Source: Bacteroidota bacterium (GTDB taxonomy: Bacteria > Bacteroidota > Bacteroidia > Flavobacteriales_D > Sanyastnellaceae). Taken from it: a stretch of 64,000 bases of DNA. Each line of letters begins with the position of its first letter. Within the stretch, counting starts at the first letter, position 1. Shown here piece after piece: positions 1-64,000 of this stretch. Made by a program: the position numbers and the translations under genes. The stretch lies in contig NVXE01000002.1 of the NCBI GenBank assembly GCA_002746975.1, positions 120,077 through 184,076 of the forward strand. Reading direction: 5' to 3'. Under the pieces are notes generated by a model that ran no database searches, was not told the origin of the DNA, and saw only the letters and a list, made by a program, of their open reading frames with translations.

Positions 1-1842
1 GACGATGTTTTCTGTTTTGAAGTTCGCGGAAAAGAAATAAAAATCCCTACAAAAAGGAATTCTCTTTCTAATAAAAGTATTTCTAAAGTTGCTCTTCCAA
101 CATTTAATGGATGGAGTGATTTGGTAAAATATGCCACTCAAGAAAATCTTCCTGGTTCGTTCCCGTACACAGCAGGAATTTACCCATTTAAACGTCAAGG
201 GGAAGATCCTACACGTATGTTCGCTGGAGAAGGTGGACCTGAGCGAACGAATAAGCGCTTTCACTACGTAAGTCTTGGCACGCCAGCGAAACGCCTATCA
301 ACTGCTTTTGATTCGGTAACACTGTACGGAAACGACCCTGACATACGTCCCGATATCTATGGAAAAGTCGGAAATGCCGGAGTAAGTATTTGTTGCCTAG
401 ATGATGCAAAGAAGCTATATAGTGGATTTGACCTTTGCTCCCCCACCACTAGTGTTTCAATGACTATTAATGGACCAGCGCCTATGATTTTGGCCTTCTT
501 CCTAAATGCAGCTATAGACCAAACATGTGAAAAGTATATCGCAGAAAATGGGCTTGAGTCAGAAGTAGAAAAAGTTCTTAAAGCAAAGTGGGACGATAAA
601 GGATTAGAACGACCAAATTATGAAGGAAAGCTCCCAGAAGGGAATAACGGTCTAGGGCTAATGTTACTCGGATGTACAGGAGACGAGATTCTAGATAAAA
701 AGACATATGCAAGGCTTAAAATACAGGCATTAACATCCGTAAGGGGGACCGTTCAAGCTGACATTCTCAAAGAGGATCAAGCTCAAAACACCTGTATTTT
801 CTCAACTGAGTTCGCCCTACGCCTTATGGGAGATGTTCAGCAGTATTTCATTGACGAGAAAGTTCGAAATTTTTATTCCGTGTCTATTAGTGGATATCAT
901 ATTGCTGAAGCTGGAGCGAACCCGATTACTCAACTTGCGTTCACACTTGCAAACGGGTTCACTTATGTAGAATACTACCTGAGTAGAGGTATGGATATTA
1001 ATGACTTCGGGCCTAATCTCAGCTTCTTCTTCTCAAACGGAGTCGATCCTGAATATGCTGTGATTGGGAGAGTAGCAAGAAGAATTTGGGCTAAAGCAAT
1101 GAGGGAGAAGTATGAAGCATCGCCTCGAGCACAGATGCTCAAATACCATATACAAACCTCTGGTCGCTCTCTACATGCTCAAGAAATCGACTTCAATGAC
1201 ATCCGAACTACTTTGCAAGCTTTGTATGCTATTTACGATAACTGCAACTCCTTGCACACGAATGCCTATGACGAAGCGATTACAACTCCGACAGAAGAAT
1301 CGGTAAGACGAGCAATGGCAATTCAACTCATCATAAATAAGGAGCTAGGCCTTGCCATGAATGAAAACCCTATGCAGGGCTCGTTTATAATGAATGAGAT
1401 TACAGAACTTGTAGAGGAGGCTGTGCTTATTGAGTTCGACAGAATCACAGAACGAGGAGGCGTACTAGGAGCTATGGAGACTATGTATCAACGTTCAAGA
1501 ATTCAAGAGGAATCTCTACATTATGAAACCCTTAAACACTCTGGTGAGTACGAAATAATCGGCGTTAATACATTCCTTAGCAAAGACGGATCGCCGACTA
1601 TCGTTCCTGGAGAAGTAATTAGGGCGACAGAAAACGAAAAGAAATTACAACTTAAAAATCTAGGTGAGCTTCACAAGGCAATGAATGAAGTTTCTGAGGA
1701 TGCAATATCTAAAGTCCAAAAAGCTGCCGTAACAAACGGCAACCTATTTATGGAATTAATGGAAGTAGGTAAAGTTGCATCTTTAGGTCAAATAACAAAT
1801 GCTATGTTCAAGGTAGGTGGAGCGTACAGGCGCAATATGTAA
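1..1842 (+). CDS. icmF: Fused isobutyryl-CoA mutase IcmF, C-terminal part (cut by window start)
   Basis: Adenosylcobalamin-dependent interconversion of isobutyryl-CoA and n-butyryl-CoA, in valine and short-chain acyl-CoA metabolism. The frame is open from base 1, so the 613 visible residues are only the C-terminal mutase half; IcmF proteins also carry N-terminal B12-binding and MeaI G-protein domains, which would lie upstream. The substrate-pocket phenylalanine (in MFAGEG, visible residue 74) and glutamine (in AQN, visible residue 262) replace the Tyr and Arg that bind the carboxylate in methylmalonyl-CoA mutase. This marks an isobutyryl-CoA rather than methylmalonyl-CoA enzyme. The SGYH motif (residues 297-300) carries the conserved active-site Tyr-His pair. 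A TTG at 121 is not the start. Family assignment is firm. Confidence 0.93.
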
Positions 1843-1843
1843 A

Positions 1844-2275
1844 ATGAGCTTTCTGAGAAATATTGTAAGCGTAATAATTGGAATTGCCGTTGGGGGACTT
1901 GTGGTATTCCTTATTGAGAGAAGCGGACATGAAATGTTCTCTGTATACAGTAACGTTCCAGATATTGGTGAAAAAGAGGCCTTTTCAACTTTCGTGGGGA
2001 ATCTACCTATAAAAGCTTTCCTATTATTATTACTTGCGCATAGTTTAGGTACTGTAATTGCTGCATTTATCGCAACTTTATTGTCCGGTCTAAGTCGCCC
2101 CATTCCCGCCATTACTATTGGAGTACTGATGTTATCTGCTGGAGTTATCAATCTTATCTCCATTCCCCATCCTGTTTGGTACCAAATAAGTGAGATAATT
2201 CTTTACTTCCCCGCCGCACTATTAGGATATAAATTGTCTATTGAAACTCGCAGGAAGATTACCTCACTAAAGTAA
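1844..2275 (+). CDS. Small four-helix membrane protein, unknown function
   Basis: A 143-residue hydrophobic protein with about four predicted membrane segments, near residues 3-22, 50-72, 80-98 and 113-132. The ATG sits 1 nt after the icmF stop, so the two are very likely cotranscribed and translationally coupled. A longer reading from 1817 would overlap icmF and is not needed. The 3' end overlaps the convergent CotH gene by 17 nt. No family is recognised; small conserved membrane proteins of this shape are common in Flavobacteriales. Confidence 0.75.
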   Translation: MSFLRNIVSVIIGIAVGGLVVFLIERSGHEMFSVYSNVPDIGEKEAFSTFVGNLPIKAFLLLLLAHSLGTVIAAFIATLLSGLSRPIPAITIGVLMLSAGVINLISIPHPVWYQISEIILYFPAALLGYKLSIETRRKITSLK

Positions 2276-5200
2276 CACTACCTCGAAATATCGAAGAACT
2301 TAGGTCGTGTGATCCTAATGCAGTAATTGTGTACATGTAAACCCCATCTGGAACGAAATAATCACCTCCTTGAACAGAGTTTTGGCCTATCCATGGAATG
2401 GATGGGTCTGTGGTATCGAAAACTATTTCTCCCCATCTATTGATCACCGTGAACCTATAGCTATCAGCAGTAAATCCTTGACCTAACGGAAGGAAGTTAT
2501 CGTTTACTCCATCATTATCAGGAGTGAATGCATTGGGTATAAAAAGTCTAAAATCGATTTCCTTAAAAACTGCCGTTACGCTTTCGAAAGCAACTCCCTC
2601 AAGGTCCAGAGTCATTTCAGAATTAGTCGCATTAGGGAAAGGGGCCGTTTCCTGAACTTCCCATCTATCAAACTCCCATTGATCAAAGGCATTAGCCCTA
2701 AAAATCAAGGGGCTATCTAAGATCAGACCGCTTGTCCAATAATCATCAACGTAAGCAGTATTTACAACCGTTACTGAGCCAGCACCAGCTGGTTCTACCG
2801 TAACTTCAAGTTGAGTATGATCTATGTAAATAAAATGAGCCGTAACAGAACCCGCTTCTGAAACATTGAGGTTCACATTTGGCAAGTTCACATCTGTATC
2901 TATAACATTACCCGCTGAAGTTGAGCTCCAGTGAGAAAATTCCCACCATAGACCAAACCCCACAGCTTCTATAGAATGATTGCCCACACTTAGTGATTCA
3001 ATGGAAGGATATGTCGGGATTACTTCCCCGTCCAAAACTATACTACCAGCACCCTCTGGTTCTACGTTAAAAACAATATCTTCCGGAGGAGCTGGAATTC
3101 CGAAATGAGCAATAATGCTTAAATCTCCCTCTAAGTTTAAATCCCAATTAGGGTCTGTTTCGTCAATCAAAACCGCTGAGCCAGAAACAATTTCCCAGTA
3201 TAAAAATTGGTCACCATAATTCTCTTGAGCTTCTAGGTTTACTGTTATTTCCTCAAAATAACTACCCGAAAATGGAGTCGTCACCGGTGTTACATTAATG
3301 GTATTAATACCTACATCGCCTAGTCCCACAACAGAAACCTCTAAAGTCACAGCAGTAACGTCGTAGCAATCTTCCATCCCAGACATCAACTCAGATTCAC
3401 ATCTCTCATCTATAAAATCGCGGAGTTCTTGTAGTTCAGACTGCCAGCCAGCCACATCTCCTCCCCATCTTTCGCACTGTCTAGGCATTTCAGGCTCAAT
3501 AACAAGTACCATGCTATCAAGTACAGCATTCATGTAATCACATGTGAAATATGTGTTACCCAAGTCTGCCCATCTATTGATGTATGTTGAGTAAAATGTC
3601 TCATTATCCATTAACGCATTCAGTAAAGGAACATGCCCTTGACCGCCTACATTTCCTAAAGCTTCCGGATTACATGGATCAGCAGAAGATGTAGGATCCT
3701 GTACTCCCGTATAATTTATATAATGACCAAATGTAGCATCCATATCCCATAATGCATACCTCCATCTTTTAGCTGAACCTTCAGGATGTCTGCCCCTCCA
3801 CCATGCGGTATTCCAATTCAACCAATCTACACAAACTACGTAGCTATTTAAAATGAAATAGTCAATCAAACTTAACGGATTAAGTTGGCTTTCAACGTAG
3901 TCGTAATTAGCCGCTACAGTCATATCCTCGGTTGTAGCGAAATTAATGAGCGTGTACCAATCATCACCACTACCGTATTCCTCCCAAGTCCCCCCCCATG
4001 TTTTAAGGAAATCTACAAAATGTCTCGGTTGGTTATAATACTCTGTCGTGAAATCAACGTCATCGACTTTCTCACGGTACTCGTAAACTCCCCAATACTG
4101 ACCGTTGATATAAACAATGCAACTCTCACTTGTTCTTTCATCAAGGTGAAGGTCCGCCAAATGACTCAGTGTATGCACATAGGCATCGCGTATGTGAGCA
4201 CCTGGTTCGAATGGGTAATTATCATTAGCTGCCGCTTTGAAAATTAGTCTTTGATATTTATCGCGTTGTTTGACATGGAATAACTGAGCGTCTATGGCAT
4301 AGTCGTAACCCATTTGGTCTCTAGTAATATAATCAAACCCACGTTGACTATAGGCGTTAGAATCATTTCCATGCTCATTACTATCTCCTGTAGCTTCTAC
4401 TCTGAAAGTACCATTTGAATTGAAAAATTCTATATGAGTAGGATCATTTTCGCCGAATGGCCAAGCACCAGTTTCTAGATTATCTCCACTTATAGAAACT
4501 ACAGTAATTGTATGTAAATCTGCACCGGTGAAGTAGGTGTTAGTAGTAATAAAACTTGACGCTTCAACCCCAGTTGGGTCAATTGTAATAGCTCGAATCA
4601 CAGTTGTATTCGCAATATTTATCTCTCCTGAGTAGAGTGTACTTGAAGCAGTAGGTTCGTATCCGTCAGTAGTATACCTCACCTCATACCCTGGAGGAAC
4701 GGTTATTGCTAGGTTGAGTCCAGAAGTATAAAACCCAGCTTCATCACTGAACATAGGTGTTGGAGCATATGAACTGAACATCCCCATAACATTAGATGCT
4801 TCTGGTGAAGGTGTTGTGCAAATAGACCAAACTCCACTTCCGTCAACCTCTCGTGCCCAACTATGATTTGCTTGAGTTGTTGAAATTTCTGAAATGAATG
4901 TGTATTGCTCTAAAATGGAGCCTGTCTCATCACTGAATACAATCGATTCACCAGCACATTGATTAATTTTAAAATTCGTATTTAAATTCCCCCCTAAATA
5001 AAGGTTGAGTAGAAGCTCTCCTTCACCAGAACATATTACTAATAAATACCCTCCAGCAGGCACCATAGTCCCCGCTGGTATTTCGAACTTCGTGGGGTTG
5101 AGAGGGTTATCACTCAAGAAATACCCTCCAATATCTATTCCTACAGCATCTGGGTTGTAAAACTCAATGAAATCCTCATTATCTCCCCCTATGTTTAAGG

Positions 5201-5315
5201 AATAGTTCGAGCATGAAAACTCGTTAATTACTACTTGCGACTCAACTACTGTGCTAAATATTATTATCGATAGCACAAAAAGCGATAGCTGTTTTATCGA
5301 AACTCCTCTTAGCAT
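2259..5315 (-). CDS. CotH-kinase protein with lamin-tail domain and T9SS type B sorting domain
   Basis: A 1018-residue exported protein. Domains in order: signal peptide (1-26); lamin-tail domain (about 27-170); chitobiase C-terminal-like fold (about 183-262); CotH kinase domain (about 270-640); three InlB/Big-like beta repeats (about 655-920) with YWE and HW/RW signatures; and a CHU_C type B T9SS domain (about 925-1018) with PNAFTPDNDG and NRWGE. CotH proteins are atypical protein kinases in spore coats and fungi. The catalytic aspartates are visible in CVDW (D497) and WDMDATFG (D524, D526). The gene starts 2 nt after the lysyl oxidase stop, so the two form an operon. Expected location is the cell surface or medium. 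The substrate is unknown. Confidence 0.88.
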   Translation of the reverse strand: MLRGVSIKQLSLFVLSIIIFSTVVESQVVINEFSCSNYSLNIGGDNEDFIEFYNPDAVGIDIGGYFLSDNPLNPTKFEIPAGTMVPAGGYLLVICSGEGELLLNLYLGGNLNTNFKINQCAGESIVFSDETGSILEQYTFISEISTTQANHSWAREVDGSGVWSICTTPSPEASNVMGMFSSYAPTPMFSDEAGFYTSGLNLAITVPPGYEVRYTTDGYEPTASSTLYSGEINIANTTVIRAITIDPTGVEASSFITTNTYFTGADLHTITVVSISGDNLETGAWPFGENDPTHIEFFNSNGTFRVEATGDSNEHGNDSNAYSQRGFDYITRDQMGYDYAIDAQLFHVKQRDKYQRLIFKAAANDNYPFEPGAHIRDAYVHTLSHLADLHLDERTSESCIVYINGQYWGVYEYREKVDDVDFTTEYYNQPRHFVDFLKTWGGTWEEYGSGDDWYTLINFATTEDMTVAANYDYVESQLNPLSLIDYFILNSYVVCVDWLNWNTAWWRGRHPEGSAKRWRYALWDMDATFGHYINYTGVQDPTSSADPCNPEALGNVGGQGHVPLLNALMDNETFYSTYINRWADLGNTYFTCDYMNAVLDSMVLVIEPEMPRQCERWGGDVAGWQSELQELRDFIDERCESELMSGMEDCYDVTAVTLEVSVVGLGDVGINTINVTPVTTPFSGSYFEEITVNLEAQENYGDQFLYWEIVSGSAVLIDETDPNWDLNLEGDLSIIAHFGIPAPPEDIVFNVEPEGAGSIVLDGEVIPTYPSIESLSVGNHSIEAVGFGLWWEFSHWSSTSAGNVIDTDVNLPNVNLNVSEAGSVTAHFIYIDHTQLEVTVEPAGAGSVTVVNTAYVDDYWTSGLILDSPLIFRANAFDQWEFDRWEVQETAPFPNATNSEMTLDLEGVAFESVTAVFKEIDFRLFIPNAFTPDNDGVNDNFLPLGQGFTADSYRFTVINRWGEIVFDTTDPSIPWIGQNSVQGGDYFVPDGVYMYTITALGSHDLSSSIFRGSVTLVR

Positions 5316-5317
5316 AA

Positions 5318-7726
5318 TTACTGAATGTCAAAACGACCTGAAATAGGAGCTAATCTTACTCCAGAAATATTAAAGAAATATGCTCCTGAGCTCAACTGCC
5401 TTTTCTCAATTACGTGTTGAGTTCCTCTTACTAGCTCCGTTCTTACGACTCTTCCTCTAGAGTCTATTATCTGTAAGGTGAGATCGTCGCGCATAGGGTT
5501 AGGGAATGTTATAATCGCATTAGAGGAAATAGGGTTAGGAACCACCGTTACCTTAGCTTCGATATTATTCGCTAATTGTACGGCTCCCACACAACCCTGT
5601 ATTATTTCTGTAAGAGTGTTTTGGTATAAATCACTCACAACATCGATACAACTCAAAATACATACATCTTCCTCAACGCTCTGCCAATATAACCTTAGGA
5701 AAGGTGTCCACTCGTAAAACTTCATCATGCTCTCCCCCTCGTAACTTAACCCTATCACCTCTGCACCTCCTGGAACGAAAGAAGGAGTAATAGGATAGTT
5801 AACTACATCTGCAAGTGAAATGGCTTGAGAAATTTCAATACCGCTAAATTCTAATTGATACCCTACTACCCTATTATTAGGGTTGAGGATATGTATGTCT
5901 AAGTAGCCTTGCTCCCAATTAATGTCACCAATCTGAAAGTGAGTCGTATCGTAGATATTAATAATCTCATTTACCGGAAAGTTACATTTATCGTGAAAAC
6001 CAGAGCTGTCTGGATGAGTATGTGCTTCGTTCCAGTACTGGCAACGAGACATAAGTGCTGCATCAGAAACAGTAATCTCATCGTCTTGATCAATATCGGT
6101 GCAAGACGCGACATCTATATCGTTTCCCAGAATCCCCTCAACGTAAGACACTGCGTCGGTATATTCTTGTGCACCATTTAAGTCCAAATCTCCTATTAAA
6201 GCATCACCGTTACAATTTCCATTACAATCAAATGATGATTGACCGAAAAGTGTACCAGAACAATCATAAAACGGTTCGCAATCAGTGTAAACATTCACTT
6301 GCATGCTACCCATGCTCCTATCTATGTTTAAGCAAACAGAAGCGTAATTATTTGAATAATCTGTCTCTTCACGTCCCAAAGCATCTGGTATAAAATCCCA
6401 ATTTGCTCTCACGATCAAGAAGTAAGTGCCATCTGCTACATCAGTAACGTCTATCCATTGGCAAGAAAGACCGCTGCTATAAATATCACCGCAATGAGAT
6501 GAAATTCCCATATTACTACACCCATATTGTCCAGTCCCACCATCACTACACTCTAAATCCATTACGCAAAAGCCATTTTTAAAACCTATTGGGATATACG
6601 TACCATCTAATTCGAACAAGTCATATTTTGCATATCCCTTATGATGCCAGTGATTATGACAATCAGCAAACTCGAATTGAAAATTAGAATTTGAAGGCTG
6701 ACCTATGAAATAATCTAGATCTCCTATATTCTTAATATGAGTAGTAAACCTGATTAACTCACGACTTCCGTACCCATTAAGGCATCCCTCTCCGATATAG
6801 CAATCTGACTCAGAAACCTCCATAATATCTGTCTGAATGCTATTAACTATTGCCTGTTCTACTACTATTAGGTCAGGCCCTGTACAATCAGGGTCTCCTG
6901 GATAAATACAAGATCCATTATCAACCTCTGCTTGAGGATTGTAATTACAAGCTTCTATATCGGTACATCCTGCTGGAGGTCCCATAAATGTATGAACCCA
7001 ATCCCAATTTACCGTACAACCTTCTAAAGAGTACCAACGAATCCAATAAGTAACTCCCCCTTCTAAAAGCATTGTTTGGCTTGCTTCCTCACCACAACCA
7101 CCTTGATTATCATCGTAATAAATTGTACCAATGTTTGTGTCATCGAAGTTGCTCATATTGCAGTATTCATATACATATAGCTTCGTGTCACATCCTGTGC
7201 CGCAACTACTGAAATTGTACATCCCGTTATTTGCTGGTGTAAATGTGTACCAAAAGTCATTCCCCACTTGTGTAATAACATCCCCCATTTCAGAAGGCTC
7301 AGTGAGCTCTACAGCATCGTTACATGTAGTTCCTGGTGAGCACTCGAACGAAACTGCATCACCGTAATTATAATTCCCCCCGGAAGCTATTTCTACTCCA
7401 TTAAAATAAATCCAGTACCCCCCTGGTTCGAAAATTCCATCTCCAAAAGAATCGAAGATTTCAAATTCAAAGCACGGCAACTCTTCAACTACTTCGACAC
7501 AGATAGTATCTCCAACAGAACTTCCTGAAGCGATTTCATTCCCAGCTACATTTAGGTTCCAACTGATTTCTTGAGGATATCCATCAGAAATAATTTCTAC
7601 TATTATTTCTGATTGTCCGTCGGGACATGACGATTGAGCTAAAAAAGAATTAGAAAAAGTAAAATAAATAATAACGAAAGCAAGTGCAAATGACGAGCTC
7701 TTCACAAGGCTTAGTAGATTTTTCAT
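5318..7726 (-). CDS. Secreted lysyl oxidase with dockerin-like module and T9SS type A tail
   Basis: An 802-residue protein predicted to oxidise peptidyl lysine to allysine with copper and a lysine tyrosylquinone cofactor. It has a signal peptide ending LAQ (about residue 31), a beta domain rich in CF/GDG motifs, one Cys-bracketed ACNYN...NGSC repeat (about 254-273), and a lysyl oxidase domain (about 285-470). That domain has copper histidines in CHNHWHH (357, 359, 361). K383 (KNGFC) and Y416 (6 before CQWIDVTDV) match human Lys320 and Tyr355; DYSNN also matches. Then follow a dockerin-like EF-hand pair (about 507-562), a beta domain and a type A sorting domain from about 725. ATG 7726 is preferred over the TTG at 7744. 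First gene of an operon with the CotH kinase. Confidence 0.92.
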   Translation of the reverse strand: MKNLLSLVKSSSFALAFVIIYFTFSNSFLAQSSCPDGQSEIIVEIISDGYPQEISWNLNVAGNEIASGSSVGDTICVEVVEELPCFEFEIFDSFGDGIFEPGGYWIYFNGVEIASGGNYNYGDAVSFECSPGTTCNDAVELTEPSEMGDVITQVGNDFWYTFTPANNGMYNFSSCGTGCDTKLYVYEYCNMSNFDDTNIGTIYYDDNQGGCGEEASQTMLLEGGVTYWIRWYSLEGCTVNWDWVHTFMGPPAGCTDIEACNYNPQAEVDNGSCIYPGDPDCTGPDLIVVEQAIVNSIQTDIMEVSESDCYIGEGCLNGYGSRELIRFTTHIKNIGDLDYFIGQPSNSNFQFEFADCHNHWHHKGYAKYDLFELDGTYIPIGFKNGFCVMDLECSDGGTGQYGCSNMGISSHCGDIYSSGLSCQWIDVTDVADGTYFLIVRANWDFIPDALGREETDYSNNYASVCLNIDRSMGSMQVNVYTDCEPFYDCSGTLFGQSSFDCNGNCNGDALIGDLDLNGAQEYTDAVSYVEGILGNDIDVASCTDIDQDDEITVSDAALMSRCQYWNEAHTHPDSSGFHDKCNFPVNEIINIYDTTHFQIGDINWEQGYLDIHILNPNNRVVGYQLEFSGIEISQAISLADVVNYPITPSFVPGGAEVIGLSYEGESMMKFYEWTPFLRLYWQSVEEDVCILSCIDVVSDLYQNTLTEIIQGCVGAVQLANNIEAKVTVVPNPISSNAIITFPNPMRDDLTLQIIDSRGRVVRTELVRGTQHVIEKRQLSSGAYFFNISGVRLAPISGRFDIQ

Positions 7727-7789
7727 TAATAGTGTAGGTTTCAATTACAGGCAACAATTTGCAAAATACACTATTTTACTTAATTACGC

Positions 7790-9004
7790 TTAAAATCTAC
7801 GCATAGGAATTATAGCTATTTCTGCTACATTTACATTTGTTCCACCTATAATAGTTTGAATCCCTCCTTTACCCTCATCAGAAAAATTAATGAAAGTTCC
7901 TAAATATCCAACATTCATAAACTGATCAGAAGTCCAGTATTCTCCAAATTCCCAATTGTTTATATATTGAGTAAAATCAAATGATTCACCTGATGTTAAT
8001 AGCATTAATTCATCTGGAGAAGGTAAAAACCAATCAGATAAACCACCCCCTAAGTAATTTGATGCTGAAAGAGCTGCATAAACTTCTGAAATCTCTTCAC
8101 ATCCTGTGTCTAAAATTATTTGAGTATTTATCTCACCGGAACCTATGGCATTTGTCAATCCTGAGATACTGGAAGAGTAACAACCCCATATTTGGGGAGA
8201 GAGTATCTCCGATGAAACTTCGAGGTATCTCCAACAGTCGTAGCTAGAATTATTGTAATTAGTATAGATATAAGTACCATTATCGTAAATAATAACCCCA
8301 CCTCCAGGACCAATATCGCCTACGCTATAACCTCCAATAGGATTACATGATTCTTGATCAATATTATCACAAATACCATCATTATCTAAGTCTTCTTCAC
8401 AAAATCCACCACATATTCCAAGTGCATCTAATTGACTTCCCTGACAATCACAGTCACCTTCATTAATATATTCACAGCTACCATTATCAATTATTGAAGT
8501 TGAATTAAAATTGCACGCTTCGGGGTCTATACATCCGTAGCAATCGTATGTACAAGACCCATCATCGTTAGTCGAGCCTATCATATAATTACATGCTAAT
8601 GGAGCTGTACATCCCGATATTATTTCTTCTCCCCCTAAACAAATACTTTCTAAGCAAGGAAAGGCATCTAATAAAATATCCGCAGGATAACTCCATTTAG
8701 GAATGCCATTATAAACACTTAAGATTTGGCCTTCAGCCCCTATAGGCAGTCGAATCCAAGCAGAGTCCATATCCCCTGATTCATTTTCGTATACATCGTA
8801 ATACAATAAATCACCAGGTTCAGAAACATCATCTGAAAAAGACCATGGTTGACCATAAAGATCTAAAAAATAGAGTAAATCTGTTAGCTCGATAAACGCA
8901 TTAGAATCGACGTCAGGATTATAGGGGAAGGCTGGTACTTGGGCAAGTGACAGTTGTGTAAAGCACAACAAGCCCCCTAAAAGGGTTATTGGTAAAGTTT
9001 TCAT
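7790..9004 (-). CDS. Secreted protein with Cys repeats and a DUF1566-like C-terminal domain
   Basis: A 404-residue exported protein with a signal peptide (residues 1-21, ending LAQ). A dockerin-like helix-loop (NPDVDSN ... TDLLYFLDLYG) follows; the same module ends the large repeat protein at 20669-23539. Two copies of the Cys-bracketed ACNY/F...DGSC repeat come next. The C-terminal half, from about residue 223, starts GDIGPGGGVIIY and contains WRYLE and DWFLPSPDEL, typical of DUF1566/Lcl-like domains of surface proteins. No T9SS tail is evident. It ends 63 nt before the lysyl oxidase gene on the same strand and may belong to that operon. Molecular function is unknown. Confidence 0.82.
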   Translation of the reverse strand: MKTLPITLLGGLLCFTQLSLAQVPAFPYNPDVDSNAFIELTDLLYFLDLYGQPWSFSDDVSEPGDLLYYDVYENESGDMDSAWIRLPIGAEGQILSVYNGIPKWSYPADILLDAFPCLESICLGGEEIISGCTAPLACNYMIGSTNDDGSCTYDCYGCIDPEACNFNSTSIIDNGSCEYINEGDCDCQGSQLDALGICGGFCEEDLDNDGICDNIDQESCNPIGGYSVGDIGPGGGVIIYDNGTYIYTNYNNSSYDCWRYLEVSSEILSPQIWGCYSSSISGLTNAIGSGEINTQIILDTGCEEISEVYAALSASNYLGGGLSDWFLPSPDELMLLTSGESFDFTQYINNWEFGEYWTSDQFMNVGYLGTFINFSDEGKGGIQTIIGGTNVNVAEIAIIPMRRF

Positions 9005-9093
9005 TCAGAGCACAATATATATCCAACAATGCTCTAATTCAAAAAAAAGGACATCAAAACATTTTTATCATGTTCTATATGTATGCCAACACG

Positions 9094-9101
9094 TATCTTT
9101 A
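9094..9101 (+). promoter_or_regulatory. Possible -7 element for the small membrane peptide
   Basis: TATCTTTA differs from the Bacteroidota TAnnTTTG octamer only in the last base and lies 21 nt before the ATG at 9123, in an otherwise gene-free gap. Assigned only by resemblance to the stronger octamers elsewhere in the window. Confidence 0.3.
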
Positions 9102-9122
9102 CAAAAATTATTATTTATTGAA

Positions 9123-9227
9123 ATGTCACATCACGAAGAACCACAACAAAACGAAATTGGAGGACCAGTAACTTTTGCTTTGATAGTGTTTGCAATAGTA
9201 ATAATTGCTATTGCATTTATGTCGTAA
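9123..9227 (+). CDS. 34-residue single-pass membrane peptide
   Basis: A short reading frame with an ATG start and TAA stop. It encodes a polar His/Glu/Gln-rich N-terminus (starting MSHHEEPQQN) and then one unbroken hydrophobic helix of about 20 residues (VTFALIVFAIVIIAIAFM). It sits alone between the divergent DUF1566 gene and the convergent DPP11 gene. The clean polar-then-helix layout resembles small subunits of respiratory complexes, but I recognise no family. It ends 4 nt before the DPP11 stop. Coding status is inferred from composition and position only. Confidence 0.5.
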   Translation: MSHHEEPQQNEIGGPVTFALIVFAIVIIAIAFMS

Positions 9228-9231
9228 AGGC

Positions 9232-11409
9232 TTATTTTACTGAGTCTATAATAGTCATCTCATCTACGAGATGGCTAGCTCCCGCATATTTATCAATAAT
9301 CCAAAGTACGTAGCGTATATCTACCATAATGTTTCGACATCTAGTTTCGTCGAAGAGTATGTCGCTCATAGTACTTTCCCATGACCTATCGAAATTAATT
9401 CCGACTAAGTAGCCGTCACCATTAATTACTGGGCTTCCTGAATTACCTCCTGTTGTATGATTACTTCCTGTAAAGCAAATGACAAGGTCGTTATTTGAAT
9501 CAGCATATCGTCCCCAATCAGCGTCCTCTAATTCAGCAACCAAATCTGAAGGTAGATCGAAATCGGCATCTCCAGGAATGTATTTTTGCAAAATTCCGCG
9601 CGCTGTTGTCAGCGGCTCGTATTTCATACCATCATGCGGAGATGATCCCTCTACCTTCCCATACGTTAATCGAAGTGTTGAATTAGCATCTATGGGAAAT
9701 AGACGTTCTGGAAATAGTTCACGTAAACCTCTTGTATAAGTCGCAGTTGCTTCCTCAATTGAGGCTACACCAGCTCTGTATCCTGGAGAAATTTTCTCGA
9801 AATAGTTTGATCTAAGTTCCATAACTAATTCATATGCAGGATCTTTTTTAAGCTTGGCAAATGATTTTTCTTTTCCTTTTTCCAGCAATATTGCTAACTC
9901 TTCTGGATTATCGAAAATAGAATTTTTAAAGAATGTCTCAGAATACTCATCTGCTGACCCTGCTTTATCAAACTTTACTTGAAGATCAGCTGGAGCAAGT
10001 TCCTGAGATACAAATCCCAAATATGATTCGACAAGCCCTCCTAGTAGATCTTCATCTACAGTTGCGTTATAATTCCTTGAATAATCCGAATTAACACCCT
10101 TGAGATATTCTATCGTTTCCTGTAATTTACCTGAAGATTCAAGAGAGCTCCAGTCTTCAATTAGGTCTGCAAATTCAAAAGCGTGAAGTAAAATATCAGG
10201 TCCATAATAAACAAGCTCTATAAATAAGGACCTCGATTCTAAGTATGGGAAATACTCTTCGTTCGCTTTTTGAATATCACTGATAGCACTTAAGTAACTC
10301 GGATCTGGGACTGGTGCTTCTTTTGCACGAGATAGGAATTCAGATTCAAGATCTAGTTTTTTCTGAACAGCATGCAATTCTTTAAGGCCATCAGTTTGAC
10401 CTGCCCATTTCTTCCAAGCATTAGAGATACTACTCTGCTTTGATGCATATGCTATCCTTAGCTCATCACTAGAAGCTCTTGCTGCATTAATAGTAGCTAA
10501 ACTTATATCACGCATCGCTATTCTCATAGGGTTAAGTCTGTCTATTACATGACTTACCGCATCTGATGATAGGTATTGTTCTGTCCTTCCAGGAAATCCG
10601 AAAATCATTGTGAAATCACCTTCACTAACGCCATCGATTGAAACCGGGAAGTGATGTGCAGGCTTATATGGAACATTCATGTCACTGTACTCGGAAGGAG
10701 AGTTATCTGCAGATGCGTATATTCTAAATACACTAAAGTCTCCTGTATGTCTTGGCCAAAGCCAGTTATCTGTATCTCCTCCGAACTTACCTACCGCAGA
10801 AGGAGGCGCCCCTACAAGACGTACATCCAAGAAAGTTCGTTTAGTAATCAGAAAATGTTGATTTCCGAAATCAAATGAAACAACACCACCTGTTAAATCA
10901 GTACCTTCAGTAAATTCAGATAATATCTCTTCATAAAGTTGTTTCCGTGCATTCGCTAACTCCTCTCCTTCTAATCCTTCTAGAGCTTTAGACACACGCT
11001 CAGTAACGTCGTGAATTCTTTCAATAAACGTTGCTGTAAGGCCTGGGTTAGGTAATTCCTCATCACGGCTCATAGCCCAAAAACCATTTTTCAGATAATC
11101 ATTTTCAACGGAACTATGATATTGAATTTGACTATATCCACAATGATGATTAGTTAAAAGAAGTCCTTCCGAACTGACCATCTCAGCTGTGCAACCGCCA
11201 CCGAAATGAACAACGGCATCCTTCAAACTGCTGTGATTTACGCTGTAAATATCCTCAGCACTAAGTCGAAGCCCCATTGATTGCATATCACCCTCAAGTG
11301 CATTTAGAAGTGTGGGAATCCACATACCTTCCTTAGCATTTGCTGTATTTAAACCAAAAATAACTAGTCCCATAAATAATAGGGATGTACTTCTAAAAAT
11401 AAAGTTCAT
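9232..11409 (-). CDS. dpp11: S46 dipeptidyl-peptidase, DPP11-type (Asp/Glu-specific)
   Basis: A 725-residue periplasmic serine peptidase that removes dipeptides from peptide N-termini. It has a signal peptide (1-25). The catalytic His lies in TNHHCGY (about residue 89) and the catalytic Ser is S657 in GGNSGSPV. Arginine 675 in NFDRSW lies 18 residues after the serine, matching the Arg that gives Porphyromonas DPP11 its acidic P1 preference; DPP7 has Gly there. No T9SS tail, as expected for a periplasmic enzyme. The upstream T9SS protein gene ends 10 nt before this start, so they are probably cotranscribed. The role is likely amino-acid supply from peptides. Confidence 0.92.
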   Translation of the reverse strand: MNFIFRSTSLLFMGLVIFGLNTANAKEGMWIPTLLNALEGDMQSMGLRLSAEDIYSVNHSSLKDAVVHFGGGCTAEMVSSEGLLLTNHHCGYSQIQYHSSVENDYLKNGFWAMSRDEELPNPGLTATFIERIHDVTERVSKALEGLEGEELANARKQLYEEILSEFTEGTDLTGGVVSFDFGNQHFLITKRTFLDVRLVGAPPSAVGKFGGDTDNWLWPRHTGDFSVFRIYASADNSPSEYSDMNVPYKPAHHFPVSIDGVSEGDFTMIFGFPGRTEQYLSSDAVSHVIDRLNPMRIAMRDISLATINAARASSDELRIAYASKQSSISNAWKKWAGQTDGLKELHAVQKKLDLESEFLSRAKEAPVPDPSYLSAISDIQKANEEYFPYLESRSLFIELVYYGPDILLHAFEFADLIEDWSSLESSGKLQETIEYLKGVNSDYSRNYNATVDEDLLGGLVESYLGFVSQELAPADLQVKFDKAGSADEYSETFFKNSIFDNPEELAILLEKGKEKSFAKLKKDPAYELVMELRSNYFEKISPGYRAGVASIEEATATYTRGLRELFPERLFPIDANSTLRLTYGKVEGSSPHDGMKYEPLTTARGILQKYIPGDADFDLPSDLVAELEDADWGRYADSNNDLVICFTGSNHTTGGNSGSPVINGDGYLVGINFDRSWESTMSDILFDETRCRNIMVDIRYVLWIIDKYAGASHLVDEMTIIDSVK

Positions 11410-11419
11410 AAAACTGTGT

Positions 11420-13300
11420 TTATTGTATTACAGCACGAGAATTCCAAAGGCTAATTCCTTTTTCGTCAACTATTTCGACAAAATAGACCCCTGACTTCAA
11501 ATCAGAAGCTTCAAAATAAGTGAGAGGTGAAATAGAAAACTCCTTAACAATTCTACCTCTTCCATCTCGTACAATGCACTTGCTATTCTCTCCAACTCCA
11601 TCAAGGTGTAAAACGGACGATTTAGAAAATGGATTCGGAGAAATATTCCAGTCACTTCTATTTTCAACATTTGAAATAGAAAGTCCACAATTTATGATAG
11701 TTATAACAACTGCATCAGTTACTTCACAACCGAAAAAGTTTGTTACAGTTACTCCTACTACTGAAGTTGTAGATACACCCTGATCAGTTTCTAATATATA
11801 AAATTGACCTGTTGACCCATCCATCCACTCATAGCTGTAATTACCTATAGGACCATATAAAATTTCTGTTTCTCCAGAGCACATTTCAAAATCCCCGCCT
11901 AAATCAAATGGCATTATGCCTAAAAATTCGACTTCTACATCCGTGTTTTCTACACAGCCATTCGCATCAACTACCTGTACGTAGTAAAACCCAGGAGATG
12001 CTGAATATATATCCTCAGAAAGCCAAGTCTCTCCATCAGGTCCATCCCACATAACATCAACATCTCCTGTTCCTCCATAGATTGTCAAGTCAATATCACC
12101 TGCGTTCTCGATGTCACACGAAGTAGTCACTTGGACGTCCAGTTCTAGTTGGTCTGGATTAATAATTGTGAACGATTCATTTAGGACATCTCCTGAACAT
12201 ACAGATGCTACTGAAACATTATAGGTTCCTGGCAACAGCCCCGTAATAGACATTCCTGACCCCGTATATCCAAATGGACCAGTCCAATTAGCTTCCCAAT
12301 CCAGACCACCATTATTAACGTAAACAGAAATAGAACCGTCGGGATTAAAGTCAGTTTCTAGTGCACATGAAATATTTTGGACTGTAGCTGCAACCTCGAT
12401 ATTACTGTATGAAACTTCCACATCAACCTCAACTTGCCCTACTGCACCATACCATCCATCTATTTGAATATATACTTCTGAACCAATAGGCACACAAGAG
12501 ATGAAGCAAGTACTAGCGTAGTAAGCACCTAATTCACAATACGCATCATCATTAGCTCCTTTAAGAGAGTAAGTGTCCCAATTTCCACAATCATCTACAA
12601 CCCATGCCGCTATTTGAGAATCGAAATCTGTACCCGAGTTACAAGCATTAATTTTATACACTACATCCTCGTCAGCGATAAATTTAGCCCAAACAGTATT
12701 TGTAGCACCTGATTCACACCATCCTCCAGGGATATTGCATCCTAATGTGGGAGGGTGTATTTCGAAAAACTCAGCCGTAGCACCAACGTTTGAGAGTAAG
12801 ATTGGAGTCCCGTCTGTTAATATTTCAGCGGCATCACAAGGGCTATCGTGATCGATCAACATGTTTGAAGCCACGTCTATAGTCCAAGTTTCACCATTTC
12901 CACTACCCTCTAGATAAGCTGCAGAAAATCCATTGATAATAACTCTGAAATTTGTGCCTCCATCACCCCATGAATCTACATGAATTAAATCAACTTGTGA
13001 ATCACTTGTTAAACATATCATGTCAGAAATAAAAACATCATTAGAATTGTATACAAATCCATCTGAAGCACCACCACCGATATAATCACACCCTACATCC
13101 ATGTTTCCTCCACTAAGCAAAACGGGAGCTTCGCCACACATTTGGCCTTGAGGCACGAGTTCCCAATACACCTCCTCACCCCAATTATCTGTTTCTATAA
13201 CTACTTGGACGGAATAATCACCGATAGGACATTGTGCTAATAAAACATTACCTACAACTAGTGTCATTGCGAAAATAACGATTGATTTCAATTTATGCAT
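11420..13300 (-). CDS. T9SS type A secreted protein with SprB-like repeats
   Basis: A 626-residue exported protein with a signal peptide (about 1-23, ending LLAQ). The N-terminal beta domain contains WGEEVYWEL and DSWGDGG and resembles modules in the lysyl oxidase and the M43 protease of this window. A DUF-like Cys-rich region comes next. Two SprB-type repeats follow, with signatures such as GLLPGTYNVSV and GFYYVQVVDANGC. The type A sorting domain (ISPNPF to the end) is C-terminal. Start 13300 (MHKLK) is preferred over 13327: it gives a standard signal peptide and lies 5 nt after a TATATTG. No enzyme domain seen; an adhesin or surface protein is plausible. Confidence 0.82.
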   Translation of the reverse strand: MHKLKSIVIFAMTLVVGNVLLAQCPIGDYSVQVVIETDNWGEEVYWELVPQGQMCGEAPVLLSGGNMDVGCDYIGGGASDGFVYNSNDVFISDMICLTSDSQVDLIHVDSWGDGGTNFRVIINGFSAAYLEGSGNGETWTIDVASNMLIDHDSPCDAAEILTDGTPILLSNVGATAEFFEIHPPTLGCNIPGGWCESGATNTVWAKFIADEDVVYKINACNSGTDFDSQIAAWVVDDCGNWDTYSLKGANDDAYCELGAYYASTCFISCVPIGSEVYIQIDGWYGAVGQVEVDVEVSYSNIEVAATVQNISCALETDFNPDGSISVYVNNGGLDWEANWTGPFGYTGSGMSITGLLPGTYNVSVASVCSGDVLNESFTIINPDQLELDVQVTTSCDIENAGDIDLTIYGGTGDVDVMWDGPDGETWLSEDIYSASPGFYYVQVVDANGCVENTDVEVEFLGIMPFDLGGDFEMCSGETEILYGPIGNYSYEWMDGSTGQFYILETDQGVSTTSVVGVTVTNFFGCEVTDAVVITIINCGLSISNVENRSDWNISPNPFSKSSVLHLDGVGENSKCIVRDGRGRIVKEFSISPLTYFEASDLKSGVYFVEIVDEKGISLWNSRAVIQ

Positions 13301-13332
13301 GTGTGCAATATACTTATGAGAACTCATATAGC

Positions 13333-13340
13333 GACCTTTG
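13333..13340 (+). promoter_or_regulatory. Promoter octamer GACCTTTG upstream of yaaA
   Basis: Differs from TACCTTTG at the first base and lies 5 nt before the ATG at 13346. It supports the short YaaA start and suggests a leaderless or near-leaderless transcript. Confidence 0.5.
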
Positions 13341-13345
13341 TCGTT

Positions 13346-14140
13346 ATGCTTATCTTATTCTCTCCAGCAAAAACTCTTGATCTAAATGTTAAATTTCCTG
13401 AGGATTATGTGACTTTGCCGCTATTCAATAGTGAAAGCACTTATCTAATGTCCTTACTTCAGTCTTTTAGTGATAATGAATTAGGCCAAACCATGAAGTT
13501 GTCTAACAAGATGATAAATACCGTTTCTGGCTGGCATAAAAAATGGGGGACATACAAAGACACTGATTCTGCCATTAAAGACTGCGCATTACCGTGTGCC
13601 TTCGCTATGAAAGGTGAAGCTTATAAATCACTAAATATAAAAGACTTTAACGACAAGGAGCTAAATTTTGCTCAACGCCATTTAATAATCTTAAGTGGGC
13701 TATATGGGATTTTAAGACCATTTGACCTAATAAAACCATATAGACTAGAAATGGGACAAACAATGGGTCTAGATAATAACTTTGCTTCACTTAATGCCTA
13801 CTGGAGTTCATTATTTAAAAAGCCCATTAAACAGAAATTGAAAGAGATAGATGCTAATATTATTTTAAACTTAGCTAGTGACGAGTATAGTAAAGTTGTA
13901 ACAAGGTCTTCAGTAGATTCGCGAATGGTTACTTGTTCATTTAAAGAAGAAACATCGAATGGTGTAAAGTCTATTAGTACTTTTGCAAAACAAGCTCGAG
14001 GTGAGATGGCAAGGTTCGTAATTCAGAAGGAAATTAAAGAAATTGAAAAATTGAAGGATTTTAACAGACTAGGTTACAAGATTAATCACGACCTTTCGAC
14101 GCTGAATCATATAATTTTCACAAGATTAACAAAACAATAA
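13346..14140 (+). CDS. yaaA: Peroxide stress protein YaaA (DUF328)
   Basis: A 264-residue cytosolic protein of the YaaA/DUF328 family. In E. coli it limits oxidative DNA damage during peroxide stress by lowering free intracellular iron, and it has a DNA-binding fold. The family N-terminus LILFSPAKTL begins exactly at the ATG 13346, so the longer frame from 13295 is rejected. Family motifs LSGLYGILRPFDLIKPYRLEMG and LASDEYSK are present. Length is normal for the family. It ends 8 nt before the FKBP lipoprotein gene, so the two may be cotranscribed. Confidence 0.93.
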   Translation: MLILFSPAKTLDLNVKFPEDYVTLPLFNSESTYLMSLLQSFSDNELGQTMKLSNKMINTVSGWHKKWGTYKDTDSAIKDCALPCAFAMKGEAYKSLNIKDFNDKELNFAQRHLIILSGLYGILRPFDLIKPYRLEMGQTMGLDNNFASLNAYWSSLFKKPIKQKLKEIDANIILNLASDEYSKVVTRSSVDSRMVTCSFKEETSNGVKSISTFAKQARGEMARFVIQKEIKEIEKLKDFNRLGYKINHDLSTLNHIIFTRLTKQ

Positions 14141-14148
14141 ACAAATAC

Positions 14149-14853
14149 ATGAAATTCACGAACTACCTTCGCGGCGCATTAGCGACTATGGTTTTGGTCT
14201 CTACTTTACCTAGTTGCTCACAAGCACAACCTTCTCACAACACACAAATCAGTACCCAAATGGATTCTGTTTCTTATGCTCTAGGAGTTTTATTCGCATC
14301 AAATATGAAATCCGAAGGGATGACAGAAATCAACAGCGATGCTCTTGCAAATGGATTTGCCGCAGTTATGTCTGATAATGCAACAATGGATCAAGCTGAA
14401 GCCGATGGCATAGTTAGAACAGCAATGACTGCTATGAAAGAGAAGGCCGCTGAAGCTGCAAAAGCTGAAGGCGAGGAATTCCTCACAGAAAATGCTAAGA
14501 AAGACGGAATTACCGTTACCGCTTCTGGACTTCAGTATCATCATGATGTTGAAGGAACAGGTAAATCTCCTGATTCAAATGATAAAGTAACCGTTCACTA
14601 TCAAGGCACACTACTTGACGGTACTGAATTTGATTCAAGCTACAAAAGAGGAGAGCCTATTTCATTCCCTTTAAATGGAGTTATCCCAGGCTGGACTGAA
14701 GGTCTACAATTAATGAAAATTGGTGGAAAAACTACATTTTACATCCCACAAGATTTGGCTTATGGAGCCCATCCTAACCCAGGTGGCCCTATACCACCAT
14801 ACGCAGCACTAATCTTTGTTGTTGAACTTCTTGAAGTTGAAACCATCGACTAA
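14149..14853 (+). CDS. FKBP-type peptidyl-prolyl isomerase lipoprotein
   Basis: A 234-residue lipoprotein; lipobox LPSC places the acylated Cys at about residue 24. An FKBP_N dimerisation region (about 38-115, alanine- and lysine-rich helix) precedes a full FKBP_C domain (about 125-232). The active-site motifs VTVHYQGTLLDGTEFDSS, VIPGWTEGL and AYG are present. It catalyses proline isomerisation during folding of exported proteins, probably on the periplasmic face of a membrane. Architecture matches Mip/FkpA. A strong terminator follows at 14889-14917. Confidence 0.93.
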   Translation: MKFTNYLRGALATMVLVSTLPSCSQAQPSHNTQISTQMDSVSYALGVLFASNMKSEGMTEINSDALANGFAAVMSDNATMDQAEADGIVRTAMTAMKEKAAEAAKAEGEEFLTENAKKDGITVTASGLQYHHDVEGTGKSPDSNDKVTVHYQGTLLDGTEFDSSYKRGEPISFPLNGVIPGWTEGLQLMKIGGKTTFYIPQDLAYGAHPNPGGPIPPYAALIFVVELLEVETID

Positions 14854-14888
14854 CCCGAAGTAACGTACTTACTCTTAGCGAGTTAATT

Positions 14889-14917
14889 AATGGCGAGGTT
14901 TATTCTCGCCATTTTTT
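14889..14917 (+). terminator. Rho-independent terminator after the FKBP gene
   Basis: Nine-base-pair perfect stem (AATGGCGAG/CTCGCCATT) with a 7-nt loop, then a T run. It ends the yaaA-FKBP unit. Confidence 0.85.
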
Positions 14918-14964
14918 GTAACCATACTTTGCTAATAAACGTAGATGAGGCATAACCCTTCATC

Positions 14965-17235
14965 ATGCGTTTATTTCACTTTACATCAATTATACTTACA
15001 CTCACCATCTCGGTGTGTGGGTCTTCATTTGTTTTAGCCCAAACAGTAACTTGCGCCTCTACAGAGGTACACGAAGAAGCTCTATCTGGTTCTACAGAAT
15101 ATAGAAGAAGCTTTTTCGAGCTTCAAGACGCTATAGAAGAAATGCGCCAAAATAATGATAGACAGTCCACAAATAATGAGGTGCTTAAAGTTCCAATTGT
15201 AGTGCATGTTATGCATACTGGTGTGGCTATAGGTACTAAAGAAAATATTACTGAGGAACAAATTCTTAGTGCAATAGAAGGGTTAAATGAAGACTTTCGA
15301 AAAATTTCTGGAACTAACGGTGACGGATTAGGAGTTGATGTAGAAATCGAGTTTTGTTTGGCTTCTAGAACTCCAGATGGAGAACCGACTAATGGGATAA
15401 TTAGAGTTGATGCTTCATCTGTTACTTATTACGCCGATCAAGGCATAAAAAGTGGGAATATCGGTGAAGGTGCAGACGAAACAGAGTTGAAATCATTTTC
15501 AGTTTGGCCTAGAGAAGACTACTTAAATATATGGGTAGTGTCAGAAATTGACAATAACGAAGCTGGGGGAGGAACTCAAGGGTTTGCATATTTTCCATTC
15601 AACGATGTAAGAGACGGTATAACTATTCTCTATAATGCATTCGGGAAAGTTGGAAACTTGAAAACATATACTGATTTAAATCGTACGATAACTCACGAAG
15701 TAGGTCATAGTTTAGGGCTTTACCATACATTTTACAATACCAACTCTGCTAGTCAATGCACGAATGAAACAAATTGTGAAACTCAGGGAGATCAAGTTTG
15801 TGATACACCTTCAACTACTGCAAATTCCATGTGTTCTGGTTCTGTAAATTGTCCGGATGCACAAGTTGAAAATTACATGGATTACACAGACGAAAATTGT
15901 AGAAATACATTCACTCAAGGTCAATCCGATAGAATGAGAACAACATTAACAACTGCTCGAGCAACTTTGCTTGAAAGTTTGGGTTGTACTCCTGTTGCTG
16001 AATTAGACCTAGCTGCTGTTTCATTTATAAATCCTGGAATTAAACAATGTACACCAGAGGTTGCTCCTGAATTAGAATTACAAAACCTAGGCAATTCAAC
16101 TATATATAACTTTGAGATACTTCTAAGCGTGGATAACAATTCACCTATTAGAGTCCTTTTTTCAGACTCTATTGAAGTTGGTAAATCTATCATAGCTACT
16201 CTTCCATCTATTTCAATCCCATATGGCCCTCATACAATTAGTGCTTCTGTAACTTTAGAATCTGGAGAGCTAGATGGTTGGAGTCCAAATGATTATATCT
16301 CTCATTCGTTTGTTGTAGAGGAAAGTGACTTTTGGACTATTTCTGTATCTCCCGATGCATTTGCAGGAGAGACAACATGGGCGTTAGTAGACTCAAATAG
16401 CGTTGAAATAATGTCAGGTGGCCCATATGAGAATAATAACTCTGCTCCATATATCCAAACAGGATGTGTCAGCGTGGGGTGTTACGAATTAACGATATAT
16501 GATAGCGCAGGTGATGGTATGCAGTTTGGTGGCTCGTACAGTCTTTCATCAGCAAATGGAGACATTCTAGCTGAGGGAGCTGACACATATGGAGACCACT
16601 TCGGTTTTGAAGAGGTTAGTCAAGTTTGTGCTCTCCCTCTTCAACTTGAGGGGTGTGAAGACTTAAACGAAAATAATATTTGTGACAGTGCTGAGGTGTT
16701 GGGCTGTCAAGAATCTTCAGCATGTAACTTCAACCCTTTATCAAACATAAATGATGACAGTTGTTCGTTTCCAGAAGAGGAATACAGTTGCAATGGAGAT
16801 TGTATACAAGACATTGATGGTGATGGTATTTGCGACGCATTCGAAATTATTGGTTGCACAGACCCATCAGCTTGCAATTATAACGCCGAAGCAACTGACC
16901 AAGGAAAGTGTACTTATGCAGAATATAATTATGATTGTGAGGGTAACTCTACAGTCGATTCAATAGATGATATAGTTGAAGGCGAGATATTTAAGATATA
17001 CCCAAACCCTTACTCTAATGAAACTGGAAGTCTATTTATTCAAACGTCCTCTTCAGATATTATACTCCTTAAAATTGTGGGCACAGATGGTAGATTAGTT
17101 TGGGAAGGAAACGGAATACCATATACAGAAGGAATACAAATTTTCATGATAGACGAAACAATAAGCCCTGGCACTTACATCGCCCACTTGGGATCCTTAA
17201 ATCCATTCAGTGCAATCCCATTGATGATAAGGTGA
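14965..17235 (+). CDS. M43 family zinc metalloprotease with T9SS type A tail
   Basis: A 756-residue secreted protease of the pappalysin/M43 (cytophagalysin-like) family. It has a signal peptide (1-26), a catalytic domain (about 75-340) with zinc motif HEVGHSLGLYH (residues 244-254) and Met-turn NYMDY. Then come a CARDB-like beta domain (about 345-445), a beta module with CYELTIYDSAGDG shared with the lysyl oxidase, two Cys-bracketed ACNF/ACNY repeats around a DIDGDGICD calcium-type loop, and a type A sorting domain (IYPNPYSN to the end). Predicted role: extracellular protein degradation. A strong terminator follows. Confidence 0.92.
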   Translation: MRLFHFTSIILTLTISVCGSSFVLAQTVTCASTEVHEEALSGSTEYRRSFFELQDAIEEMRQNNDRQSTNNEVLKVPIVVHVMHTGVAIGTKENITEEQILSAIEGLNEDFRKISGTNGDGLGVDVEIEFCLASRTPDGEPTNGIIRVDASSVTYYADQGIKSGNIGEGADETELKSFSVWPREDYLNIWVVSEIDNNEAGGGTQGFAYFPFNDVRDGITILYNAFGKVGNLKTYTDLNRTITHEVGHSLGLYHTFYNTNSASQCTNETNCETQGDQVCDTPSTTANSMCSGSVNCPDAQVENYMDYTDENCRNTFTQGQSDRMRTTLTTARATLLESLGCTPVAELDLAAVSFINPGIKQCTPEVAPELELQNLGNSTIYNFEILLSVDNNSPIRVLFSDSIEVGKSIIATLPSISIPYGPHTISASVTLESGELDGWSPNDYISHSFVVEESDFWTISVSPDAFAGETTWALVDSNSVEIMSGGPYENNNSAPYIQTGCVSVGCYELTIYDSAGDGMQFGGSYSLSSANGDILAEGADTYGDHFGFEEVSQVCALPLQLEGCEDLNENNICDSAEVLGCQESSACNFNPLSNINDDSCSFPEEEYSCNGDCIQDIDGDGICDAFEIIGCTDPSACNYNAEATDQGKCTYAEYNYDCEGNSTVDSIDDIVEGEIFKIYPNPYSNETGSLFIQTSSSDIILLKIVGTDGRLVWEGNGIPYTEGIQIFMIDETISPGTYIAHLGSLNPFSAIPLMIR

Positions 17236-17264
17236 TAGGGCTCGGTTCACCGCCGAAAAGAAGG

Positions 17265-17297
17265 GTGCGGTCTCTTATTAAGAGGCCGCACTTTTTT
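17265..17297 (+). terminator. Rho-independent terminator after the M43 protease gene
   Basis: Twelve-position stem GTGCGGTCTCTT/AAGAGGCCGCAC with one T-G wobble, 3-nt loop, and a run of six T. Confidence 0.9.
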
Positions 17298-17337
17298 GTA
17301 GCTTACAGGCTGAATTGAAAACACATAAACCTCAAGT

Positions 17338-18609
17338 ATGTTCCCCATCACAAATGACGCTGTAGTCTTAGGTCTTTTAGCTGTAACTCTAGCTGGTATT
17401 TTCTATGCATCAAGTCTTCCTAAGTTCAAAAAATTCTTCACTTTTGTTCCTAGTCTACTTCTTTGTTATTTCATCCCTGCAGCTTTCAATTCCTTCGGAA
17501 TAGTTGATGGTGAGGCTTCAAGTCTTTATTTTGTAGCCTCACGCTACCTGTTACCTGCAAGTTTGGTTTTACTATGCCTAAGCATTGATCTTAAAGGAAT
17601 ATACAACCTAGGTCCAAAAGCTTTAATAATGTTCTTTGCAGCAACAGTAGGTATTGTGATAGGTGGTCCCATTGCTCTGTGGATTGTAGGTCAAATCAAC
17701 CCCGAAGTATTCGGAGGCGACAGTCCTGAAGCTATGTGGCGCGGTCTCTCAACAGTGGCAGGTAGTTGGATAGGAGGTGGTGCAAATCAAGCTGCTCTTA
17801 AAGAGATCTCTGAAACGATGGATAAGCAGTTTTCTATTATGCTTATCGTAGATGTATTTGTGGCAAACCTTTGGATGCCGTTCTTACTATATGGAGCATC
17901 ACGCACAAAGGCAATTGACAAGTGGCTTAAAGCTGACAGCTCAGCAGTTGATGCATTAAAAGAAAGAGTCGAAAAGTATTCTGAGAGTATCGCCCGTATA
18001 CCCACATTTACTGATTTAATGGTCGTTGTAGGAATAGCCTTCGGGGCAGTCGCTATCTCTCATATCGTTGCAGATACTGCCAGCGTAGGGATCCACGACT
18101 GGTTCTCAGGCATATTAAGCACTAACCCTAATAGTTTTGTTCAATATCTCTCATCACTAGAAAAGGGATTCTTTTGGATTGTGGTTATGTCTACAATAAT
18201 AGGGGTCGCTCTTAGTTTCACGAAAGCTAAGAATTACGAAGGAGCAGGAGCGAGTAAAGTGGGTTCGCTTTTCTTATATATTCTAGTAGCAACTATAGGC
18301 ATGAAAATGGATGTAGCTGCACTTATAGCAAATTGGGGCACCTATTCTTCTGCAATAATTATAGGTTTGATATGGATGCTTGTACACATCATTGTACTAA
18401 TTACAGTTGCAAGATTGATTAAAGCTCCATTTTTCTTCGTTGCTGTTGGATCTCAAGCAAACGTAGGTGGAGCTGCTTCTGCACCTATTGTAGCTAGCGC
18501 ATTCTCACCCGCTTTAGCTCCTGTAGGTATATTATTAGCCGTCCTTGGCTACGCCGTAGGAACTGTCGCTGCAATAATTTGCATGGAGTGGATGCACGTT
18601 ATTTCGTGA
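17338..18609 (+). CDS. DUF819 family membrane protein (YjcL-like)
   Basis: A 423-residue polytopic inner-membrane protein of the DUF819 family, related in fold to sodium-dependent transporter families. About 10-12 hydrophobic segments are split by a charged cytosolic loop near residues 190-220. Family motifs include the glycine-rich WIGGGANQAAL (about 140-150) and GSQANVGGAASAPIVASAF near the C-terminus, which form a symmetric pair typical of inverted-repeat transporters. Substrate is unknown. The 3' end overlaps convergent ribA by 11 nt. Confidence 0.88.
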   Translation: MFPITNDAVVLGLLAVTLAGIFYASSLPKFKKFFTFVPSLLLCYFIPAAFNSFGIVDGEASSLYFVASRYLLPASLVLLCLSIDLKGIYNLGPKALIMFFAATVGIVIGGPIALWIVGQINPEVFGGDSPEAMWRGLSTVAGSWIGGGANQAALKEISETMDKQFSIMLIVDVFVANLWMPFLLYGASRTKAIDKWLKADSSAVDALKERVEKYSESIARIPTFTDLMVVVGIAFGAVAISHIVADTASVGIHDWFSGILSTNPNSFVQYLSSLEKGFFWIVVMSTIIGVALSFTKAKNYEGAGASKVGSLFLYILVATIGMKMDVAALIANWGTYSSAIIIGLIWMLVHIIVLITVARLIKAPFFFVAVGSQANVGGAASAPIVASAFSPALAPVGILLAVLGYAVGTVAAIICMEWMHVIS

Positions 18610-19189
18610 ATAAGTGACCTTTAACAAGGCGTTTGGCTTCTAAATATCCTGCATTTTCAGGATCCAGCCCCACTTCTAGAGGTATTCTCTCAACGATTTC
18701 AATATCCTCAACACCATCAAACGCCCTAAGCTTTTCAGGGTTATTCGTTATTAATTTAATTGATGAAATTTTCAAATATCTCAATATTTCAATAGCAGCA
18801 TCGAATGATCTACCATCTTCTGGATGACCTAAATTTACGTTTGCTTCATAAGTATTAAGTCCTGTGTCCTGTAAAATATATGCCTTTAGCTTCTCAACTA
18901 AACCTATTCCTCGTCCCTCCTGACGCAAGTATATAAGTACACCTCCATCACGAGACAGTTGACTCATAGATACAGCAAGCTGTTCACCACAATCACATCG
19001 AGAAGACCCGAATACATCTCCAGTCATACACTCACTATGAACTCTAACAGAAACATTTATTCCGTTTCCTTTTATAAAATTATCTGAGAGTAGTGCCAAA
19101 TGGGGCATCTCGTTTACATCACTCTCAAAAGCAAGAATTCTAAAGCCTCCAAATTTTGTAGGCAACCTCGACTCGACTAATGGTTTCAT
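18599..19189 (-). CDS. ribA: GTP cyclohydrolase II
   Basis: A 196-residue cytosolic zinc enzyme for the first step of riboflavin synthesis, from GTP to 2,5-diamino-6-ribosylamino-4-pyrimidinone phosphate. All three zinc cysteines are visible (C54 in HSEC, C65 and C67 in RCDCG), as is the substrate-binding RQEGRGIGL. This stand-alone enzyme matters because the second cyclohydrolase-like domain in the window (RibBX, 26974-28095) lacks these residues. The start is fixed by a TATCTTTG octamer exactly 4 nt upstream. Confidence 0.96.
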   Translation of the reverse strand: MKPLVESRLPTKFGGFRILAFESDVNEMPHLALLSDNFIKGNGINVSVRVHSECMTGDVFGSSRCDCGEQLAVSMSQLSRDGGVLIYLRQEGRGIGLVEKLKAYILQDTGLNTYEANVNLGHPEDGRSFDAAIEILRYLKISSIKLITNNPEKLRAFDGVEDIEIVERIPLEVGLDPENAGYLEAKRLVKGHLFTK

Positions 19190-19193
19190 AAAA

Positions 19194-19201
19194 CAAAGAT
19201 A
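19194..19201 (-). promoter_or_regulatory. TATCTTTG promoter octamer, 4 nt before ribA ATG
   Basis: Exact TAnnTTTG match on the minus strand with TTTT between it and the start codon. It places the transcription start at or next to the A of the ATG, so the mRNA is probably leaderless. Confidence 0.75.
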
Positions 19202-19204
19202 CTT

Positions 19205-20563
19205 CTACAAACTAACTATCGGCTTCTCTTTAATTAAAAGGCTTGTTAAACTTCCCAAGAAAAGGCAAATTCCAGCTAATACCATTGTATTTATTATTTC
19301 TACTCCTATAAAAGTTTTGTAAAGCCAATTTATTCCTCCAAGAGCGGCTACTATTTGGGGGATAACAATGAACATATTAAAAATACCCATATAGACACCC
19401 ATTTTCTCAGTGGGGATTACACCTGACAGCATTGCATAAGGCATTGAGAGAATACTACCCCAAGAAATTCCTATTAATGCGAAGCACCACCTTAAGTCGC
19501 TTGAATTCTCAGGAGATAAGAAAAGCATCCATACAAATCCAAATCCACCTGCTGCAAGAGATAGTGAATGAATCACCTTTCTGTTGATCTCAAACTTTGA
19601 TGTATAGAATGTCAAAACTAGAGCAAACAACATAGAACTTAGTCCATACATACCCATATAGCTAGATACTGAATTTGCCGCTTCGTTATAAGCCAAATTC
19701 ATCACCTCGAAATTTAATGAATCAGCTGAAGGACTAGGCGATCCAAAAACCCAACCCGTTAATGAAGGTGTAGCAAAAGACCACATTGTAAAAAAAGCAA
19801 ACCAACTAAAGAACTGAACAATTCCTAGTTGTTTCATTATTTTGGGCATAGATGAAATATGTGAAACAATTTCTTTTACACCATTAATTAAACCTGCACT
19901 TTCATTGTTTTGTTTTTTAAATTTTTCTATATCTGTAGGAGGATCTTCACTTGTTGTGATGATGGTATAAAGAATCGAAAGAATAAATACTGCTGCACCT
20001 ATTGCAAAGGCATAGAAAACACTTTCTGGAATTTCTCCTGGTCCTGCTTCATTTTTCGCTCCTAGCTTTGTGACAAACCAGGGCAAATTTGAGGCAATCC
20101 ATGTGCCGATTCCGATAATCAAGGTTTGGACTACAAACCCATAAGATCTTTGACTATCTGGTAATTTATCTGCTACTAGAGCCCTAAAAGGCTCCATACT
20201 AATATTAATACTAGCATCTAATATCCACAAGAAACCAGCAGCCATCCATAGAGCTGAACTATATGGCATAAAGAACAATGCTATTGTGCTCAATACTGCT
20301 CCCATAAAAAAGTAAGGACGCCTTCTGCCCCATCTTGGTGACCACGTTCTATCGCTTAAATATCCAATAATTGGCTGTACCAATAGCCCTGTTAGAGGGG
20401 CTGCTATCCATAGCATAGGTATGTCATCCGAACTAGCTCCTAATGTTTCAAAAATGCGAGACATATTTCCTCCCTGCAAAGCAAACCCAAATTGAATCCC
20501 TAAAAATCCAAAGCTCATGTTCCAAATCTCCCAAAAACCTAAACGCCTTTTTTCTTTTTGCAT
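19205..20563 (-). CDS. MFS transporter, SLC45/GPH-like sugar carrier
   Basis: A 452-residue protein with about 12 membrane helices, of the major facilitator superfamily. The SLSDRTWSPRWGRRRPYF loop after helix 2 (residues about 66-85) matches the MFS motif A variant of SLC45/sucrose and GPH maltose-type carriers; Bacteroidota homologues are often annotated as maltose or other disaccharide symporters. The N-terminal half also contains DASINISMEPFRALVAD. No sugar hydrolase lies next to it, so the substrate is inferred only. A TATATTCG box lies 17 nt upstream of the ATG. Confidence 0.83.
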   Translation of the reverse strand: MQKEKRRLGFWEIWNMSFGFLGIQFGFALQGGNMSRIFETLGASSDDIPMLWIAAPLTGLLVQPIIGYLSDRTWSPRWGRRRPYFFMGAVLSTIALFFMPYSSALWMAAGFLWILDASINISMEPFRALVADKLPDSQRSYGFVVQTLIIGIGTWIASNLPWFVTKLGAKNEAGPGEIPESVFYAFAIGAAVFILSILYTIITTSEDPPTDIEKFKKQNNESAGLINGVKEIVSHISSMPKIMKQLGIVQFFSWFAFFTMWSFATPSLTGWVFGSPSPSADSLNFEVMNLAYNEAANSVSSYMGMYGLSSMLFALVLTFYTSKFEINRKVIHSLSLAAGGFGFVWMLFLSPENSSDLRWCFALIGISWGSILSMPYAMLSGVIPTEKMGVYMGIFNMFIVIPQIVAALGGINWLYKTFIGVEIINTMVLAGICLFLGSLTSLLIKEKPIVSL

Positions 20564-20606
20564 CTTTTGTAAATTATTGTCGAATATAAACTATTCGGAC
20601 AAATAA

Positions 20607-20635
20607 AAACGCCAACCTTTTCAAGGGTTGGCGTT
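20607..20635 (-). terminator. Terminator downstream of the large repeat-protein gene
   Basis: GC-rich stem built on AACGCCAACC/GGTTGGCGTT with A/T runs on both sides. On the minus strand it ends in TTTT, 34 nt after the stop of the 956-residue gene. It could work in both directions. Confidence 0.8.
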
Positions 20636-20668
20636 TCTATAAAACACGTTAATTCTTTAATAAAACCT

Positions 20669-23539
20669 TTATAGGTTTATACAAGATTCACCATATGCAA
20701 TTAAGAACTCAAGTAAATCGGCAGAACCAATCTGTCCATCTCCATTAGCGTCAAAAGGACAAGGACCTCCTGTGCAAACAGAGCACGAACCGTCATCCAA
20801 ATTAGCAAATGCCACATAGTTATCAGCTGTAGGATCAGTACATCCAGAGAATATGCAACTACCATCTTCCGCTGTATTAGCTGCATTATAGTTATCTGCT
20901 CCTGGGTATGTACAACCTGTTGCAGAACAAGAACCGTCATCTACGGTAGCATCAGGATTAAAGTTGTCTGCGAAAGGATTTGTACATCCTAATATGATAC
21001 AAGAACCATCGTCAATTGTAGCGGTAGGGTCGTAGTTATCAGCTATTGAGTTAGTACAGCCCGAACAGCTACTACTATCTCCACCACAAACGCCACATCC
21101 ATCAACAACAGTACACGAACCATTGTCATCTGTAGCTGCTATATCATAATTACAAGCAGTCATGTCAGTACATCCCAAAACTTCTAACTCATCACAAATT
21201 CCATCGCCATCTGTATCGTTGATACAGCCAGTGCAAGTGTAAAACTGTGCTGGGTATGAACAAGAACCGTTATCGAATGTAGCGTTAGGATCATAGTTAC
21301 ATGCAGTGATGTCTTGACAACCGGCTACTCCTGCTGGGAAAGTTAGAGCCATACCTTCAGCATAGTGACTTACTTGAACAGAATCTCGAATTTGAATGTT
21401 TACTAAGGCCGAAACTTGACCCGAAGTAGTAAATTGACCTAAAAGAACTCTACTAGCAACGGGATTTCCTTGAGAATTTGCTCCTGGAACGACAAAAATG
21501 GATCCTCCAATAAAGGTATTTACAATAAAGTCACCTCCTGAATTAAAATCTGTTAATGACGTTAGAGCTGCATCGAAAGCACTATTTAATCCATCGGCAT
21601 CACCTGGTTGAGCACCAATCGTGAACCAACTATCAAATTCAAGGCTAGGGAATGCTGCAAAGAATAATGGATTAACTCCACCTCCAAAGTCACCACCTAC
21701 TGCATCGTTGTAAAAACCATCATTAGCTGTAGTTAACATCTCCCATGGGGTTGTATCTGTTCCGTATACAGCTGTAACTTCAACGTTATTTGATACTAAA
21801 TCAGCATATAATCTGTAGGTAGTTTGACCTGTTCCAATAGGGTCAGCTGAGACAATTTCGTAAGACAAGCCTAGACATAGACCATCACCCCAAGAACAAG
21901 AACCATCATCAAAAAGCGCAGTTGGATCATAATTTTCGGCATCAGGGTTCATACATCCACTGCAAGAAGTTCCATCACCTCCACAAATACCACAAGCATC
22001 ATTTGTAACACAAGAGCCATCGTCCAATATAGCTAACGAATCATAATTACATGCAGTAATATCTGTACAACCTCCACATGTAGAGTTATCACCACCACAA
22101 ATGCCACATCCATCATTTTGAAGACATGAGCCATCATCAATAGTTGCCGTTGAATCGTAGTTACAAGCAGTAGCGTCTGTACACCCACTACACGTGGAAC
22201 CATTACCACCACAAACTCCACAAACATCGTTTTGCAAACAAGAACCATTATCTAAAACAGCTGCTGGATCAAAGTTACATGCTGTAATATCAGTACAACC
22301 CACCCCAACTTGAGGAAATGATAATGAAACTCCTTCAGCATATAAACTTGTCTGAGAGGCGTCACGAAATTGAATATTTACAAGAGCATCAACTAATCCA
22401 GAAGTGGTAAACTGTCCTATAAGTACTCGCCCATTAACTGGGACACCTTGTGTATTAGCTCCCGGGACTACGAATATTGAACCACCTATAAAAGTATCAA
22501 CGATAAAATCTCCGCCGCTATTAAAATCAGCCATTGAAGTCAGAGCAATATCAAACGCATTGTTCAAACCATCAGGATCTCCAGGTTGAGCTCCAATAGT
22601 AAACCAGCTATCAAATTCCAAGTTAGGAAATGCTGCAAAAAACAATGGGTTTACTGAACCACCGAAATCAGCTCCTACTGGGTCGTTATAGAAACCGTCA
22701 ACTGCATCACTTGTCATGTGCCAAGGTGTAGTATCAGTTCCGTAAACTGCTGTCACTTCAACGTTAGGTGAAGAGAAGTCTGCGTATAAACGATACGTGT
22801 TTTGGCCTGTACCCATAGGGTCCGTTGCGACAATATCGTACGACAGACCAGTTAATAGTCCGCCTCCATATGTACAAGAACCATCGTCTTCAGTAGCTGC
22901 TGCATTATAATTGTCAGCTGTTGGATTTGTACATCCAGGAACTGCAACGAATGGGAAAGAAATAGAAATTCCTTCAGCATTACTAGTGTTGGAGTTTACA
23001 TCGTCCCATTGGAAATTCATAGTCATATTGACCACACCATCTGTTGTTATTTGGGCTATAAGCACACGACCATCAGCACCAGCAACAGCATCTGTTGAGA
23101 CACCTGGAATAAGGAAGAATGAGCCGCCGACAAATGCATTTAGATTAAATCCCGTTCCTGCTTCAAATGAAGCAAAAGCAGCATCCATTCCTACTTGCTG
23201 TATATCGCTGGTTCCGTTAGAATCTGCAGAACCAATAGTAAACCAACTATCAAACTCAAGACTTGGGAAAGCGGCAAAGAATAATGGATTAATTGTATTA
23301 CCTAACGCTCCACCTACTGCGTCTTGATAAAATGATGTTGTTACATCGACTACCATAGGCGATGTCTCAAGCGCATAAACTGCAACTAGTTCATCTGTAG
23401 GACTATCGAATGTTGCATACACTCTATATACTGTTCCGTATGGAGATTGGGCAAAAACCTCACTTTCGAGGCCGACAAAGTTGGCTTGCGCTAAGCCAGT
23501 AGTTAGAATTGCAATTGCAAGTAGTAAGTAATGTTTCAT
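20669..23539 (-). CDS. Large secreted repeat protein: three beta domains, eleven Cys repeats, dockerin-like tail
   Basis: A 956-residue exported protein (signal peptide 1-19). Three copies of a roughly 180-residue domain (about 20-200, 228-410, 555-738) share NPLFFAAFPSLEFDSWFTIG-type cores; copies 2 and 3 are much closer to each other than to copy 1. Eleven copies of a 20-residue Cys-bracketed repeat (C-x-[DN]-x-x-A-[CDE]-N-[YF]-...-DGSC) fill the spaces, some alternating with a CGVCGG-type linker. A calcium-type loop DTDGDGICD and a C-terminal dockerin-like DANGDGQIGSADLLEFL end it. No T9SS tail recognised. Likely a surface or extracellular protein; function unknown. Confidence 0.85.
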   Translation of the reverse strand: MKHYLLLAIAILTTGLAQANFVGLESEVFAQSPYGTVYRVYATFDSPTDELVAVYALETSPMVVDVTTSFYQDAVGGALGNTINPLFFAAFPSLEFDSWFTIGSADSNGTSDIQQVGMDAAFASFEAGTGFNLNAFVGGSFFLIPGVSTDAVAGADGRVLIAQITTDGVVNMTMNFQWDDVNSNTSNAEGISISFPFVAVPGCTNPTADNYNAAATEDDGSCTYGGGLLTGLSYDIVATDPMGTGQNTYRLYADFSSPNVEVTAVYGTDTTPWHMTSDAVDGFYNDPVGADFGGSVNPLFFAAFPNLEFDSWFTIGAQPGDPDGLNNAFDIALTSMADFNSGGDFIVDTFIGGSIFVVPGANTQGVPVNGRVLIGQFTTSGLVDALVNIQFRDASQTSLYAEGVSLSFPQVGVGCTDITACNFDPAAVLDNGSCLQNDVCGVCGGNGSTCSGCTDATACNYDSTATIDDGSCLQNDGCGICGGDNSTCGGCTDITACNYDSLAILDDGSCVTNDACGICGGDGTSCSGCMNPDAENYDPTALFDDGSCSWGDGLCLGLSYEIVSADPIGTGQTTYRLYADLVSNNVEVTAVYGTDTTPWEMLTTANDGFYNDAVGGDFGGGVNPLFFAAFPSLEFDSWFTIGAQPGDADGLNSAFDAALTSLTDFNSGGDFIVNTFIGGSIFVVPGANSQGNPVASRVLLGQFTTSGQVSALVNIQIRDSVQVSHYAEGMALTFPAGVAGCQDITACNYDPNATFDNGSCSYPAQFYTCTGCINDTDGDGICDELEVLGCTDMTACNYDIAATDDNGSCTVVDGCGVCGGDSSSCSGCTNSIADNYDPTATIDDGSCIILGCTNPFADNFNPDATVDDGSCSATGCTYPGADNYNAANTAEDGSCIFSGCTDPTADNYVAFANLDDGSCSVCTGGPCPFDANGDGQIGSADLLEFLIAYGESCINL
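21326..21877 (-). repeat. Long protein-coding repeat, copy 3
   Basis: Encodes residues about 555-738 of the repeat protein. It is the closest match to copy 2 and carries the same AVYGTDTTPW, FYNDAVGGDFGGG and GGDFIVNTFIGGSIFVVPG segments. Confidence 0.7.
22310..22858 (-). repeat. Long protein-coding repeat, copy 2
   Basis: Encodes residues about 228-410. Most positions are identical to copy 3, implying recent internal duplication. Confidence 0.7.
22940..23482 (-). repeat. Long protein-coding repeat, copy 1 (divergent)
   Basis: Encodes residues about 20-200. It keeps NPLFFAAFPSLEFDSWFTIG but differs elsewhere, so it is older than the copy 2/3 duplication. Confidence 0.6.
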
Positions 23540-23679
23540 ATATTAAGGTAATTTTCAGCTTACGCGTAATGTGTTGTGATTTTATCAGATTATTCTTCCA
23601 AATAATCCGAATTCGCTGTTTATGATTCGAATAGAAGACGCAAATTTAATAAATAGGTTGCTTTACCTTAATTAATAAA

Positions 23680-24750
23680 TTATTTATTCCGATTTATACA
23701 GTTTAAGTCCTCAAATGCTTTTGTAAGTCGTGCTATAAATGACAGCTCACCCTCACGTAACCAAACACGAGGATCATAGTATTTTTTGTTAGGTTTTTCA
23801 TCACCATCCGGATTACCTATTTGGTGTTGCAGAAAGTCAGATTTTCCCTCAACATAATCCCTAACACCTCGGAGAAATGCCCATTGCATGTCTGTATCAA
23901 TGTTCATTTTAATGACTCCATAGCTAATTGCCTCCCTTATTTCTTCCAAAGTAGAACCACTACCCCCGTGAAAAACAAAGTCAACTGGAGAATCACTAAG
24001 GTTGTTTTTATTAGAAATAAATTTTTGACAGTTTTGTAAAATTATAGGACGAAGCTCAACGTTACCGGGCTTATAAACTCCATGGACATTACCGAAAGCC
24101 GCTGCCACAGTAAATTGATCGCTTACCTCTGACAACTGATCGAAAGCAAAAGATATTTCTTCAGGCTGAGTATAAAGACGAGAGCTATCAATGTCAGTAT
24201 TATCAACTCCATCTTCTTCACCCCCCGTAACTCCTAATTCAATCTCTAAAAACATTCCCATAGGAGCGATTCTAGCAAGATATTCTTTACATGTAGCAAC
24301 ATTGTCTTCAACAGACTCTTCACTTAAGTCTATCATATGAGAGCTATATAAAGGTCTTCCAGTTGCTTTAAAATGCTTTTCGCTTTCTGAAATCAAACCA
24401 TCAATCCAAGGAAGAAGTTTCCTAGAGCAATGATCTGTATGAAGAATAACCGGGACGTCATACGCTTCAGCAAGAGCGTTAATGTGTAAAGCTCCAGCAA
24501 CTGACCCCAAAACAGCTTTTTTCTGCCCTTCTAATTTTAGACCCTTTCCAGCATTAAAAATTGCTCCTCCATTTGAAAACTGAATAATAACGGGAGAGTT
24601 CACGTCTTTAGCAGTTTCCATAACTGCATTAATTGAATTTGATCCTATTACATTAACAGCAGGGATGGCATACCCACGTGATTTAGCATCCATAAATACA
24701 GCTCGGACTTCATCTCCGAATAGAACACCTGAACGAAATCGTTTAGACAT
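23680..24750 (-). CDS. fbaA: Fructose-bisphosphate aldolase, class II
   Basis: A 356-residue zinc aldolase that cleaves fructose 1,6-bisphosphate to glyceraldehyde 3-phosphate and DHAP in glycolysis and gluconeogenesis. Metal ligands are visible in HTDHC, EIELG, GNVHG and FHGGSGS; the phosphate-binding NIDTDMQWAF is present. Length and layout match E. coli FbaA (class IIA). A TATTTTTG octamer lies 16 nt upstream of the ATG, giving a short leader. Confidence 0.96.
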   Translation of the reverse strand: MSKRFRSGVLFGDEVRAVFMDAKSRGYAIPAVNVIGSNSINAVMETAKDVNSPVIIQFSNGGAIFNAGKGLKLEGQKKAVLGSVAGALHINALAEAYDVPVILHTDHCSRKLLPWIDGLISESEKHFKATGRPLYSSHMIDLSEESVEDNVATCKEYLARIAPMGMFLEIELGVTGGEEDGVDNTDIDSSRLYTQPEEISFAFDQLSEVSDQFTVAAAFGNVHGVYKPGNVELRPIILQNCQKFISNKNNLSDSPVDFVFHGGSGSTLEEIREAISYGVIKMNIDTDMQWAFLRGVRDYVEGKSDFLQHQIGNPDGDEKPNKKYYDPRVWLREGELSFIARLTKAFEDLNCINRNK

Positions 24751-24803
24751 GATATTAATTTATCTACAAAAATACTTATTCCCAACACCTTAATAGCTAT
24801 CCA

Positions 24804-25838
24804 CTAAGCAGAATCTAGCTTGATGTCCATAACTTTTATAAATATAGGACAAACCAGAGACAACAATATCATCCCCGGGTAGCCCAAAGGTAATTGGGGA
24901 GATCCTTCAGAGCTATTTAATGTGGGATAAGGTTTGTTTGGTGCAAAGTGGTGATCCGAATGCCTGGTTAGTTCAAATAGAATAATTCTTCCCATTGCAT
25001 GATCAGAATTCCATGAGTGATGTATTTCTACTTTTTCAAATCTGTGTTCTGAAACTTTCTGTCTTACCAAACCATAGTGCTCAATATAATTAGTCGCTTC
25101 TAACAAGAAAGCCCCAATAGCAGCAGCCGCTAACCATGCAAACCCCACTTTAAAACCTAATAATAAGAAACAAATTGCTAATGCAGACCATTGTATCACC
25201 TGCCAAACTAATACTTCATTTTGTACATTAAAGGCATGACGTCCTTTTCGAGATAATCTTTTCGCTTCAATTTTCCATGCGCTAATCCAACCTAAGATGA
25301 AAGACTTCACAACGAAGGGGAAGAGCCATTGTCCTCTTTTAGCACTTGCGGCATCTAATGGAGTTGCGACATTTCTATGATGCCCGAAATTGTGCTCGAC
25401 ATAAAAATGGCTATACATAGAAGTAGAGAGTAAAATTTTCGCGATGAATTGCGAGATTTTTGATGTCCTATGTCCTAACTCATGAGCGACATTAATTCCA
25501 GTAACGCCACAAAGAACTCCCATACTCGCAATTCGACCGTAGAAAGTAGTTGCCGATAATTCAGGATTCGAAATTGTGAGTAAGAACCATACTAACAAAC
25601 CTAACTGCATTGGAAAAACAGCCCAAACAATAAAGTCATATACTCCATCCGACTCAACTTCTTTCAACACGGACTGTGAAAGATTACGTGAATTCGACGG
25701 AATGATTTGGTCTAAAATCGGCAACAAACCGAAAGCGAATAATAAACTAAACCATGCAAAAATCCCTGTGGACGATAAGGCAACTACCCCTGAAACGGGA
25801 ATAGTCCAAGCCAACATATACTGCATAGAGCGCCACAT
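24804..25838 (-). CDS. alkB: AlkB-type alkane 1-monooxygenase
   Basis: A 344-residue integral-membrane non-haem di-iron hydroxylase. Histidine boxes are HELGH, EHNFGHH followed by RNVATP, and SDHHFAPNKPYPTL. The NYIEHYGL motif places it with alkane hydroxylases rather than desaturases. Six membrane helices are plausible. It normally needs rubredoxin and rubredoxin reductase, neither of which is in this window. ATG 25838 is chosen over the TTG at 25847; the gap from the upstream TPR lipoprotein stop is then 10 nt. The operon with deformylase and a TPR lipoprotein is unusual. Substrate could be alkanes or other alkyl chains. Confidence 0.87.
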   Translation of the reverse strand: MWRSMQYMLAWTIPVSGVVALSSTGIFAWFSLLFAFGLLPILDQIIPSNSRNLSQSVLKEVESDGVYDFIVWAVFPMQLGLLVWFLLTISNPELSATTFYGRIASMGVLCGVTGINVAHELGHRTSKISQFIAKILLSTSMYSHFYVEHNFGHHRNVATPLDAASAKRGQWLFPFVVKSFILGWISAWKIEAKRLSRKGRHAFNVQNEVLVWQVIQWSALAICFLLLGFKVGFAWLAAAAIGAFLLEATNYIEHYGLVRQKVSEHRFEKVEIHHSWNSDHAMGRIILFELTRHSDHHFAPNKPYPTLNSSEGSPQLPLGYPGMILLSLVCPIFIKVMDIKLDSA

Positions 25839-25848
25839 AGTGCGCAAT

Positions 25849-26370
25849 TTACTGATTCTCTTTGAATTTAAGAATCAATTCCTCAGGAGATTCTCCTAAA
25901 TACTTTAGAGACATTTTAGATAATTCAGCTTCTCGTGAGTCTGGATATAGTTCTATAATCTTAGTGTACAATTTTTCGGCCATCTCAAAATCAGACAATT
26001 CAGTCTCAAACAAGTAAGCTGCGAGAAAAGCACATAGCTCTTTGTTTTCATATGTGGGATAACCATCATGAATGGATTCAAATAATCTTATCGATTCGTG
26101 AATTTGACCCGTTCCCCTTAACAAGTCAGCTCGTCTCATTAGATACTCAGGAACTAGAGAGTCTCCTTGGCACGCATTTGAAAAATTCGCATAAGCCCTC
26201 ATTAATTTACTTGCAAGTTGTAAGTCAAAATCATCAGTTTTCCCAACTTGGGATTCTAATTCGGTAACTTTCGTTTTTAACGATGCACAAGAATTTTCGT
26301 TTTCAGAAACAGAGCCCTCTGAGCAAGCATTGATTAATACAAGAAATATTGAACCAATTATAAACCTCAT
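25849..26370 (-). CDS. TPR-like lipoprotein
   Basis: A 173-residue lipoprotein with lipobox LINAC (Cys at about residue 16). The rest is helical with two or three tetratricopeptide-like repeats, for example around PEYLMRRADLLRGTGQIHESIRLFESI and DFEMAEKLYTKIIELYPDSREAE. It probably acts as a periplasmic or outer-membrane scaffold. Its ATG overlaps the def stop by 4 nt (ATGA), so translation is coupled. Function unknown. Confidence 0.85.
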   Translation of the reverse strand: MRFIIGSIFLVLINACSEGSVSENENSCASLKTKVTELESQVGKTDDFDLQLASKLMRAYANFSNACQGDSLVPEYLMRRADLLRGTGQIHESIRLFESIHDGYPTYENKELCAFLAAYLFETELSDFEMAEKLYTKIIELYPDSREAELSKMSLKYLGESPEELILKFKENQ

Positions 26371-26942
26371 CTAATTTTCCCTTTAGGTAAACGCATTCTA
26401 TAATCCACGGGGACTTTTCCTAACCCAATATCTCTAAGTTTCCCATGTAACAATCGTCTTTTAACGGCAGGAATATGATCCGTTATCATTATTCCGTCCA
26501 GGTGATCATACTCATGTTGAACTATCCTTGCTGCAATTCCTTTTAGATGTTCCTCTACTAAGTCCCAATTGTGGTCGAAGTATTCGATTTTGATTTCGTT
26601 TGGTCTAGAAACAACCTCACGAATCCCTGGAATTGACAAACACCCCTCTTCCATAACCGATTCGTCAGTTGATGATTCAAAAATCACGGGATTTATCATA
26701 ACTCTCTTAAAATTGTCACACCCTTCATCTCCGTCTTCACCCTCACTAAAAGGAGAACCATCAACAACGAAAAGACGAATCGACTCGCCTACCTGAGGCG
26801 CTGCAAGCCCTACTCCCTCAGCATCATACATGGTCTCCCACATATCATCAATCAAGGAATCAAGACCCAAATGATTCTTTTCTATCTCAACGGCTTCTGC
26901 TTTTAAAACAGGATCGCCAAAAGCAACTACAGGTTTTACCAT
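26367..26942 (-). CDS. def: Peptide deformylase
   Basis: A 191-residue cytosolic metalloenzyme that removes the formyl group from new N-termini. All three signatures are intact: GVGLAAPQ, EGCLSIPG and QHEYDHLDG. Length is normal. It is the first gene of the def-TPR lipoprotein-alkB operon. The start is fixed by a TACCTTTG octamer 4 nt upstream, facing the mirror-image octamer of ribBX. Confidence 0.97.
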   Translation of the reverse strand: MVKPVVAFGDPVLKAEAVEIEKNHLGLDSLIDDMWETMYDAEGVGLAAPQVGESIRLFVVDGSPFSEGEDGDEGCDNFKRVMINPVIFESSTDESVMEEGCLSIPGIREVVSRPNEIKIEYFDHNWDLVEEHLKGIAARIVQHEYDHLDGIMITDHIPAVKRRLLHGKLRDIGLGKVPVDYRMRLPKGKIR

Positions 26943-26946
26943 ATTA

Positions 26947-26954
26947 CAAAGGTA
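26947..26954 (-). promoter_or_regulatory. TACCTTTG promoter octamer, 4 nt before def ATG
   Basis: Exact TAnnTTTG match on the minus strand. Together with the plus-strand copy at 26962-26969 it forms a compact back-to-back promoter pair, so the two promoters share the whole 31-nt gap. Confidence 0.8.
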
Positions 26955-26961
26955 TCAATGC

Positions 26962-26969
26962 TACCTTTG
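26962..26969 (+). promoter_or_regulatory. TACCTTTG promoter octamer, 4 nt before ribBX ATG
   Basis: Exact TAnnTTTG match; TCTG separates it from the ATG at 26974. Predicted leaderless transcript. Confidence 0.8.
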
Positions 26970-26973
26970 TCTG

Positions 26974-28095
26974 ATGCCTATTTTAGATTCTATTCCAGAA
27001 GCAATTGAAGTTATTCGTAACGGAGGAGTCATTATCGTAGTCGATGATGAAGACAGAGAGAACGAAGGGGACTTTTTAACTGCCGCCAGAAATGTCACAC
27101 CTGAAGTAATTAACTTCATGGCTACTCACGGACGTGGTTTAATATGTGCTCCATTAATCGAAAGCCGCTGTGACGCTTTAGGGCTAGATTTGATGGTCAC
27201 TACTAACAACGCTGCCTATGAAACACCATTTACAGTATCCGTTGACTTACTAGGCAGTGGATGCACAACTGGAATTTCTGCAAGTGATAGGTCCAAAACC
27301 GTGATGGCACTTGTAGACCCATCTACAAAACCTGACGACCTTGGCAAACCAGGACATATTTTTCCATTAAGAGCTAAAGCTGGTGGGGTCTTGAGAAGGA
27401 ACGGCCATACAGAAGCCGCTATTGATTTTTCAAGACTTGCTGGATTTGAGCCCGCTGGAGTAATTGTCGAGATTCTTAATGAAGATGGAACTATGGCGCG
27501 GTTACCTCAGTTAAAAGAGTTAGCTGTAAAGCATGATATGAAATTAGTATCAATTGCTGATCTAATAGCTTACAGACTTGAAAACGAGACATTAATCGAG
27601 CGTACAGCGGAAGTCCAACTAAACACTGCCTTTGGACCATTCACTGCAATTTCATACAAGCAATTGACTAATGACATGGAGCATCTTGCCTTATTCAAGG
27701 GGACTTGGGATGATGATAGTCCTGTACCGGTTAGGGTGCATGCCTCAAGCATGATAGGTGATGTTTTTCAAGTTTCAGACCTCGGCAAAGGCCCTCAGCT
27801 ACACGCTGCTATGGCGAAAATAGAAGAAGTAGGCTGTGGCGCAATTGTTTTTATTAATAAGCTACGTCAAGGAGGAGGTTTTGCCGAAGAATTAAAGGCT
27901 TACTCTCAATATCACAAAGAACAAAAGAGATTAGGTGTTTTCCATCCTTTTGACTCTAAGGATTATGGAATAGGAGCTCAAATAGTTAGAGACCTGGGGA
28001 TAAGAAACATCAATTTACTATCAGACACTCCTAGAAAAACAGGTGACATTGGTTATGGTTTGACAATTTCCAAACATACTCCTATCTCTACCTAA
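26974..28095 (+). CDS. ribBX: RibBX: DHBP synthase fused to a degenerate GTP cyclohydrolase II-like domain
   Basis: A 373-residue protein. The N-terminal half (about 1-205) is an intact 3,4-dihydroxy-2-butanone 4-phosphate synthase, with DDEDRENEGDF, HGRGLIC, ASDRSKT and RRNGHTEAAIDF; it feeds riboflavin synthesis from ribulose 5-phosphate. The C-terminal half aligns with RibA but the zinc-binding HSEC and RCDCG stretches read HASS and VSDLGKG, and the RQEGRG loop reads RQGGGF, so cyclohydrolase activity is not expected. This matches the family described as RibBX. The stand-alone RibA at 18599-19189 supplies the missing activity. The role of the X domain is unknown. Confidence 0.93.
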   Translation: MPILDSIPEAIEVIRNGGVIIVVDDEDRENEGDFLTAARNVTPEVINFMATHGRGLICAPLIESRCDALGLDLMVTTNNAAYETPFTVSVDLLGSGCTTGISASDRSKTVMALVDPSTKPDDLGKPGHIFPLRAKAGGVLRRNGHTEAAIDFSRLAGFEPAGVIVEILNEDGTMARLPQLKELAVKHDMKLVSIADLIAYRLENETLIERTAEVQLNTAFGPFTAISYKQLTNDMEHLALFKGTWDDDSPVPVRVHASSMIGDVFQVSDLGKGPQLHAAMAKIEEVGCGAIVFINKLRQGGGFAEELKAYSQYHKEQKRLGVFHPFDSKDYGIGAQIVRDLGIRNINLLSDTPRKTGDIGYGLTISKHTPIST

Positions 28096-28136
28096 CCACT
28101 ACTTATAGAGCATCAACAATCTCATTGTCTAAGATT

Positions 28137-28184
28137 TTAGATATTAAAAAAGCCCACTTCATAGCGGGCTTTTTTAATATCTAA
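28137..28184. terminator. Bidirectional terminator between ribBX and rpmE2
   Basis: Perfect 19-bp inverted repeat around a 10-nt loop, with A/T runs flanking a GCCC/GGGC core, placed between two convergent genes. Works as a terminator in either direction. Confidence 0.9.
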
Positions 28185-28196
28185 ATAAAAGAGAAT

Positions 28197-28469
28197 TTAT
28201 TTCTCTTCATTTTTATTCTTATCAAATTTGCCGTATTTCTGACGGAATTTATCAATTCTACCAGCAGTATCAACAAACTGAGCTTTTCCAGTATAAAAAG
28301 GATGGGACTGTGAACTAACTTCCACTTTAATAAGTGGGTATTCATTACCATCTTCCCACTTAATCGTTTCTTTAGTTTTTGTGGTTGAGCGGCTTAAGAA
28401 AGCAAACTCATTACTCATATCTTTAAAAACAACAGTGCGGTAGTCTTCTGGGTGGATTCCTTTTTTCAT
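28197..28469 (-). CDS. rpmE2: 50S ribosomal protein L31, type B
   Basis: A 90-residue ribosomal protein of the large subunit. It starts [19 protein letters not shown] and has [21 protein letters not shown], typical of type B L31. The zinc CXXC pairs of type A L31 are absent, as expected for this form, which is often used under zinc limitation. The C-terminus is lysine-rich. A TATCTTTG octamer sits 17 nt upstream of the ATG. Confidence 0.96.
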
Positions 28470-28486
28470 CTCTCAAAATTGGACGG

Positions 28487-28494
28487 CAAAGATA
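28487..28494 (-). promoter_or_regulatory. TATCTTTG promoter octamer for rpmE2
   Basis: Exact TAnnTTTG match 17 nt before the rpmE2 start, giving a short 5' leader. Confidence 0.65.
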
Positions 28495-28575
28495 CACAAG
28501 ATTGGAGTATTTACCCTCTTAAAGATGATTGATTTTATTTAATTCTGCATATTTGATAAAAAATGTAAAAACAAC

Positions 28576-28592
28576 ACCCCTAAATTAGGGGT
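28576..28592. promoter_or_regulatory. 8-bp inverted repeat, possible operator of the small RNA promoter
   Basis: ACCCCTAA and TTAGGGGT flank a single A. The repeat is centred 25 nt before the TATCTTTG octamer at 28609, where the -33 region would be. There is no T run, so a terminator is unlikely. A binding site for a dimeric regulator is a guess. Confidence 0.4.
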
Positions 28593-28608
28593 TACGAAGC
28601 TTTTGTTA

Positions 28609-28616
28609 TATCTTTG
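28609..28616 (+). promoter_or_regulatory. TATCTTTG promoter octamer for the candidate small RNA
   Basis: Exact TAnnTTTG match in the gene-free stretch 28470-28840. No start codon with a long frame follows until 28841, past a strong terminator at 28678-28713. Confidence 0.55.
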
Positions 28617-28619
28617 TAT

Positions 28620-28713
28620 AGAATTTAAGTGAGTTTAGCATAATGCTAAACATCAAGTGATAATTTGGTTAAGTTGGTCCCGCATTGAAACGTCAGTGCG
28701 GGATTTTCTTTTT
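28620..28713 (+). ncRNA. Candidate small RNA with two hairpins
   Basis: About 90 nt bounded by a TATCTTTG octamer (28609-28616) and a strong intrinsic terminator. Inside is a perfect 8-bp hairpin (GTTTAGCA/TGCTAAAC, 28633-28651, 3-nt loop). The 3' hairpin (28678-28703) has 11 pairs with one wobble and an AACG loop, then a T-rich tail. No plausible frame lies inside. It accounts for part of the 371-nt gap between rpmE2 and the SPOR-like gene; the remaining 28714-28840 shows no clear feature. It may or may not belong to a known Bacteroidota RNA family. Confidence 0.5.
28678..28713 (+). terminator. Intrinsic terminator of the candidate small RNA
   Basis: 11-bp stem starting TCCCGCA and closing TGCGGGA, tetraloop AACG, then TTTTCTTTTT. 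No protein gene ends upstream on this strand. Confidence 0.85.
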
Positions 28714-28840
28714 CCAAAATATTTTCATGGACACCCACTATGGTTTTATACAGTTTTGAGTTTATGTGTGTTGGTAACACTCTGTTCTTACCCTGAGAAG
28801 TAAAGCATAAACTCCCGAATTTAGCAGTGTTAATTATAAT

Positions 28841-30022
28841 ATGCTAACAGTTAATTCTTCTATATTAATATCTATTTTGCTCGTTATTTTAAACGGGGTA
28901 TTTAGCGACCCTAGCTTTATACATGATACTAATTCGGCTAGTACTACTTCCATTGGAACAGAAACCCCTTACTCTATCCGAATACAAACTGAAAACATCT
29001 CAGGACTTACTCAACTTGAATTTTACATTCCTAACAGCCTTTCTGTAAGTGTTATAGAAGATCAAAATGCCGATGTCACAACTGGGGATAATAGCATTTC
29101 ATTTCTTTGGGCAGATTTGAACTCTGATGAGATTTCCATAGAACTCAGGCTTTCTCCTATGAATGGCTTTAATAGTGGTGCGATTACACCTACTATCTCT
29201 TATATGAATAATGGTGAACGTATTAACGTTATACTTAAAAAGACCATTATTAATACTTTTCCTATTTGCGTTGACTTAGACCAAAAATCTAAAGGCATTT
29301 CATGTGTTCGAACAATTACTGCTGAAGAGGATGGTATAACTAAGGTTGACTTAACCATTAAAGGAAATAACTATGATGGGTTCATCAAGATTACGGAAAA
29401 TATTCCCACCAATTGTCTTTTTGAAATTGTAAATACAGGAGGGTCCGTAGCAGAAGAAGAAAATGGCACTCTTAAATTCGTTTGGTTCGACACAAAGTCA
29501 CCATTGCCTATAACTGTTTCATATAGATTGCTTGGGTGTTCTGGTGACAACCTTAATGATTTATCAGGTGAAATTAGATATGCGTTTGGTAATCACGAAT
29601 TTTATCAAGATATTGCACTTTTAACACAAAACTTCCCTGAAGATGATGTGTTGAATAATATCTCCCAAATCGCAGATGATTCTGCACCCATTTTAGTGAC
29701 TCAGTTTAATAATCATAATGCTCTGACGCCCGATAACGGGGTAGCTTATCGCGTTCAATTATTAGCTGGTCATAATGATGTCAGTAGAACTTGGATTTCT
29801 AATACATATAACTTCTCAGGTCCTGCTGACACTGAACTTCATGAAGGCTGGATCAAATACACAACGGGTTCTTTCCCTGTTTATAAACAGGCAAGAAATG
29901 AAAGAGAGAACATTAACAAAACACATCACTTTCCTCAACCGTTCGTTACTGCATATTATTGTGGAGAACGAATTTCGGTAGAGGAAGCTTTGGTTATTTC
30001 ACAACAAGACTGGATACCATAA
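28841..30022 (+). CDS. Exported protein with C-terminal SPOR-like domain
   Basis: A 393-residue protein with an N-terminal hydrophobic segment (about 6-22) that is either a signal peptide or an anchor. Two beta-rich repeats follow (about 45-130 and 150-255), each with a FVW or FLWAD core. The C-terminal part from about residue 305 (VAYRVQLLAGHNDV, EGWIKYTTGSFPVYKQARNER, FVTAYYCGERISVEEAL) looks like a SPOR-type domain, which binds denuded peptidoglycan at division sites. Its stop overlaps the xerD ATG by 1 nt, so the two are coupled. The family is not recognised further. Confidence 0.75.
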   Translation: MLTVNSSILISILLVILNGVFSDPSFIHDTNSASTTSIGTETPYSIRIQTENISGLTQLEFYIPNSLSVSVIEDQNADVTTGDNSISFLWADLNSDEISIELRLSPMNGFNSGAITPTISYMNNGERINVILKKTIINTFPICVDLDQKSKGISCVRTITAEEDGITKVDLTIKGNNYDGFIKITENIPTNCLFEIVNTGGSVAEEENGTLKFVWFDTKSPLPITVSYRLLGCSGDNLNDLSGEIRYAFGNHEFYQDIALLTQNFPEDDVLNNISQIADDSAPILVTQFNNHNALTPDNGVAYRVQLLAGHNDVSRTWISNTYNFSGPADTELHEGWIKYTTGSFPVYKQARNERENINKTHHFPQPFVTAYYCGERISVEEALVISQQDWIP

Positions 30023-30960
30023 TGGCAACAATACACACAGACTGGAAGTCAGCTTTAAAAGGATATGAAGATTATTTAGCTTTGGAAAGAGGGCTCAGTG
30101 AGAATTCTATCCTTGCTTACATGAGGGATATTAAACAATTTGCAAACCAAATAGAAAAGCAGGATGGTGTTACAAATCCATCAACAATTAACATTACTCA
30201 CGTAGAGCATTTTCTTGCGTTTTTATATGATAAAGGACTTGCAAGAAACAGTCAAGCTCGTATGCTAAGCGGTGTTAGAAGTTTTTGTAAGTTTCTGAGA
30301 ATTGAGGGTATTATGGATACTGACCCAATAGAATTAATTGAAGGACCTAGGCCTGAGAGAAAACTGCCGGACGTTCTTACTGTTTCTGAAGTAGAGAGCA
30401 TTATATCATCTGTAGATATGAGCCGTCGTGAAGGTGTACGTAATAAAGCGATGCTCGAAGTTCTTTACAGTTGTGGGCTTCGTGTTAGTGAACTTACAGA
30501 CCTAAGAATGTCACGTGTCGATTTGATAGATGGTGTGGTTAGAGTCGTCGGAAAAGGAAACAAGGAAAGAATTATTCCCATTGGCAGACAAGCTTGTGAC
30601 TCAATTGATGACTACTTATCACATTATAGGGCAGAAATTATTCCTTTACCAGGTCACGAAGATATTTTATTTATAGGGCGTCAAGGTCGTAAAATGACTC
30701 GCCAAATGGCTTTCACCATGCTCAAGAGAAGTGTAATCTCTGCTGGAATAAGGAAGAATGTAAGCCCTCACACTTTCAGACACAGCTTCGCTACACATTT
30801 AATTGAGGCGGGTGCTGATTTAAGAGCTGTGCAAGAAATGCTCGGTCATGCTCAAATTACAACGACTGAGATATATACCCATCTTGACAAAAGGTACCTT
30901 GAGGACCAGGTTTCAAAATACCATCCTCATTCTCCAGAGGCAGCAACTAAAAAGGACTAA
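30022..30960 (+). CDS. xerD: Tyrosine recombinase XerD/XerC
   Basis: A 312-residue site-specific recombinase that resolves chromosome dimers at dif during division. It has an N-terminal SAM-like domain (1-100) and a catalytic domain with GLRVSELTDL (Arg), GKGNKERIIPI (Lys), HTFRHSFATHL (His/Arg), LGHAQITTTEIYTH (His and nucleophilic Tyr). The ATG at 30022 is used; the frame from 29959 would intrude on the upstream gene. Genes for SPOR and Xer functions fit a division context. Confidence 0.95.
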   Translation: MATIHTDWKSALKGYEDYLALERGLSENSILAYMRDIKQFANQIEKQDGVTNPSTINITHVEHFLAFLYDKGLARNSQARMLSGVRSFCKFLRIEGIMDTDPIELIEGPRPERKLPDVLTVSEVESIISSVDMSRREGVRNKAMLEVLYSCGLRVSELTDLRMSRVDLIDGVVRVVGKGNKERIIPIGRQACDSIDDYLSHYRAEIIPLPGHEDILFIGRQGRKMTRQMAFTMLKRSVISAGIRKNVSPHTFRHSFATHLIEAGADLRAVQEMLGHAQITTTEIYTHLDKRYLEDQVSKYHPHSPEAATKKD

Positions 30961-30978
30961 AAATACTTAAAAGTATTT
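30961..30978. terminator. Weak A/T-rich inverted repeat between convergent xerD and ettA
   Basis: AAATACTT and AAGTATTT separated by two A. It sits in the 17-nt gap between the two stop codons; it could be a weak bidirectional terminator. Confidence 0.3.
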
Positions 30979-32666
30979 CAGCCTTTTACTAGTTTTCTAT
31001 ATTTAATCCTCTTAGGACCATTATTGCCAAGTCGTTTTTTACGATTCTCTTCGTAATCAGAGTATGCACCCTCAAACCAATATACGTTTGAGTCTCCTTC
31101 AAAAGCTAGGATATGAGTGCATATACGGTCGAGGAAGTAACGGTCGTGAGAAATTACAACAGCGCAACCAGCAAAAGACAGAATTCCTTCCTCTAATGCT
31201 CGAAGAGTATTTACATCAATATCATTTGTAGGCTCATCTAGCAATAGAACATTCGCTTCAGTTTTGAGAGTCATTGCTAAATGCAAACGATTTCTCTCTC
31301 CACCTGAAAGCACCTTACATTTCTTTTGTTGATCTGGACCGTTAAAGTTGAATCTACTTACATAAGCTCTGCTATTTACTAGCTGCCCCCCTATTTCAAT
31401 ATGTTCATTCTTACCAGACACTACTTCCCAAACTGTTAGTTCGGGGTCTATTGATGTATGAGTTTGGTCTACATACCCGATTTCAACTGTGTCACCTAAC
31501 GAAAGACTTCCAGCATCAGGCTCTTCCAGCCCCATTATCATCTTAAATAAGGTGGTTTTACCTGCTCCGTTAGGCCCTACGATACCTACAATACCCGCTG
31601 GTGGCAGACTGAATGTAAGACCATCAATGAGGAGTTTATCCCCATATGATTTCTGGAGGCCTTCAACTTCTAATACTTTACTTCCTAGACGAGGTCCATT
31701 AGGAATAGGTATCTGAAGACGCGTGCTCTTCTCTTTAGAACCGTCAGAAAGCATGATTTCGTAGTTGGAAATACGAGCTTTATTTTTTGCACGACGACCT
31801 TTAGGGCTCGTTCGAATCCAGTCTAATTCTTTTTCAAGTTCTTTTTTGCGCTTACTTTCATGCTTTTCTTCAAGTGCAAGGCGTTTAGTCTTTTGTTCTA
31901 ACCAACTTTGGTAATTACCCTCATAAGGAATACCCTCCCCTCTATCTAACTCAAGAATCCATCCAGCGACATTGTCAAGGAAATATCTATCGTGAGTTAC
32001 ACAAAGAACTGTACCGGCATACTGCTCTAAATGTTGCTCGAGCCAATCTATAGATTCAGCGTCTAAGTGGTTAGTAGGCTCATCAAGAAGCAGTACGTCA
32101 GGTTGTTTAAGCAGAAGGCGACAAAGTGCAACACGTCTGCGTTCACCCCCACTTAACTCAGAAATAAGCTGATCATCAGGAGGGCAACGAAGAGCGTCCA
32201 TGGCTATACTCAACTTAGTATCTAGTTCCCAAGCGTCTAATGCGTCTATTCTATCTTGGACTACTGCTTGACGATTAATTAACGAGTCCATTTTCTCAGG
32301 AGAATTTAAAATCTCCTCATCCATGAATTTTGCATTTATTGCTTCGAATTCAGCAAGAGTATCAATTATTTCTTGAGTTCCTTCCTCAACAATTTGGCGA
32401 ACAGTCTTTGATTCATCTAAGTCGGGCTCTTGAGGTAAATAACCTACCGTATAACCGGGAGCCCAAACTATATCACCTCTAAATGACTCGTCTAGGCCTG
32501 CAATCAACTTCATTACTGTTGATTTTCCCGACCCGTTTACTCCGATAATCCCAATCTTAGCTCCGTAGTAGAATGAAAGGTAAACGTCTTTTAAAATATG
32601 CTTTCCGGTAGGTGTTTCTTTGTTCACCTTTACCATCGAGAATATTACTTTTTTATCGTCAGCCAT
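30978..32666 (-). CDS. ettA: Energy-dependent translational throttle protein EttA
   Basis: A 562-residue ABC-F ATPase that binds the ribosomal E site and gates the first translocation cycle according to ATP level. It has two ABC domains, with Walker A GVNGSGKST and GPNGAGKTT, signatures LSGGERRR and LSGGERNR, and Walker B VLLLDEPTN twice. A linker with a basic arm (about 240-320, rich in Lys/Glu) separates them. Length matches EttA. No membrane segments. A TACCTTTG octamer lies 25 nt upstream of the ATG. Confidence 0.94.
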   Translation of the reverse strand: MADDKKVIFSMVKVNKETPTGKHILKDVYLSFYYGAKIGIIGVNGSGKSTVMKLIAGLDESFRGDIVWAPGYTVGYLPQEPDLDESKTVRQIVEEGTQEIIDTLAEFEAINAKFMDEEILNSPEKMDSLINRQAVVQDRIDALDAWELDTKLSIAMDALRCPPDDQLISELSGGERRRVALCRLLLKQPDVLLLDEPTNHLDAESIDWLEQHLEQYAGTVLCVTHDRYFLDNVAGWILELDRGEGIPYEGNYQSWLEQKTKRLALEEKHESKRKKELEKELDWIRTSPKGRRAKNKARISNYEIMLSDGSKEKSTRLQIPIPNGPRLGSKVLEVEGLQKSYGDKLLIDGLTFSLPPAGIVGIVGPNGAGKTTLFKMIMGLEEPDAGSLSLGDTVEIGYVDQTHTSIDPELTVWEVVSGKNEHIEIGGQLVNSRAYVSRFNFNGPDQQKKCKVLSGGERNRLHLAMTLKTEANVLLLDEPTNDIDVNTLRALEEGILSFAGCAVVISHDRYFLDRICTHILAFEGDSNVYWFEGAYSDYEENRKKRLGNNGPKRIKYRKLVKG

Positions 32667-32691
32667 CTTATTTTATTTCCTAATTATTTCA

Positions 32692-32699
32692 CAAAGGTA
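32692..32699 (-). promoter_or_regulatory. TACCTTTG promoter octamer for ettA
   Basis: Exact TAnnTTTG match on the minus strand, 25 nt upstream of the ATG; this transcript has a leader, unlike the 4-nt cases. Confidence 0.65.
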
Positions 32700-32717
32700 C
32701 TCCACATTTATCGGCGA

Positions 32718-33446
32718 TTACCCCAATTTTTCTTCCCAATGCACAACTAATTCAGATTCTGTTTTTCCTGCTGATGTTAATGTTTTCAGCCCAAAATCCC
32801 CTACCTCGTAAACTCCTATTGGATTTAATTCAGCAAGAGCGTGAAGATCATGCGTAGCAATGATTACAGATTTATTTTGAGAGAACTCTTTAAGCATCGA
32901 TATTAATTGCTTTCGAGCGGGGATATCTAGGAATGCGGTAGGTTCATCGAGGAACATCCACGAAGCTCCTTGAGTTTCGGCTCTGGCGAACATCACTCTT
33001 GAAGCCTGACCGTCACTTAAGGTGTCGAGTCGTCTCGATAATAGATTCTGTAACGACCATGATTTGATAATTGACATAAAAACATCAGGTGCGATGTTGC
33101 TACGAGACATTTCCACAGCGAGGTTGAGAACTTCCTTTACTTTGAGACCACTTGATTTAGGTGGCGTCGAACCAACGAACGAAAATATACTAGCTTTTTC
33201 TGAATAATTTAAAGTTCGAACTTTATCTCCACCGTACAACACCTCCCCTTCTACACCATCTTGTAAACCCAGAATTGTCCTTATTAAGGTACTCTTACCA
33301 GCTCCATTACCTCCGACTAGGGCATGAATTCCCGGCCCCTTAAACTCGGTTGATATTGGTAGAGTTAGGTTTGGCATTCCTTTATAGCCTAAGACCAAAC
33401 CACTTAACTCTATTGATTTAACCTCTAGTTCAACTTGTACCATCAT
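32718..33446 (-). CDS. ABC importer ATPase, iron/haem/cobalamin type
   Basis: A 242-residue ATPase of the FecE/BtuD/HmuV group. Walker A is GGNGAGKST, the signature is LSDGQ (canonical LSGGQ), Walker B is WMFLDEPTAFLD, and the H-loop is ATHDLHAL. Its start overlaps the permease stop by 4 nt, so all three importer genes are coupled. It energises import through the permease; the substrate is discussed with the binding protein. The N-terminal MM pair makes the first residue uncertain by one. Confidence 0.87.
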   Translation of the reverse strand: MMVQVELEVKSIELSGLVLGYKGMPNLTLPISTEFKGPGIHALVGGNGAGKSTLIRTILGLQDGVEGEVLYGGDKVRTLNYSEKASIFSFVGSTPPKSSGLKVKEVLNLAVEMSRSNIAPDVFMSIIKSWSLQNLLSRRLDTLSDGQASRVMFARAETQGASWMFLDEPTAFLDIPARKQLISMLKEFSQNKSVIIATHDLHALAELNPIGVYEVGDFGLKTLTSAGKTESELVVHWEEKLG

Positions 33447-34405
33447 AGCTCATGAGTTCTTTTCCATATAACAGCAATTACAACAGGAGCTCCAAATAAT
33501 GCGAGGATAGCGTTTAAAGGTAATCCTGAAGAATCGCTCCAAGGAGACCTTACTAACAAGTCAGCCAAAAGAGCAATTAAGGCACCCGTAATTACAACTA
33601 AAGGAAGAATATTATTATGGCTTCTCTCGGAAGTAATCATCTTAACTACATGAGGTGTCGCAAGACCCAAAAAAGCAATAGGACCACAAACCGAGGTTAT
33701 AGATCCCGCTACGATTCCGACTATAACTATAATTTCCATTCTAAACTTTTTTGATGGGGTTCCCATAGTAATAGCAGTATTTTCTCCCAAAGTCCAAGCA
33801 TCCAGCCATTTACTTCTTACCATCCCCCAAATCATTGCGATAATTGCAAGAAATGGTAAAATTAGTGCGATTTTCAAAGTCGAGTTACCAAACGAACCCA
33901 TTCCCCAAAAAACGAAAGCTTGAAGTTCTTCGGCTCTAGCTTCAGCTTGTAGTACGGTCACTATAGCACCTACTGTATAACCAACCATTAAACCGAAAAC
34001 GAGTAAGGTTACAGGTGAGGTAAATCTTTTAGAGGCAGAAAAAATCAAAATTAAAACTCCTAAACTTCCAATAGCAGCAGCTGGCATAACCCCGAAGGAT
34101 GCAACTCCTAGCAAAGTAACTATAGCTACTCCAAGTGAACCTCCTGAGGTTATTCCTAGAACAGAAGGGCCTGCTAGTGAATTTCGAAACCAAGTCTGCA
34201 TAAACTGACCCGTAAGAGCTAGTCCCGCACCCGCACCGAGAGCCGTAAGCACTCTTGGAAGTCTTACTTCCCAAAAAATTACTTCTCGAACTTCATCTGG
34301 AACTTTAGATAAATCTACTGGTCCCCAAATGAGGTGTATGACAGATATCAAGATTGTAAAAAGCGTCAATACAACTGTCGTAAATATTGTGCTTCGGACA
34401 TTCAT
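33443..34405 (-). CDS. ABC importer permease, FecCD family
   Basis: About 320 residues with nine or ten membrane helices, of the FecCD/BtuC permease family that moves iron-siderophore, haem or vitamin B12 across the inner membrane. Family segments include REVIFWEVRLPRVLTALGAGAGLALTGQFMQTWFRN and GPIAFLGLATPHVVKM. Start 34405 overlaps the binding-protein stop as ATGA, so it is preferred to 34417. It is the middle gene of the importer operon. Confidence 0.87.
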   Translation of the reverse strand: MNVRSTIFTTVVLTLFTILISVIHLIWGPVDLSKVPDEVREVIFWEVRLPRVLTALGAGAGLALTGQFMQTWFRNSLAGPSVLGITSGGSLGVAIVTLLGVASFGVMPAAAIGSLGVLILIFSASKRFTSPVTLLVFGLMVGYTVGAIVTVLQAEARAEELQAFVFWGMGSFGNSTLKIALILPFLAIIAMIWGMVRSKWLDAWTLGENTAITMGTPSKKFRMEIIVIVGIVAGSITSVCGPIAFLGLATPHVVKMITSERSHNNILPLVVITGALIALLADLLVRSPWSDSSGLPLNAILALFGAPVVIAVIWKRTHEL

Positions 34406-35565
34406 TCGGGTAGCCATTTAAATGTCTTTTCTTCGTGAGTTTTTGGGCCTAGAAATAAAGTGTCTCCAGCAAGGTCAGGTCTAATCAATGATATTAAGTC
34501 CGCCAATACTACTTCTGGCTGAACTATCATAGACCCAAAGTAATCTGTCGTGGCAGTATTGCAATAGAAAACCTTTCCCGATTTTGGTATTAAATAAGAG
34601 TGACGAGGGTCCTCCATCACAAGCTTAGATTTACTATATCCCTCTGGGGCGTACACAACCATTCCCCAAATATCCGCATCGGATGCAGCAGATATTACGC
34701 TCTCAAGCTCCATAGAAATATTCTCTCGCCCACCGTTAAAAAGATATTTACCTCCTGCATCTTCTATAAACCTTGCAACTAGACTACCTCCACCTGGAGC
34801 ATTCCACTTCCCCTCTTTTACACTTCCTGTGAAGACAATAGGCACGTTCGAATTATTCCTATGTACCTCTTTACGCAGCCTATTATACTTCTCTGCAATT
34901 TCTTTAAAGGCCAAATCACTTTTCTCCTCCTCTCCTACTAACCAACCTATTACCCGCATCCACTCAGCTCTACCTAAAGGAGATGGCTCGAGGTATTCAG
35001 TAATAGGAATAACGGGTATTCCAAAGACTTCACCATCTCCATTTAATGGATCTCCAAAGGGATATATAAGTAAGGCTGAAGGTTTAGATAAAACGCACAT
35101 TTCCCTATTAATTTCAGGATTACCACCAAGATCCAATGCTGTGCCATTCTTGATTTTTTCTAAGGCACTTTCACTTTGTAGATAGGATATAAATGCACCT
35201 CCAGCCCAATGTTCTAACCCTACACTTTTTTCGATTAAAGCAACATGAGTAGTGCTTAATGTTGCAAGGCGCTCCCCTTTACACAACACAATAAAATCAA
35301 ATTTAGTCAGCATTTCTTCAGGCAATAAACTTAAGTCTGAAGAGTCCCGAACTACTCTGGATAAAACCTCATTAGATTCTGGATTTAAACATTCTAACCA
35401 GCTAACATTATTAAGTTTTACCCACCTAAAACCTTCGGCATATTCGGCCTTAATAATATGATGTTCATCTACTTGAAGATCCGAGTACTCACAGCCACTG
35501 AGGAAACACGTTGAAATAACGATTAGTATGGGGAGAAATATCTTAAAATTCATCGTTAAGGACAT
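34402..35565 (-). CDS. ABC importer substrate-binding lipoprotein, iron/haem/cobalamin type
   Basis: A 387-residue lipoprotein with lipobox LSGC (Cys about residue 23). It belongs to the periplasmic-binding helical-backbone group; PITEYLEPSPLGRAEWMRVIGWLVGEE is typical of Bacteroidota iron-type binding proteins. The longer frame from 35790 is rejected: a TACCTTTG octamer sits 4 nt before the ATG at 35565, and the signal peptide then fits. The substrate is not decidable: cobalamin is attractive because icmF needs B12, but ferric siderophore or haem is equally likely. Divergent from the carboxylase gene. Confidence 0.83.
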   Translation of the reverse strand: MSLTMNFKIFLPILIVISTCFLSGCEYSDLQVDEHHIIKAEYAEGFRWVKLNNVSWLECLNPESNEVLSRVVRDSSDLSLLPEEMLTKFDFIVLCKGERLATLSTTHVALIEKSVGLEHWAGGAFISYLQSESALEKIKNGTALDLGGNPEINREMCVLSKPSALLIYPFGDPLNGDGEVFGIPVIPITEYLEPSPLGRAEWMRVIGWLVGEEEKSDLAFKEIAEKYNRLRKEVHRNNSNVPIVFTGSVKEGKWNAPGGGSLVARFIEDAGGKYLFNGGRENISMELESVISAASDADIWGMVVYAPEGYSKSKLVMEDPRHSYLIPKSGKVFYCNTATTDYFGSMIVQPEVVLADLISLIRPDLAGDTLFLGPKTHEEKTFKWLPE

Positions 35566-35569
35566 GCCC

Positions 35570-35577
35570 CAAAGGTA
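35570..35577 (-). promoter_or_regulatory. TACCTTTG promoter octamer, 4 nt before the importer binding-protein ATG
   Basis: Exact TAnnTTTG match. It fixes the start at 35565, shortens the frame by 75 codons and implies a leaderless operon transcript. Confidence 0.75.
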
Positions 35578-35599
35578 GGTCTGACCGCACATCATTTCG

Positions 35600-35607
35600 T
35601 ACCTTCG
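35600..35607 (+). promoter_or_regulatory. TACCTTCG promoter octamer, 4 nt before the carboxylase ATG
   Basis: One base from TACCTTTG; the TTCG variant recurs before cmk and the SLC12-type gene. Faces the importer promoter 22 nt away. Confidence 0.65.
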
Positions 35608-35611
35608 TGCC

Positions 35612-37249
35612 ATGTCAAAAAATTCCGATATAATCCGCAATAAAAACGAGGATAGAATGCGTTTGCTTGTTGCGGATCTAGAACGAAAACTTGATCTGAT
35701 TCGAAAAGGAGGTGGGAGTGAAAAGATAAAAAAAGAACACTCAAAGGGAAAACTTACAGCAAGGGAGCGTTTAGAAAAGCTCTTCGACAATGATTGTGAA
35801 AGGTTTGAAGTTGGAGCCTTTGTAGGCGATGGGATGTACGAAGAGTATGGTGGATGTCCTTCTGGCGGAGTAGTCGTAGAAATCGGAAGAATTCATGGAC
35901 GGCTTTGCATAGCTGTTGCTAATGATGCAACCGTTAAAGCAGGAGCTTGGTTTCCAATAACTGCAAAGAAGAATTTAAGAGCACAAGAAATAGCCTTAGA
36001 AAACAGACTTCCAATAGTTTATTTAGTTGATAGTGCAGGCGTATTTCTACCTCTTCAAGATGAAATTTTTCCAGACAAAGAGCACTTTGGAAGGATGTTT
36101 CGTAATAACGCAAAGCTTTCGAGTGAAGGAATTCCACAAATAGCAGCCGTAATGGGATCTTGTGTTGCGGGAGGAGCCTACTTACCTATTATGAGCGATG
36201 AGTCTTTAATTGTTGAAGGAACTGGATCTATATTTCTTGCTGGTAGTTATTTGGTAAGAGCAGCTATAGGAGAGAATATTGATAACGAAACTTTAGGAGG
36301 TGCAAAGACACATTGTGAAATAAGTGGAGTTATTGACTACCCATGTAAGGATGATGAGGACGCCTTGAAAACAATTCGAGATCTTGCTTCTCATTGGGGT
36401 GAAACCTCTAAAGCAGCAAATTTCACTCGTAAAGAACCTAAACAGCCAAGTGGTCACTCAATTTCTTCTATACTTCCTGAATCTAGGACTCAGCCTTATG
36501 CATCTCATGAATTAATAGATGCCTTAATTGATGCGGATTCATTTACTGAGTATAAAAAAAGCTTTGGAAAAACTCTTATTTGCGGATATGCAAGTATCGA
36601 TGGATGGAGTGTAGGAATCGTCTGTAACCAAAGAAATACGGTAAAGTCAACAAAAGAAGGCCTTCAATTTGGAGGTGTTATATATTCTGACAGTGCCGAT
36701 AAAGCTGCTCGTTTCGTTATGACATGTAATCAAAAGAACATACCTCTGGTTTTTCTTCAAGATGTCACCGGTTTTATGGTAGGCTCTAGATCAGAACATG
36801 GTGGAATTATCAAGGATGGCGCTAAGCTTGTAAATGCTGTTGCGAACAGCGTGGTTCCTAAATTTACAATAGTAGTGGGCAACAGTTATGGAGCTGGGAA
36901 CTATGCTATGTGTGGAAAAGCTTATGATCCTAGACTTATTTTGGCATGGCCTACAGCTAGAATAGCTGTTATGGGTGGAGAACAAGCTGCTAAAGTTCTT
37001 CAACAAATCGAAGTTTCACGACTTAAAAAAGCTGGGAAACCTGTAAATGAGGAGGAGCAGTCAAAACTTCTAGAAATTATCAAAGCTCGTTATGAAAAAC
37101 AAACTCAACCAGAATATGCCGCATCAAGGCTATGGGTTGATGCTATAATAGACCCTGAACTCACTAGAAATTGGATCAGCATTGGTATTGAAGCTGCAAA
37201 TGCGACACCTGCTGAAAAACCTTTTCGACCTGGTGTTCTTCAAACTTGA
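35612..37249 (+). CDS. Acyl-CoA carboxylase beta subunit (methylcrotonyl-CoA carboxylase-like)
   Basis: A 545-residue carboxyltransferase subunit that transfers the carboxyl group from biotin to an acyl-CoA. Family motifs include GKLTARERLEKLFD, GVFLPLQDEIFPDKEHFGRMFRNNA, GSCVAGGAYLPIMSDE and the C-terminal GVIYSDSADKAARF. The DEIFPDKEHFGR signature favours methylcrotonyl-CoA carboxylase (leucine breakdown) over propionyl-CoA carboxylase. The biotin subunit is not in the window. With icmF at the window start this fits branched-chain amino-acid catabolism. Confidence 0.88.
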   Translation: MSKNSDIIRNKNEDRMRLLVADLERKLDLIRKGGGSEKIKKEHSKGKLTARERLEKLFDNDCERFEVGAFVGDGMYEEYGGCPSGGVVVEIGRIHGRLCIAVANDATVKAGAWFPITAKKNLRAQEIALENRLPIVYLVDSAGVFLPLQDEIFPDKEHFGRMFRNNAKLSSEGIPQIAAVMGSCVAGGAYLPIMSDESLIVEGTGSIFLAGSYLVRAAIGENIDNETLGGAKTHCEISGVIDYPCKDDEDALKTIRDLASHWGETSKAANFTRKEPKQPSGHSISSILPESRTQPYASHELIDALIDADSFTEYKKSFGKTLICGYASIDGWSVGIVCNQRNTVKSTKEGLQFGGVIYSDSADKAARFVMTCNQKNIPLVFLQDVTGFMVGSRSEHGGIIKDGAKLVNAVANSVVPKFTIVVGNSYGAGNYAMCGKAYDPRLILAWPTARIAVMGGEQAAKVLQQIEVSRLKKAGKPVNEEEQSKLLEIIKARYEKQTQPEYAASRLWVDAIIDPELTRNWISIGIEAANATPAEKPFRPGVLQT

Positions 37250-37286
37250 GATTAACATGATTTTCAATAAAATAAATTTAAAAATA

Positions 37287-38201
37287 ATGCGTTTCGCAAT
37301 TTTACTCCTTAGTTTAAGTATCACCTTTCCTTCTTTAGCCCAAACAAATATTAAGAAGGTCAGTAAAAAAGAAGCTGCAGCTCGGGCTTCTATTTTAGCC
37401 TCTAACCCTACTCCATACGTCATACATGACTCTGAGGGCAACTTGGTTTCTTTTGACAAAGTAATTGAAGCATCATTAGATGCAGATGTCGTTCTATTCG
37501 GAGAACTACACGATAATCCTATGGTTCATTGGTTACAACTTTTACTTACTGAAGCTATTGATGTTGAAGGGCAAGAATTAGTTCTCGGAGCTGAAATGTT
37601 TGAGTCTGATGATCAGCTTCCAATAAACGAATATCTTTCTGGAATAATTAACTTGAGTAAATTGGAAGATAATGCAAGGGTTTGGCCTAATTTCAAAACG
37701 GACTACTTACCATTATTAGACTACGCTTTAGAGCACGATCATAAGTTTATCGCTACAAATATTCCAAGACGTTATGCTTCATTCGTGTACAATTACGGTC
37801 TAGATACGCTATCAACTCTCTCTGCAGAGGCACTTTCATTCCTCCCCCCACTACCTATCGCATACGATGCAAGTGTTGGTTGTTATGCAGATATGCTTCA
37901 GATGTCAGGTGGCCATGGTGGTGATAACCTCCCTAAATCACAAGCTATTAAAGACGCTACAATGGCTCACTTTATCAGCCTGAATTTACCTGAAAATGGG
38001 ATTTTCCTTCACTATCATGGTGCTTATCATAGCCAAAACAAAGAAGGAATCGCTTGGTACTTATATCAAATAAATCCTGACCTAAAAATTGTTACTATCT
38101 CAGCATCAGAACAAGATTCAATAGACAACTTAGGTGAAGAGAGTATTGGTGTAGCTGATTTTATTATCACAACTCCAAGTAATTTAACGAAAACATACTA
38201 A
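37287..38201 (+). CDS. ChaN-like exported haem-binding-family protein
   Basis: About 304 residues, exported (signal peptide MRFAILLLSLSITFPSLAQ). The family core DADVVLFGELHDNPMVHWLQLLL places it in the ChaN/DUF399 haem-binding lipoprotein family; no lipobox cysteine is present here. The start 37287 has an A-rich upstream stretch and gives a normal signal peptide; ATG 37257 is the alternative. It lies 37 nt after the carboxylase gene and 11 nt before the DUF4920 gene, so it starts or joins a run of three exported proteins. Haem or iron handling is suggested by family only. Confidence 0.78.
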   Translation: MRFAILLLSLSITFPSLAQTNIKKVSKKEAAARASILASNPTPYVIHDSEGNLVSFDKVIEASLDADVVLFGELHDNPMVHWLQLLLTEAIDVEGQELVLGAEMFESDDQLPINEYLSGIINLSKLEDNARVWPNFKTDYLPLLDYALEHDHKFIATNIPRRYASFVYNYGLDTLSTLSAEALSFLPPLPIAYDASVGCYADMLQMSGGHGGDNLPKSQAIKDATMAHFISLNLPENGIFLHYHGAYHSQNKEGIAWYLYQINPDLKIVTISASEQDSIDNLGEESIGVADFIITTPSNLTKTY

Positions 38202-38212
38202 ATATAAAAATA

Positions 38213-38740
38213 ATGAAATTCAAATTTTATATTACTTTTAGTGCAGTCGCATTAATTTTATTTTCGCTATCAAGTTGTACTTGTGATGGCGAATGCTCAC
38301 AAAAAGATCTCTCACAAACGACATCTAAGTCAACAAGTGAACACGAAGCGTATTATGGTTCTGTTATTGAAACTACAGGTGCTTTAGACGCAAAGAGTGT
38401 ACGCGAAAGACTTCAGAACTCTGATTCAGTAAAGGTTAGAATGAAGGGAACTGTAGTTACTACATGTGCAAAAAAAGGATGTTGGATGGATGTCGCCTCT
38501 GGTGAGGACACTGTTTTTGTAAAGTTCCAAGACTATAAATTTTTCGTTCCAACCGCAGGAGTTGAAGGATTCCATACCGTTATGGAAGGAGTTGCTTTTT
38601 ACGACACAACTTCAGTTGATGATTTACGTCATTTCGCAGAAGACGCAGGTAAGTCTGAAGAAGAAATAGCATCTATCACTGAGCCAGAGTACAGATTGCA
38701 ATTCACAGCTACAGGTGTAATGATGGATGGGCTTGAGTAA
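38213..38740 (+). CDS. DUF4920 lipoprotein
   Basis: A 175-residue lipoprotein with lipobox LSSC (Cys at about residue 22). The mature region has the DUF4920 pattern: VKVRMKGTVVTTCAKKGCWMDV followed by FVKFQDYKFFVP, with a conserved CAKKGC pair that could bind metal or form a disulfide. The family is common in Bacteroidota and often sits near electron-transfer or metal genes. It ends with a 1-nt overlap with the next gene. Confidence 0.85.
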   Translation: MKFKFYITFSAVALILFSLSSCTCDGECSQKDLSQTTSKSTSEHEAYYGSVIETTGALDAKSVRERLQNSDSVKVRMKGTVVTTCAKKGCWMDVASGEDTVFVKFQDYKFFVPTAGVEGFHTVMEGVAFYDTTSVDDLRHFAEDAGKSEEEIASITEPEYRLQFTATGVMMDGLE

Positions 38741-39192
38741 TGAGGTTAATTAAATGTCGCAGTGTCGTTATCGCGTCAGTGATAATGACAGTTTCTCTTT
38801 ATTCGTGTACTGTAAATGATGATGGCTCTCAAAATTCTGGTAATAAGCAGAAAGAAAAGGTGGTTACGATTGCTAATCCGCCTAGTCAACTAGCGCAACT
38901 AATGAGATATATGGATGAAAGGCTCATCGAGATTGAAGTTGCTTCAGAACAGAGTGACGATTGGCCTAATCTGAAATTTAATTTCCCTGATATATCAGAA
39001 CAGGAACCTACCAGAGAAAGTATGCTATCGGATGCTGTATTTGAACACTCTGTATCGTTTCAAAAAATATCTGAAGAATATAATACAGCTCCTTCAAAGG
39101 AGGGGTTTGACAAAATTGTTCAGGAATGCCTAGCATGTCACTATAGAAGTTGCCCCGGTCCTATCGTCAGAATAAAAAAGCACCTTGACTAG
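38740..39192 (+). CDS. Lipoprotein with C-terminal CXXCH haem motif (cytochrome c'-like)
   Basis: A 150-residue lipoprotein: lipobox LYSC (Cys about residue 23), a low-complexity linker, then a predicted four-helix bundle. The last 25 residues contain CLACHYRSC, a CXXCH c-type haem site near the C-terminus, the layout of cytochrome c' and c-556. The distal haem ligand cannot be judged. Its start is fused to the DUF4920 stop (TAATG). Electron transfer or gas sensing is possible; neither is shown. Confidence 0.7.
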   Translation: MRLIKCRSVVIASVIMTVSLYSCTVNDDGSQNSGNKQKEKVVTIANPPSQLAQLMRYMDERLIEIEVASEQSDDWPNLKFNFPDISEQEPTRESMLSDAVFEHSVSFQKISEEYNTAPSKEGFDKIVQECLACHYRSCPGPIVRIKKHLD

Positions 39193-39206
39193 AATATGTA
39201 TGTCTA

Positions 39207-39704
39207 TTACTGATTGCGCTCTAAATGTTCTAAGACTTCGAGCATAGGAATAAAGAGAGCGTGAGATTTGCTTTTTGATTTATCATCCATTGCGTTTCGA
39301 ACAGTAATAATTGATTCTAGTAATAGTTGCTCATTCTCAACCAAGTCACACTGTTCGATAAGAGTCAACCCTTCTATTGCTGCCCTAAAATCTCCTGATG
39401 TTGCTGCCCTAACAATGATATCTATACTCTCTGAGGGTACGAATCCAGCACTCCAAATAAAACCCAAAATATCAGCGTGAATATCTTTAAAATCCATATC
39501 ACTAAGTATTTCTATAAAAATATCCTCTGCTGCGCTTAGTTTAACACTTGAAAGCATACCTCGCATTCTATTTCGTAGATCATCCTCATTTCTATCACGG
39601 AATGCTTCTAAAAGTGGCTTAATCCATTTAACCGTTCCCTTCTTATCCGCTTGATCTAAAGCAGATTTAACTTTCTTATTATCTGTAGAGAAAAGTTCTT
39701 TCAT
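39207..39704 (-). CDS. Unknown helical protein, HEAT-like
   Basis: About 165 residues, all-helical, with repeated two-helix units that look like HEAT or ARM repeats (for example AAEDIFIEILSDM and RAAIEGLTLIEQCDLVENEQLLLESI). No signal peptide. The internal start at 39704 (MKELFSTDNKK) is preferred because a TATCTTTG octamer lies exactly 4 nt upstream; the frame from 39734 would include the promoter. No family recognised; it may be a Flavobacteriales-specific protein. Confidence 0.7.
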   Translation of the reverse strand: MKELFSTDNKKVKSALDQADKKGTVKWIKPLLEAFRDRNEDDLRNRMRGMLSSVKLSAAEDIFIEILSDMDFKDIHADILGFIWSAGFVPSESIDIIVRAATSGDFRAAIEGLTLIEQCDLVENEQLLLESIITVRNAMDDKSKSKSHALFIPMLEVLEHLERNQ

Positions 39705-39708
39705 TTTG

Positions 39709-39716
39709 CAAAGATA
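39709..39716 (-). promoter_or_regulatory. TATCTTTG promoter octamer, 4 nt before the HEAT-like ATG
   Basis: Exact TAnnTTTG match; it lies inside the longer alternative frame, which argues against that frame. Confidence 0.7.
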
Positions 39717-39720
39717 TCCG

Positions 39721-40416
39721 CTAAGCTTTAACACTCCAACATTCTACCAATTCTGACAGAATCATTGCCGTTGCACCCCACACTAAATTGTTGTTCAACA
39801 TAAATCCTGGAACTTGTTTCCCCATAACCATAAATTTACCCCAGTTTTTTTTATTTGATATATAAGACATCTCACACGACAGAACACTCGCTACTTCTTT
39901 AGAATCAGGATACCAAACTGGTTTAACTGGCAACCAAGCAACAAAAGGTCTTACAAAAAACTTACTCGTGGGTATATATAATGGAGTAAGAGCACCTATC
40001 ACATTATTCCTTCCAACTTTGACTCCTAATTCTTCTTCACATTCCCGTAAAGCAGTAGCTAAATCGTCCATATCACAATCCTCTCTCTCCCCTCCTGGCA
40101 TAGCTATTTGCTTAGAATGTACACCATTATATTCCGACCTTTCAATAAGTACGCCCTCAACTCTTCCTTCTTCAGATGGGTACATTAACCATAACACAGA
40201 TGCTTTTCTAGCTTTTGAGAGAAGAGAAAGCTCGAATGATAAATCCCTATATGGAGGGGCTGCTTTTAACTGCGATGATAAACCTGGTAAAGAACGTTTA
40301 AGTCTTGAGAACAACGAAATAATTTCATCAGGACTACCCTTAAGAGGATTTTTTTTATTTTCTTTATCAAGTTTCACGTCTACAAGGTCGGTCGGTTTTA
40401 CCTTAGCTAAATGCAA
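39721..40416 (-). CDS. Nudix hydrolase, CoA pyrophosphatase (NudL-like)
   Basis: Up to 231 residues. The Nudix box reads GGEREDCDMDDLATALRECEEELG, with the extended GG...D...TALRE signature of NudL/NUDT7 CoA pyrophosphatases, preceded by HSKQIAMPGG. It would hydrolyse CoA or its derivatives to phosphopantetheine and 3',5'-ADP. No ATG start is available: the frame begins with TTG at 40416, and a GTG at 40377 would still keep the whole Nudix domain. The 5' end overlaps the divergent aat start by 6 nt if TTG is used. Confidence 0.87.
   Translation of the reverse strand: MHLAKVKPTDLVDVKLDKENKKNPLKGSPDEIISLFSRLKRSLPGLSSQLKAAPPYRDLSFELSLLSKARKASVLWLMYPSEEGRVEGVLIERSEYNGVHSKQIAMPGGEREDCDMDDLATALRECEEELGVKVGRNNVIGALTPLYIPTSKFFVRPFVAWLPVKPVWYPDSKEVASVLSCEMSYISNKKNWGKFMVMGKQVPGFMLNNNLVWGATAMILSELVECWSVKA
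40399..40406 (+). promoter_or_regulatory. TACCTTAG promoter octamer, 4 nt before aat ATG
   Basis: Two bases from TACCTTTG in the last three positions but with the exact 4-nt spacing. It lies within the long TTG-start version of the Nudix gene, which slightly favours the GTG start for that gene. Confidence 0.5.
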
Positions 40417-41106
40417 GCCTACCTCTTAGATAATAACAATGAATTCCCACCTGTTTCTGAAACTAGCAGTTCGGGAATTCTTGCTGTTGGAGGTGAACTT
40501 AGTGCATCTCTACTAATAGCAGCGTACGAGCACGGAGTATTCCCTTGGTATAACCCAGGTGAAATGATTATGTGGTGGTCACCTGAAGAAAGAGGTATAC
40601 TCCCATTAGATGGCTTGAAGAAGCATAAAAGCATGCGTAATGAGTTAAATAGAAAGAGGTATAGTGTAACATACGATACTTGTTTTGAAAAGGTAATCAT
40701 TGAATGCTCCAACAGTTTGAGAGGAGAGCAAATCGGTGAAGAACCCGAAACATGGATAGGGAATGATATGATTAAAGCATACACAGACCTACACAAGCTA
40801 GGTATTGCACATTCTGTTGAGGTCTGGAAAGAAGCTCAACTTGTCGGCGGTTTATACGGTGTGTCTATAGGGAAAATGTTTTTCGGAGAAAGCATGTTTT
40901 CCAAGGCGACAAACGCTTCTAAAGTTGGGTTATTCCATCTTGTTGAAAGACTGAAGAAATGGAACTTTGGGCCTATTGATTGCCAAATGATGAATAGTCA
41001 TATAGCTACTTTAGGAGCAATTCCTATGAGTAGAGATGATTTCGGTTTACTTCTTGAAAAGTATATTAAAGCTGGAGAAACTAGGAAAGGAAATTGGACA
41101 GAATAG
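40411..41106 (+). CDS. aat: Leucyl/phenylalanyl-tRNA--protein transferase
   Basis: A 231-residue cytosolic enzyme that adds Leu or Phe from aminoacyl-tRNA to proteins with N-terminal Arg or Lys, marking them for ClpAP in the N-degron pathway. FPWYNPGEMIMWWSPEERGIL, EVWKEAQLVGGLYGVSIGKMFFGESMFS and DCQMMNSHIATLGA are diagnostic. Length is normal. It is followed after 3 nt by a small unknown gene. Confidence 0.96.
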   Translation: MQAYLLDNNNEFPPVSETSSSGILAVGGELSASLLIAAYEHGVFPWYNPGEMIMWWSPEERGILPLDGLKKHKSMRNELNRKRYSVTYDTCFEKVIIECSNSLRGEQIGEEPETWIGNDMIKAYTDLHKLGIAHSVEVWKEAQLVGGLYGVSIGKMFFGESMFSKATNASKVGLFHLVERLKKWNFGPIDCQMMNSHIATLGAIPMSRDDFGLLLEKYIKAGETRKGNWTE

Positions 41107-41109
41107 GCT

Positions 41110-41571
41110 ATGTTTAAGTTCACTTCATTTTTCACATTTAGAAGAAGGCTTGCAAAAGCATTACTAAAATTAATGGGTTGGCGCTTTAGAGGACAAGACC
41201 CCCCAAGTAAATGGCGACACATTATTTTTATAAGTCCAGCAAGTGGTGGGCTGTATAAAAAGCAACAACTTTGGATGCCCTATCTCACCTCTACTCATTC
41301 TAAGTGGATAGATCTTCGAAATACTTCTGAAATAAAGAAAGTTCTAAAGAAAAATCACACGGCACTAGTTAGATGGGAAGATGATATTGACGAAAAAGCA
41401 TTAACGAAATTACTTGCTAAATCTCGAAAACATAAAGTTAGAGTCTCAGCATGTGCATGGGACACCACTCATAAAGCGGTGAAGTTCCATTCTCAATTCA
41501 GACCTTCTCTTTATCCCGAGCGAGATATCAGATATTTAAGCCGATTCTTCAAATACTTCAAACAAATTTGA
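41110..41571 (+). CDS. Small unknown protein, possibly degenerate PlsC-like acyltransferase
   Basis: A 153-residue basic protein. The N-terminal LLKLMGWRFRGQDPPSKWRHIIFISP resembles the start of 1-acylglycerol-phosphate acyltransferases (..LLGW..PP..K..I...P), and the C-terminus (around FHSQFRPSLYPERDIRYLSRFF) resembles the end of the fold. The catalytic HX4D motif is missing; SPASGGLYK stands in its place, so acyltransferase activity is unlikely. The resemblance is weak. It follows aat by 3 nt. Confidence 0.6.
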   Translation: MFKFTSFFTFRRRLAKALLKLMGWRFRGQDPPSKWRHIIFISPASGGLYKKQQLWMPYLTSTHSKWIDLRNTSEIKKVLKKNHTALVRWEDDIDEKALTKLLAKSRKHKVRVSACAWDTTHKAVKFHSQFRPSLYPERDIRYLSRFFKYFKQI

Positions 41572-41592
41572 GTCTTAACTTGAGGTAGCTGA

Positions 41593-41640
41593 GTTAACAT
41601 GTTATTAACAATTGCATCCATTTCGTTAACAAGCCGTTAA
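41593..41640. promoter_or_regulatory. Cluster of GTTAAC-type half-sites upstream of a small winged-helix gene
   Basis: GTTAAC (41593-41598), an inverted TTAAC (41605-41609), GTTAAC (41625-41630) and GTTAA (41636-41640) all fall in 48 bp upstream of the predicted DNA-binding gene at 41724. Arrangement suggests an operator, possibly autoregulatory. Confidence 0.35.
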
Positions 41641-41723
41641 TATCTGACTACTTTCTTTCGCAAAACCTATTAAAACTCCTACTAAATTGCTTGAGTAATC
41701 TAAACCCTTTAAACAGAACCACA

Positions 41724-42002
41724 ATGCAGATGGATAAATACGATTTCATGATTTTGGACATAATTCAATCTCACAAAATAGAAAACCAGAGTCATATTAG
41801 ACTCAGCGTTTTAGAGCGTAATTTCTGGAAATGTATCGAAGCTGATACAGACCTACATGTGGGACAAGCTAGAATTGGAGAACGAATCACAAATCTATAT
41901 TTAGACGGGCTTATTCAAAATAAAGATGGATACACGCTGACAAAAAAAGGAAGAGAGCAATTGTCTTTTGCACCATGGAATAAAGAAAATGTATTAGCTT
42001 AA
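41724..42002 (+). CDS. Small winged-helix-like DNA-binding protein
   Basis: About 92 residues. Secondary structure suggests a winged helix: IRLSVLERNFWKCI (helix), ARIGERITNLYLDGLIQ (recognition-type helix-turn-helix), and the wing DGYTLTKKGREQL, a sequence common in MarR/PadR-like folds. The ATG at 41724 is chosen; TTG at 41691 is unlikely. Ligand and targets are unknown. A strong terminator follows. Confidence 0.68.
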   Translation: MQMDKYDFMILDIIQSHKIENQSHIRLSVLERNFWKCIEADTDLHVGQARIGERITNLYLDGLIQNKDGYTLTKKGREQLSFAPWNKENVLA

Positions 42003-42026
42003 CATATTAAACTATTACCTTATTAC

Positions 42027-42064
42027 AAGAAAGGGGGCCCTTAATGGAGCCCCCTTTCTTTTTC
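42027..42064 (+). terminator. Rho-independent terminator after the winged-helix gene
   Basis: Twelve-bp stem AAGAAAGGGGGC/GCCCCCTTTCTT with a 10-nt loop and a T-rich tail. Confidence 0.88.
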
Positions 42065-42108
42065 AATAATATGTCAAGAGACCTGTATTTACAGATCATA
42101 ATCGTAAC

Positions 42109-42351
42109 CTATTTTGCGTCCTTCTTAGGTTTTGCCGATTTTTTTGCTTTTGGCGTCTCTTTTGTCTCCTCCACTTTTTCATAAGACTCCTCTAATATCT
42201 CAAGTCCTGGATACTTTTCCTTCCAAAACTCTAACTTACTGCGATCACGAACCGTAATAACAGTTCTTCTATCTAATCTAACCTTAATATTTGGTTGTAG
42301 CTCTTTTTCTCTCTTTTTACGTGCCATTTCTGTTATTGATATTTTGCCCAT
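42109..42351 (-). CDS. Small basic protein with lysine-rich tail
   Basis: An 80-residue protein. The core (about 20-55) reads VRLDRRTVITVRDRSKLEFWKEKYP, and the last 25 residues are Lys/Ala/Glu/Pro-rich, like nucleoid- or ribosome-associated tails. Starts at 42351 or at the internal ATG 42327 (MARKKREKE). No family recognised. It is convergent to the winged-helix gene. Confidence 0.6.
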   Translation of the reverse strand: MGKISITEMARKKREKELQPNIKVRLDRRTVITVRDRSKLEFWKEKYPGLEILEESYEKVEETKETPKAKKSAKPKKDAK

Positions 42352-42439
42352 TAAAGGATAGTGCGAAAGAACACTAATTGAGACGAAAACTCACCTTTTT
42401 AAGTAATTATTACTAAGATGTTATAGTTAATTGGTAATT

Positions 42440-42455
42440 CCTAATAATTATTAGG
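42440..42455. repeat. A/T-rich perfect palindrome
   Basis: CCTAATAATTATTAGG, 16 bp, 14 nt past the 3' end of the minus-strand anchor-L gene, with no T run. Function unknown. Confidence 0.3.
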
Positions 42456-42469
42456 GATATTAGATGCTT

Positions 42470-44692
42470 TTATCGAAGTAAATTGACTAATCCCCTCATT
42501 TCTTCGGCATCAACATCATAACCTTGAACTTTAATAACCCATTGATATACTCCATCTGGTGCAAAATGGTCTCCTCCATTAACATTTCCCATCCAAGCAT
42601 CATCTAAAGAAGTGCTAGAGTAAACAATGTCTCCCCATCTATTGTAGATAACTAATTCGAAAGACTCTATTTGGCGTCCAATAATTTTAAATGCATCATT
42701 TAATCCATCATTATTAGGTGTGAATGCAGATGGTATATAAAGTATCACAGACCCGTAAAGGTGAATCTGTGCGACATCGAAACAACCGTTATTTGATGTT
42801 ACTGTAACTTCAGCATCATACTCATCAAGTCCATCATAATTATGAGTAACATCTCTTTCATATCCGTAACTTCCATCTCCAAAATTCCAAATGAAATTAA
42901 ATGCACCCGGAAATGGCTCTACAGGATCAGTGATAACACTAAAATCATAAGTATCGTCTCCTAGATCATATCGAACTACTGTTGCTGATACTGTTTCAAC
43001 TTCTACTCTTGTTGAAGCGGAGATATCGTAATCACAATTATCAACTACTAAAACTTCGAATGTTGTACCAACTGTTGGCGAAACTGTATGCGCAAGTTCG
43101 TCATCTAGAAAATTCTCCCAAAAGATTTGGTATGGAGGCTGACCACCTTCAATTGAAAGCTCCAAGGTGCTCTCAGCTCCATTGCAAAGCAAAGTGTCAT
43201 TAGGCATTGTAATCATAAGAGGATCATATGGAACCTCAAAAAGTGTCTGTAAATAAAGATCCCTATCACAGCCATCGTGGATATAAATTTCCATTAGTTG
43301 AGGAGTCAATGAGGTATGGTCGATACACTCTTCTGACCCAAAGTCAACACCGTTAATGGTCCAATTATAAGTTACCGGAGGGTATTCTAGTGTTGGGTTT
43401 TGAATTAAATCAACACAAACTGTGGCATACTCATCACAAAGTGCTGTTACGGTCTCTGGAGTTGTTGCTTCGAGAGGAGGTGTATCGTAAATAAAGATAC
43501 TTAAGGAACTTTCTGTTGTACCACTAATAATGTTTAAAATAAGCTCCTCTGTCCCTTCATCAATATAGTCTTGTGGGACGACAAATGAAAGGGCCAAATC
43601 ATACTCTCCTATGGGAATAACCGCAGTAGTGGGCAGGCCTTCTATATCATCTGTGAAAGATGCCTCCGATAGTGGATCTACTTGGATTTGGAATTCAAAA
43701 GGGTATACAGATGGGACTAGACATGGTCTACTGATTGTAATAGTCGAAACACCACAATCTTCCCATGCACAGTATATGACTTGGTCATCGAGTGGGTCAG
43801 GGTCACAATCTGGAGCAGCAGTTGCTTCGTATGCAGTAGGAATTGGCGACCCGAAACTCCCCTCCTCTAAAATAACAATAGATTCTAACCAATCATCTGA
43901 ACCGTCAGCAATAGCAAGCTTGATGTGATATGTTAGCCCACAACTTACAGGATTAGACGCTGTGAAAACTTGTGTGTATCCATTAATGCATGGCTGTTCA
44001 ATAGCAGCGGGATTATCAATATAATACTCTGAGTTTAATATGTTGTTAACTGAGCTTATAGTAACTGGTAGGGCGGGATCTGAATCAGGAACTTGAGCAA
44101 TATTAATTGCACCATTAGGGAAGCCTGCAGGAGAAGCAAATGGACCTGTAATCCCTGGCCCTGAAAGAAAAAAAGCAAAAATATCGTTATAAGCAGAATT
44201 AACGTATGTAAGATACTCATCTGAGCCAAATACGTAGTTAAATGAAACGAAATCTCCAGAAGGTTGAAAATCAAATTCAAGTATGCAAACGTCATTTACA
44301 GATGAGACAGTGAAGAATTCTCCAATTAGTGGAGGTACTGAATTTGCAACATTAAGAAGGTCTATATCACCTGCTCCTCCACATGCTGTACATCCTGAAG
44401 AAGGGTCACAAGTTGCAGGGTTTGTTGCCAAATCGGTACTTAGTATCACACCACTATTAACGTTAAAGCCTACTGCATTAGTTAAATACCCAATTTGTTC
44501 TAGAGAACCCGTGAATTGAACATTTGTAGCTGTTACTCCTTCACCTAAAAGTACATTATTAACATACTGAGTAGGTGTCATAGCCTGAGAAATATTCATT
44601 TGTGCTGACACAATGTTCTCGCATACAATAGAAAAGAAAGCTAATGAAATAGCTATGTACGAAAAGCGGGGTTTTAGCGTTATCTTCTTCAT
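42470..44692 (-). CDS. Choice-of-anchor L protein with PKD domain and T9SS type B tail
   Basis: About 740 residues, exported. The signal peptide begins at MKKITLKPRF (start 44692 preferred over 44728) and ends SAQ. The choice-of-anchor L domain (about 30-280) has the family FNYVFGSDEYL and NDIFAFFLSGPG segments. Cys-rich beta domains follow, then a PKD domain with FIWNFGDGS near residue 650 and a CHU_C type B sorting domain (PSAFTPNNDGLND, NRWGD). Likely a surface or secreted adhesin. No enzyme domain is visible. Confidence 0.87.
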   Translation of the reverse strand: MKKITLKPRFSYIAISLAFFSIVCENIVSAQMNISQAMTPTQYVNNVLLGEGVTATNVQFTGSLEQIGYLTNAVGFNVNSGVILSTDLATNPATCDPSSGCTACGGAGDIDLLNVANSVPPLIGEFFTVSSVNDVCILEFDFQPSGDFVSFNYVFGSDEYLTYVNSAYNDIFAFFLSGPGITGPFASPAGFPNGAINIAQVPDSDPALPVTISSVNNILNSEYYIDNPAAIEQPCINGYTQVFTASNPVSCGLTYHIKLAIADGSDDWLESIVILEEGSFGSPIPTAYEATAAPDCDPDPLDDQVIYCAWEDCGVSTITISRPCLVPSVYPFEFQIQVDPLSEASFTDDIEGLPTTAVIPIGEYDLALSFVVPQDYIDEGTEELILNIISGTTESSLSIFIYDTPPLEATTPETVTALCDEYATVCVDLIQNPTLEYPPVTYNWTINGVDFGSEECIDHTSLTPQLMEIYIHDGCDRDLYLQTLFEVPYDPLMITMPNDTLLCNGAESTLELSIEGGQPPYQIFWENFLDDELAHTVSPTVGTTFEVLVVDNCDYDISASTRVEVETVSATVVRYDLGDDTYDFSVITDPVEPFPGAFNFIWNFGDGSYGYERDVTHNYDGLDEYDAEVTVTSNNGCFDVAQIHLYGSVILYIPSAFTPNNDGLNDAFKIIGRQIESFELVIYNRWGDIVYSSTSLDDAWMGNVNGGDHFAPDGVYQWVIKVQGYDVDAEEMRGLVNLLR

Positions 44693-44737
44693 GGTAATTT
44701 GCTGTAAGATAAGTAATTTCATTATCATTCAATTCAT

Positions 44738-44745
44738 TAAGTTTG
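44738..44745 (+). promoter_or_regulatory. TAAGTTTG promoter octamer, 4 nt before the GlmU-like ATG
   Basis: Matches TAnnTTTG exactly, with CTAC between it and the ATG at 44750. Predicted leaderless. Confidence 0.65.
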
Positions 44746-44749
44746 CTAC

Positions 44750-45910
44750 ATGTTGAATATCACCTATATATCAGACTCGAAAAGTACAGAAATATATCCT
44801 TTAAATGTCGGTAGATGTGAGTCTACTCTGCACTTTGGAGCGAGATCTTCTGCTCAACAATGGAAAGAGGCTCTTAGAGACATGGGTGATGGTGACCTTG
44901 AACTAAACTCTCGTCTTCTTCCCACTTCAAATGCCGTTAACCTTATCAAGGGGTTAAAACCGGGTGATTTTATAACTTTAAAGGACGAATTCATTGCCAA
45001 ATTTAAAAAGTATGGTACTGAATCATATAAAACTCGAGACGTAGAAACTGATCTAAAGGGAGAAGACCCATTATTATTTACAGAATTCGCTTATGATTAT
45101 TTCAAACTATGTGATATAGGAATTCGTGAAGATTTAGAGAGATTAAAATCAGCTTGGAGCGTTCGTACTTTATCTGAAAACGAAAGAGAAGCATGGATGC
45201 TTTCCGGAGTAATCATTCATGGTGACCTTAATAAATTACATATTTCACCTGGAGTAAAATTACGTAGCTGTATTATTAATACTGAAGGAGGTGATGTAGT
45301 CTTAGGACCTAATTCCGAGGTTATGGAGGGAGCTTGTATTAGGGGGCCCTTCACATTAGGCGAATCGAGCCAGGTGAGGATGGGGGCACTTATTTATGGC
45401 CCTACTTCAATCGGAAAGCACTGTAAAGTTGGTGGCGAATTAAGTAATGTTGTCTTTCACGATTATTCTAATAAAGCACATGGTGGTTTTTTAGGAAATA
45501 GCGTGCTTGGATCGTGGTGTAATTTAGGTGCTGAGACATCTTCAAGTAATTTGAAAAACACTTATGGAAAGGTTAAAGTTTACAGTGGCGGGGAAAAAAC
45601 TTTAGTTAAAAGCGAACTAATATTTTGTGGACTATTAATGGGAGATCACAGTAAAACAGGTATTCACACTGCATTTAATACAGCTACCGTTGTAGGAGCA
45701 TTCTGTAACGTTTTCGGACCTGATACTCCTCCTAAACATATACCTTCGTTCTCATGGGGAGGATCCAATGGGCTTGAAGTTTATAAAGTGGAGCAGGCCA
45801 TTAATACGGCTAGGAAAGTTATGGCTAGAAGAGATATTAAACTCAGCCCAGTTATTGAAGTAGAAATATTAAAATTATTCTCCGATAGTGAAGAGGATAG
45901 GGAAAAGTAG
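44750..45910 (+). CDS. GlmU-like sugar nucleotidyltransferase/acetyltransferase, Bacteroidetes type
   Basis: A 386-residue protein of the Bacteroidota GlmU-like family (TIGR03991 type). The N-terminal part (1-150) is a divergent nucleotidyltransferase domain. The C-terminal part is a left-handed beta-helix with hexapeptide repeats (for example VVLGPNSEVMEGACIRGPFTLGESSQVRMG and TSIGKHCKVGGELSN). It may make UDP-GlcNAc precursors for peptidoglycan. Family assignment is good; catalytic details cannot be checked from the sequence alone. Confidence 0.85.
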   Translation: MLNITYISDSKSTEIYPLNVGRCESTLHFGARSSAQQWKEALRDMGDGDLELNSRLLPTSNAVNLIKGLKPGDFITLKDEFIAKFKKYGTESYKTRDVETDLKGEDPLLFTEFAYDYFKLCDIGIREDLERLKSAWSVRTLSENEREAWMLSGVIIHGDLNKLHISPGVKLRSCIINTEGGDVVLGPNSEVMEGACIRGPFTLGESSQVRMGALIYGPTSIGKHCKVGGELSNVVFHDYSNKAHGGFLGNSVLGSWCNLGAETSSSNLKNTYGKVKVYSGGEKTLVKSELIFCGLLMGDHSKTGIHTAFNTATVVGAFCNVFGPDTPPKHIPSFSWGGSNGLEVYKVEQAINTARKVMARRDIKLSPVIEVEILKLFSDSEEDREK

Positions 45911-45955
45911 TTTGGCCTAAATGCTAGTTCTCGATACAAAATTGACAAAAATCGC

Positions 45956-45970
45956 CTGACACGCTGTCAG
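45956..45970. promoter_or_regulatory. CTGACA-CGC-TGTCAG palindrome upstream of lon
   Basis: Perfect 6-bp arms with a 3-nt spacer. A third TTGACA half-site lies at 45942-45947. It abuts the -24 element with a 10-nt gap, so it may be a closely placed activator or repressor site for the sigma-54 promoter. Confidence 0.6.
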
Positions 45971-45980
45971 ACATACTCTA

Positions 45981-45995
45981 TGGCACGCACCTTGC
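45981..45995 (+). promoter_or_regulatory. Sigma-54 -24/-12 promoter of lon
   Basis: TGGCAC-GCACC-TTGC. GG and GC are exactly 12 bp apart as the RpoN consensus demands. The predicted start of transcription is near 46006, about 15 nt before the lon ATG. Confidence 0.75.
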
Positions 45996-46020
45996 GTTGT
46001 GAAGAGTAGAATATAATTTC

Positions 46021-48471
46021 ATGACTGATTACAATCCACATTTCCAATTACTTACTGACTCAGCCGACGAAGAGTTTATTCCTATTATTTCAGAAGAGGA
46101 CGAAAAAGCTATGCATAAAGAGGAGATTCCTGAAAACATGCCACTTCTTTCATTGAGGAATACTGTTCTTTTTCCAGGGGTAGTTATCCCTATTACAGTG
46201 GGACGAGACAGATCTATTCGCCTTATTAAAGAAGCTAAGAAGAATAAAAAGCACATAGGAGTGGTATCGCAAAAAGATGCTGAAGTAGAGATGCCCAGTG
46301 GTGATGATTTGAACCACATAGGTACCGTTGCTCGTATAATCAAGCTTTTGCGTATGCCCGATGGTACTAATACCGTTATCCTTCAAGGCCAAAGGAGATT
46401 TGTTTGGGATGAAATAGTTGAAGAAAACAAGTATCTAATTGCAAAAGTATCGGCATACGGAGGAGTTGAGAGCTTACCAGACACGAAAGCAACACAGGCT
46501 TTAGTTGAGAGTTTAAAAGATTTAGCGATAGAAATAATTGAAATGAGCCCAACTATCCCTTCAGAAGCCGCTGGAGCGATAAAAAACATTGAAAGATTGG
46601 GGTTTCTTGTAAACTTCATAGGTTCTAATATGAATGCTACTGTTAAAGCAAAACAGAAATTACTCGAGATTGAAGACCTTGAAAAAAGAGCTAACAAAGT
46701 TCTTCAAATGCTTCATAAGGAGAAACAAATTCTAGAGCTTAAGAATGATATTCAAAGTAAAGTGAGGGATGATTTGGACCAACAGCAAAGGGAGTATTTT
46801 TTGAATCAACAGATGAAGAAAATTCAGGAGGAGCTGGGTGCTAATCCATTAAAAGAGGAGATTGAAGAAAAGAAGGCACGTGCACTTAAAAAGAAGTGGC
46901 CAGAGGCTGCATCTGAGCTGTTCGATAAAGAGATTAAGAGGCTCGAGAGGATGAACTCACAAGCGGCTGAATACAGCATGCAATCTAATTATATCGAGCT
47001 ACTACTCGATTTGCCTTGGGATGAGCGTTCGAAAGACAATTTCGACCTGAAAAATGCAGTGAAGGTGTTAAATGGAGATCACTACGGACTAGATAAAGTT
47101 AAAGAGAGAATTGTAGAACATCTCGCTGTACTTAAAATCAAAGGCGACTTAAAGGCTCCCATACTTTGTCTTTATGGGCCTCCCGGTGTAGGTAAAACTT
47201 CATTAGGCCGTAGTATAGCTGAAGCTCTTGGACGTAAATATGTTAGAATGAGCCTTGGAGGAATGAGAGATGAAGCTGAAATCCGCGGACATAGAAGGAC
47301 TTATATCGGCGCTATGCCTGGACGTATTCTGCAAAATCTAAAAAAGGCGGGAACATCTAACCCACTTTTCGTACTGGACGAAATAGATAAACTCGCTAAA
47401 GACAGTCATGGTGATCCATCATCTGCTTTACTTGAGGTATTAGACCCAGAACAGAATAGTACGTTTCATGACAACTACCTTGATTTAGATTACGATCTAA
47501 GCAGGGTAATGTTTATTGCTACTTGCAACGACTTATCTACAATACATCCCGCTCTCAGAGACAGAATGGAAATAATTGAAGTTTCTGGCTATACTATTCA
47601 AGAAAAAGTTCAAATCGCAAAACGTCACCTCCTACCTAAACTCATTAAGGATACAGGACTTAAGCGTACTGAAATAACTATACCTGTTGCAACTATTGAG
47701 AAAGTTGTAGAACTTTATACAAACGAATCCGGAGTGAGAGGGCTTGACAAAAGAATAGCTAAAGTTGTACGAAATCGTGCAAAAGAAATAGCTATGGAAG
47801 AATCATATACAGCAGAAGTATCTCCTAATGATCTTACCGGTATTCTAGGTAGACCTTATGAGAAAGATCGGTATCAAAACAATGATGTTGCTGGTGTAGT
47901 TACTGGTCTAGCATGGACTCCTACTGGAGGGGACATACTTTTTATAGAAACCTCATTAACGCACGGAAAAGGAAAATTAACCTTAACAGGTAATCTTGGA
48001 GAAGTGATGAAGGAAAGTGCCATAATCGCTCTTGAGTATTTAAAATCTCACTGTGTTGAGTTAGGAATAAAACCTGAAAGATTCGAAAAATGGAACGTTC
48101 ACGTTCACGTTCCTCAGGGAGCTATTAAGAAAGATGGACCAAGTGCGGGTATAACTATGCTTACTGCTTTGGCCTCAGCATTTACTCAAAGAAAGGTCAG
48201 GAAGTATCTTGCAATGAGTGGTGAAATTACATTACGAGGTCAAGTACTTCCAGTGGGTGGAATTAAAGAAAAAATTCTTGCTGCTAAGCGAGCTGGAATT
48301 AAAGAAATCATTCTCTGCGAGCGCAACAGACAAGACATAGAAGATATCGATTCTAGGTATATAAAAGGTATGAAATTCACTTACGCAACGAAAATGGATG
48401 AGGTGGTGAAAAGGGCATTACTCTCTGACAAAGTAGATACACCTATAGATTTCGGCAAGAAGCTAGATTAA
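46021..48471 (+). CDS. lon: ATP-dependent protease Lon
   Basis: An 816-residue cytosolic AAA+ serine protease for quality control and regulatory proteolysis. It has a LON substrate domain (about 40-240), AAA+ domain with Walker A GPPGVGKT, and a C-terminal protease domain with catalytic Ser in KDGPSAGITM and Lys in GGIKEKILAAKRAGI. Length is usual. It opens the lon-porQ-cmk run. The sigma-54 type promoter upstream suggests stress-dependent expression. Confidence 0.97.
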   Translation: MTDYNPHFQLLTDSADEEFIPIISEEDEKAMHKEEIPENMPLLSLRNTVLFPGVVIPITVGRDRSIRLIKEAKKNKKHIGVVSQKDAEVEMPSGDDLNHIGTVARIIKLLRMPDGTNTVILQGQRRFVWDEIVEENKYLIAKVSAYGGVESLPDTKATQALVESLKDLAIEIIEMSPTIPSEAAGAIKNIERLGFLVNFIGSNMNATVKAKQKLLEIEDLEKRANKVLQMLHKEKQILELKNDIQSKVRDDLDQQQREYFLNQQMKKIQEELGANPLKEEIEEKKARALKKKWPEAASELFDKEIKRLERMNSQAAEYSMQSNYIELLLDLPWDERSKDNFDLKNAVKVLNGDHYGLDKVKERIVEHLAVLKIKGDLKAPILCLYGPPGVGKTSLGRSIAEALGRKYVRMSLGGMRDEAEIRGHRRTYIGAMPGRILQNLKKAGTSNPLFVLDEIDKLAKDSHGDPSSALLEVLDPEQNSTFHDNYLDLDYDLSRVMFIATCNDLSTIHPALRDRMEIIEVSGYTIQEKVQIAKRHLLPKLIKDTGLKRTEITIPVATIEKVVELYTNESGVRGLDKRIAKVVRNRAKEIAMEESYTAEVSPNDLTGILGRPYEKDRYQNNDVAGVVTGLAWTPTGGDILFIETSLTHGKGKLTLTGNLGEVMKESAIIALEYLKSHCVELGIKPERFEKWNVHVHVPQGAIKKDGPSAGITMLTALASAFTQRKVRKYLAMSGEITLRGQVLPVGGIKEKILAAKRAGIKEIILCERNRQDIEDIDSRYIKGMKFTYATKMDEVVKRALLSDKVDTPIDFGKKLD

Positions 48472-48488
48472 ACAGTAAGTTTATTTAA

Positions 48489-49529
48489 ATGCACATAACT
48501 ACTTATAAATCAATACTTACTTTATTATTCTTGTATTTAGGGACACATTGTCTTTTTAGTCAGGACATTGTTTTGGGATCTATTCCGTTGGATCTAGCAA
48601 TTGATGCTAGAAGTGCAGCATTGGGAGGGAAACTAGCTTCTAGTTTAAGCCCAAACGAACAAGCTGCAACCTATAATCCTGCTCTTGTTGATAGTGCCTC
48701 AATAGGTCAGGTTTACGTTTCTTATCTTAATTATTACGCAGGAATAAAAGTAGGATCCGTGGATGCCGTTATTAATAATAAAGGTAAACGTACTGTTCAT
48801 GCCGGTGCTAGATTTTCTTCTTTCGGTAAGTTTGATGGATATGACCCCTCTGGTGTTTCCACTGGTGATTTTTCTGGAGGAGATTATTTTTTACAGGCAG
48901 GTGTAAGCTGGAAATTAGACTCCGTTTGGAGTGCTGGAATAACCGGATGGAGTGGATTTAGAAATCTTGCTCGTGAAAACGCAGGTGTTATTGGAGTTGA
49001 TGTTGGTATAATGGGCCGATGGGATGAACGCTATTTGGCTGTAGGAGTTTTGATTTCAGGTTTGGGACAGCAATTTGCTGGAACGGGGAGTCAACCAGTG
49101 GGAAGCATGCCAATAAACGTACAAGCTGGTTTTACTAAAGGCTTTGACAATGCCCCTTTTACTTTCTTTTTGCAAATGGAGCATCTTGAAAAATGGGGCC
49201 TCGCTCCAGCTGGAACCTATGATGATGGTCTTGATCCGCTTACCGGTGAAGTTATACCAAACCAAAAGTGGGAATTCGGTGATCAGCTGTCTCGCCACTT
49301 AAGAGGTGGAGTTGAAGTTAATTTAGGTAGTGGTTTAATGGCTCAAATGGGGTATGATCACAGACGAAGGCTAGAAATGGAGGCTACTGGAAGAAGGGGG
49401 ACGAACGGTTTTTCTATAGGGTTAGCAATGAAAATTGGTGATGTTGATCTTGGTTTGGCAAGAAATACCTACCACTTTGCAGGATCGTCTACTCACTTAT
49501 CCATCGTTTTCTCACTTCCTGGCCAATAA
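48489..49529 (+). CDS. porQ: Type IX secretion system protein PorQ
   Basis: A 346-residue outer-membrane beta-barrel-type protein with signal peptide (about 1-24, ending LFSQ). It belongs to the PorQ family, needed for T9SS; in P. gingivalis PorQ works with PorZ in the surface attachment complex. The early motif DARSAALGGKLASSLSPNEQAATYNPALVD matches PorQ/PorV-type barrels. It starts 17 nt after lon and precedes cmk, an arrangement common in Bacteroidota. It supplies the secretion machinery for the five T9SS-tail proteins in the window. Confidence 0.9.
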   Translation: MHITTYKSILTLLFLYLGTHCLFSQDIVLGSIPLDLAIDARSAALGGKLASSLSPNEQAATYNPALVDSASIGQVYVSYLNYYAGIKVGSVDAVINNKGKRTVHAGARFSSFGKFDGYDPSGVSTGDFSGGDYFLQAGVSWKLDSVWSAGITGWSGFRNLARENAGVIGVDVGIMGRWDERYLAVGVLISGLGQQFAGTGSQPVGSMPINVQAGFTKGFDNAPFTFFLQMEHLEKWGLAPAGTYDDGLDPLTGEVIPNQKWEFGDQLSRHLRGGVEVNLGSGLMAQMGYDHRRRLEMEATGRRGTNGFSIGLAMKIGDVDLGLARNTYHFAGSSTHLSIVFSLPGQ

Positions 49530-49554
49530 TGCATTATGATTGAAGCCACGTGAC

Positions 49555-49562
49555 TATCTTCG
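49555..49562 (+). promoter_or_regulatory. TATCTTCG promoter octamer, 4 nt before cmk ATG
   Basis: One base from TATCTTTG, with AACC before the ATG at 49567. It fixes the cmk start and shows the gene can be expressed separately from lon-porQ. Confidence 0.6.
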
Positions 49563-49566
49563 AACC

Positions 49567-50265
49567 ATGGCAAAGCACCGAATAACCATTGCAATTGACG
49601 GCCACTCTTCCGCTGGTAAGAGCACTATGGCGAAAGCTTTAGCAAAGGAGCTAAACTATGTGTACGTTGACACGGGAGCTATGTATAGGGGAGTAACACT
49701 CTATGCTATGAAAGAACGCTTAGTGATGAATGGAGAAGTCGATGAAGAAGGACTTATAAGATCATTAGAACGTTTGTTTCTAACATTTAGATTCAATCCT
49801 AATACAGAATGCTCCGAAATGTATTTAAGTGGTGTGAACATTGAGAAGGAAATTCGCACTATGGAGGTAGCTAAAAACGTCAGTTTAGTATCTAAGATTC
49901 CAGCTGTAAGGACTAAGTTAGTTGCAAAACAGAGAAGGATGGCTGAAGGAAGTGGTGTGGTGATGGATGGTAGAGATATCGGAACCGTAGTTCTTCCTAA
50001 TGCTGATTTAAAATTCTTTATGACAGCTGACCCTGAGGTGAGAGCGTGGAGAAGATTAAGAGAGCTGCAAGAAAACGGTAAGGATGTCACTTACAACGAA
50101 GTTCTTGAAAATGTTTTAGAAAGAGATAGACTTGATTCCGAAAGAGCAGTAGCTCCTTTAAAACAAGCTAAAGACGCTATTGTCATTGATAACAGTAATC
50201 TTACGACAGAGGAGCAATACGAATTCATGCTGAATATCACGAAAAAGAGAATGGAAGAGGTATGA
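49567..50265 (+). CDS. cmk: Cytidylate kinase
   Basis: A 232-residue cytosolic kinase that phosphorylates CMP and dCMP. Starts MAKHRITIAIDGHSSAGKST (P-loop) and has VDTGAMYRG, VVMDGRDIGT and DRLDSERAVAPL. The start at 49567 is used; the earlier ATG at 49540 would include the promoter octamer. Its stop overlaps the next gene by 4 nt (ATGA), coupling it to the NagZ-like gene and bshA. Confidence 0.96.
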   Translation: MAKHRITIAIDGHSSAGKSTMAKALAKELNYVYVDTGAMYRGVTLYAMKERLVMNGEVDEEGLIRSLERLFLTFRFNPNTECSEMYLSGVNIEKEIRTMEVAKNVSLVSKIPAVRTKLVAKQRRMAEGSGVVMDGRDIGTVVLPNADLKFFMTADPEVRAWRRLRELQENGKDVTYNEVLENVLERDRLDSERAVAPLKQAKDAIVIDNSNLTTEEQYEFMLNITKKRMEEV

Positions 50266-53200
50266 CGTCTAAGCCATTATTCCGAGAAATACTTTCGATT
50301 TTTACGTTTTCTTTAGCATTGGCAGGTTGTGCTCAACAAGAAAACTCTTCGCTTAACGAACATCTTTTAGGAATAGACAAGGTTGAGGAGCCTGAGTTCT
50401 TATCTATTAGAACAGAATGGGTAGACAGCATTTTAGACACTCTAACTATGGAGGAGCAAGTAGCCCAGCTTTTAATGGTTCCTGTGTATTCACGTAGTGA
50501 TACATCGGGGTGGAGTGAAGCTGAAAGTTGGGTGCGAGATTTGGGATTAGGAGGAGTAATATGCATGCAAGGTGGGCCAGAAAACCAACGCAATAGAATA
50601 ACTCGTTTACAAGATCTATCTGCAATACCACTAATGGTAGCTTCTGATGCGGAATGGGGGTTGGGTATGAGATTAGACTCTACACGAAGCTTTCCAAGAG
50701 CATTGACACTTGGTGCTACTGGAGATGCTGATTTAGTAAGGAGGTTTGGTAGAGCGGTAGGGATATCATTGAGAAATACTGGTATTACTGTAAACTTCGC
50801 CCCTGTTGTTGATGTAAACTCTAATTCGATTAATCCTGTTATAGGAAGTAGGAGTTTCGGTGAAAATGTACAACTCGTAGGTGAACTAGGACTTGCTTAT
50901 TCTCGTGGTTTACAAGATGTAAATGTGCTTGCAACTGCCAAACATTTTCCTGGACACGGAGATAGTGACTCTGACTCTCATAAAACACTACCTCGTATTT
51001 CTGGAGATAGAGCAAGATTAGATTCTGTTGAGCTCGCCCCTTTCAGGGTGTTAATCGATGGAGGAGTCGGAGCGATAATGGTTGCTCACCTAGATGTTCC
51101 TGCACTCGACAGCACCGATTCGCAACCCTCTACCCTATCGCCCGCTATCGTAGATACACTTCTTAGGCAGGAATTAGGCTTTAGAGGACTCGCTTTTACA
51201 GATGCTCTATCAATGAAAGGCTTTGCCGATTTCGCTGGGGATAGGCCTAGAGCTCGAGACGCACTATTAGCTGGTAACGATATTTTACTTTTCCCAGGCG
51301 ACCCTATTGAAGTTATTTCGGAGATTATAGAGTCGCTTAAAAATGGATCTATTGACTCATCTTTAGTTACTGAAAAATGTCGTAGAGTTCTGATGGCCAA
51401 GGTTTGGACTAAAGCTGATGAAGAATTACCTCCATATGGCACTCCATGGGATGCTGCAGAAGCTGAAGATGTTCACCGTGAGATATTGCAAGCTTCTCTT
51501 ACGCTTTTGACAAACAAGAACGAGGTAATTCCCATGTTAGAGGCAGAAGGTAAAATAGCTGTGATTAACATCGCAAATAAAACAGCTTCTAGCAGTAAGT
51601 TTACAGAACATCTTTCTAAAACTCTGGGCAGATCTTTTAAAGTCAGCTCATTTACTGTAGGTAAAGACGGATCTGGATGGGGAAGAACTGAAGTACAGCT
51701 CGCTTGTGAAGATGCTGACTTAGTACTCGTTAATTTTTTAGAAACTAGTAATAGACCCTCAAAAAACTACGGAGTTTTTCGCAATGCATTAGACGAATGC
51801 TCAACTAGAATACTAAAATCTAAGGCTGACTCTTTGAATGGTACAAAGTGGATCGTGAACTTATTCGCGAACCCATATGTCATCGATGAAAACTGGGCAA
51901 GAATTATTGAGAATGCTGAAGGGTTTGTTTTGGCATATCAGGATGATTATAGAACTCAGGAAGCTGTTGTAGATTTAATTTGTGGAGTGCATGGGACTAA
52001 AGGAACTTTACCTGTTACACCATCTGACTCTTCATTTAAACAGGGTTGTGGAATTATTGTAGATAATCAAAATTCTAGTAGACTAGGTTTTAATACTTCT
52101 GCTTGTGGAGGTGCTTGGGGGCCATCATCTAAGATTGACTCTATTGTAGAAATAGCATTAGACGCTGAAGCCTTCCCTGGATGTAGGGTGATGGTAGCTT
52201 ACAAGGGAGTCGTAATGCATGATGGATCATACGGAACTACTGACGGCAAGGTTAAGGTGACTGAAAAAACAGTTTACGACCTAGCATCGATAACGAAAGT
52301 TGCTGCTACGACTCTTTGCTTAATGAGGTTAGAGGAAACTGGGAATTTTGATTTGGACTCCCCTATTTCAAAGTATTTACACGAGTTAGACACATTAGAA
52401 TTGGGTACTAGGACCTTCAGGCAGATACTTTCTCATCAATCTGGTTTATATCCTTGGATTCCATTTTATCTCGAAACACTAAGCGATTCATTAGACTTAC
52501 TTTCTGATATCCCACTATGTGATAATAACATTTGCATCAATCCTAACTTGTTCATTTGCGAGGAGTTTGTTGACACCATGTATTTAAGAATACTCGAAGC
52601 TGAAATTAGGCCTGCTGGGGAGTATAGATATAGCGATTTGGGCTATTACCTTATTAATAAAATGTTGAATGAAACTTACAGAACCTCGAAGGCTATTGAC
52701 TCTATTTCCTCATCATGGTTCTATAATCCAATGGGACTCTACAGCATGGGCTTCAATCCTCTAGAAAGGCCGGGAATGATGCTTTATGACATTGCACCTA
52801 CTGAACAAGATGATATCTTCCGTAAATGTACTGTTCAAGGTCATGTTCATGATCCTGGGGCAGCTCTTTTAGGAGGAGTCTGTGGACACGCAGGTCTTTT
52901 TAGCGATGCAAACGATTTAGCTAGGTTAGGCCAAATGCTTCTAAACAATGGTACTTACCTAGGCATAGATTTCCTCGACCCTGAGAAGAGTACTTTAGAG
53001 TCTTGGACTGCAAGAGCTTATCCGGAGGAGGATAGTAATCGTAGAGGAATTGGATTTGACAAACCTGCTCTGGAACTAGACTCTGGCCCTACATGTGATA
53101 GAGCATCAGCTTCTAGCTTTGGGCATTCTGGATTTACTGGTACTCTTTTATGGGTAGATCCTGATTACGATCTAGTTTATGTATTTTTGAGTAATCGCAC

Positions 53201-53297
53201 ATATCCTGATGCAGAAAATCATAAATTGATAACTCTAAATGTGAGAACTGAGATTCAGCGGGTTGTTATGGAACATTTAAACGCACCTATCAGATGA
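50262..53297 (+). CDS. Lipoprotein fusing a NagZ-like GH3 glycosidase to a class C beta-lactamase-like serine hydrolase
   Basis: A 1011-residue lipoprotein (lipobox LAGC, Cys about 22). The N-terminal GH3 domain (about 50-380) has the NagZ KHFPGHGD motif (residues 227-234) and the nucleophile D314 in FTDALSMKG. A central GH3 C-terminal-like domain follows. The C-terminal class C serine hydrolase (about 640-1005) has S676-I-T-K679, YSD and GHSG motifs, as in penicillin-binding proteins and esterases. It likely cleaves N-acetylglucosamine from muropeptides; the hydrolase role is unclear. Such fusions are typical of Bacteroidota. Confidence 0.9.
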   Translation: MTSKPLFREILSIFTFSLALAGCAQQENSSLNEHLLGIDKVEEPEFLSIRTEWVDSILDTLTMEEQVAQLLMVPVYSRSDTSGWSEAESWVRDLGLGGVICMQGGPENQRNRITRLQDLSAIPLMVASDAEWGLGMRLDSTRSFPRALTLGATGDADLVRRFGRAVGISLRNTGITVNFAPVVDVNSNSINPVIGSRSFGENVQLVGELGLAYSRGLQDVNVLATAKHFPGHGDSDSDSHKTLPRISGDRARLDSVELAPFRVLIDGGVGAIMVAHLDVPALDSTDSQPSTLSPAIVDTLLRQELGFRGLAFTDALSMKGFADFAGDRPRARDALLAGNDILLFPGDPIEVISEIIESLKNGSIDSSLVTEKCRRVLMAKVWTKADEELPPYGTPWDAAEAEDVHREILQASLTLLTNKNEVIPMLEAEGKIAVINIANKTASSSKFTEHLSKTLGRSFKVSSFTVGKDGSGWGRTEVQLACEDADLVLVNFLETSNRPSKNYGVFRNALDECSTRILKSKADSLNGTKWIVNLFANPYVIDENWARIIENAEGFVLAYQDDYRTQEAVVDLICGVHGTKGTLPVTPSDSSFKQGCGIIVDNQNSSRLGFNTSACGGAWGPSSKIDSIVEIALDAEAFPGCRVMVAYKGVVMHDGSYGTTDGKVKVTEKTVYDLASITKVAATTLCLMRLEETGNFDLDSPISKYLHELDTLELGTRTFRQILSHQSGLYPWIPFYLETLSDSLDLLSDIPLCDNNICINPNLFICEEFVDTMYLRILEAEIRPAGEYRYSDLGYYLINKMLNETYRTSKAIDSISSSWFYNPMGLYSMGFNPLERPGMMLYDIAPTEQDDIFRKCTVQGHVHDPGAALLGGVCGHAGLFSDANDLARLGQMLLNNGTYLGIDFLDPEKSTLESWTARAYPEEDSNRRGIGFDKPALELDSGPTCDRASASSFGHSGFTGTLLWVDPDYDLVYVFLSNRTYPDAENHKLITLNVRTEIQRVVMEHLNAPIR

Positions 53298-54418
53298 AAA
53301 TAGGAATGGTTTGCTATCCAACGTTCGGAGGTAGCGGAGTCGTAGCTACTGAACTTGGAAAAGCTCTTGCAGCACAAGGTCATGAAGTCCACTTTATCAC
53401 TTATAGCACTCCTGTACGACTAGGTAGTTTTAGACCAAATATTTTCTATCACGAAGTAAGAGTTTCTGATTATCCTTTATTTGATTACCCTCCTTATGAA
53501 CTTGTTTTGGCAAGTAAAATGGTTGAGGTTGCAAAAGACAACAACCTCGATTTAATACATGTGCATTATGCCATACCTCATGCAAGTGCTGCGGTAACGG
53601 CACAGAACATTTTGGCAGAAGAGGGGATTAAACTACCTATAATTACTACTCTTCACGGGACTGATATCACGCTACTAGGCAAAGACCCGTCTTTCGAACC
53701 GGTTATTACTTACGCAATAAATTCAAGTGATGCCGTAACTGCAGTTTCTGAAAATCTGAAATCTGAGACAAATAAGCTATTCGGTGTCATTCAGGAAATA
53801 GATGTTATTCCTAATTTCTTTTGTCCTAGCCATTATAAACTAGCACCAAACGAAGAGTTTAGAAAGAAAATATCCCCTGAAGGTCAACCTATTATTACTC
53901 ATATTTCTAATTTTCGACCGGTTAAACGTATTCTAGACGTAGTAGAAACATTCTTTTTGATTACAAAAGAATTAGATGTGAGACTTCTCCTTGTGGGAGA
54001 TGGGCCGGAAAGAAGTGCTGCAGAAATGAAATGCCGAGAACTCGGAATTGACGATAAGGTAGTAATTCTGGGAAAAGTGAAGAACCCTATTGAACCTTTA
54101 CTAGTTAGTGACCTTTTCTTATTACCATCAGAATCTGAGAGTTTTGGACTGGCGGCCTTAGAAGCTATGGCTTCTGGTGTTCCAGTTATATCTTCAAATA
54201 CTGGCGGATTACCAGAGCTTAATAAGCAAGGTGTCTCGGGATTTATGAGCAATGTTGGAGATGTTGTGGATATGGCAAAAAATGCTGTTACGATTTTAAG
54301 AAACCCAGAAATTTTATCGAAGTTTAAAGCTTCTTCTCTAATGAGAGCTGAGGAATTCAGGATAGATTTGGTATTACCTAAATATTTGGCCTTATACAAA
54401 AAGGTCAGTGCCAAATGA
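53294..54418 (+). CDS. bshA: N-acetyl-alpha-D-glucosaminyl L-malate synthase BshA
   Basis: A 374-residue GT4 glycosyltransferase for the first step of bacillithiol synthesis (UDP-GlcNAc plus L-malate). The N-terminus MKIGMVCYPTFGGSGVVATELGKALA and the E-x7-E stretch around PSESESFGLAALEAMASGVPVI are diagnostic. Its start overlaps the upstream stop by 4 nt, and it overlaps the downstream membrane-protein gene by 4 nt, so the run from cmk is a compact operon. Confidence 0.95.
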   Translation: MKIGMVCYPTFGGSGVVATELGKALAAQGHEVHFITYSTPVRLGSFRPNIFYHEVRVSDYPLFDYPPYELVLASKMVEVAKDNNLDLIHVHYAIPHASAAVTAQNILAEEGIKLPIITTLHGTDITLLGKDPSFEPVITYAINSSDAVTAVSENLKSETNKLFGVIQEIDVIPNFFCPSHYKLAPNEEFRKKISPEGQPIITHISNFRPVKRILDVVETFFLITKELDVRLLLVGDGPERSAAEMKCRELGIDDKVVILGKVKNPIEPLLVSDLFLLPSESESFGLAALEAMASGVPVISSNTGGLPELNKQGVSGFMSNVGDVVDMAKNAVTILRNPEILSKFKASSLMRAEEFRIDLVLPKYLALYKKVSAK

Positions 54419-54984
54419 ATTATAAAAAGCCTAAATTTAAGTCTATTGGAAAGCGAATTTCAATTGCAGACCACGGAAGTGCTACGACAATAGTTATTGC
54501 TTCAACGATTACAAATGCTCAGCGACTATCTCTTGAAATGTGGTTCGGAGGATGGACTGGATTGGGGACATTATTTGCGTACGGTGCATTCACTGAAGGA
54601 GGAGATGAAAGGATCTTTTACATTGGGGGAATGGTGTTTTGGGCTTTCTTTTGGGTAAGAATAGCAAAGGTTGTTGCATGGCGTAGAATAGGTAAAGAAA
54701 TTATATCCATAAGTAAAGATGGTATGATGGTTAAAAATGCATTTAACAAAAGAGGAAAAGAGTGGGTATATAAACTAAGTAAAATGGGAAAGGTCAATTA
54801 TCACGTTTCAGACGAGACTTCATTTATGAAGCAACTTGACAATAGTTACTGGATACTTGGTGGTGATTCTTTATATTTCCTTTATGAAGGCAAAACAAAA
54901 GTGCTAGGAAAACAGCTTAATACACAAGATTCTAAGCAGCTAGCTAACGTCATTAATAAGACAATAGCCATTCACAAAGTTTAG
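54415..54984 (+). CDS. Membrane protein with PH-like C-terminal domain, unknown function
   Basis: A 189-residue protein with two membrane helices (about 40-62 and 70-92) followed by a cytosolic beta-rich region (about 100-185), reminiscent of bPH/YdbS-type domains (IGKEIISISKDGMMVKN). It overlaps bshA by 4 nt, so translation is coupled. No family recognised. Confidence 0.75.
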   Translation: MNYKKPKFKSIGKRISIADHGSATTIVIASTITNAQRLSLEMWFGGWTGLGTLFAYGAFTEGGDERIFYIGGMVFWAFFWVRIAKVVAWRRIGKEIISISKDGMMVKNAFNKRGKEWVYKLSKMGKVNYHVSDETSFMKQLDNSYWILGGDSLYFLYEGKTKVLGKQLNTQDSKQLANVINKTIAIHKV

Positions 54985-55040
54985 GCCGACATCTATGTAA
55001 TTTCAGTAATTACGTGAGTTTTCAGTGGCATAATTGCCCC

Positions 55041-55772
55041 ATGAAAACAAAAATAATACTAACACCACTCCTTTTAGGACTTATCAGCATTTCGTTTTTT
55101 GGGTGTCATTGCTCAAAGCAAAATAATACTGATGCATATTCTTTTATTTTCAACCAACCTGATGGTTCAATTCCCACCACTGGATGGGCTATCGTTTATG
55201 AGAAACACTTAGACCCAAATACTGGATATGCGACATTACGAGTACCTATTTCCGACACTTTGATTTGGGACAGCTCAGAAAATGGAGTTGTGAATTGGTT
55301 AGATATTAGGGAAAATAAAGAGAAGTCTATTTCAATTCATAGCTTCTCTCCAGATGAAGGAACAAATGATAATCTTAGACATGTTTGGGCTGCTTTAGAC
55401 AGAAGTACACCTGAAGTCAAATTAACGTTTCCACAATCTAGAAACTTTAAGGTGGTAATTCGTTCCTCACTCCCACTACCATCACCTGCTAAAGCTTGGG
55501 CACTATATGTATCCCCAGATGAAAATCCACCTGACTACATAGATGGCTCGAATATAACTACCTCTGAATTTCAATGTTGGGGATTAGTTGAAAATAATCG
55601 CTCTGTTTTGGCTTCCGAAATAGAGTTTACAGAATTCTCGATTTTATTTCTTCATCTATTTAGACTAGGTGATGGTGTTTGGCATAAACACGGACGATTT
55701 ACAGCTTCAATAGACAGCAATACAAGCGATTTTTTATTCACATCAAATCATTCTATGTCATGTTGCGATTAG
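55041..55772 (+). CDS. Lipoprotein of unknown function
   Basis: A 243-residue lipoprotein (lipobox FFGC, Cys about 22). The mature part is beta-rich with DSSENGVVNWLDIRENKEKS and a Cys-rich C-terminus (MSCCD). Start 55041 is used instead of 55014 because it yields a standard lipoprotein signal. It overlaps the next gene by 13 nt, so the two are likely made together. No domain recognised. Confidence 0.7.
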   Translation: MKTKIILTPLLLGLISISFFGCHCSKQNNTDAYSFIFNQPDGSIPTTGWAIVYEKHLDPNTGYATLRVPISDTLIWDSSENGVVNWLDIRENKEKSISIHSFSPDEGTNDNLRHVWAALDRSTPEVKLTFPQSRNFKVVIRSSLPLPSPAKAWALYVSPDENPPDYIDGSNITTSEFQCWGLVENNRSVLASEIEFTEFSILFLHLFRLGDGVWHKHGRFTASIDSNTSDFLFTSNHSMSCCD

Positions 55773-58700
55773 TAATTATTTCATTGTGCTTCTTTCCATT
55801 AATATTAACTGCACAAACAACACAAATTGTACATTCTGAACTTGCATTAGCTAGACAAGCTTATCATTCTCAGTGGCAACTTGTCCCACAATATGCACCA
55901 CCAATAGCTGATTTATTAGACTCATTACACTGGAGGAATGAATTTTCCGCATTTTGTCCTACTGATGGAGGTGACGCAATTATTATCCGAAACAATGGAA
56001 AAGCGTCTCAGTTATCACCTCCTACTACTCCAAACCATCCATGGGAACCTATCGGTTGGATCTTAAAAGAAGATAGTGTGACATGGGAATCTAAATGCCC
56101 AGGCGATTCTGTTATTTTCGTTTATAACCCATCATCCTCACGCTCTAGCTGTGGGCCTGAGCCAGATACGCCACCTTGGGGGAGCGCAAGTTCTAATTCT
56201 CCTGATGATTGGTGGATAGAAACTGTGAGCGAACTAGGGGTGTCAAACGGAAGTGCATACACTCGTCTGGGAATAGATCAATCTTTTGATAAACCTGTAA
56301 TCATTGTAGAAGGTTTCGATTTCGGAATCGGTGGTAATATGGAAGAACATAGACACGGTAATTTCGGTTGGGAATCTTTGTTCGCTTGTAATATTGACGT
56401 CTTTCCTGGAACTTTAGAGTATCCAATATTATTAGATAGCCTGTATTCTTTAGGGTATGACCTAGTATTTATTGACTTCGCAGATGGGACTCATACTATT
56501 GAAAGGAAATCTAAATTAGTTCAAAGAGTAATTGAACTTTGTAACTCATATAAAGTCAGCAGTAATTCATTAGTGCTACTTGGTGCAAGCATGGGTGGTG
56601 TAGTTGCAAGACATGCCCTGTGTTCAATGGAGCAATCTGGTATAGAACATTGTACTAGATTATACATCAGCATAGATGCGCCACATAGAGGCGCAAATAT
56701 ATCCCCTGGTTTAGTCGGATTGATTACTCTGCTTTCTGTCCCATCCTCAGAAGCTGCTATTTTCTATCAAGGTCTGAACTCATCAGCCGCAAAACAATTA
56801 GTGATTAATTCGCCTAACGGAGCAGCAATACACTCTGCAGCAATGGAAATGCTACAAAATATCGGGATGCCTAAGAAAAGCGTAAACCTTGCAATTGCAA
56901 ATAGCCACCCTGCAGTGAATCTAGAATTAGAAAATGCACCATTACTATATTGGACAGAGTCATGGTGGTGGTTAGGAACAGCTCATCTTTTAGCAAATAG
57001 ACATCCTATTGGAGGGAATTCACTCGCTCTTTCATCCTCATGTGCTCTACCTGTAGATTTCACTCCATTTAATGGGACTCCTATTTGGTATGAAAATGAA
57101 ACATATAGTTATTACCCTGAAATAGATTTGGACACTGAACCATCATCATTAGGCAGACACATGGAAGCCCTAGTTTCTGGGATTAACGCATCTGGTTTGT
57201 TAGAAATTTCTAGTGATGACTATCAACCTTTCTGTGGATTTATTCCAACTTCAAGTGCTCTTAATTGTAACATTCAGGAAGGTGAAAATCCCAGTTTTGA
57301 TTATATCAGTCATTCAAATTCTTGGAACTCGCCAGAGGAACATGTCGCGTTATCCTTTCTTCATAGAAAGATGGTTTTAGATCATATAATATTAGGGGAT
57401 GAAATCGCACCAAGCGAACTGGGGCAGGAAGCTGACCAAACTTTATTTGAGTACAACAATTTCGAAGGAGTTGTAAAATGGATAGGAAGTACCGACATAA
57501 ATAGTGGTGGAACTATTAGAATTGGAGGACAAGGACTTTTTAACGATTCTATTTCAGAAGTTCGCACAATGCTTTGTGATACGAAAATTACAGTTAACGC
57601 AGGAGGTGAACTATTCCTAGGATCACCTTACGAACAGGGCAAAGGGCATCTTCGAATAAGCAATAACTGCGAACTAATAGGAAATGATGGAGGTGTAATA
57701 AATATCTATAGCGGCAGTCGTATTGTAGTAGAACCTGGTGCTACATTGATTCTGGATAATATGACTTTACACATTTTCTCTGAAGCCACTCTAGAAATTC
57801 AAACTGGAGGTTTTATACATCTACGTAATAATGCCCGTATCTTATTTGAAGGAGTCGAGTCTGAGTTAATCTTAAAAGGGGAAATTCAAGTCGAAGAGGG
57901 TTCAAACTCTAAAATTTCTAGCGTAAACCAGTCAATATTTAAAATTTCAATTCTCGGAACTACATCAAAAATAAAAATAAAAACCGGGGCTGAATTATTA
58001 ATTCAAGGAAATAATACCATCGATTTTGCAGAAAATGCTCACTGTCATTTTAATGGAGATGGTATATTAAAAATTATCGACTCAGAAATACATATGTCTG
58101 ACAATTCTATTGCATTGCAAGCTTGTAAATCAAATTTCAAAGACATAAATATCTATGGGACTAGTAGTTCAACTTGGAAAAGCACAAGTAAGCTGAGGGT
58201 GGAAGATAGTGATTGGGCAAGAGTAATGCTCAATATTGACAGTTCGAACGAAAATAGTGGGATTGCAGGACTTATTTCTATTCATAATAACGTTGATGAG
58301 TGTATTTGGAATTTAGAAAACACTGGGTTCAAGATGATAGACAATGAATTTATATCAGTAATTTTTAAATCAAACCATCATTTAGGTCCTTGCCAATTAA
58401 TAAACAATTTAATTGAGGGAACTTATGGAATATCTGGTGCTTCAGTTACTATTTCAGAAGGAGTAGAGTCTAACGTTAGAATTAGTGAGAATAGGTTTTT
58501 AGAAGGCGTAACAGGACTTAGTATAATTAACTCAAAAGCAACATTAAGCTGCAATCAATTTGAAGGGTGGGATACGGCAATACATTTTAAAGATAAGTCA
58601 ATCGTTTATATGAACCCCCTAAATGGAGGTGGCTATAACCGGTTTAATAGCAATCGAGTTCACTTAGAATTAGATGAATCTTCTATACCATTATTAGATT

Positions 58701-59071
58701 TAGGTATGAATAACTTTGGATCTAATGGAATGTATTCAATTTCTGGGCATCTCAATTGGGATTGTAATTCAACTTGGACTATTCAAGGTAATTATTGGCT
58801 TAATGGTGATTCATCATATAACTCTGGAAATAATGGAACTACCAATTCATTTCAAGTATCATCAAGTTTATACACTACTAATAATGAGTGTTTAGGTAAT
58901 GTAATAGACATCAACGTAGAATCTCCAAATCCAGTAATCACTATTTGTCCAACCGGTCCCACAACGGAAGATGATGGGAAGAAGAAAATACTAGTGAATT
59001 CAATATTCGACAGCTCGGGACGAATAGTTAACAAGCAAGGGGGTACTGGTATTTATTTAAAGGGACAGTAG
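55760..59071 (+). CDS. Secreted alpha/beta-hydrolase fused to a parallel beta-helix
   Basis: An 1103-residue exported protein (signal peptide 1-18, ending LTAQ). The N-terminal part (about 170-480) is an alpha/beta-hydrolase: PVIIVEGFDFG, nucleophile S277 in GASMGGVVARHAL, and DAPHRGA, as in PGAP1-like esterases and lipases. The region from about 570 to 1010 is a right-handed beta-helix with stacked short rungs (GTIRIG, GELFLG, ATLEIQTGGFIHLRNNA). The C-terminus resembles a shortened type A sorting motif (FDSSGRIV ... GIYLKG). Architecture is unusual; substrate unknown. Confidence 0.8.
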   Translation: MLRLVIISLCFFPLILTAQTTQIVHSELALARQAYHSQWQLVPQYAPPIADLLDSLHWRNEFSAFCPTDGGDAIIIRNNGKASQLSPPTTPNHPWEPIGWILKEDSVTWESKCPGDSVIFVYNPSSSRSSCGPEPDTPPWGSASSNSPDDWWIETVSELGVSNGSAYTRLGIDQSFDKPVIIVEGFDFGIGGNMEEHRHGNFGWESLFACNIDVFPGTLEYPILLDSLYSLGYDLVFIDFADGTHTIERKSKLVQRVIELCNSYKVSSNSLVLLGASMGGVVARHALCSMEQSGIEHCTRLYISIDAPHRGANISPGLVGLITLLSVPSSEAAIFYQGLNSSAAKQLVINSPNGAAIHSAAMEMLQNIGMPKKSVNLAIANSHPAVNLELENAPLLYWTESWWWLGTAHLLANRHPIGGNSLALSSSCALPVDFTPFNGTPIWYENETYSYYPEIDLDTEPSSLGRHMEALVSGINASGLLEISSDDYQPFCGFIPTSSALNCNIQEGENPSFDYISHSNSWNSPEEHVALSFLHRKMVLDHIILGDEIAPSELGQEADQTLFEYNNFEGVVKWIGSTDINSGGTIRIGGQGLFNDSISEVRTMLCDTKITVNAGGELFLGSPYEQGKGHLRISNNCELIGNDGGVINIYSGSRIVVEPGATLILDNMTLHIFSEATLEIQTGGFIHLRNNARILFEGVESELILKGEIQVEEGSNSKISSVNQSIFKISILGTTSKIKIKTGAELLIQGNNTIDFAENAHCHFNGDGILKIIDSEIHMSDNSIALQACKSNFKDINIYGTSSSTWKSTSKLRVEDSDWARVMLNIDSSNENSGIAGLISIHNNVDECIWNLENTGFKMIDNEFISVIFKSNHHLGPCQLINNLIEGTYGISGASVTISEGVESNVRISENRFLEGVTGLSIINSKATLSCNQFEGWDTAIHFKDKSIVYMNPLNGGGYNRFNSNRVHLELDESSIPLLDLGMNNFGSNGMYSISGHLNWDCNSTWTIQGNYWLNGDSSYNSGNNGTTNSFQVSSSLYTTNNECLGNVIDINVESPNPVITICPTGPTTEDDGKKKILVNSIFDSSGRIVNKQGGTGIYLKGQ

Positions 59072-59130
59072 GTTTAAGAAACAGTCGCAATAAAAACAAT
59101 AAGAATCAATCTTTGAATATCCTCTAAAAA

Positions 59131-59562
59131 CTACTTCAGGGAAGATAAAAAATCAATCGCAATACTATAGCTACGAATTCCTAACCCTGATATTACACCT
59201 TTACATGCTCCACCTACAATAGAAACATTTCTAAACCCTTCCCTAGAGTGTATGTTTGAAATGTGTACTTCAATTACTGTCGCTTTAATTGATGCAACTG
59301 CATCTCTTATTGCTACAGAAGTATGAGCATATCCACCTGGGTTAAAAACTATCCCGTCACACCTCATCCCGAAATCGTGTATTGCATCAATTAAAGCCCC
59401 TTCATCATTTGATTGAAAGTCATCAATAACAATGTGTGGGAACTCTTTCTTAATCTGATCAACAAGCTTAGAAAGTGTTAATCGGCCATATATTTCTGGC
59501 TCCCTAATGCCTAGCATATTTAGATTTGGGCCATTAAGTATCAGTATGTTAGGACGTGACAT
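59131..59562 (-). CDS. aroQ: 3-Dehydroquinate dehydratase, type II
   Basis: A 143-residue cytosolic dodecameric enzyme of the shikimate pathway. NGPNLNMLGIREPEIYG (catalytic Arg and Tyr), FQSNDEGALIDAIH and FNPGGYAHTSVAIRDA with the catalytic His of HISNIHSRE region are all present. Length is standard. A TAACTCG-like box lies 4 nt before the ATG but is too degenerate to call. Confidence 0.97.
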   Translation of the reverse strand: MSRPNILILNGPNLNMLGIREPEIYGRLTLSKLVDQIKKEFPHIVIDDFQSNDEGALIDAIHDFGMRCDGIVFNPGGYAHTSVAIRDAVASIKATVIEVHISNIHSREGFRNVSIVGGACKGVISGLGIRSYSIAIDFLSSLK

Positions 59563-59570
59563 GATACGAG

Positions 59571-61811
59571 TTATTGAATGATTTTAGATTCTTTTGCATA
59601 AACGAACATAGTCTCACCAAGTCCATCATAAATTTCAAACTCATCACCACTCGCGTTTTCAAAATTAAAACCTAAAACTACCAAATCTGCTCCACCCGAA
59701 TGGTTAAGAATCTTCTTAACCTTTGACTCATTATTATTAACCTCAATTAACTCAATATTTTGTTCCGATATTGGAATACGACCTTCTAAAATCTGAGCTC
59801 TTAATTCTATTGCATGTTGATCATCCGCCCCATCATATATGAAAAACACGGAAATACTTGACTTACTCCAGTCAGGGTGACCTTGTAAAATATAAGCTAG
59901 TAGAATCATTAAACTTGCATTCTCCTTATCTTCAGGTGTAATCCAAAGGTGTATATCATGTCTATTTCCAAATGATCTACCACTACTTCTAAGTAAAATG
60001 AAATCTAAATTTACAGCTTTAAGTATAGCTAGGTTATTAAGTAACTGGTCCCTGTTTTCAAGATGTTCAGGCTCATATTCCATCAAGAACAGGTTATTAC
60101 CCTTACCACTTAAACCAGGTAACTGAACACATTGCGCAATAGCTGAAGTAAATGATGGGCTTATTATTGTATCTAGGTGAACTCTGGTTTGGCCTCCCCT
60201 AGCCCACTCTACAAGCTCTTTATGGGCAATAACAGATTCTTCGCGAGTTTTCTCATTAAGGAATCCTTTTACAAAATGCATATAAGTTCCAAATCCATAT
60301 CTATGGGCTATCCATCTTACCATATCAAACCCCTCTCGCCTTTTAAAACTATCAGGGGATATTGATAAAACAAAAGGTCTCCAGCCCGTTTTCTCTTCAA
60401 GCCCATCACTATCGTTCATTTGAAGAGCTAGTTGAAGAGAACGTGTGATTTGGAATATTATACCTCTAAACAACCGAACCATCCCGCCTTGATTTACACC
60501 TCCTTTTCTAGCAACCCATGCGTGAATTAAAAACATAACTAAAATACTAGAAATAGCATAAAGCGTATTCATTCCAAACATAAGAGCAAAGCAAAGAACC
60601 GCCCCAACAAGACTAATAGACCAATGTGTTCTAAATGTGGGTCTATAACTAGGATCGGCGGCCATTTGCTCCAAGAAAGAAACAAGACAAATAGCGCCAT
60701 AAGTAACCATAAAGAACATGGATATTATTTCTGCAACTACATTAATATCTCCGATTGCAACGAACGCAAAACCTATTAAACACGTAGCAATGGAAGCTCT
60801 CACAGGTTCTTGTCTATCACCCTTACCCACACTAAGCCAAGCAGACATTTTATCTGGAAAAACTCCATCTACAGCAAGAGCCTGTAAGGTTCTGGGGGCA
60901 ATCATAACTGATCCTAAAGCTGAACTAATTGCTGCACAAGCAAGACCTATTGCAATCATTGGAGGCCATAAGCTTATTTGTTCCATAAATAACTCATCAG
61001 AGGCTAGACTCTCAAGAGGTGCAGACCACCACAATTTAAAAGCTACAGCAACATAAACTACTATACCCACAATTGTCGCATAAATAGTTCCTCTAGGAAT
61101 ACTTCTTCTTGGGTCCTTTAAATCACCACTTAGCCCCAGGCCAGCAGCAATACCTGTGAAAGCAGGGAAAATAAACGTAAAAACTTCAAAAAAGGTAAAA
61201 CGGTGAATTGTTTCTCCAGATTCGGTTATAAATATTTCAGGAATTGTAGCTGTTGGATCAAGAACTGGATTACCAGGGCCTGTACCGAAAAAGAAAAACA
61301 AAAGTGCCATTCCTAATGCAGCTACAACAAAATATAAAGCTTTAACTCCAACGTTTGCTCCTTTCGTTAGCATTAGTAAAGTTAGAAGTGACATCATTAA
61401 TAAATTAACCCATAATGGCTCAATTATTAATCCGTAGTCCGTTTCAACCCAAGCTATAACACTTCTACTTGACACTGTAAAAGCTATGATGTAAAAGGCA
61501 ACGCTTATGGCCTGACTTAAAAACAAAGTAATACCTATCGCACCACCAATATTAAGGCCAAACGACCTGGAAATCATAAAGTAAGCACCTCCTCCCTCAA
61601 CCTTTTGATTAGTCGCTATTTCAGCAACTGCGAGAGCTGCGGGTACTGTGACAAGATGCCCTAATAAGATTATTAGAAGAGTCTGAAATAATCCAATATG
61701 AGCAATTGAATACCCAAATCTTAAAAATAGTATAGCACCTAAAATAGTTGAAATAGCCGTCAGAAAGACTGGCCAAGTTCCCATTGTTTTATGTTGGTCT
61801 CCTGCTATCAT
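59571..61811 (-). CDS. SLC12-type cation-chloride cotransporter homologue (APC superfamily)
   Basis: A 746-residue transporter with about 12 membrane helices (about 15-445) and a long cytosolic tail. MGTWPVFLTAISTILGAILFLRFGYSIAHIG and GGAYFMISRSFGLNIGGAIG match SLC12-like bacterial proteins. The C-terminal region (about 460-746) contains two soluble Rossmann-like parts similar to SLC12 and UspA-type tails. Probable role: ion- and volume-coupled salt transport. The substrate is inferred by family. A TAACTTCG octamer sits 6 nt upstream of the ATG. aroQ begins 8 nt beyond its stop on the same strand. Confidence 0.85.
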   Translation of the reverse strand: MIAGDQHKTMGTWPVFLTAISTILGAILFLRFGYSIAHIGLFQTLLIILLGHLVTVPAALAVAEIATNQKVEGGGAYFMISRSFGLNIGGAIGITLFLSQAISVAFYIIAFTVSSRSVIAWVETDYGLIIEPLWVNLLMMSLLTLLMLTKGANVGVKALYFVVAALGMALLFFFFGTGPGNPVLDPTATIPEIFITESGETIHRFTFFEVFTFIFPAFTGIAAGLGLSGDLKDPRRSIPRGTIYATIVGIVVYVAVAFKLWWSAPLESLASDELFMEQISLWPPMIAIGLACAAISSALGSVMIAPRTLQALAVDGVFPDKMSAWLSVGKGDRQEPVRASIATCLIGFAFVAIGDINVVAEIISMFFMVTYGAICLVSFLEQMAADPSYRPTFRTHWSISLVGAVLCFALMFGMNTLYAISSILVMFLIHAWVARKGGVNQGGMVRLFRGIIFQITRSLQLALQMNDSDGLEEKTGWRPFVLSISPDSFKRREGFDMVRWIAHRYGFGTYMHFVKGFLNEKTREESVIAHKELVEWARGGQTRVHLDTIISPSFTSAIAQCVQLPGLSGKGNNLFLMEYEPEHLENRDQLLNNLAILKAVNLDFILLRSSGRSFGNRHDIHLWITPEDKENASLMILLAYILQGHPDWSKSSISVFFIYDGADDQHAIELRAQILEGRIPISEQNIELIEVNNNESKVKKILNHSGGADLVVLGFNFENASGDEFEIYDGLGETMFVYAKESKIIQ

Positions 61812-61817
61812 ATAGGA

Positions 61818-61825
61818 CGAAGTTA
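61818..61825 (-). promoter_or_regulatory. TAACTTCG promoter octamer, 6 nt before the SLC12-type ATG
   Basis: TAnnTTCG variant, spacing 6 nt. Near-leaderless transcript. Confidence 0.5.
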
Positions 61826-61855
61826 CGATTCACAATTTAGTTGAATAAATACTGA

Positions 61856-62692
61856 CTATTGACTTTTCAACGAAATAAACGCGTGTACTGGAAGGTGGTC
61901 TGATATATACAAACCGTGCTTTAAAAATTCATCTGCACAGGTCCAGGTGATTTCAGCTCCATCAACAAAAATGTAATCGATTCTAGGCCCTGCATATCCT
62001 GAGGGGTCGAATCCTGTAAAGGTGCCAAATTTCTTACGACATCGAGTCTTTGCAGCACTGTATGAATCAACTAGACCGCTAGACAATAGATAGTTTATCT
62101 CGTCAGACTCAACTTCAGCATTGAAGTCACCTAAAACAACCACAACATCTGCTTCTCCTTTCATTGCCCAACTTCTAATCAGAGCAGCTGTTGCACTTCT
62201 TGCTTCCTCGCCTATATGGGACCAGTGTGAGTTAATAACTCGAATGATTTGTCTGGATTCTATATGATACAAAGTAACTATTGAAGCAATTCTAGGCATA
62301 TCCGCGTCCCAACCTATAGATGCTGTTTCTGACCATGACTCTGATAGCCATCTTGTTTCAGACTGCAATAGTTCAAAATGTTTTGTTTGCCAAAAAATAG
62401 GGCATGCCTCCCCCTTACCATCATAGTCTCTACCTACAGAATAATGAGACATCCATGGAAGTGAAGAAACTATATCTGCGAGTTGATTTGGAAGAACTTC
62501 TTGAAGTCCCACAATATCAAAAAATGCAATCACTTTAGAAACTTCATCTTTCCTTTCATCCCAAATTAACGGGTCATTAGGGTTATCATATCTGATATTA
62601 AAAGTTGAAACAGATAATTCGAGTGAGGTTTGGGCAGAAAAATTAACGGAAAACAATAGTGCGAAGGCACAAATAACGATTCTTAGGTGCAT
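61856..62692 (-). CDS. Exported endonuclease/exonuclease/phosphatase-family protein
   Basis: A 278-residue exported protein (signal peptide 1-20, ending FSAQ). Family residues are visible: FNIRYDN (Asn), VGLQEVL (metal Glu), GDFNAEV (Asp, Asn) and the C-terminal SDHLPV (Asp/His pair). Members cleave phosphodiester bonds in nucleic acids or phosphoinositides; the export signal suggests extracellular or periplasmic substrates such as DNA for phosphate. A TACATTTG octamer is 4 nt before the ATG. Confidence 0.9.
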   Translation of the reverse strand: MHLRIVICAFALLFSVNFSAQTSLELSVSTFNIRYDNPNDPLIWDERKDEVSKVIAFFDIVGLQEVLPNQLADIVSSLPWMSHYSVGRDYDGKGEACPIFWQTKHFELLQSETRWLSESWSETASIGWDADMPRIASIVTLYHIESRQIIRVINSHWSHIGEEARSATAALIRSWAMKGEADVVVVLGDFNAEVESDEINYLLSSGLVDSYSAAKTRCRKKFGTFTGFDPSGYAGPRIDYIFVDGAEITWTCADEFLKHGLYISDHLPVHAFISLKSQ

Positions 62693-62696
62693 CTTA

Positions 62697-62704
62697 CAAA
62701 TGTA
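62697..62704 (-). promoter_or_regulatory. TACATTTG promoter octamer, 4 nt before the EEP-family ATG
   Basis: Exact TAnnTTTG match. Divergent from the rlmD-like promoter at 62729-62736. Confidence 0.7.
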
Positions 62705-62728
62705 CCTGAATTAGCATAAAACGGGCTT

Positions 62729-62736
62729 TACCTTTG
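62729..62736 (+). promoter_or_regulatory. TACCTTTG promoter octamer for the rlmD-like gene
   Basis: Exact TAnnTTTG match, 7 nt before the ATG at 62744. Confidence 0.65.
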
Positions 62737-62743
62737 CCACGAT

Positions 62744-64000
62744 ATGGGAAAACAAAAAATGTTTAGAAAAGGTGAGGTTTTAGAGGTCACTATTACAGGT
62801 TCTGCCTTTGGGGGAAAGGGGATTGCGAAGATTCCAACAGAAAAAGGAGATTTTACGATTTTCGTTCAAAATACATTTCCAGGACAAGAAGTGAAAGCCC
62901 AAGTTATTAAATGTAAGAATCGATATGCGGAGTGTAGTTTAAGGGATATTATTAAACCTTCCCCAAATGAGGTTGAAACTAAATACCAAACAATACCTGG
63001 AGCTCCTTATGCATCATTTCCCATAGAACTTCAACACAAATACAAAGAGGAAACTGCGATTGATTTATTTGAACGAATTGGCGGTATAGATGACGTACGG
63101 AGCCTATACAAAGGCATGGTGGATTCTCCTAGTTTATGGCATTATAGAAATAAAATGGAGTACAGCTTCTCTGAAATCAGACACGATTTAGAGACTGGAG
63201 AAAAAGTAGACGATTTCGGGTTAGGATTTAAACATAGGGGAACTTGGTGGGCAGTAGAAAATTTAGATAAAGACTCAGGTCTTTTTGACAAACAAATTGA
63301 GAACGACCTTCACAAAATCAGAGAATGGTGTAAAGAAACTGGCCTACCTGCATGGCATCCACCTCAAAGAAAGGGGTTTTTCAGATTTTTCGTGGTAAGA
63401 CGTAGTATTTCAGAAAACACAATACTTATTAATCTTGTAACTACTTCTGGGGGTAAGGGGAAGTTTGTAGAATCTGAATTTGTCAACTTCATACTAGATC
63501 TTTGGGGAAATAGAGTTGCAGGTATTTTACATACTATAAATGACGATATAGGTGAGAGGGTTGAAGCTCGTGAGGGAAGTTCTAATGTAATATATGGCCA
63601 AGAGAGAATTACAGAGACTCTTCACGGACTTAAATTTGATATAAGTTTAAGTAGTTTTTTTCAAACAAATCCTCAAAGTGCTGAACGTCTTTATGCTGAA
63701 GTTATTGCACTTGCAGTAGACAGCAATATGGGTGGGGAAGATGCTGTAGTGCTTGATTTGTTTTGTGGTACTGGAACTATTTCTCAACTTTTAGCAAGAC
63801 ATCATAAGGGGGAAATCATCGGTGTAGATATCGTAGAGTCGGCAATAGAAGACGCAAAAATTTCTGCAAAACGAAATGATGCAAAAAACGTCACTTTCAT
63901 TGCAGCTGATGTTGGTAAATTTTTACTCGAATATCCTGAATACAAAGGTCGAATACGAACACTTGTAATGGATCCTCCTAGGGCGGGGATTTCTCCAAAG
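62744..64000 (+). CDS. rlmD: RlmD/TrmA-family 23S rRNA (uracil-C5)-methyltransferase, 5' part (cut by window end)
   Basis: The first 419 residues are visible; the frame is open to the window end. A TRAM RNA-binding domain (about 8-65) precedes the methyltransferase core with the SAM motif DLFCGTGTI, SFFQTNPQSAE and DPPRAG near the edge. The Fe-S cysteines that RlmD carries before the core (C-x5-C-x2-C) are replaced by GAPYASFPIELQHKYK, so the cluster is likely absent. Target may be U1939 or another uracil. The catalytic Cys lies downstream, outside the window. Confidence 0.88.
   Translation, partial: MGKQKMFRKGEVLEVTITGSAFGGKGIAKIPTEKGDFTIFVQNTFPGQEVKAQVIKCKNRYAECSLRDIIKPSPNEVETKYQTIPGAPYASFPIELQHKYKEETAIDLFERIGGIDDVRSLYKGMVDSPSLWHYRNKMEYSFSEIRHDLETGEKVDDFGLGFKHRGTWWAVENLDKDSGLFDKQIENDLHKIREWCKETGLPAWHPPQRKGFFRFFVVRRSISENTILINLVTTSGGKGKFVESEFVNFILDLWGNRVAGILHTINDDIGERVEAREGSSNVIYGQERITETLHGLKFDISLSSFFQTNPQSAERLYAEVIALAVDSNMGGEDAVVLDLFCGTGTISQLLARHHKGEIIGVDIVESAIEDAKISAKRNDAKNVTFIAADVGKFLLEYPEYKGRIRTLVMDPPRAGISPK

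Follow-up and report, generated by a model that had tools for sequence, protein, structure and literature searches.

Among described systems, the closest to the locus reported here are human LOXL2/LOX (PF01186), the lysyl oxidase (LOX) of Haloterrigena turkmenica, the LOX homologues of Bacteroidetes, and CotH of Bacillus subtilis with CotB/CotG. Bacteroidetes LOX proteins already figure in Grau-Bove et al. 2015 (PMC4448552); the accessible portion of that paper describes conserved active-site residues, as found here, and simple architectures in all prokaryotic LOX except three, and it mentions neither CotH nor T9SS. The Haloterrigena protein shares with ours a prokaryotic LOX domain and was expressed and found to be an active amine oxidase in vitro, whereas it is archaeal and cryptic in its host, and the available text of its description mentions no T9SS or CotH partner (PMC6452851). 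Thus, the sequence-only reading of this DNA was right that bacterial and archaeal LOX homologues exist, although calling them uncharacterised was too strong. According to PMC7821199, CotH and Fam20C are distant relatives, and the catalytic and metal-binding aspartates of the B. subtilis protein are D228 and D251. Our CotH belongs to the same Pfam family and presumably conserves this aspartate pair, and both genes are clustered with those of surface-layer partners.

The window, i.e., the whole stretch of 64,000 nucleotides that was analysed, originates from a family of mostly uncultured Flavobacteriales that is known largely through metagenomes. Its LOX gene lies on the minus strand at 5318..7726 (ATG at 7726, stop at 5318) and encodes a T9SS cargo protein of 802 aa; residue numbers below are counted from the TTG at 7744 with which the mechanical ORF opens (808 aa). 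The protein matched Pfam Lysyl_oxidase PF01186 with 109 bits (cut-off 20.4), and its AF2 model (pLDDT 84.8) contained the LOX catalytic fold at aa 287-493 (6266..6886, minus strand), superimposing on human LOXL2 (5ze3) with a Z of 21.1 and an rmsd of 2.4 over 195 aa at 32% identity. The HxHxH copper site (H363/H365/H367) and the LTQ residues K389 and Y422 align with their LOXL2 counterparts, the core cysteines are shared, and C428 of the CQW motif follows Y422 at +6, the same spacing as in LOXL2. The profile score and this alignment confirm the earlier description of a complete LOX with its copper histidine triad, LTQ Lys and Tyr, and six-residue spacing to CQW.

None of the five active-site residues varied among 40 full-length homologues, which came from Flavobacteriales, Saprospiraceae, Chitinophagales, and other groups, so that loss of the LTQ Lys or Tyr in most bacterial homologues, which would have spoken against the sequence-only reading, did not occur. 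Another family of the order (f9; L341-L354) has divergent LOX-like proteins of approximately 700-780 aa that match PF01186 only partially; by eye, they keep the HxHxH (HGHNH), the Lys of GAKxGFC, and the Tyr of DVY. Because of the residue-for-residue conservation and the fold match to LOXL2, the protein is predicted to bind copper, make its own LTQ, and oxidise peptidyl-lysine, or else other primary amines, on the cell surface or within a secreted matrix. That it is an active exported amine oxidase is very probable.

Outside the catalytic domain, the protein is unlike human LOXL2/LOX: no SRCR domains were found in it, and it instead carries PPC/CBD-like, dockerin-like, cohesin-like, and T9SS modules, all encoded on the minus strand. 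A PPC or collagenase CBD-like beta domain (aa 136-253, 6986..7339) precedes the catalytic domain and resembles the ColG CBD (VIA-align Z 12.3); a resemblance in fold does not by itself imply a ligand. Between the catalytic domain and a cohesin-like beta sandwich lies a dockerin-like EF-hand pair (aa 516-573, 6026..6199), in which the model places a helix after each of two DxDx[ND]-type loops; Pfam dockerin gave no match on the LOX protein. The sandwich itself (aa 595-726, 5567..5962) resembles type I cohesins with a Z of about 10.9 at 8-12% identity, and Pfam cohesin PF00963 gave no match across the genome. These modules would most likely dock LOX to itself or to other surface proteins. A T9SS type A sorting domain (aa 731-808, 5321..5554) follows, with a Z of 11.3 to the mirolase CTD.

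Related LOX proteins with other arrangements were also observed. The source genome encodes a second LOX of similar architecture (G000 C14:116905; L001/L033 8045-10381), in which a dockerin-like C-terminus replaces the T9SS tail, and in several genomes of genera g1 and g13 this paralogue adjoins a glucose/sorbosone dehydrogenase (GSDH) gene. Large LOX homologues of approximately 1100-2100 aa with PKD domains occur in g19, g4, and g2 (L068, L069, and L071, respectively) and carry Cu-binding_MopE (PF11617) motifs in up to 9 copies.

The gene for the second protein starts at an ATG at 5315, leaving 2 nt to the LOX stop at 5318 as the sequence-only reading had it, and ends at 2259 on the same strand (2259..5315, minus). 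It encodes a 1018-aa T9SS cargo protein in which Pfam recognises LTD, CHB_HEX_C/Fn3_assoc, CotH (349-639), an InlB-type repeat, and a CHU_C tail; these additional modules and the T9SS tail distinguish it from B. subtilis CotH. The CotH domain scored 110 bits against PF08757 (cut-off 23.8), covering profile positions 34-319 of 322. All 114 genomes of the family contained a relative at E<=1e-10, and most have a clear full-length orthologue. Searches of PDB sequences with the protein found no CotH structure, and its AF2 model, built from 7 sequences, was unusable (pLDDT 43.8).

As to whether this protein phosphorylates anything, D497 and D524 were invariant in 17 orthologues and aligned with invariant aspartates of divergent CotH paralogues, through which they are presumed to be the equivalents of the B. 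subtilis pair, with a spacing of 27 versus 23. The earlier claim that the kinase aspartates are kept therefore stands for the residues themselves, while their equivalence to the B. subtilis pair is a step made through the paralogues. The N-lobe looks divergent: the Pfam match begins only at profile position 34, an HGNDS..Q[RK]GF segment can be made out by eye, and the Lys of the KKS type is replaced by Arg in 13 of the 17 orthologues (Arg325 in the source genus). Bacillus CotH acts in spore-coat assembly inside the mother cell, with ATP at hand; for a protein exported to the surface, we know of no extracellular ATP source, and none is obvious. We thus regard an active kinase as doubtful. Delivery to a surface where no ATP is known, together with the divergent N-lobe and its Arg, would suit a kinase-fold adhesin or scaffold that positions LOX, and CotH proteins are surface ligands in Mucorales according to the available text of PMC12211043. 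Such a scaffold would be compatible with the reading preferred below, but D497 and D524, which presumably correspond to D228/D251 (PMC7821199), are invariant, which argues against it, and we consider it rather unlikely.

Both proteins carry T9SS tails, in agreement with the sequence-only reading: Por_Secre_tail PF18962 matched the LOX tail with 37 bits (cut-off 27), TIGR04183 also being reached, and CHU_C PF13585 matched the CotH tail with 45.7 bits (cut-off 27), whereas TIGR04131 remained at 21.7, below its cut-off of 35. The genome encodes SprA and has 73 matches to type A tails; passage of LOX and CotH through the outer membrane by T9SS can be inferred from these sequences. T9SS-type proteins in the window are lysine-poor (0.1-1.7% Lys, versus about 3-10% in most other ORFs), one 956-aa ORF at 20669-23539 having 0.1% Lys. 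Pooled T9SS cargo contained 1.5-4.0% Lys in 10 LOX-positive and 1.0-4.9% in 9 LOX-negative genomes, most genomes contributing <10 cargoes; within one genus, the values were 1.9% in a genome without LOX (G044) and 1.5-1.8% in two with it (G020 and G034). Lysine avoidance as a sign of selection by a surface LOX was rejected, since lysine poverty is a general property and the ranges of LOX-positive and LOX-negative genomes overlap.

LOX was detected in 100 of the 114 family genomes, in 160 of 399 genomes sampled from the order (many of these matches being weak and partial), and in 4 of 392 genomes sampled from the phylum, including the source genome and another member of its family; a plasmid collection yielded one distant match only. 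LOX is a hallmark of this family and rare in the phylum. Adjacency in Flavobacteriales, on which the proposed pairing depends, was found: by coordinates, LOX is followed by CotH in 43 genomes from five genera (12/14 in g1, 2/2 in g5, 20/22 in g7, 8/11 in g13, and 1/2 in g14), and those exceptions in g1 and g13 that were read were contig ends. In 24 loci read directly, some of which may derive from one genome included in two collections, the genes lay on the same strand with gaps of -41 to +43 nt as measured from mechanical starts, often overlapping. In g2, g3, and g9, 7-9 kb separates the two genes, which lie on opposite strands; in g12, g4, g8, g10, g16, and others, the genes occupy different contigs. 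In the tree, the CotH-linked LOX proteins fell inside one 45-row clade of the family; an adjacent paralogue clade, which includes the second LOX of the source genome, was never seen beside CotH. Conversely, CotH orthologues occur in genomes lacking LOX that are 99%, 98%, and 96% complete (G044, G074, and G122, respectively), and other Bacteroidia have full-length LOX of the same architecture without a CotH neighbour.

Since synteny in several genera extends to the surrounding block, comprising YaaA, a T9SS protein, the S46 peptidase, and methylmalonyl-CoA mutase, the adjacency alone is weaker evidence than it appears. This synteny, and the genera in which LOX and CotH are separate or found alone, would be expected if the two were unrelated T9SS cargoes kept together at a shared export locus by old gene order; however, the tandem stays tight and often overlapping across the five genera while its flanks change, and the CotH at the locus is the only one found in its genome, making such a fortuitous association unlikely in our view. 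The tandem persists although its downstream genes vary by genus (EamA; sulfotransferase plus aminotransferase; convergent genes). In g13 (L059, L061, and L063), an EamA transporter gene lies 3' of CotH; in g7 (L064, L065, and L066), a sulfotransferase gene does, followed in L064 by an aminotransferase IV gene.

The gene upstream of the pair, retained there across genera, encodes a Dpp7-like S46 peptidase (9232..11409, minus; PF10459, 714 bits). Its position directly upstream in several genera would fit nutrient scavenging, in which LOX at the surface would obtain nitrogen and carbon by deaminating extracellular amines and lysyl peptides, with S46 working alongside and CotH being incidental. 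The full-length LOX proteins elsewhere without a CotH neighbour are in keeping with this, as is the relaxed specificity of the archaeal HTU-LOX, including taurine and cadaverine, for which the accessible part of the report proposes a nitrogen supply (PMC6452851). Nevertheless, the docking-type modules and T9SS export of our LOX fit a structural role better. Dpp7-type enzymes are periplasmic and the S46 protein has no T9SS tail, so LOX and S46 are probably in different compartments, and we hold scavenging to be an improbable main function. Further along the window, a 635-aa T9SS protein is encoded at 11420-13327. A YaaA-type peroxide-stress gene of the block (13295-14140) accompanies the predicted peroxide-producing oxidase, which may be coincidence. 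It would nonetheless fit a weapon in which the useful LOX product is H2O2 directed against competitors; YaaA is widespread, divergently placed, and outside the operon, and with no other support this idea is very improbable.

We tentatively prefer to read the locus as an exported protein-modification pair, comprising a LOX amine oxidase and an ancillary CotH surface protein, to which we give slightly less than even weight. From adjacent genes, both proteins would be sent across the outer membrane by T9SS; aldehydes produced by LOX could then cross-link, and CotH would most likely belong to the same assembly as an ancillary surface protein that acts either on a partner, by phosphorylating it before or during export, or as a kinase-fold binding scaffold. 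The participation of CotH is the weakest step, an extracellular kinase being hampered by the divergent N-lobe and the lack of a known ATP supply outside. That LOX and CotH serve the same process seems moderately probable; that LOX cross-links a self-made surface protein is a possibility to which we lean less than halfway. An extracellular modification module, as proposed by the sequence-only reading, is accordingly supported in part: it is favoured by the complete LOX site, the T9SS tails, SprA, and the tight co-directional pair in five genera, and disfavoured by the occurrence of each gene alone, the divergent CotH N-lobe, and the ATP question.

A search of the source genome for collagen-repeat proteins (PF01391) found none, a further difference from the human system, and a collagen-type substrate for LOX was dismissed on this basis. 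A more far-reaching analogy may be drawn with Fam20C and LOX in the animal extracellular matrix, since each pair would bring together the phosphorylation and the lysyl oxidation of exported proteins; it is an analogy only, the kinase role and the shared substrate being putative here. A full bacterial counterpart of matrix maturation, in which LOX cross-links proteins, a CotH/Fam20C-related kinase phosphorylates the same proteins, and cohesin-dockerin-type contacts assemble the complex, appears quite improbable.

Literature searches, with subscription titles mostly outside their reach, found no paper on LOX together with bacterial CotH, in line with the earlier remark that the combination was unfamiliar, and none in the relevant sense on LOX and T9SS, where the sole match was a cancer review dealing with P. 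gingivalis. To the extent that this could be checked, three things are new: the presence of LOX throughout the family, the modular T9SS architecture of this LOX, and its tandem with CotH in five genera. In this family LOX, closely related to the copper enzyme responsible for cross-linking collagen in animals, is nearly universal, equipped for export, and furnished with docking-type modules. In five genera, moreover, a second homologue of a modifying enzyme, related to CotH, follows it in operon order, and the role of bacterial lysyl oxidases thereby becomes a matter for a defined experiment. If the pair does act on a shared matrix protein, this family would have LOX-type cross-linking outside animals together with a kinase-family partner.
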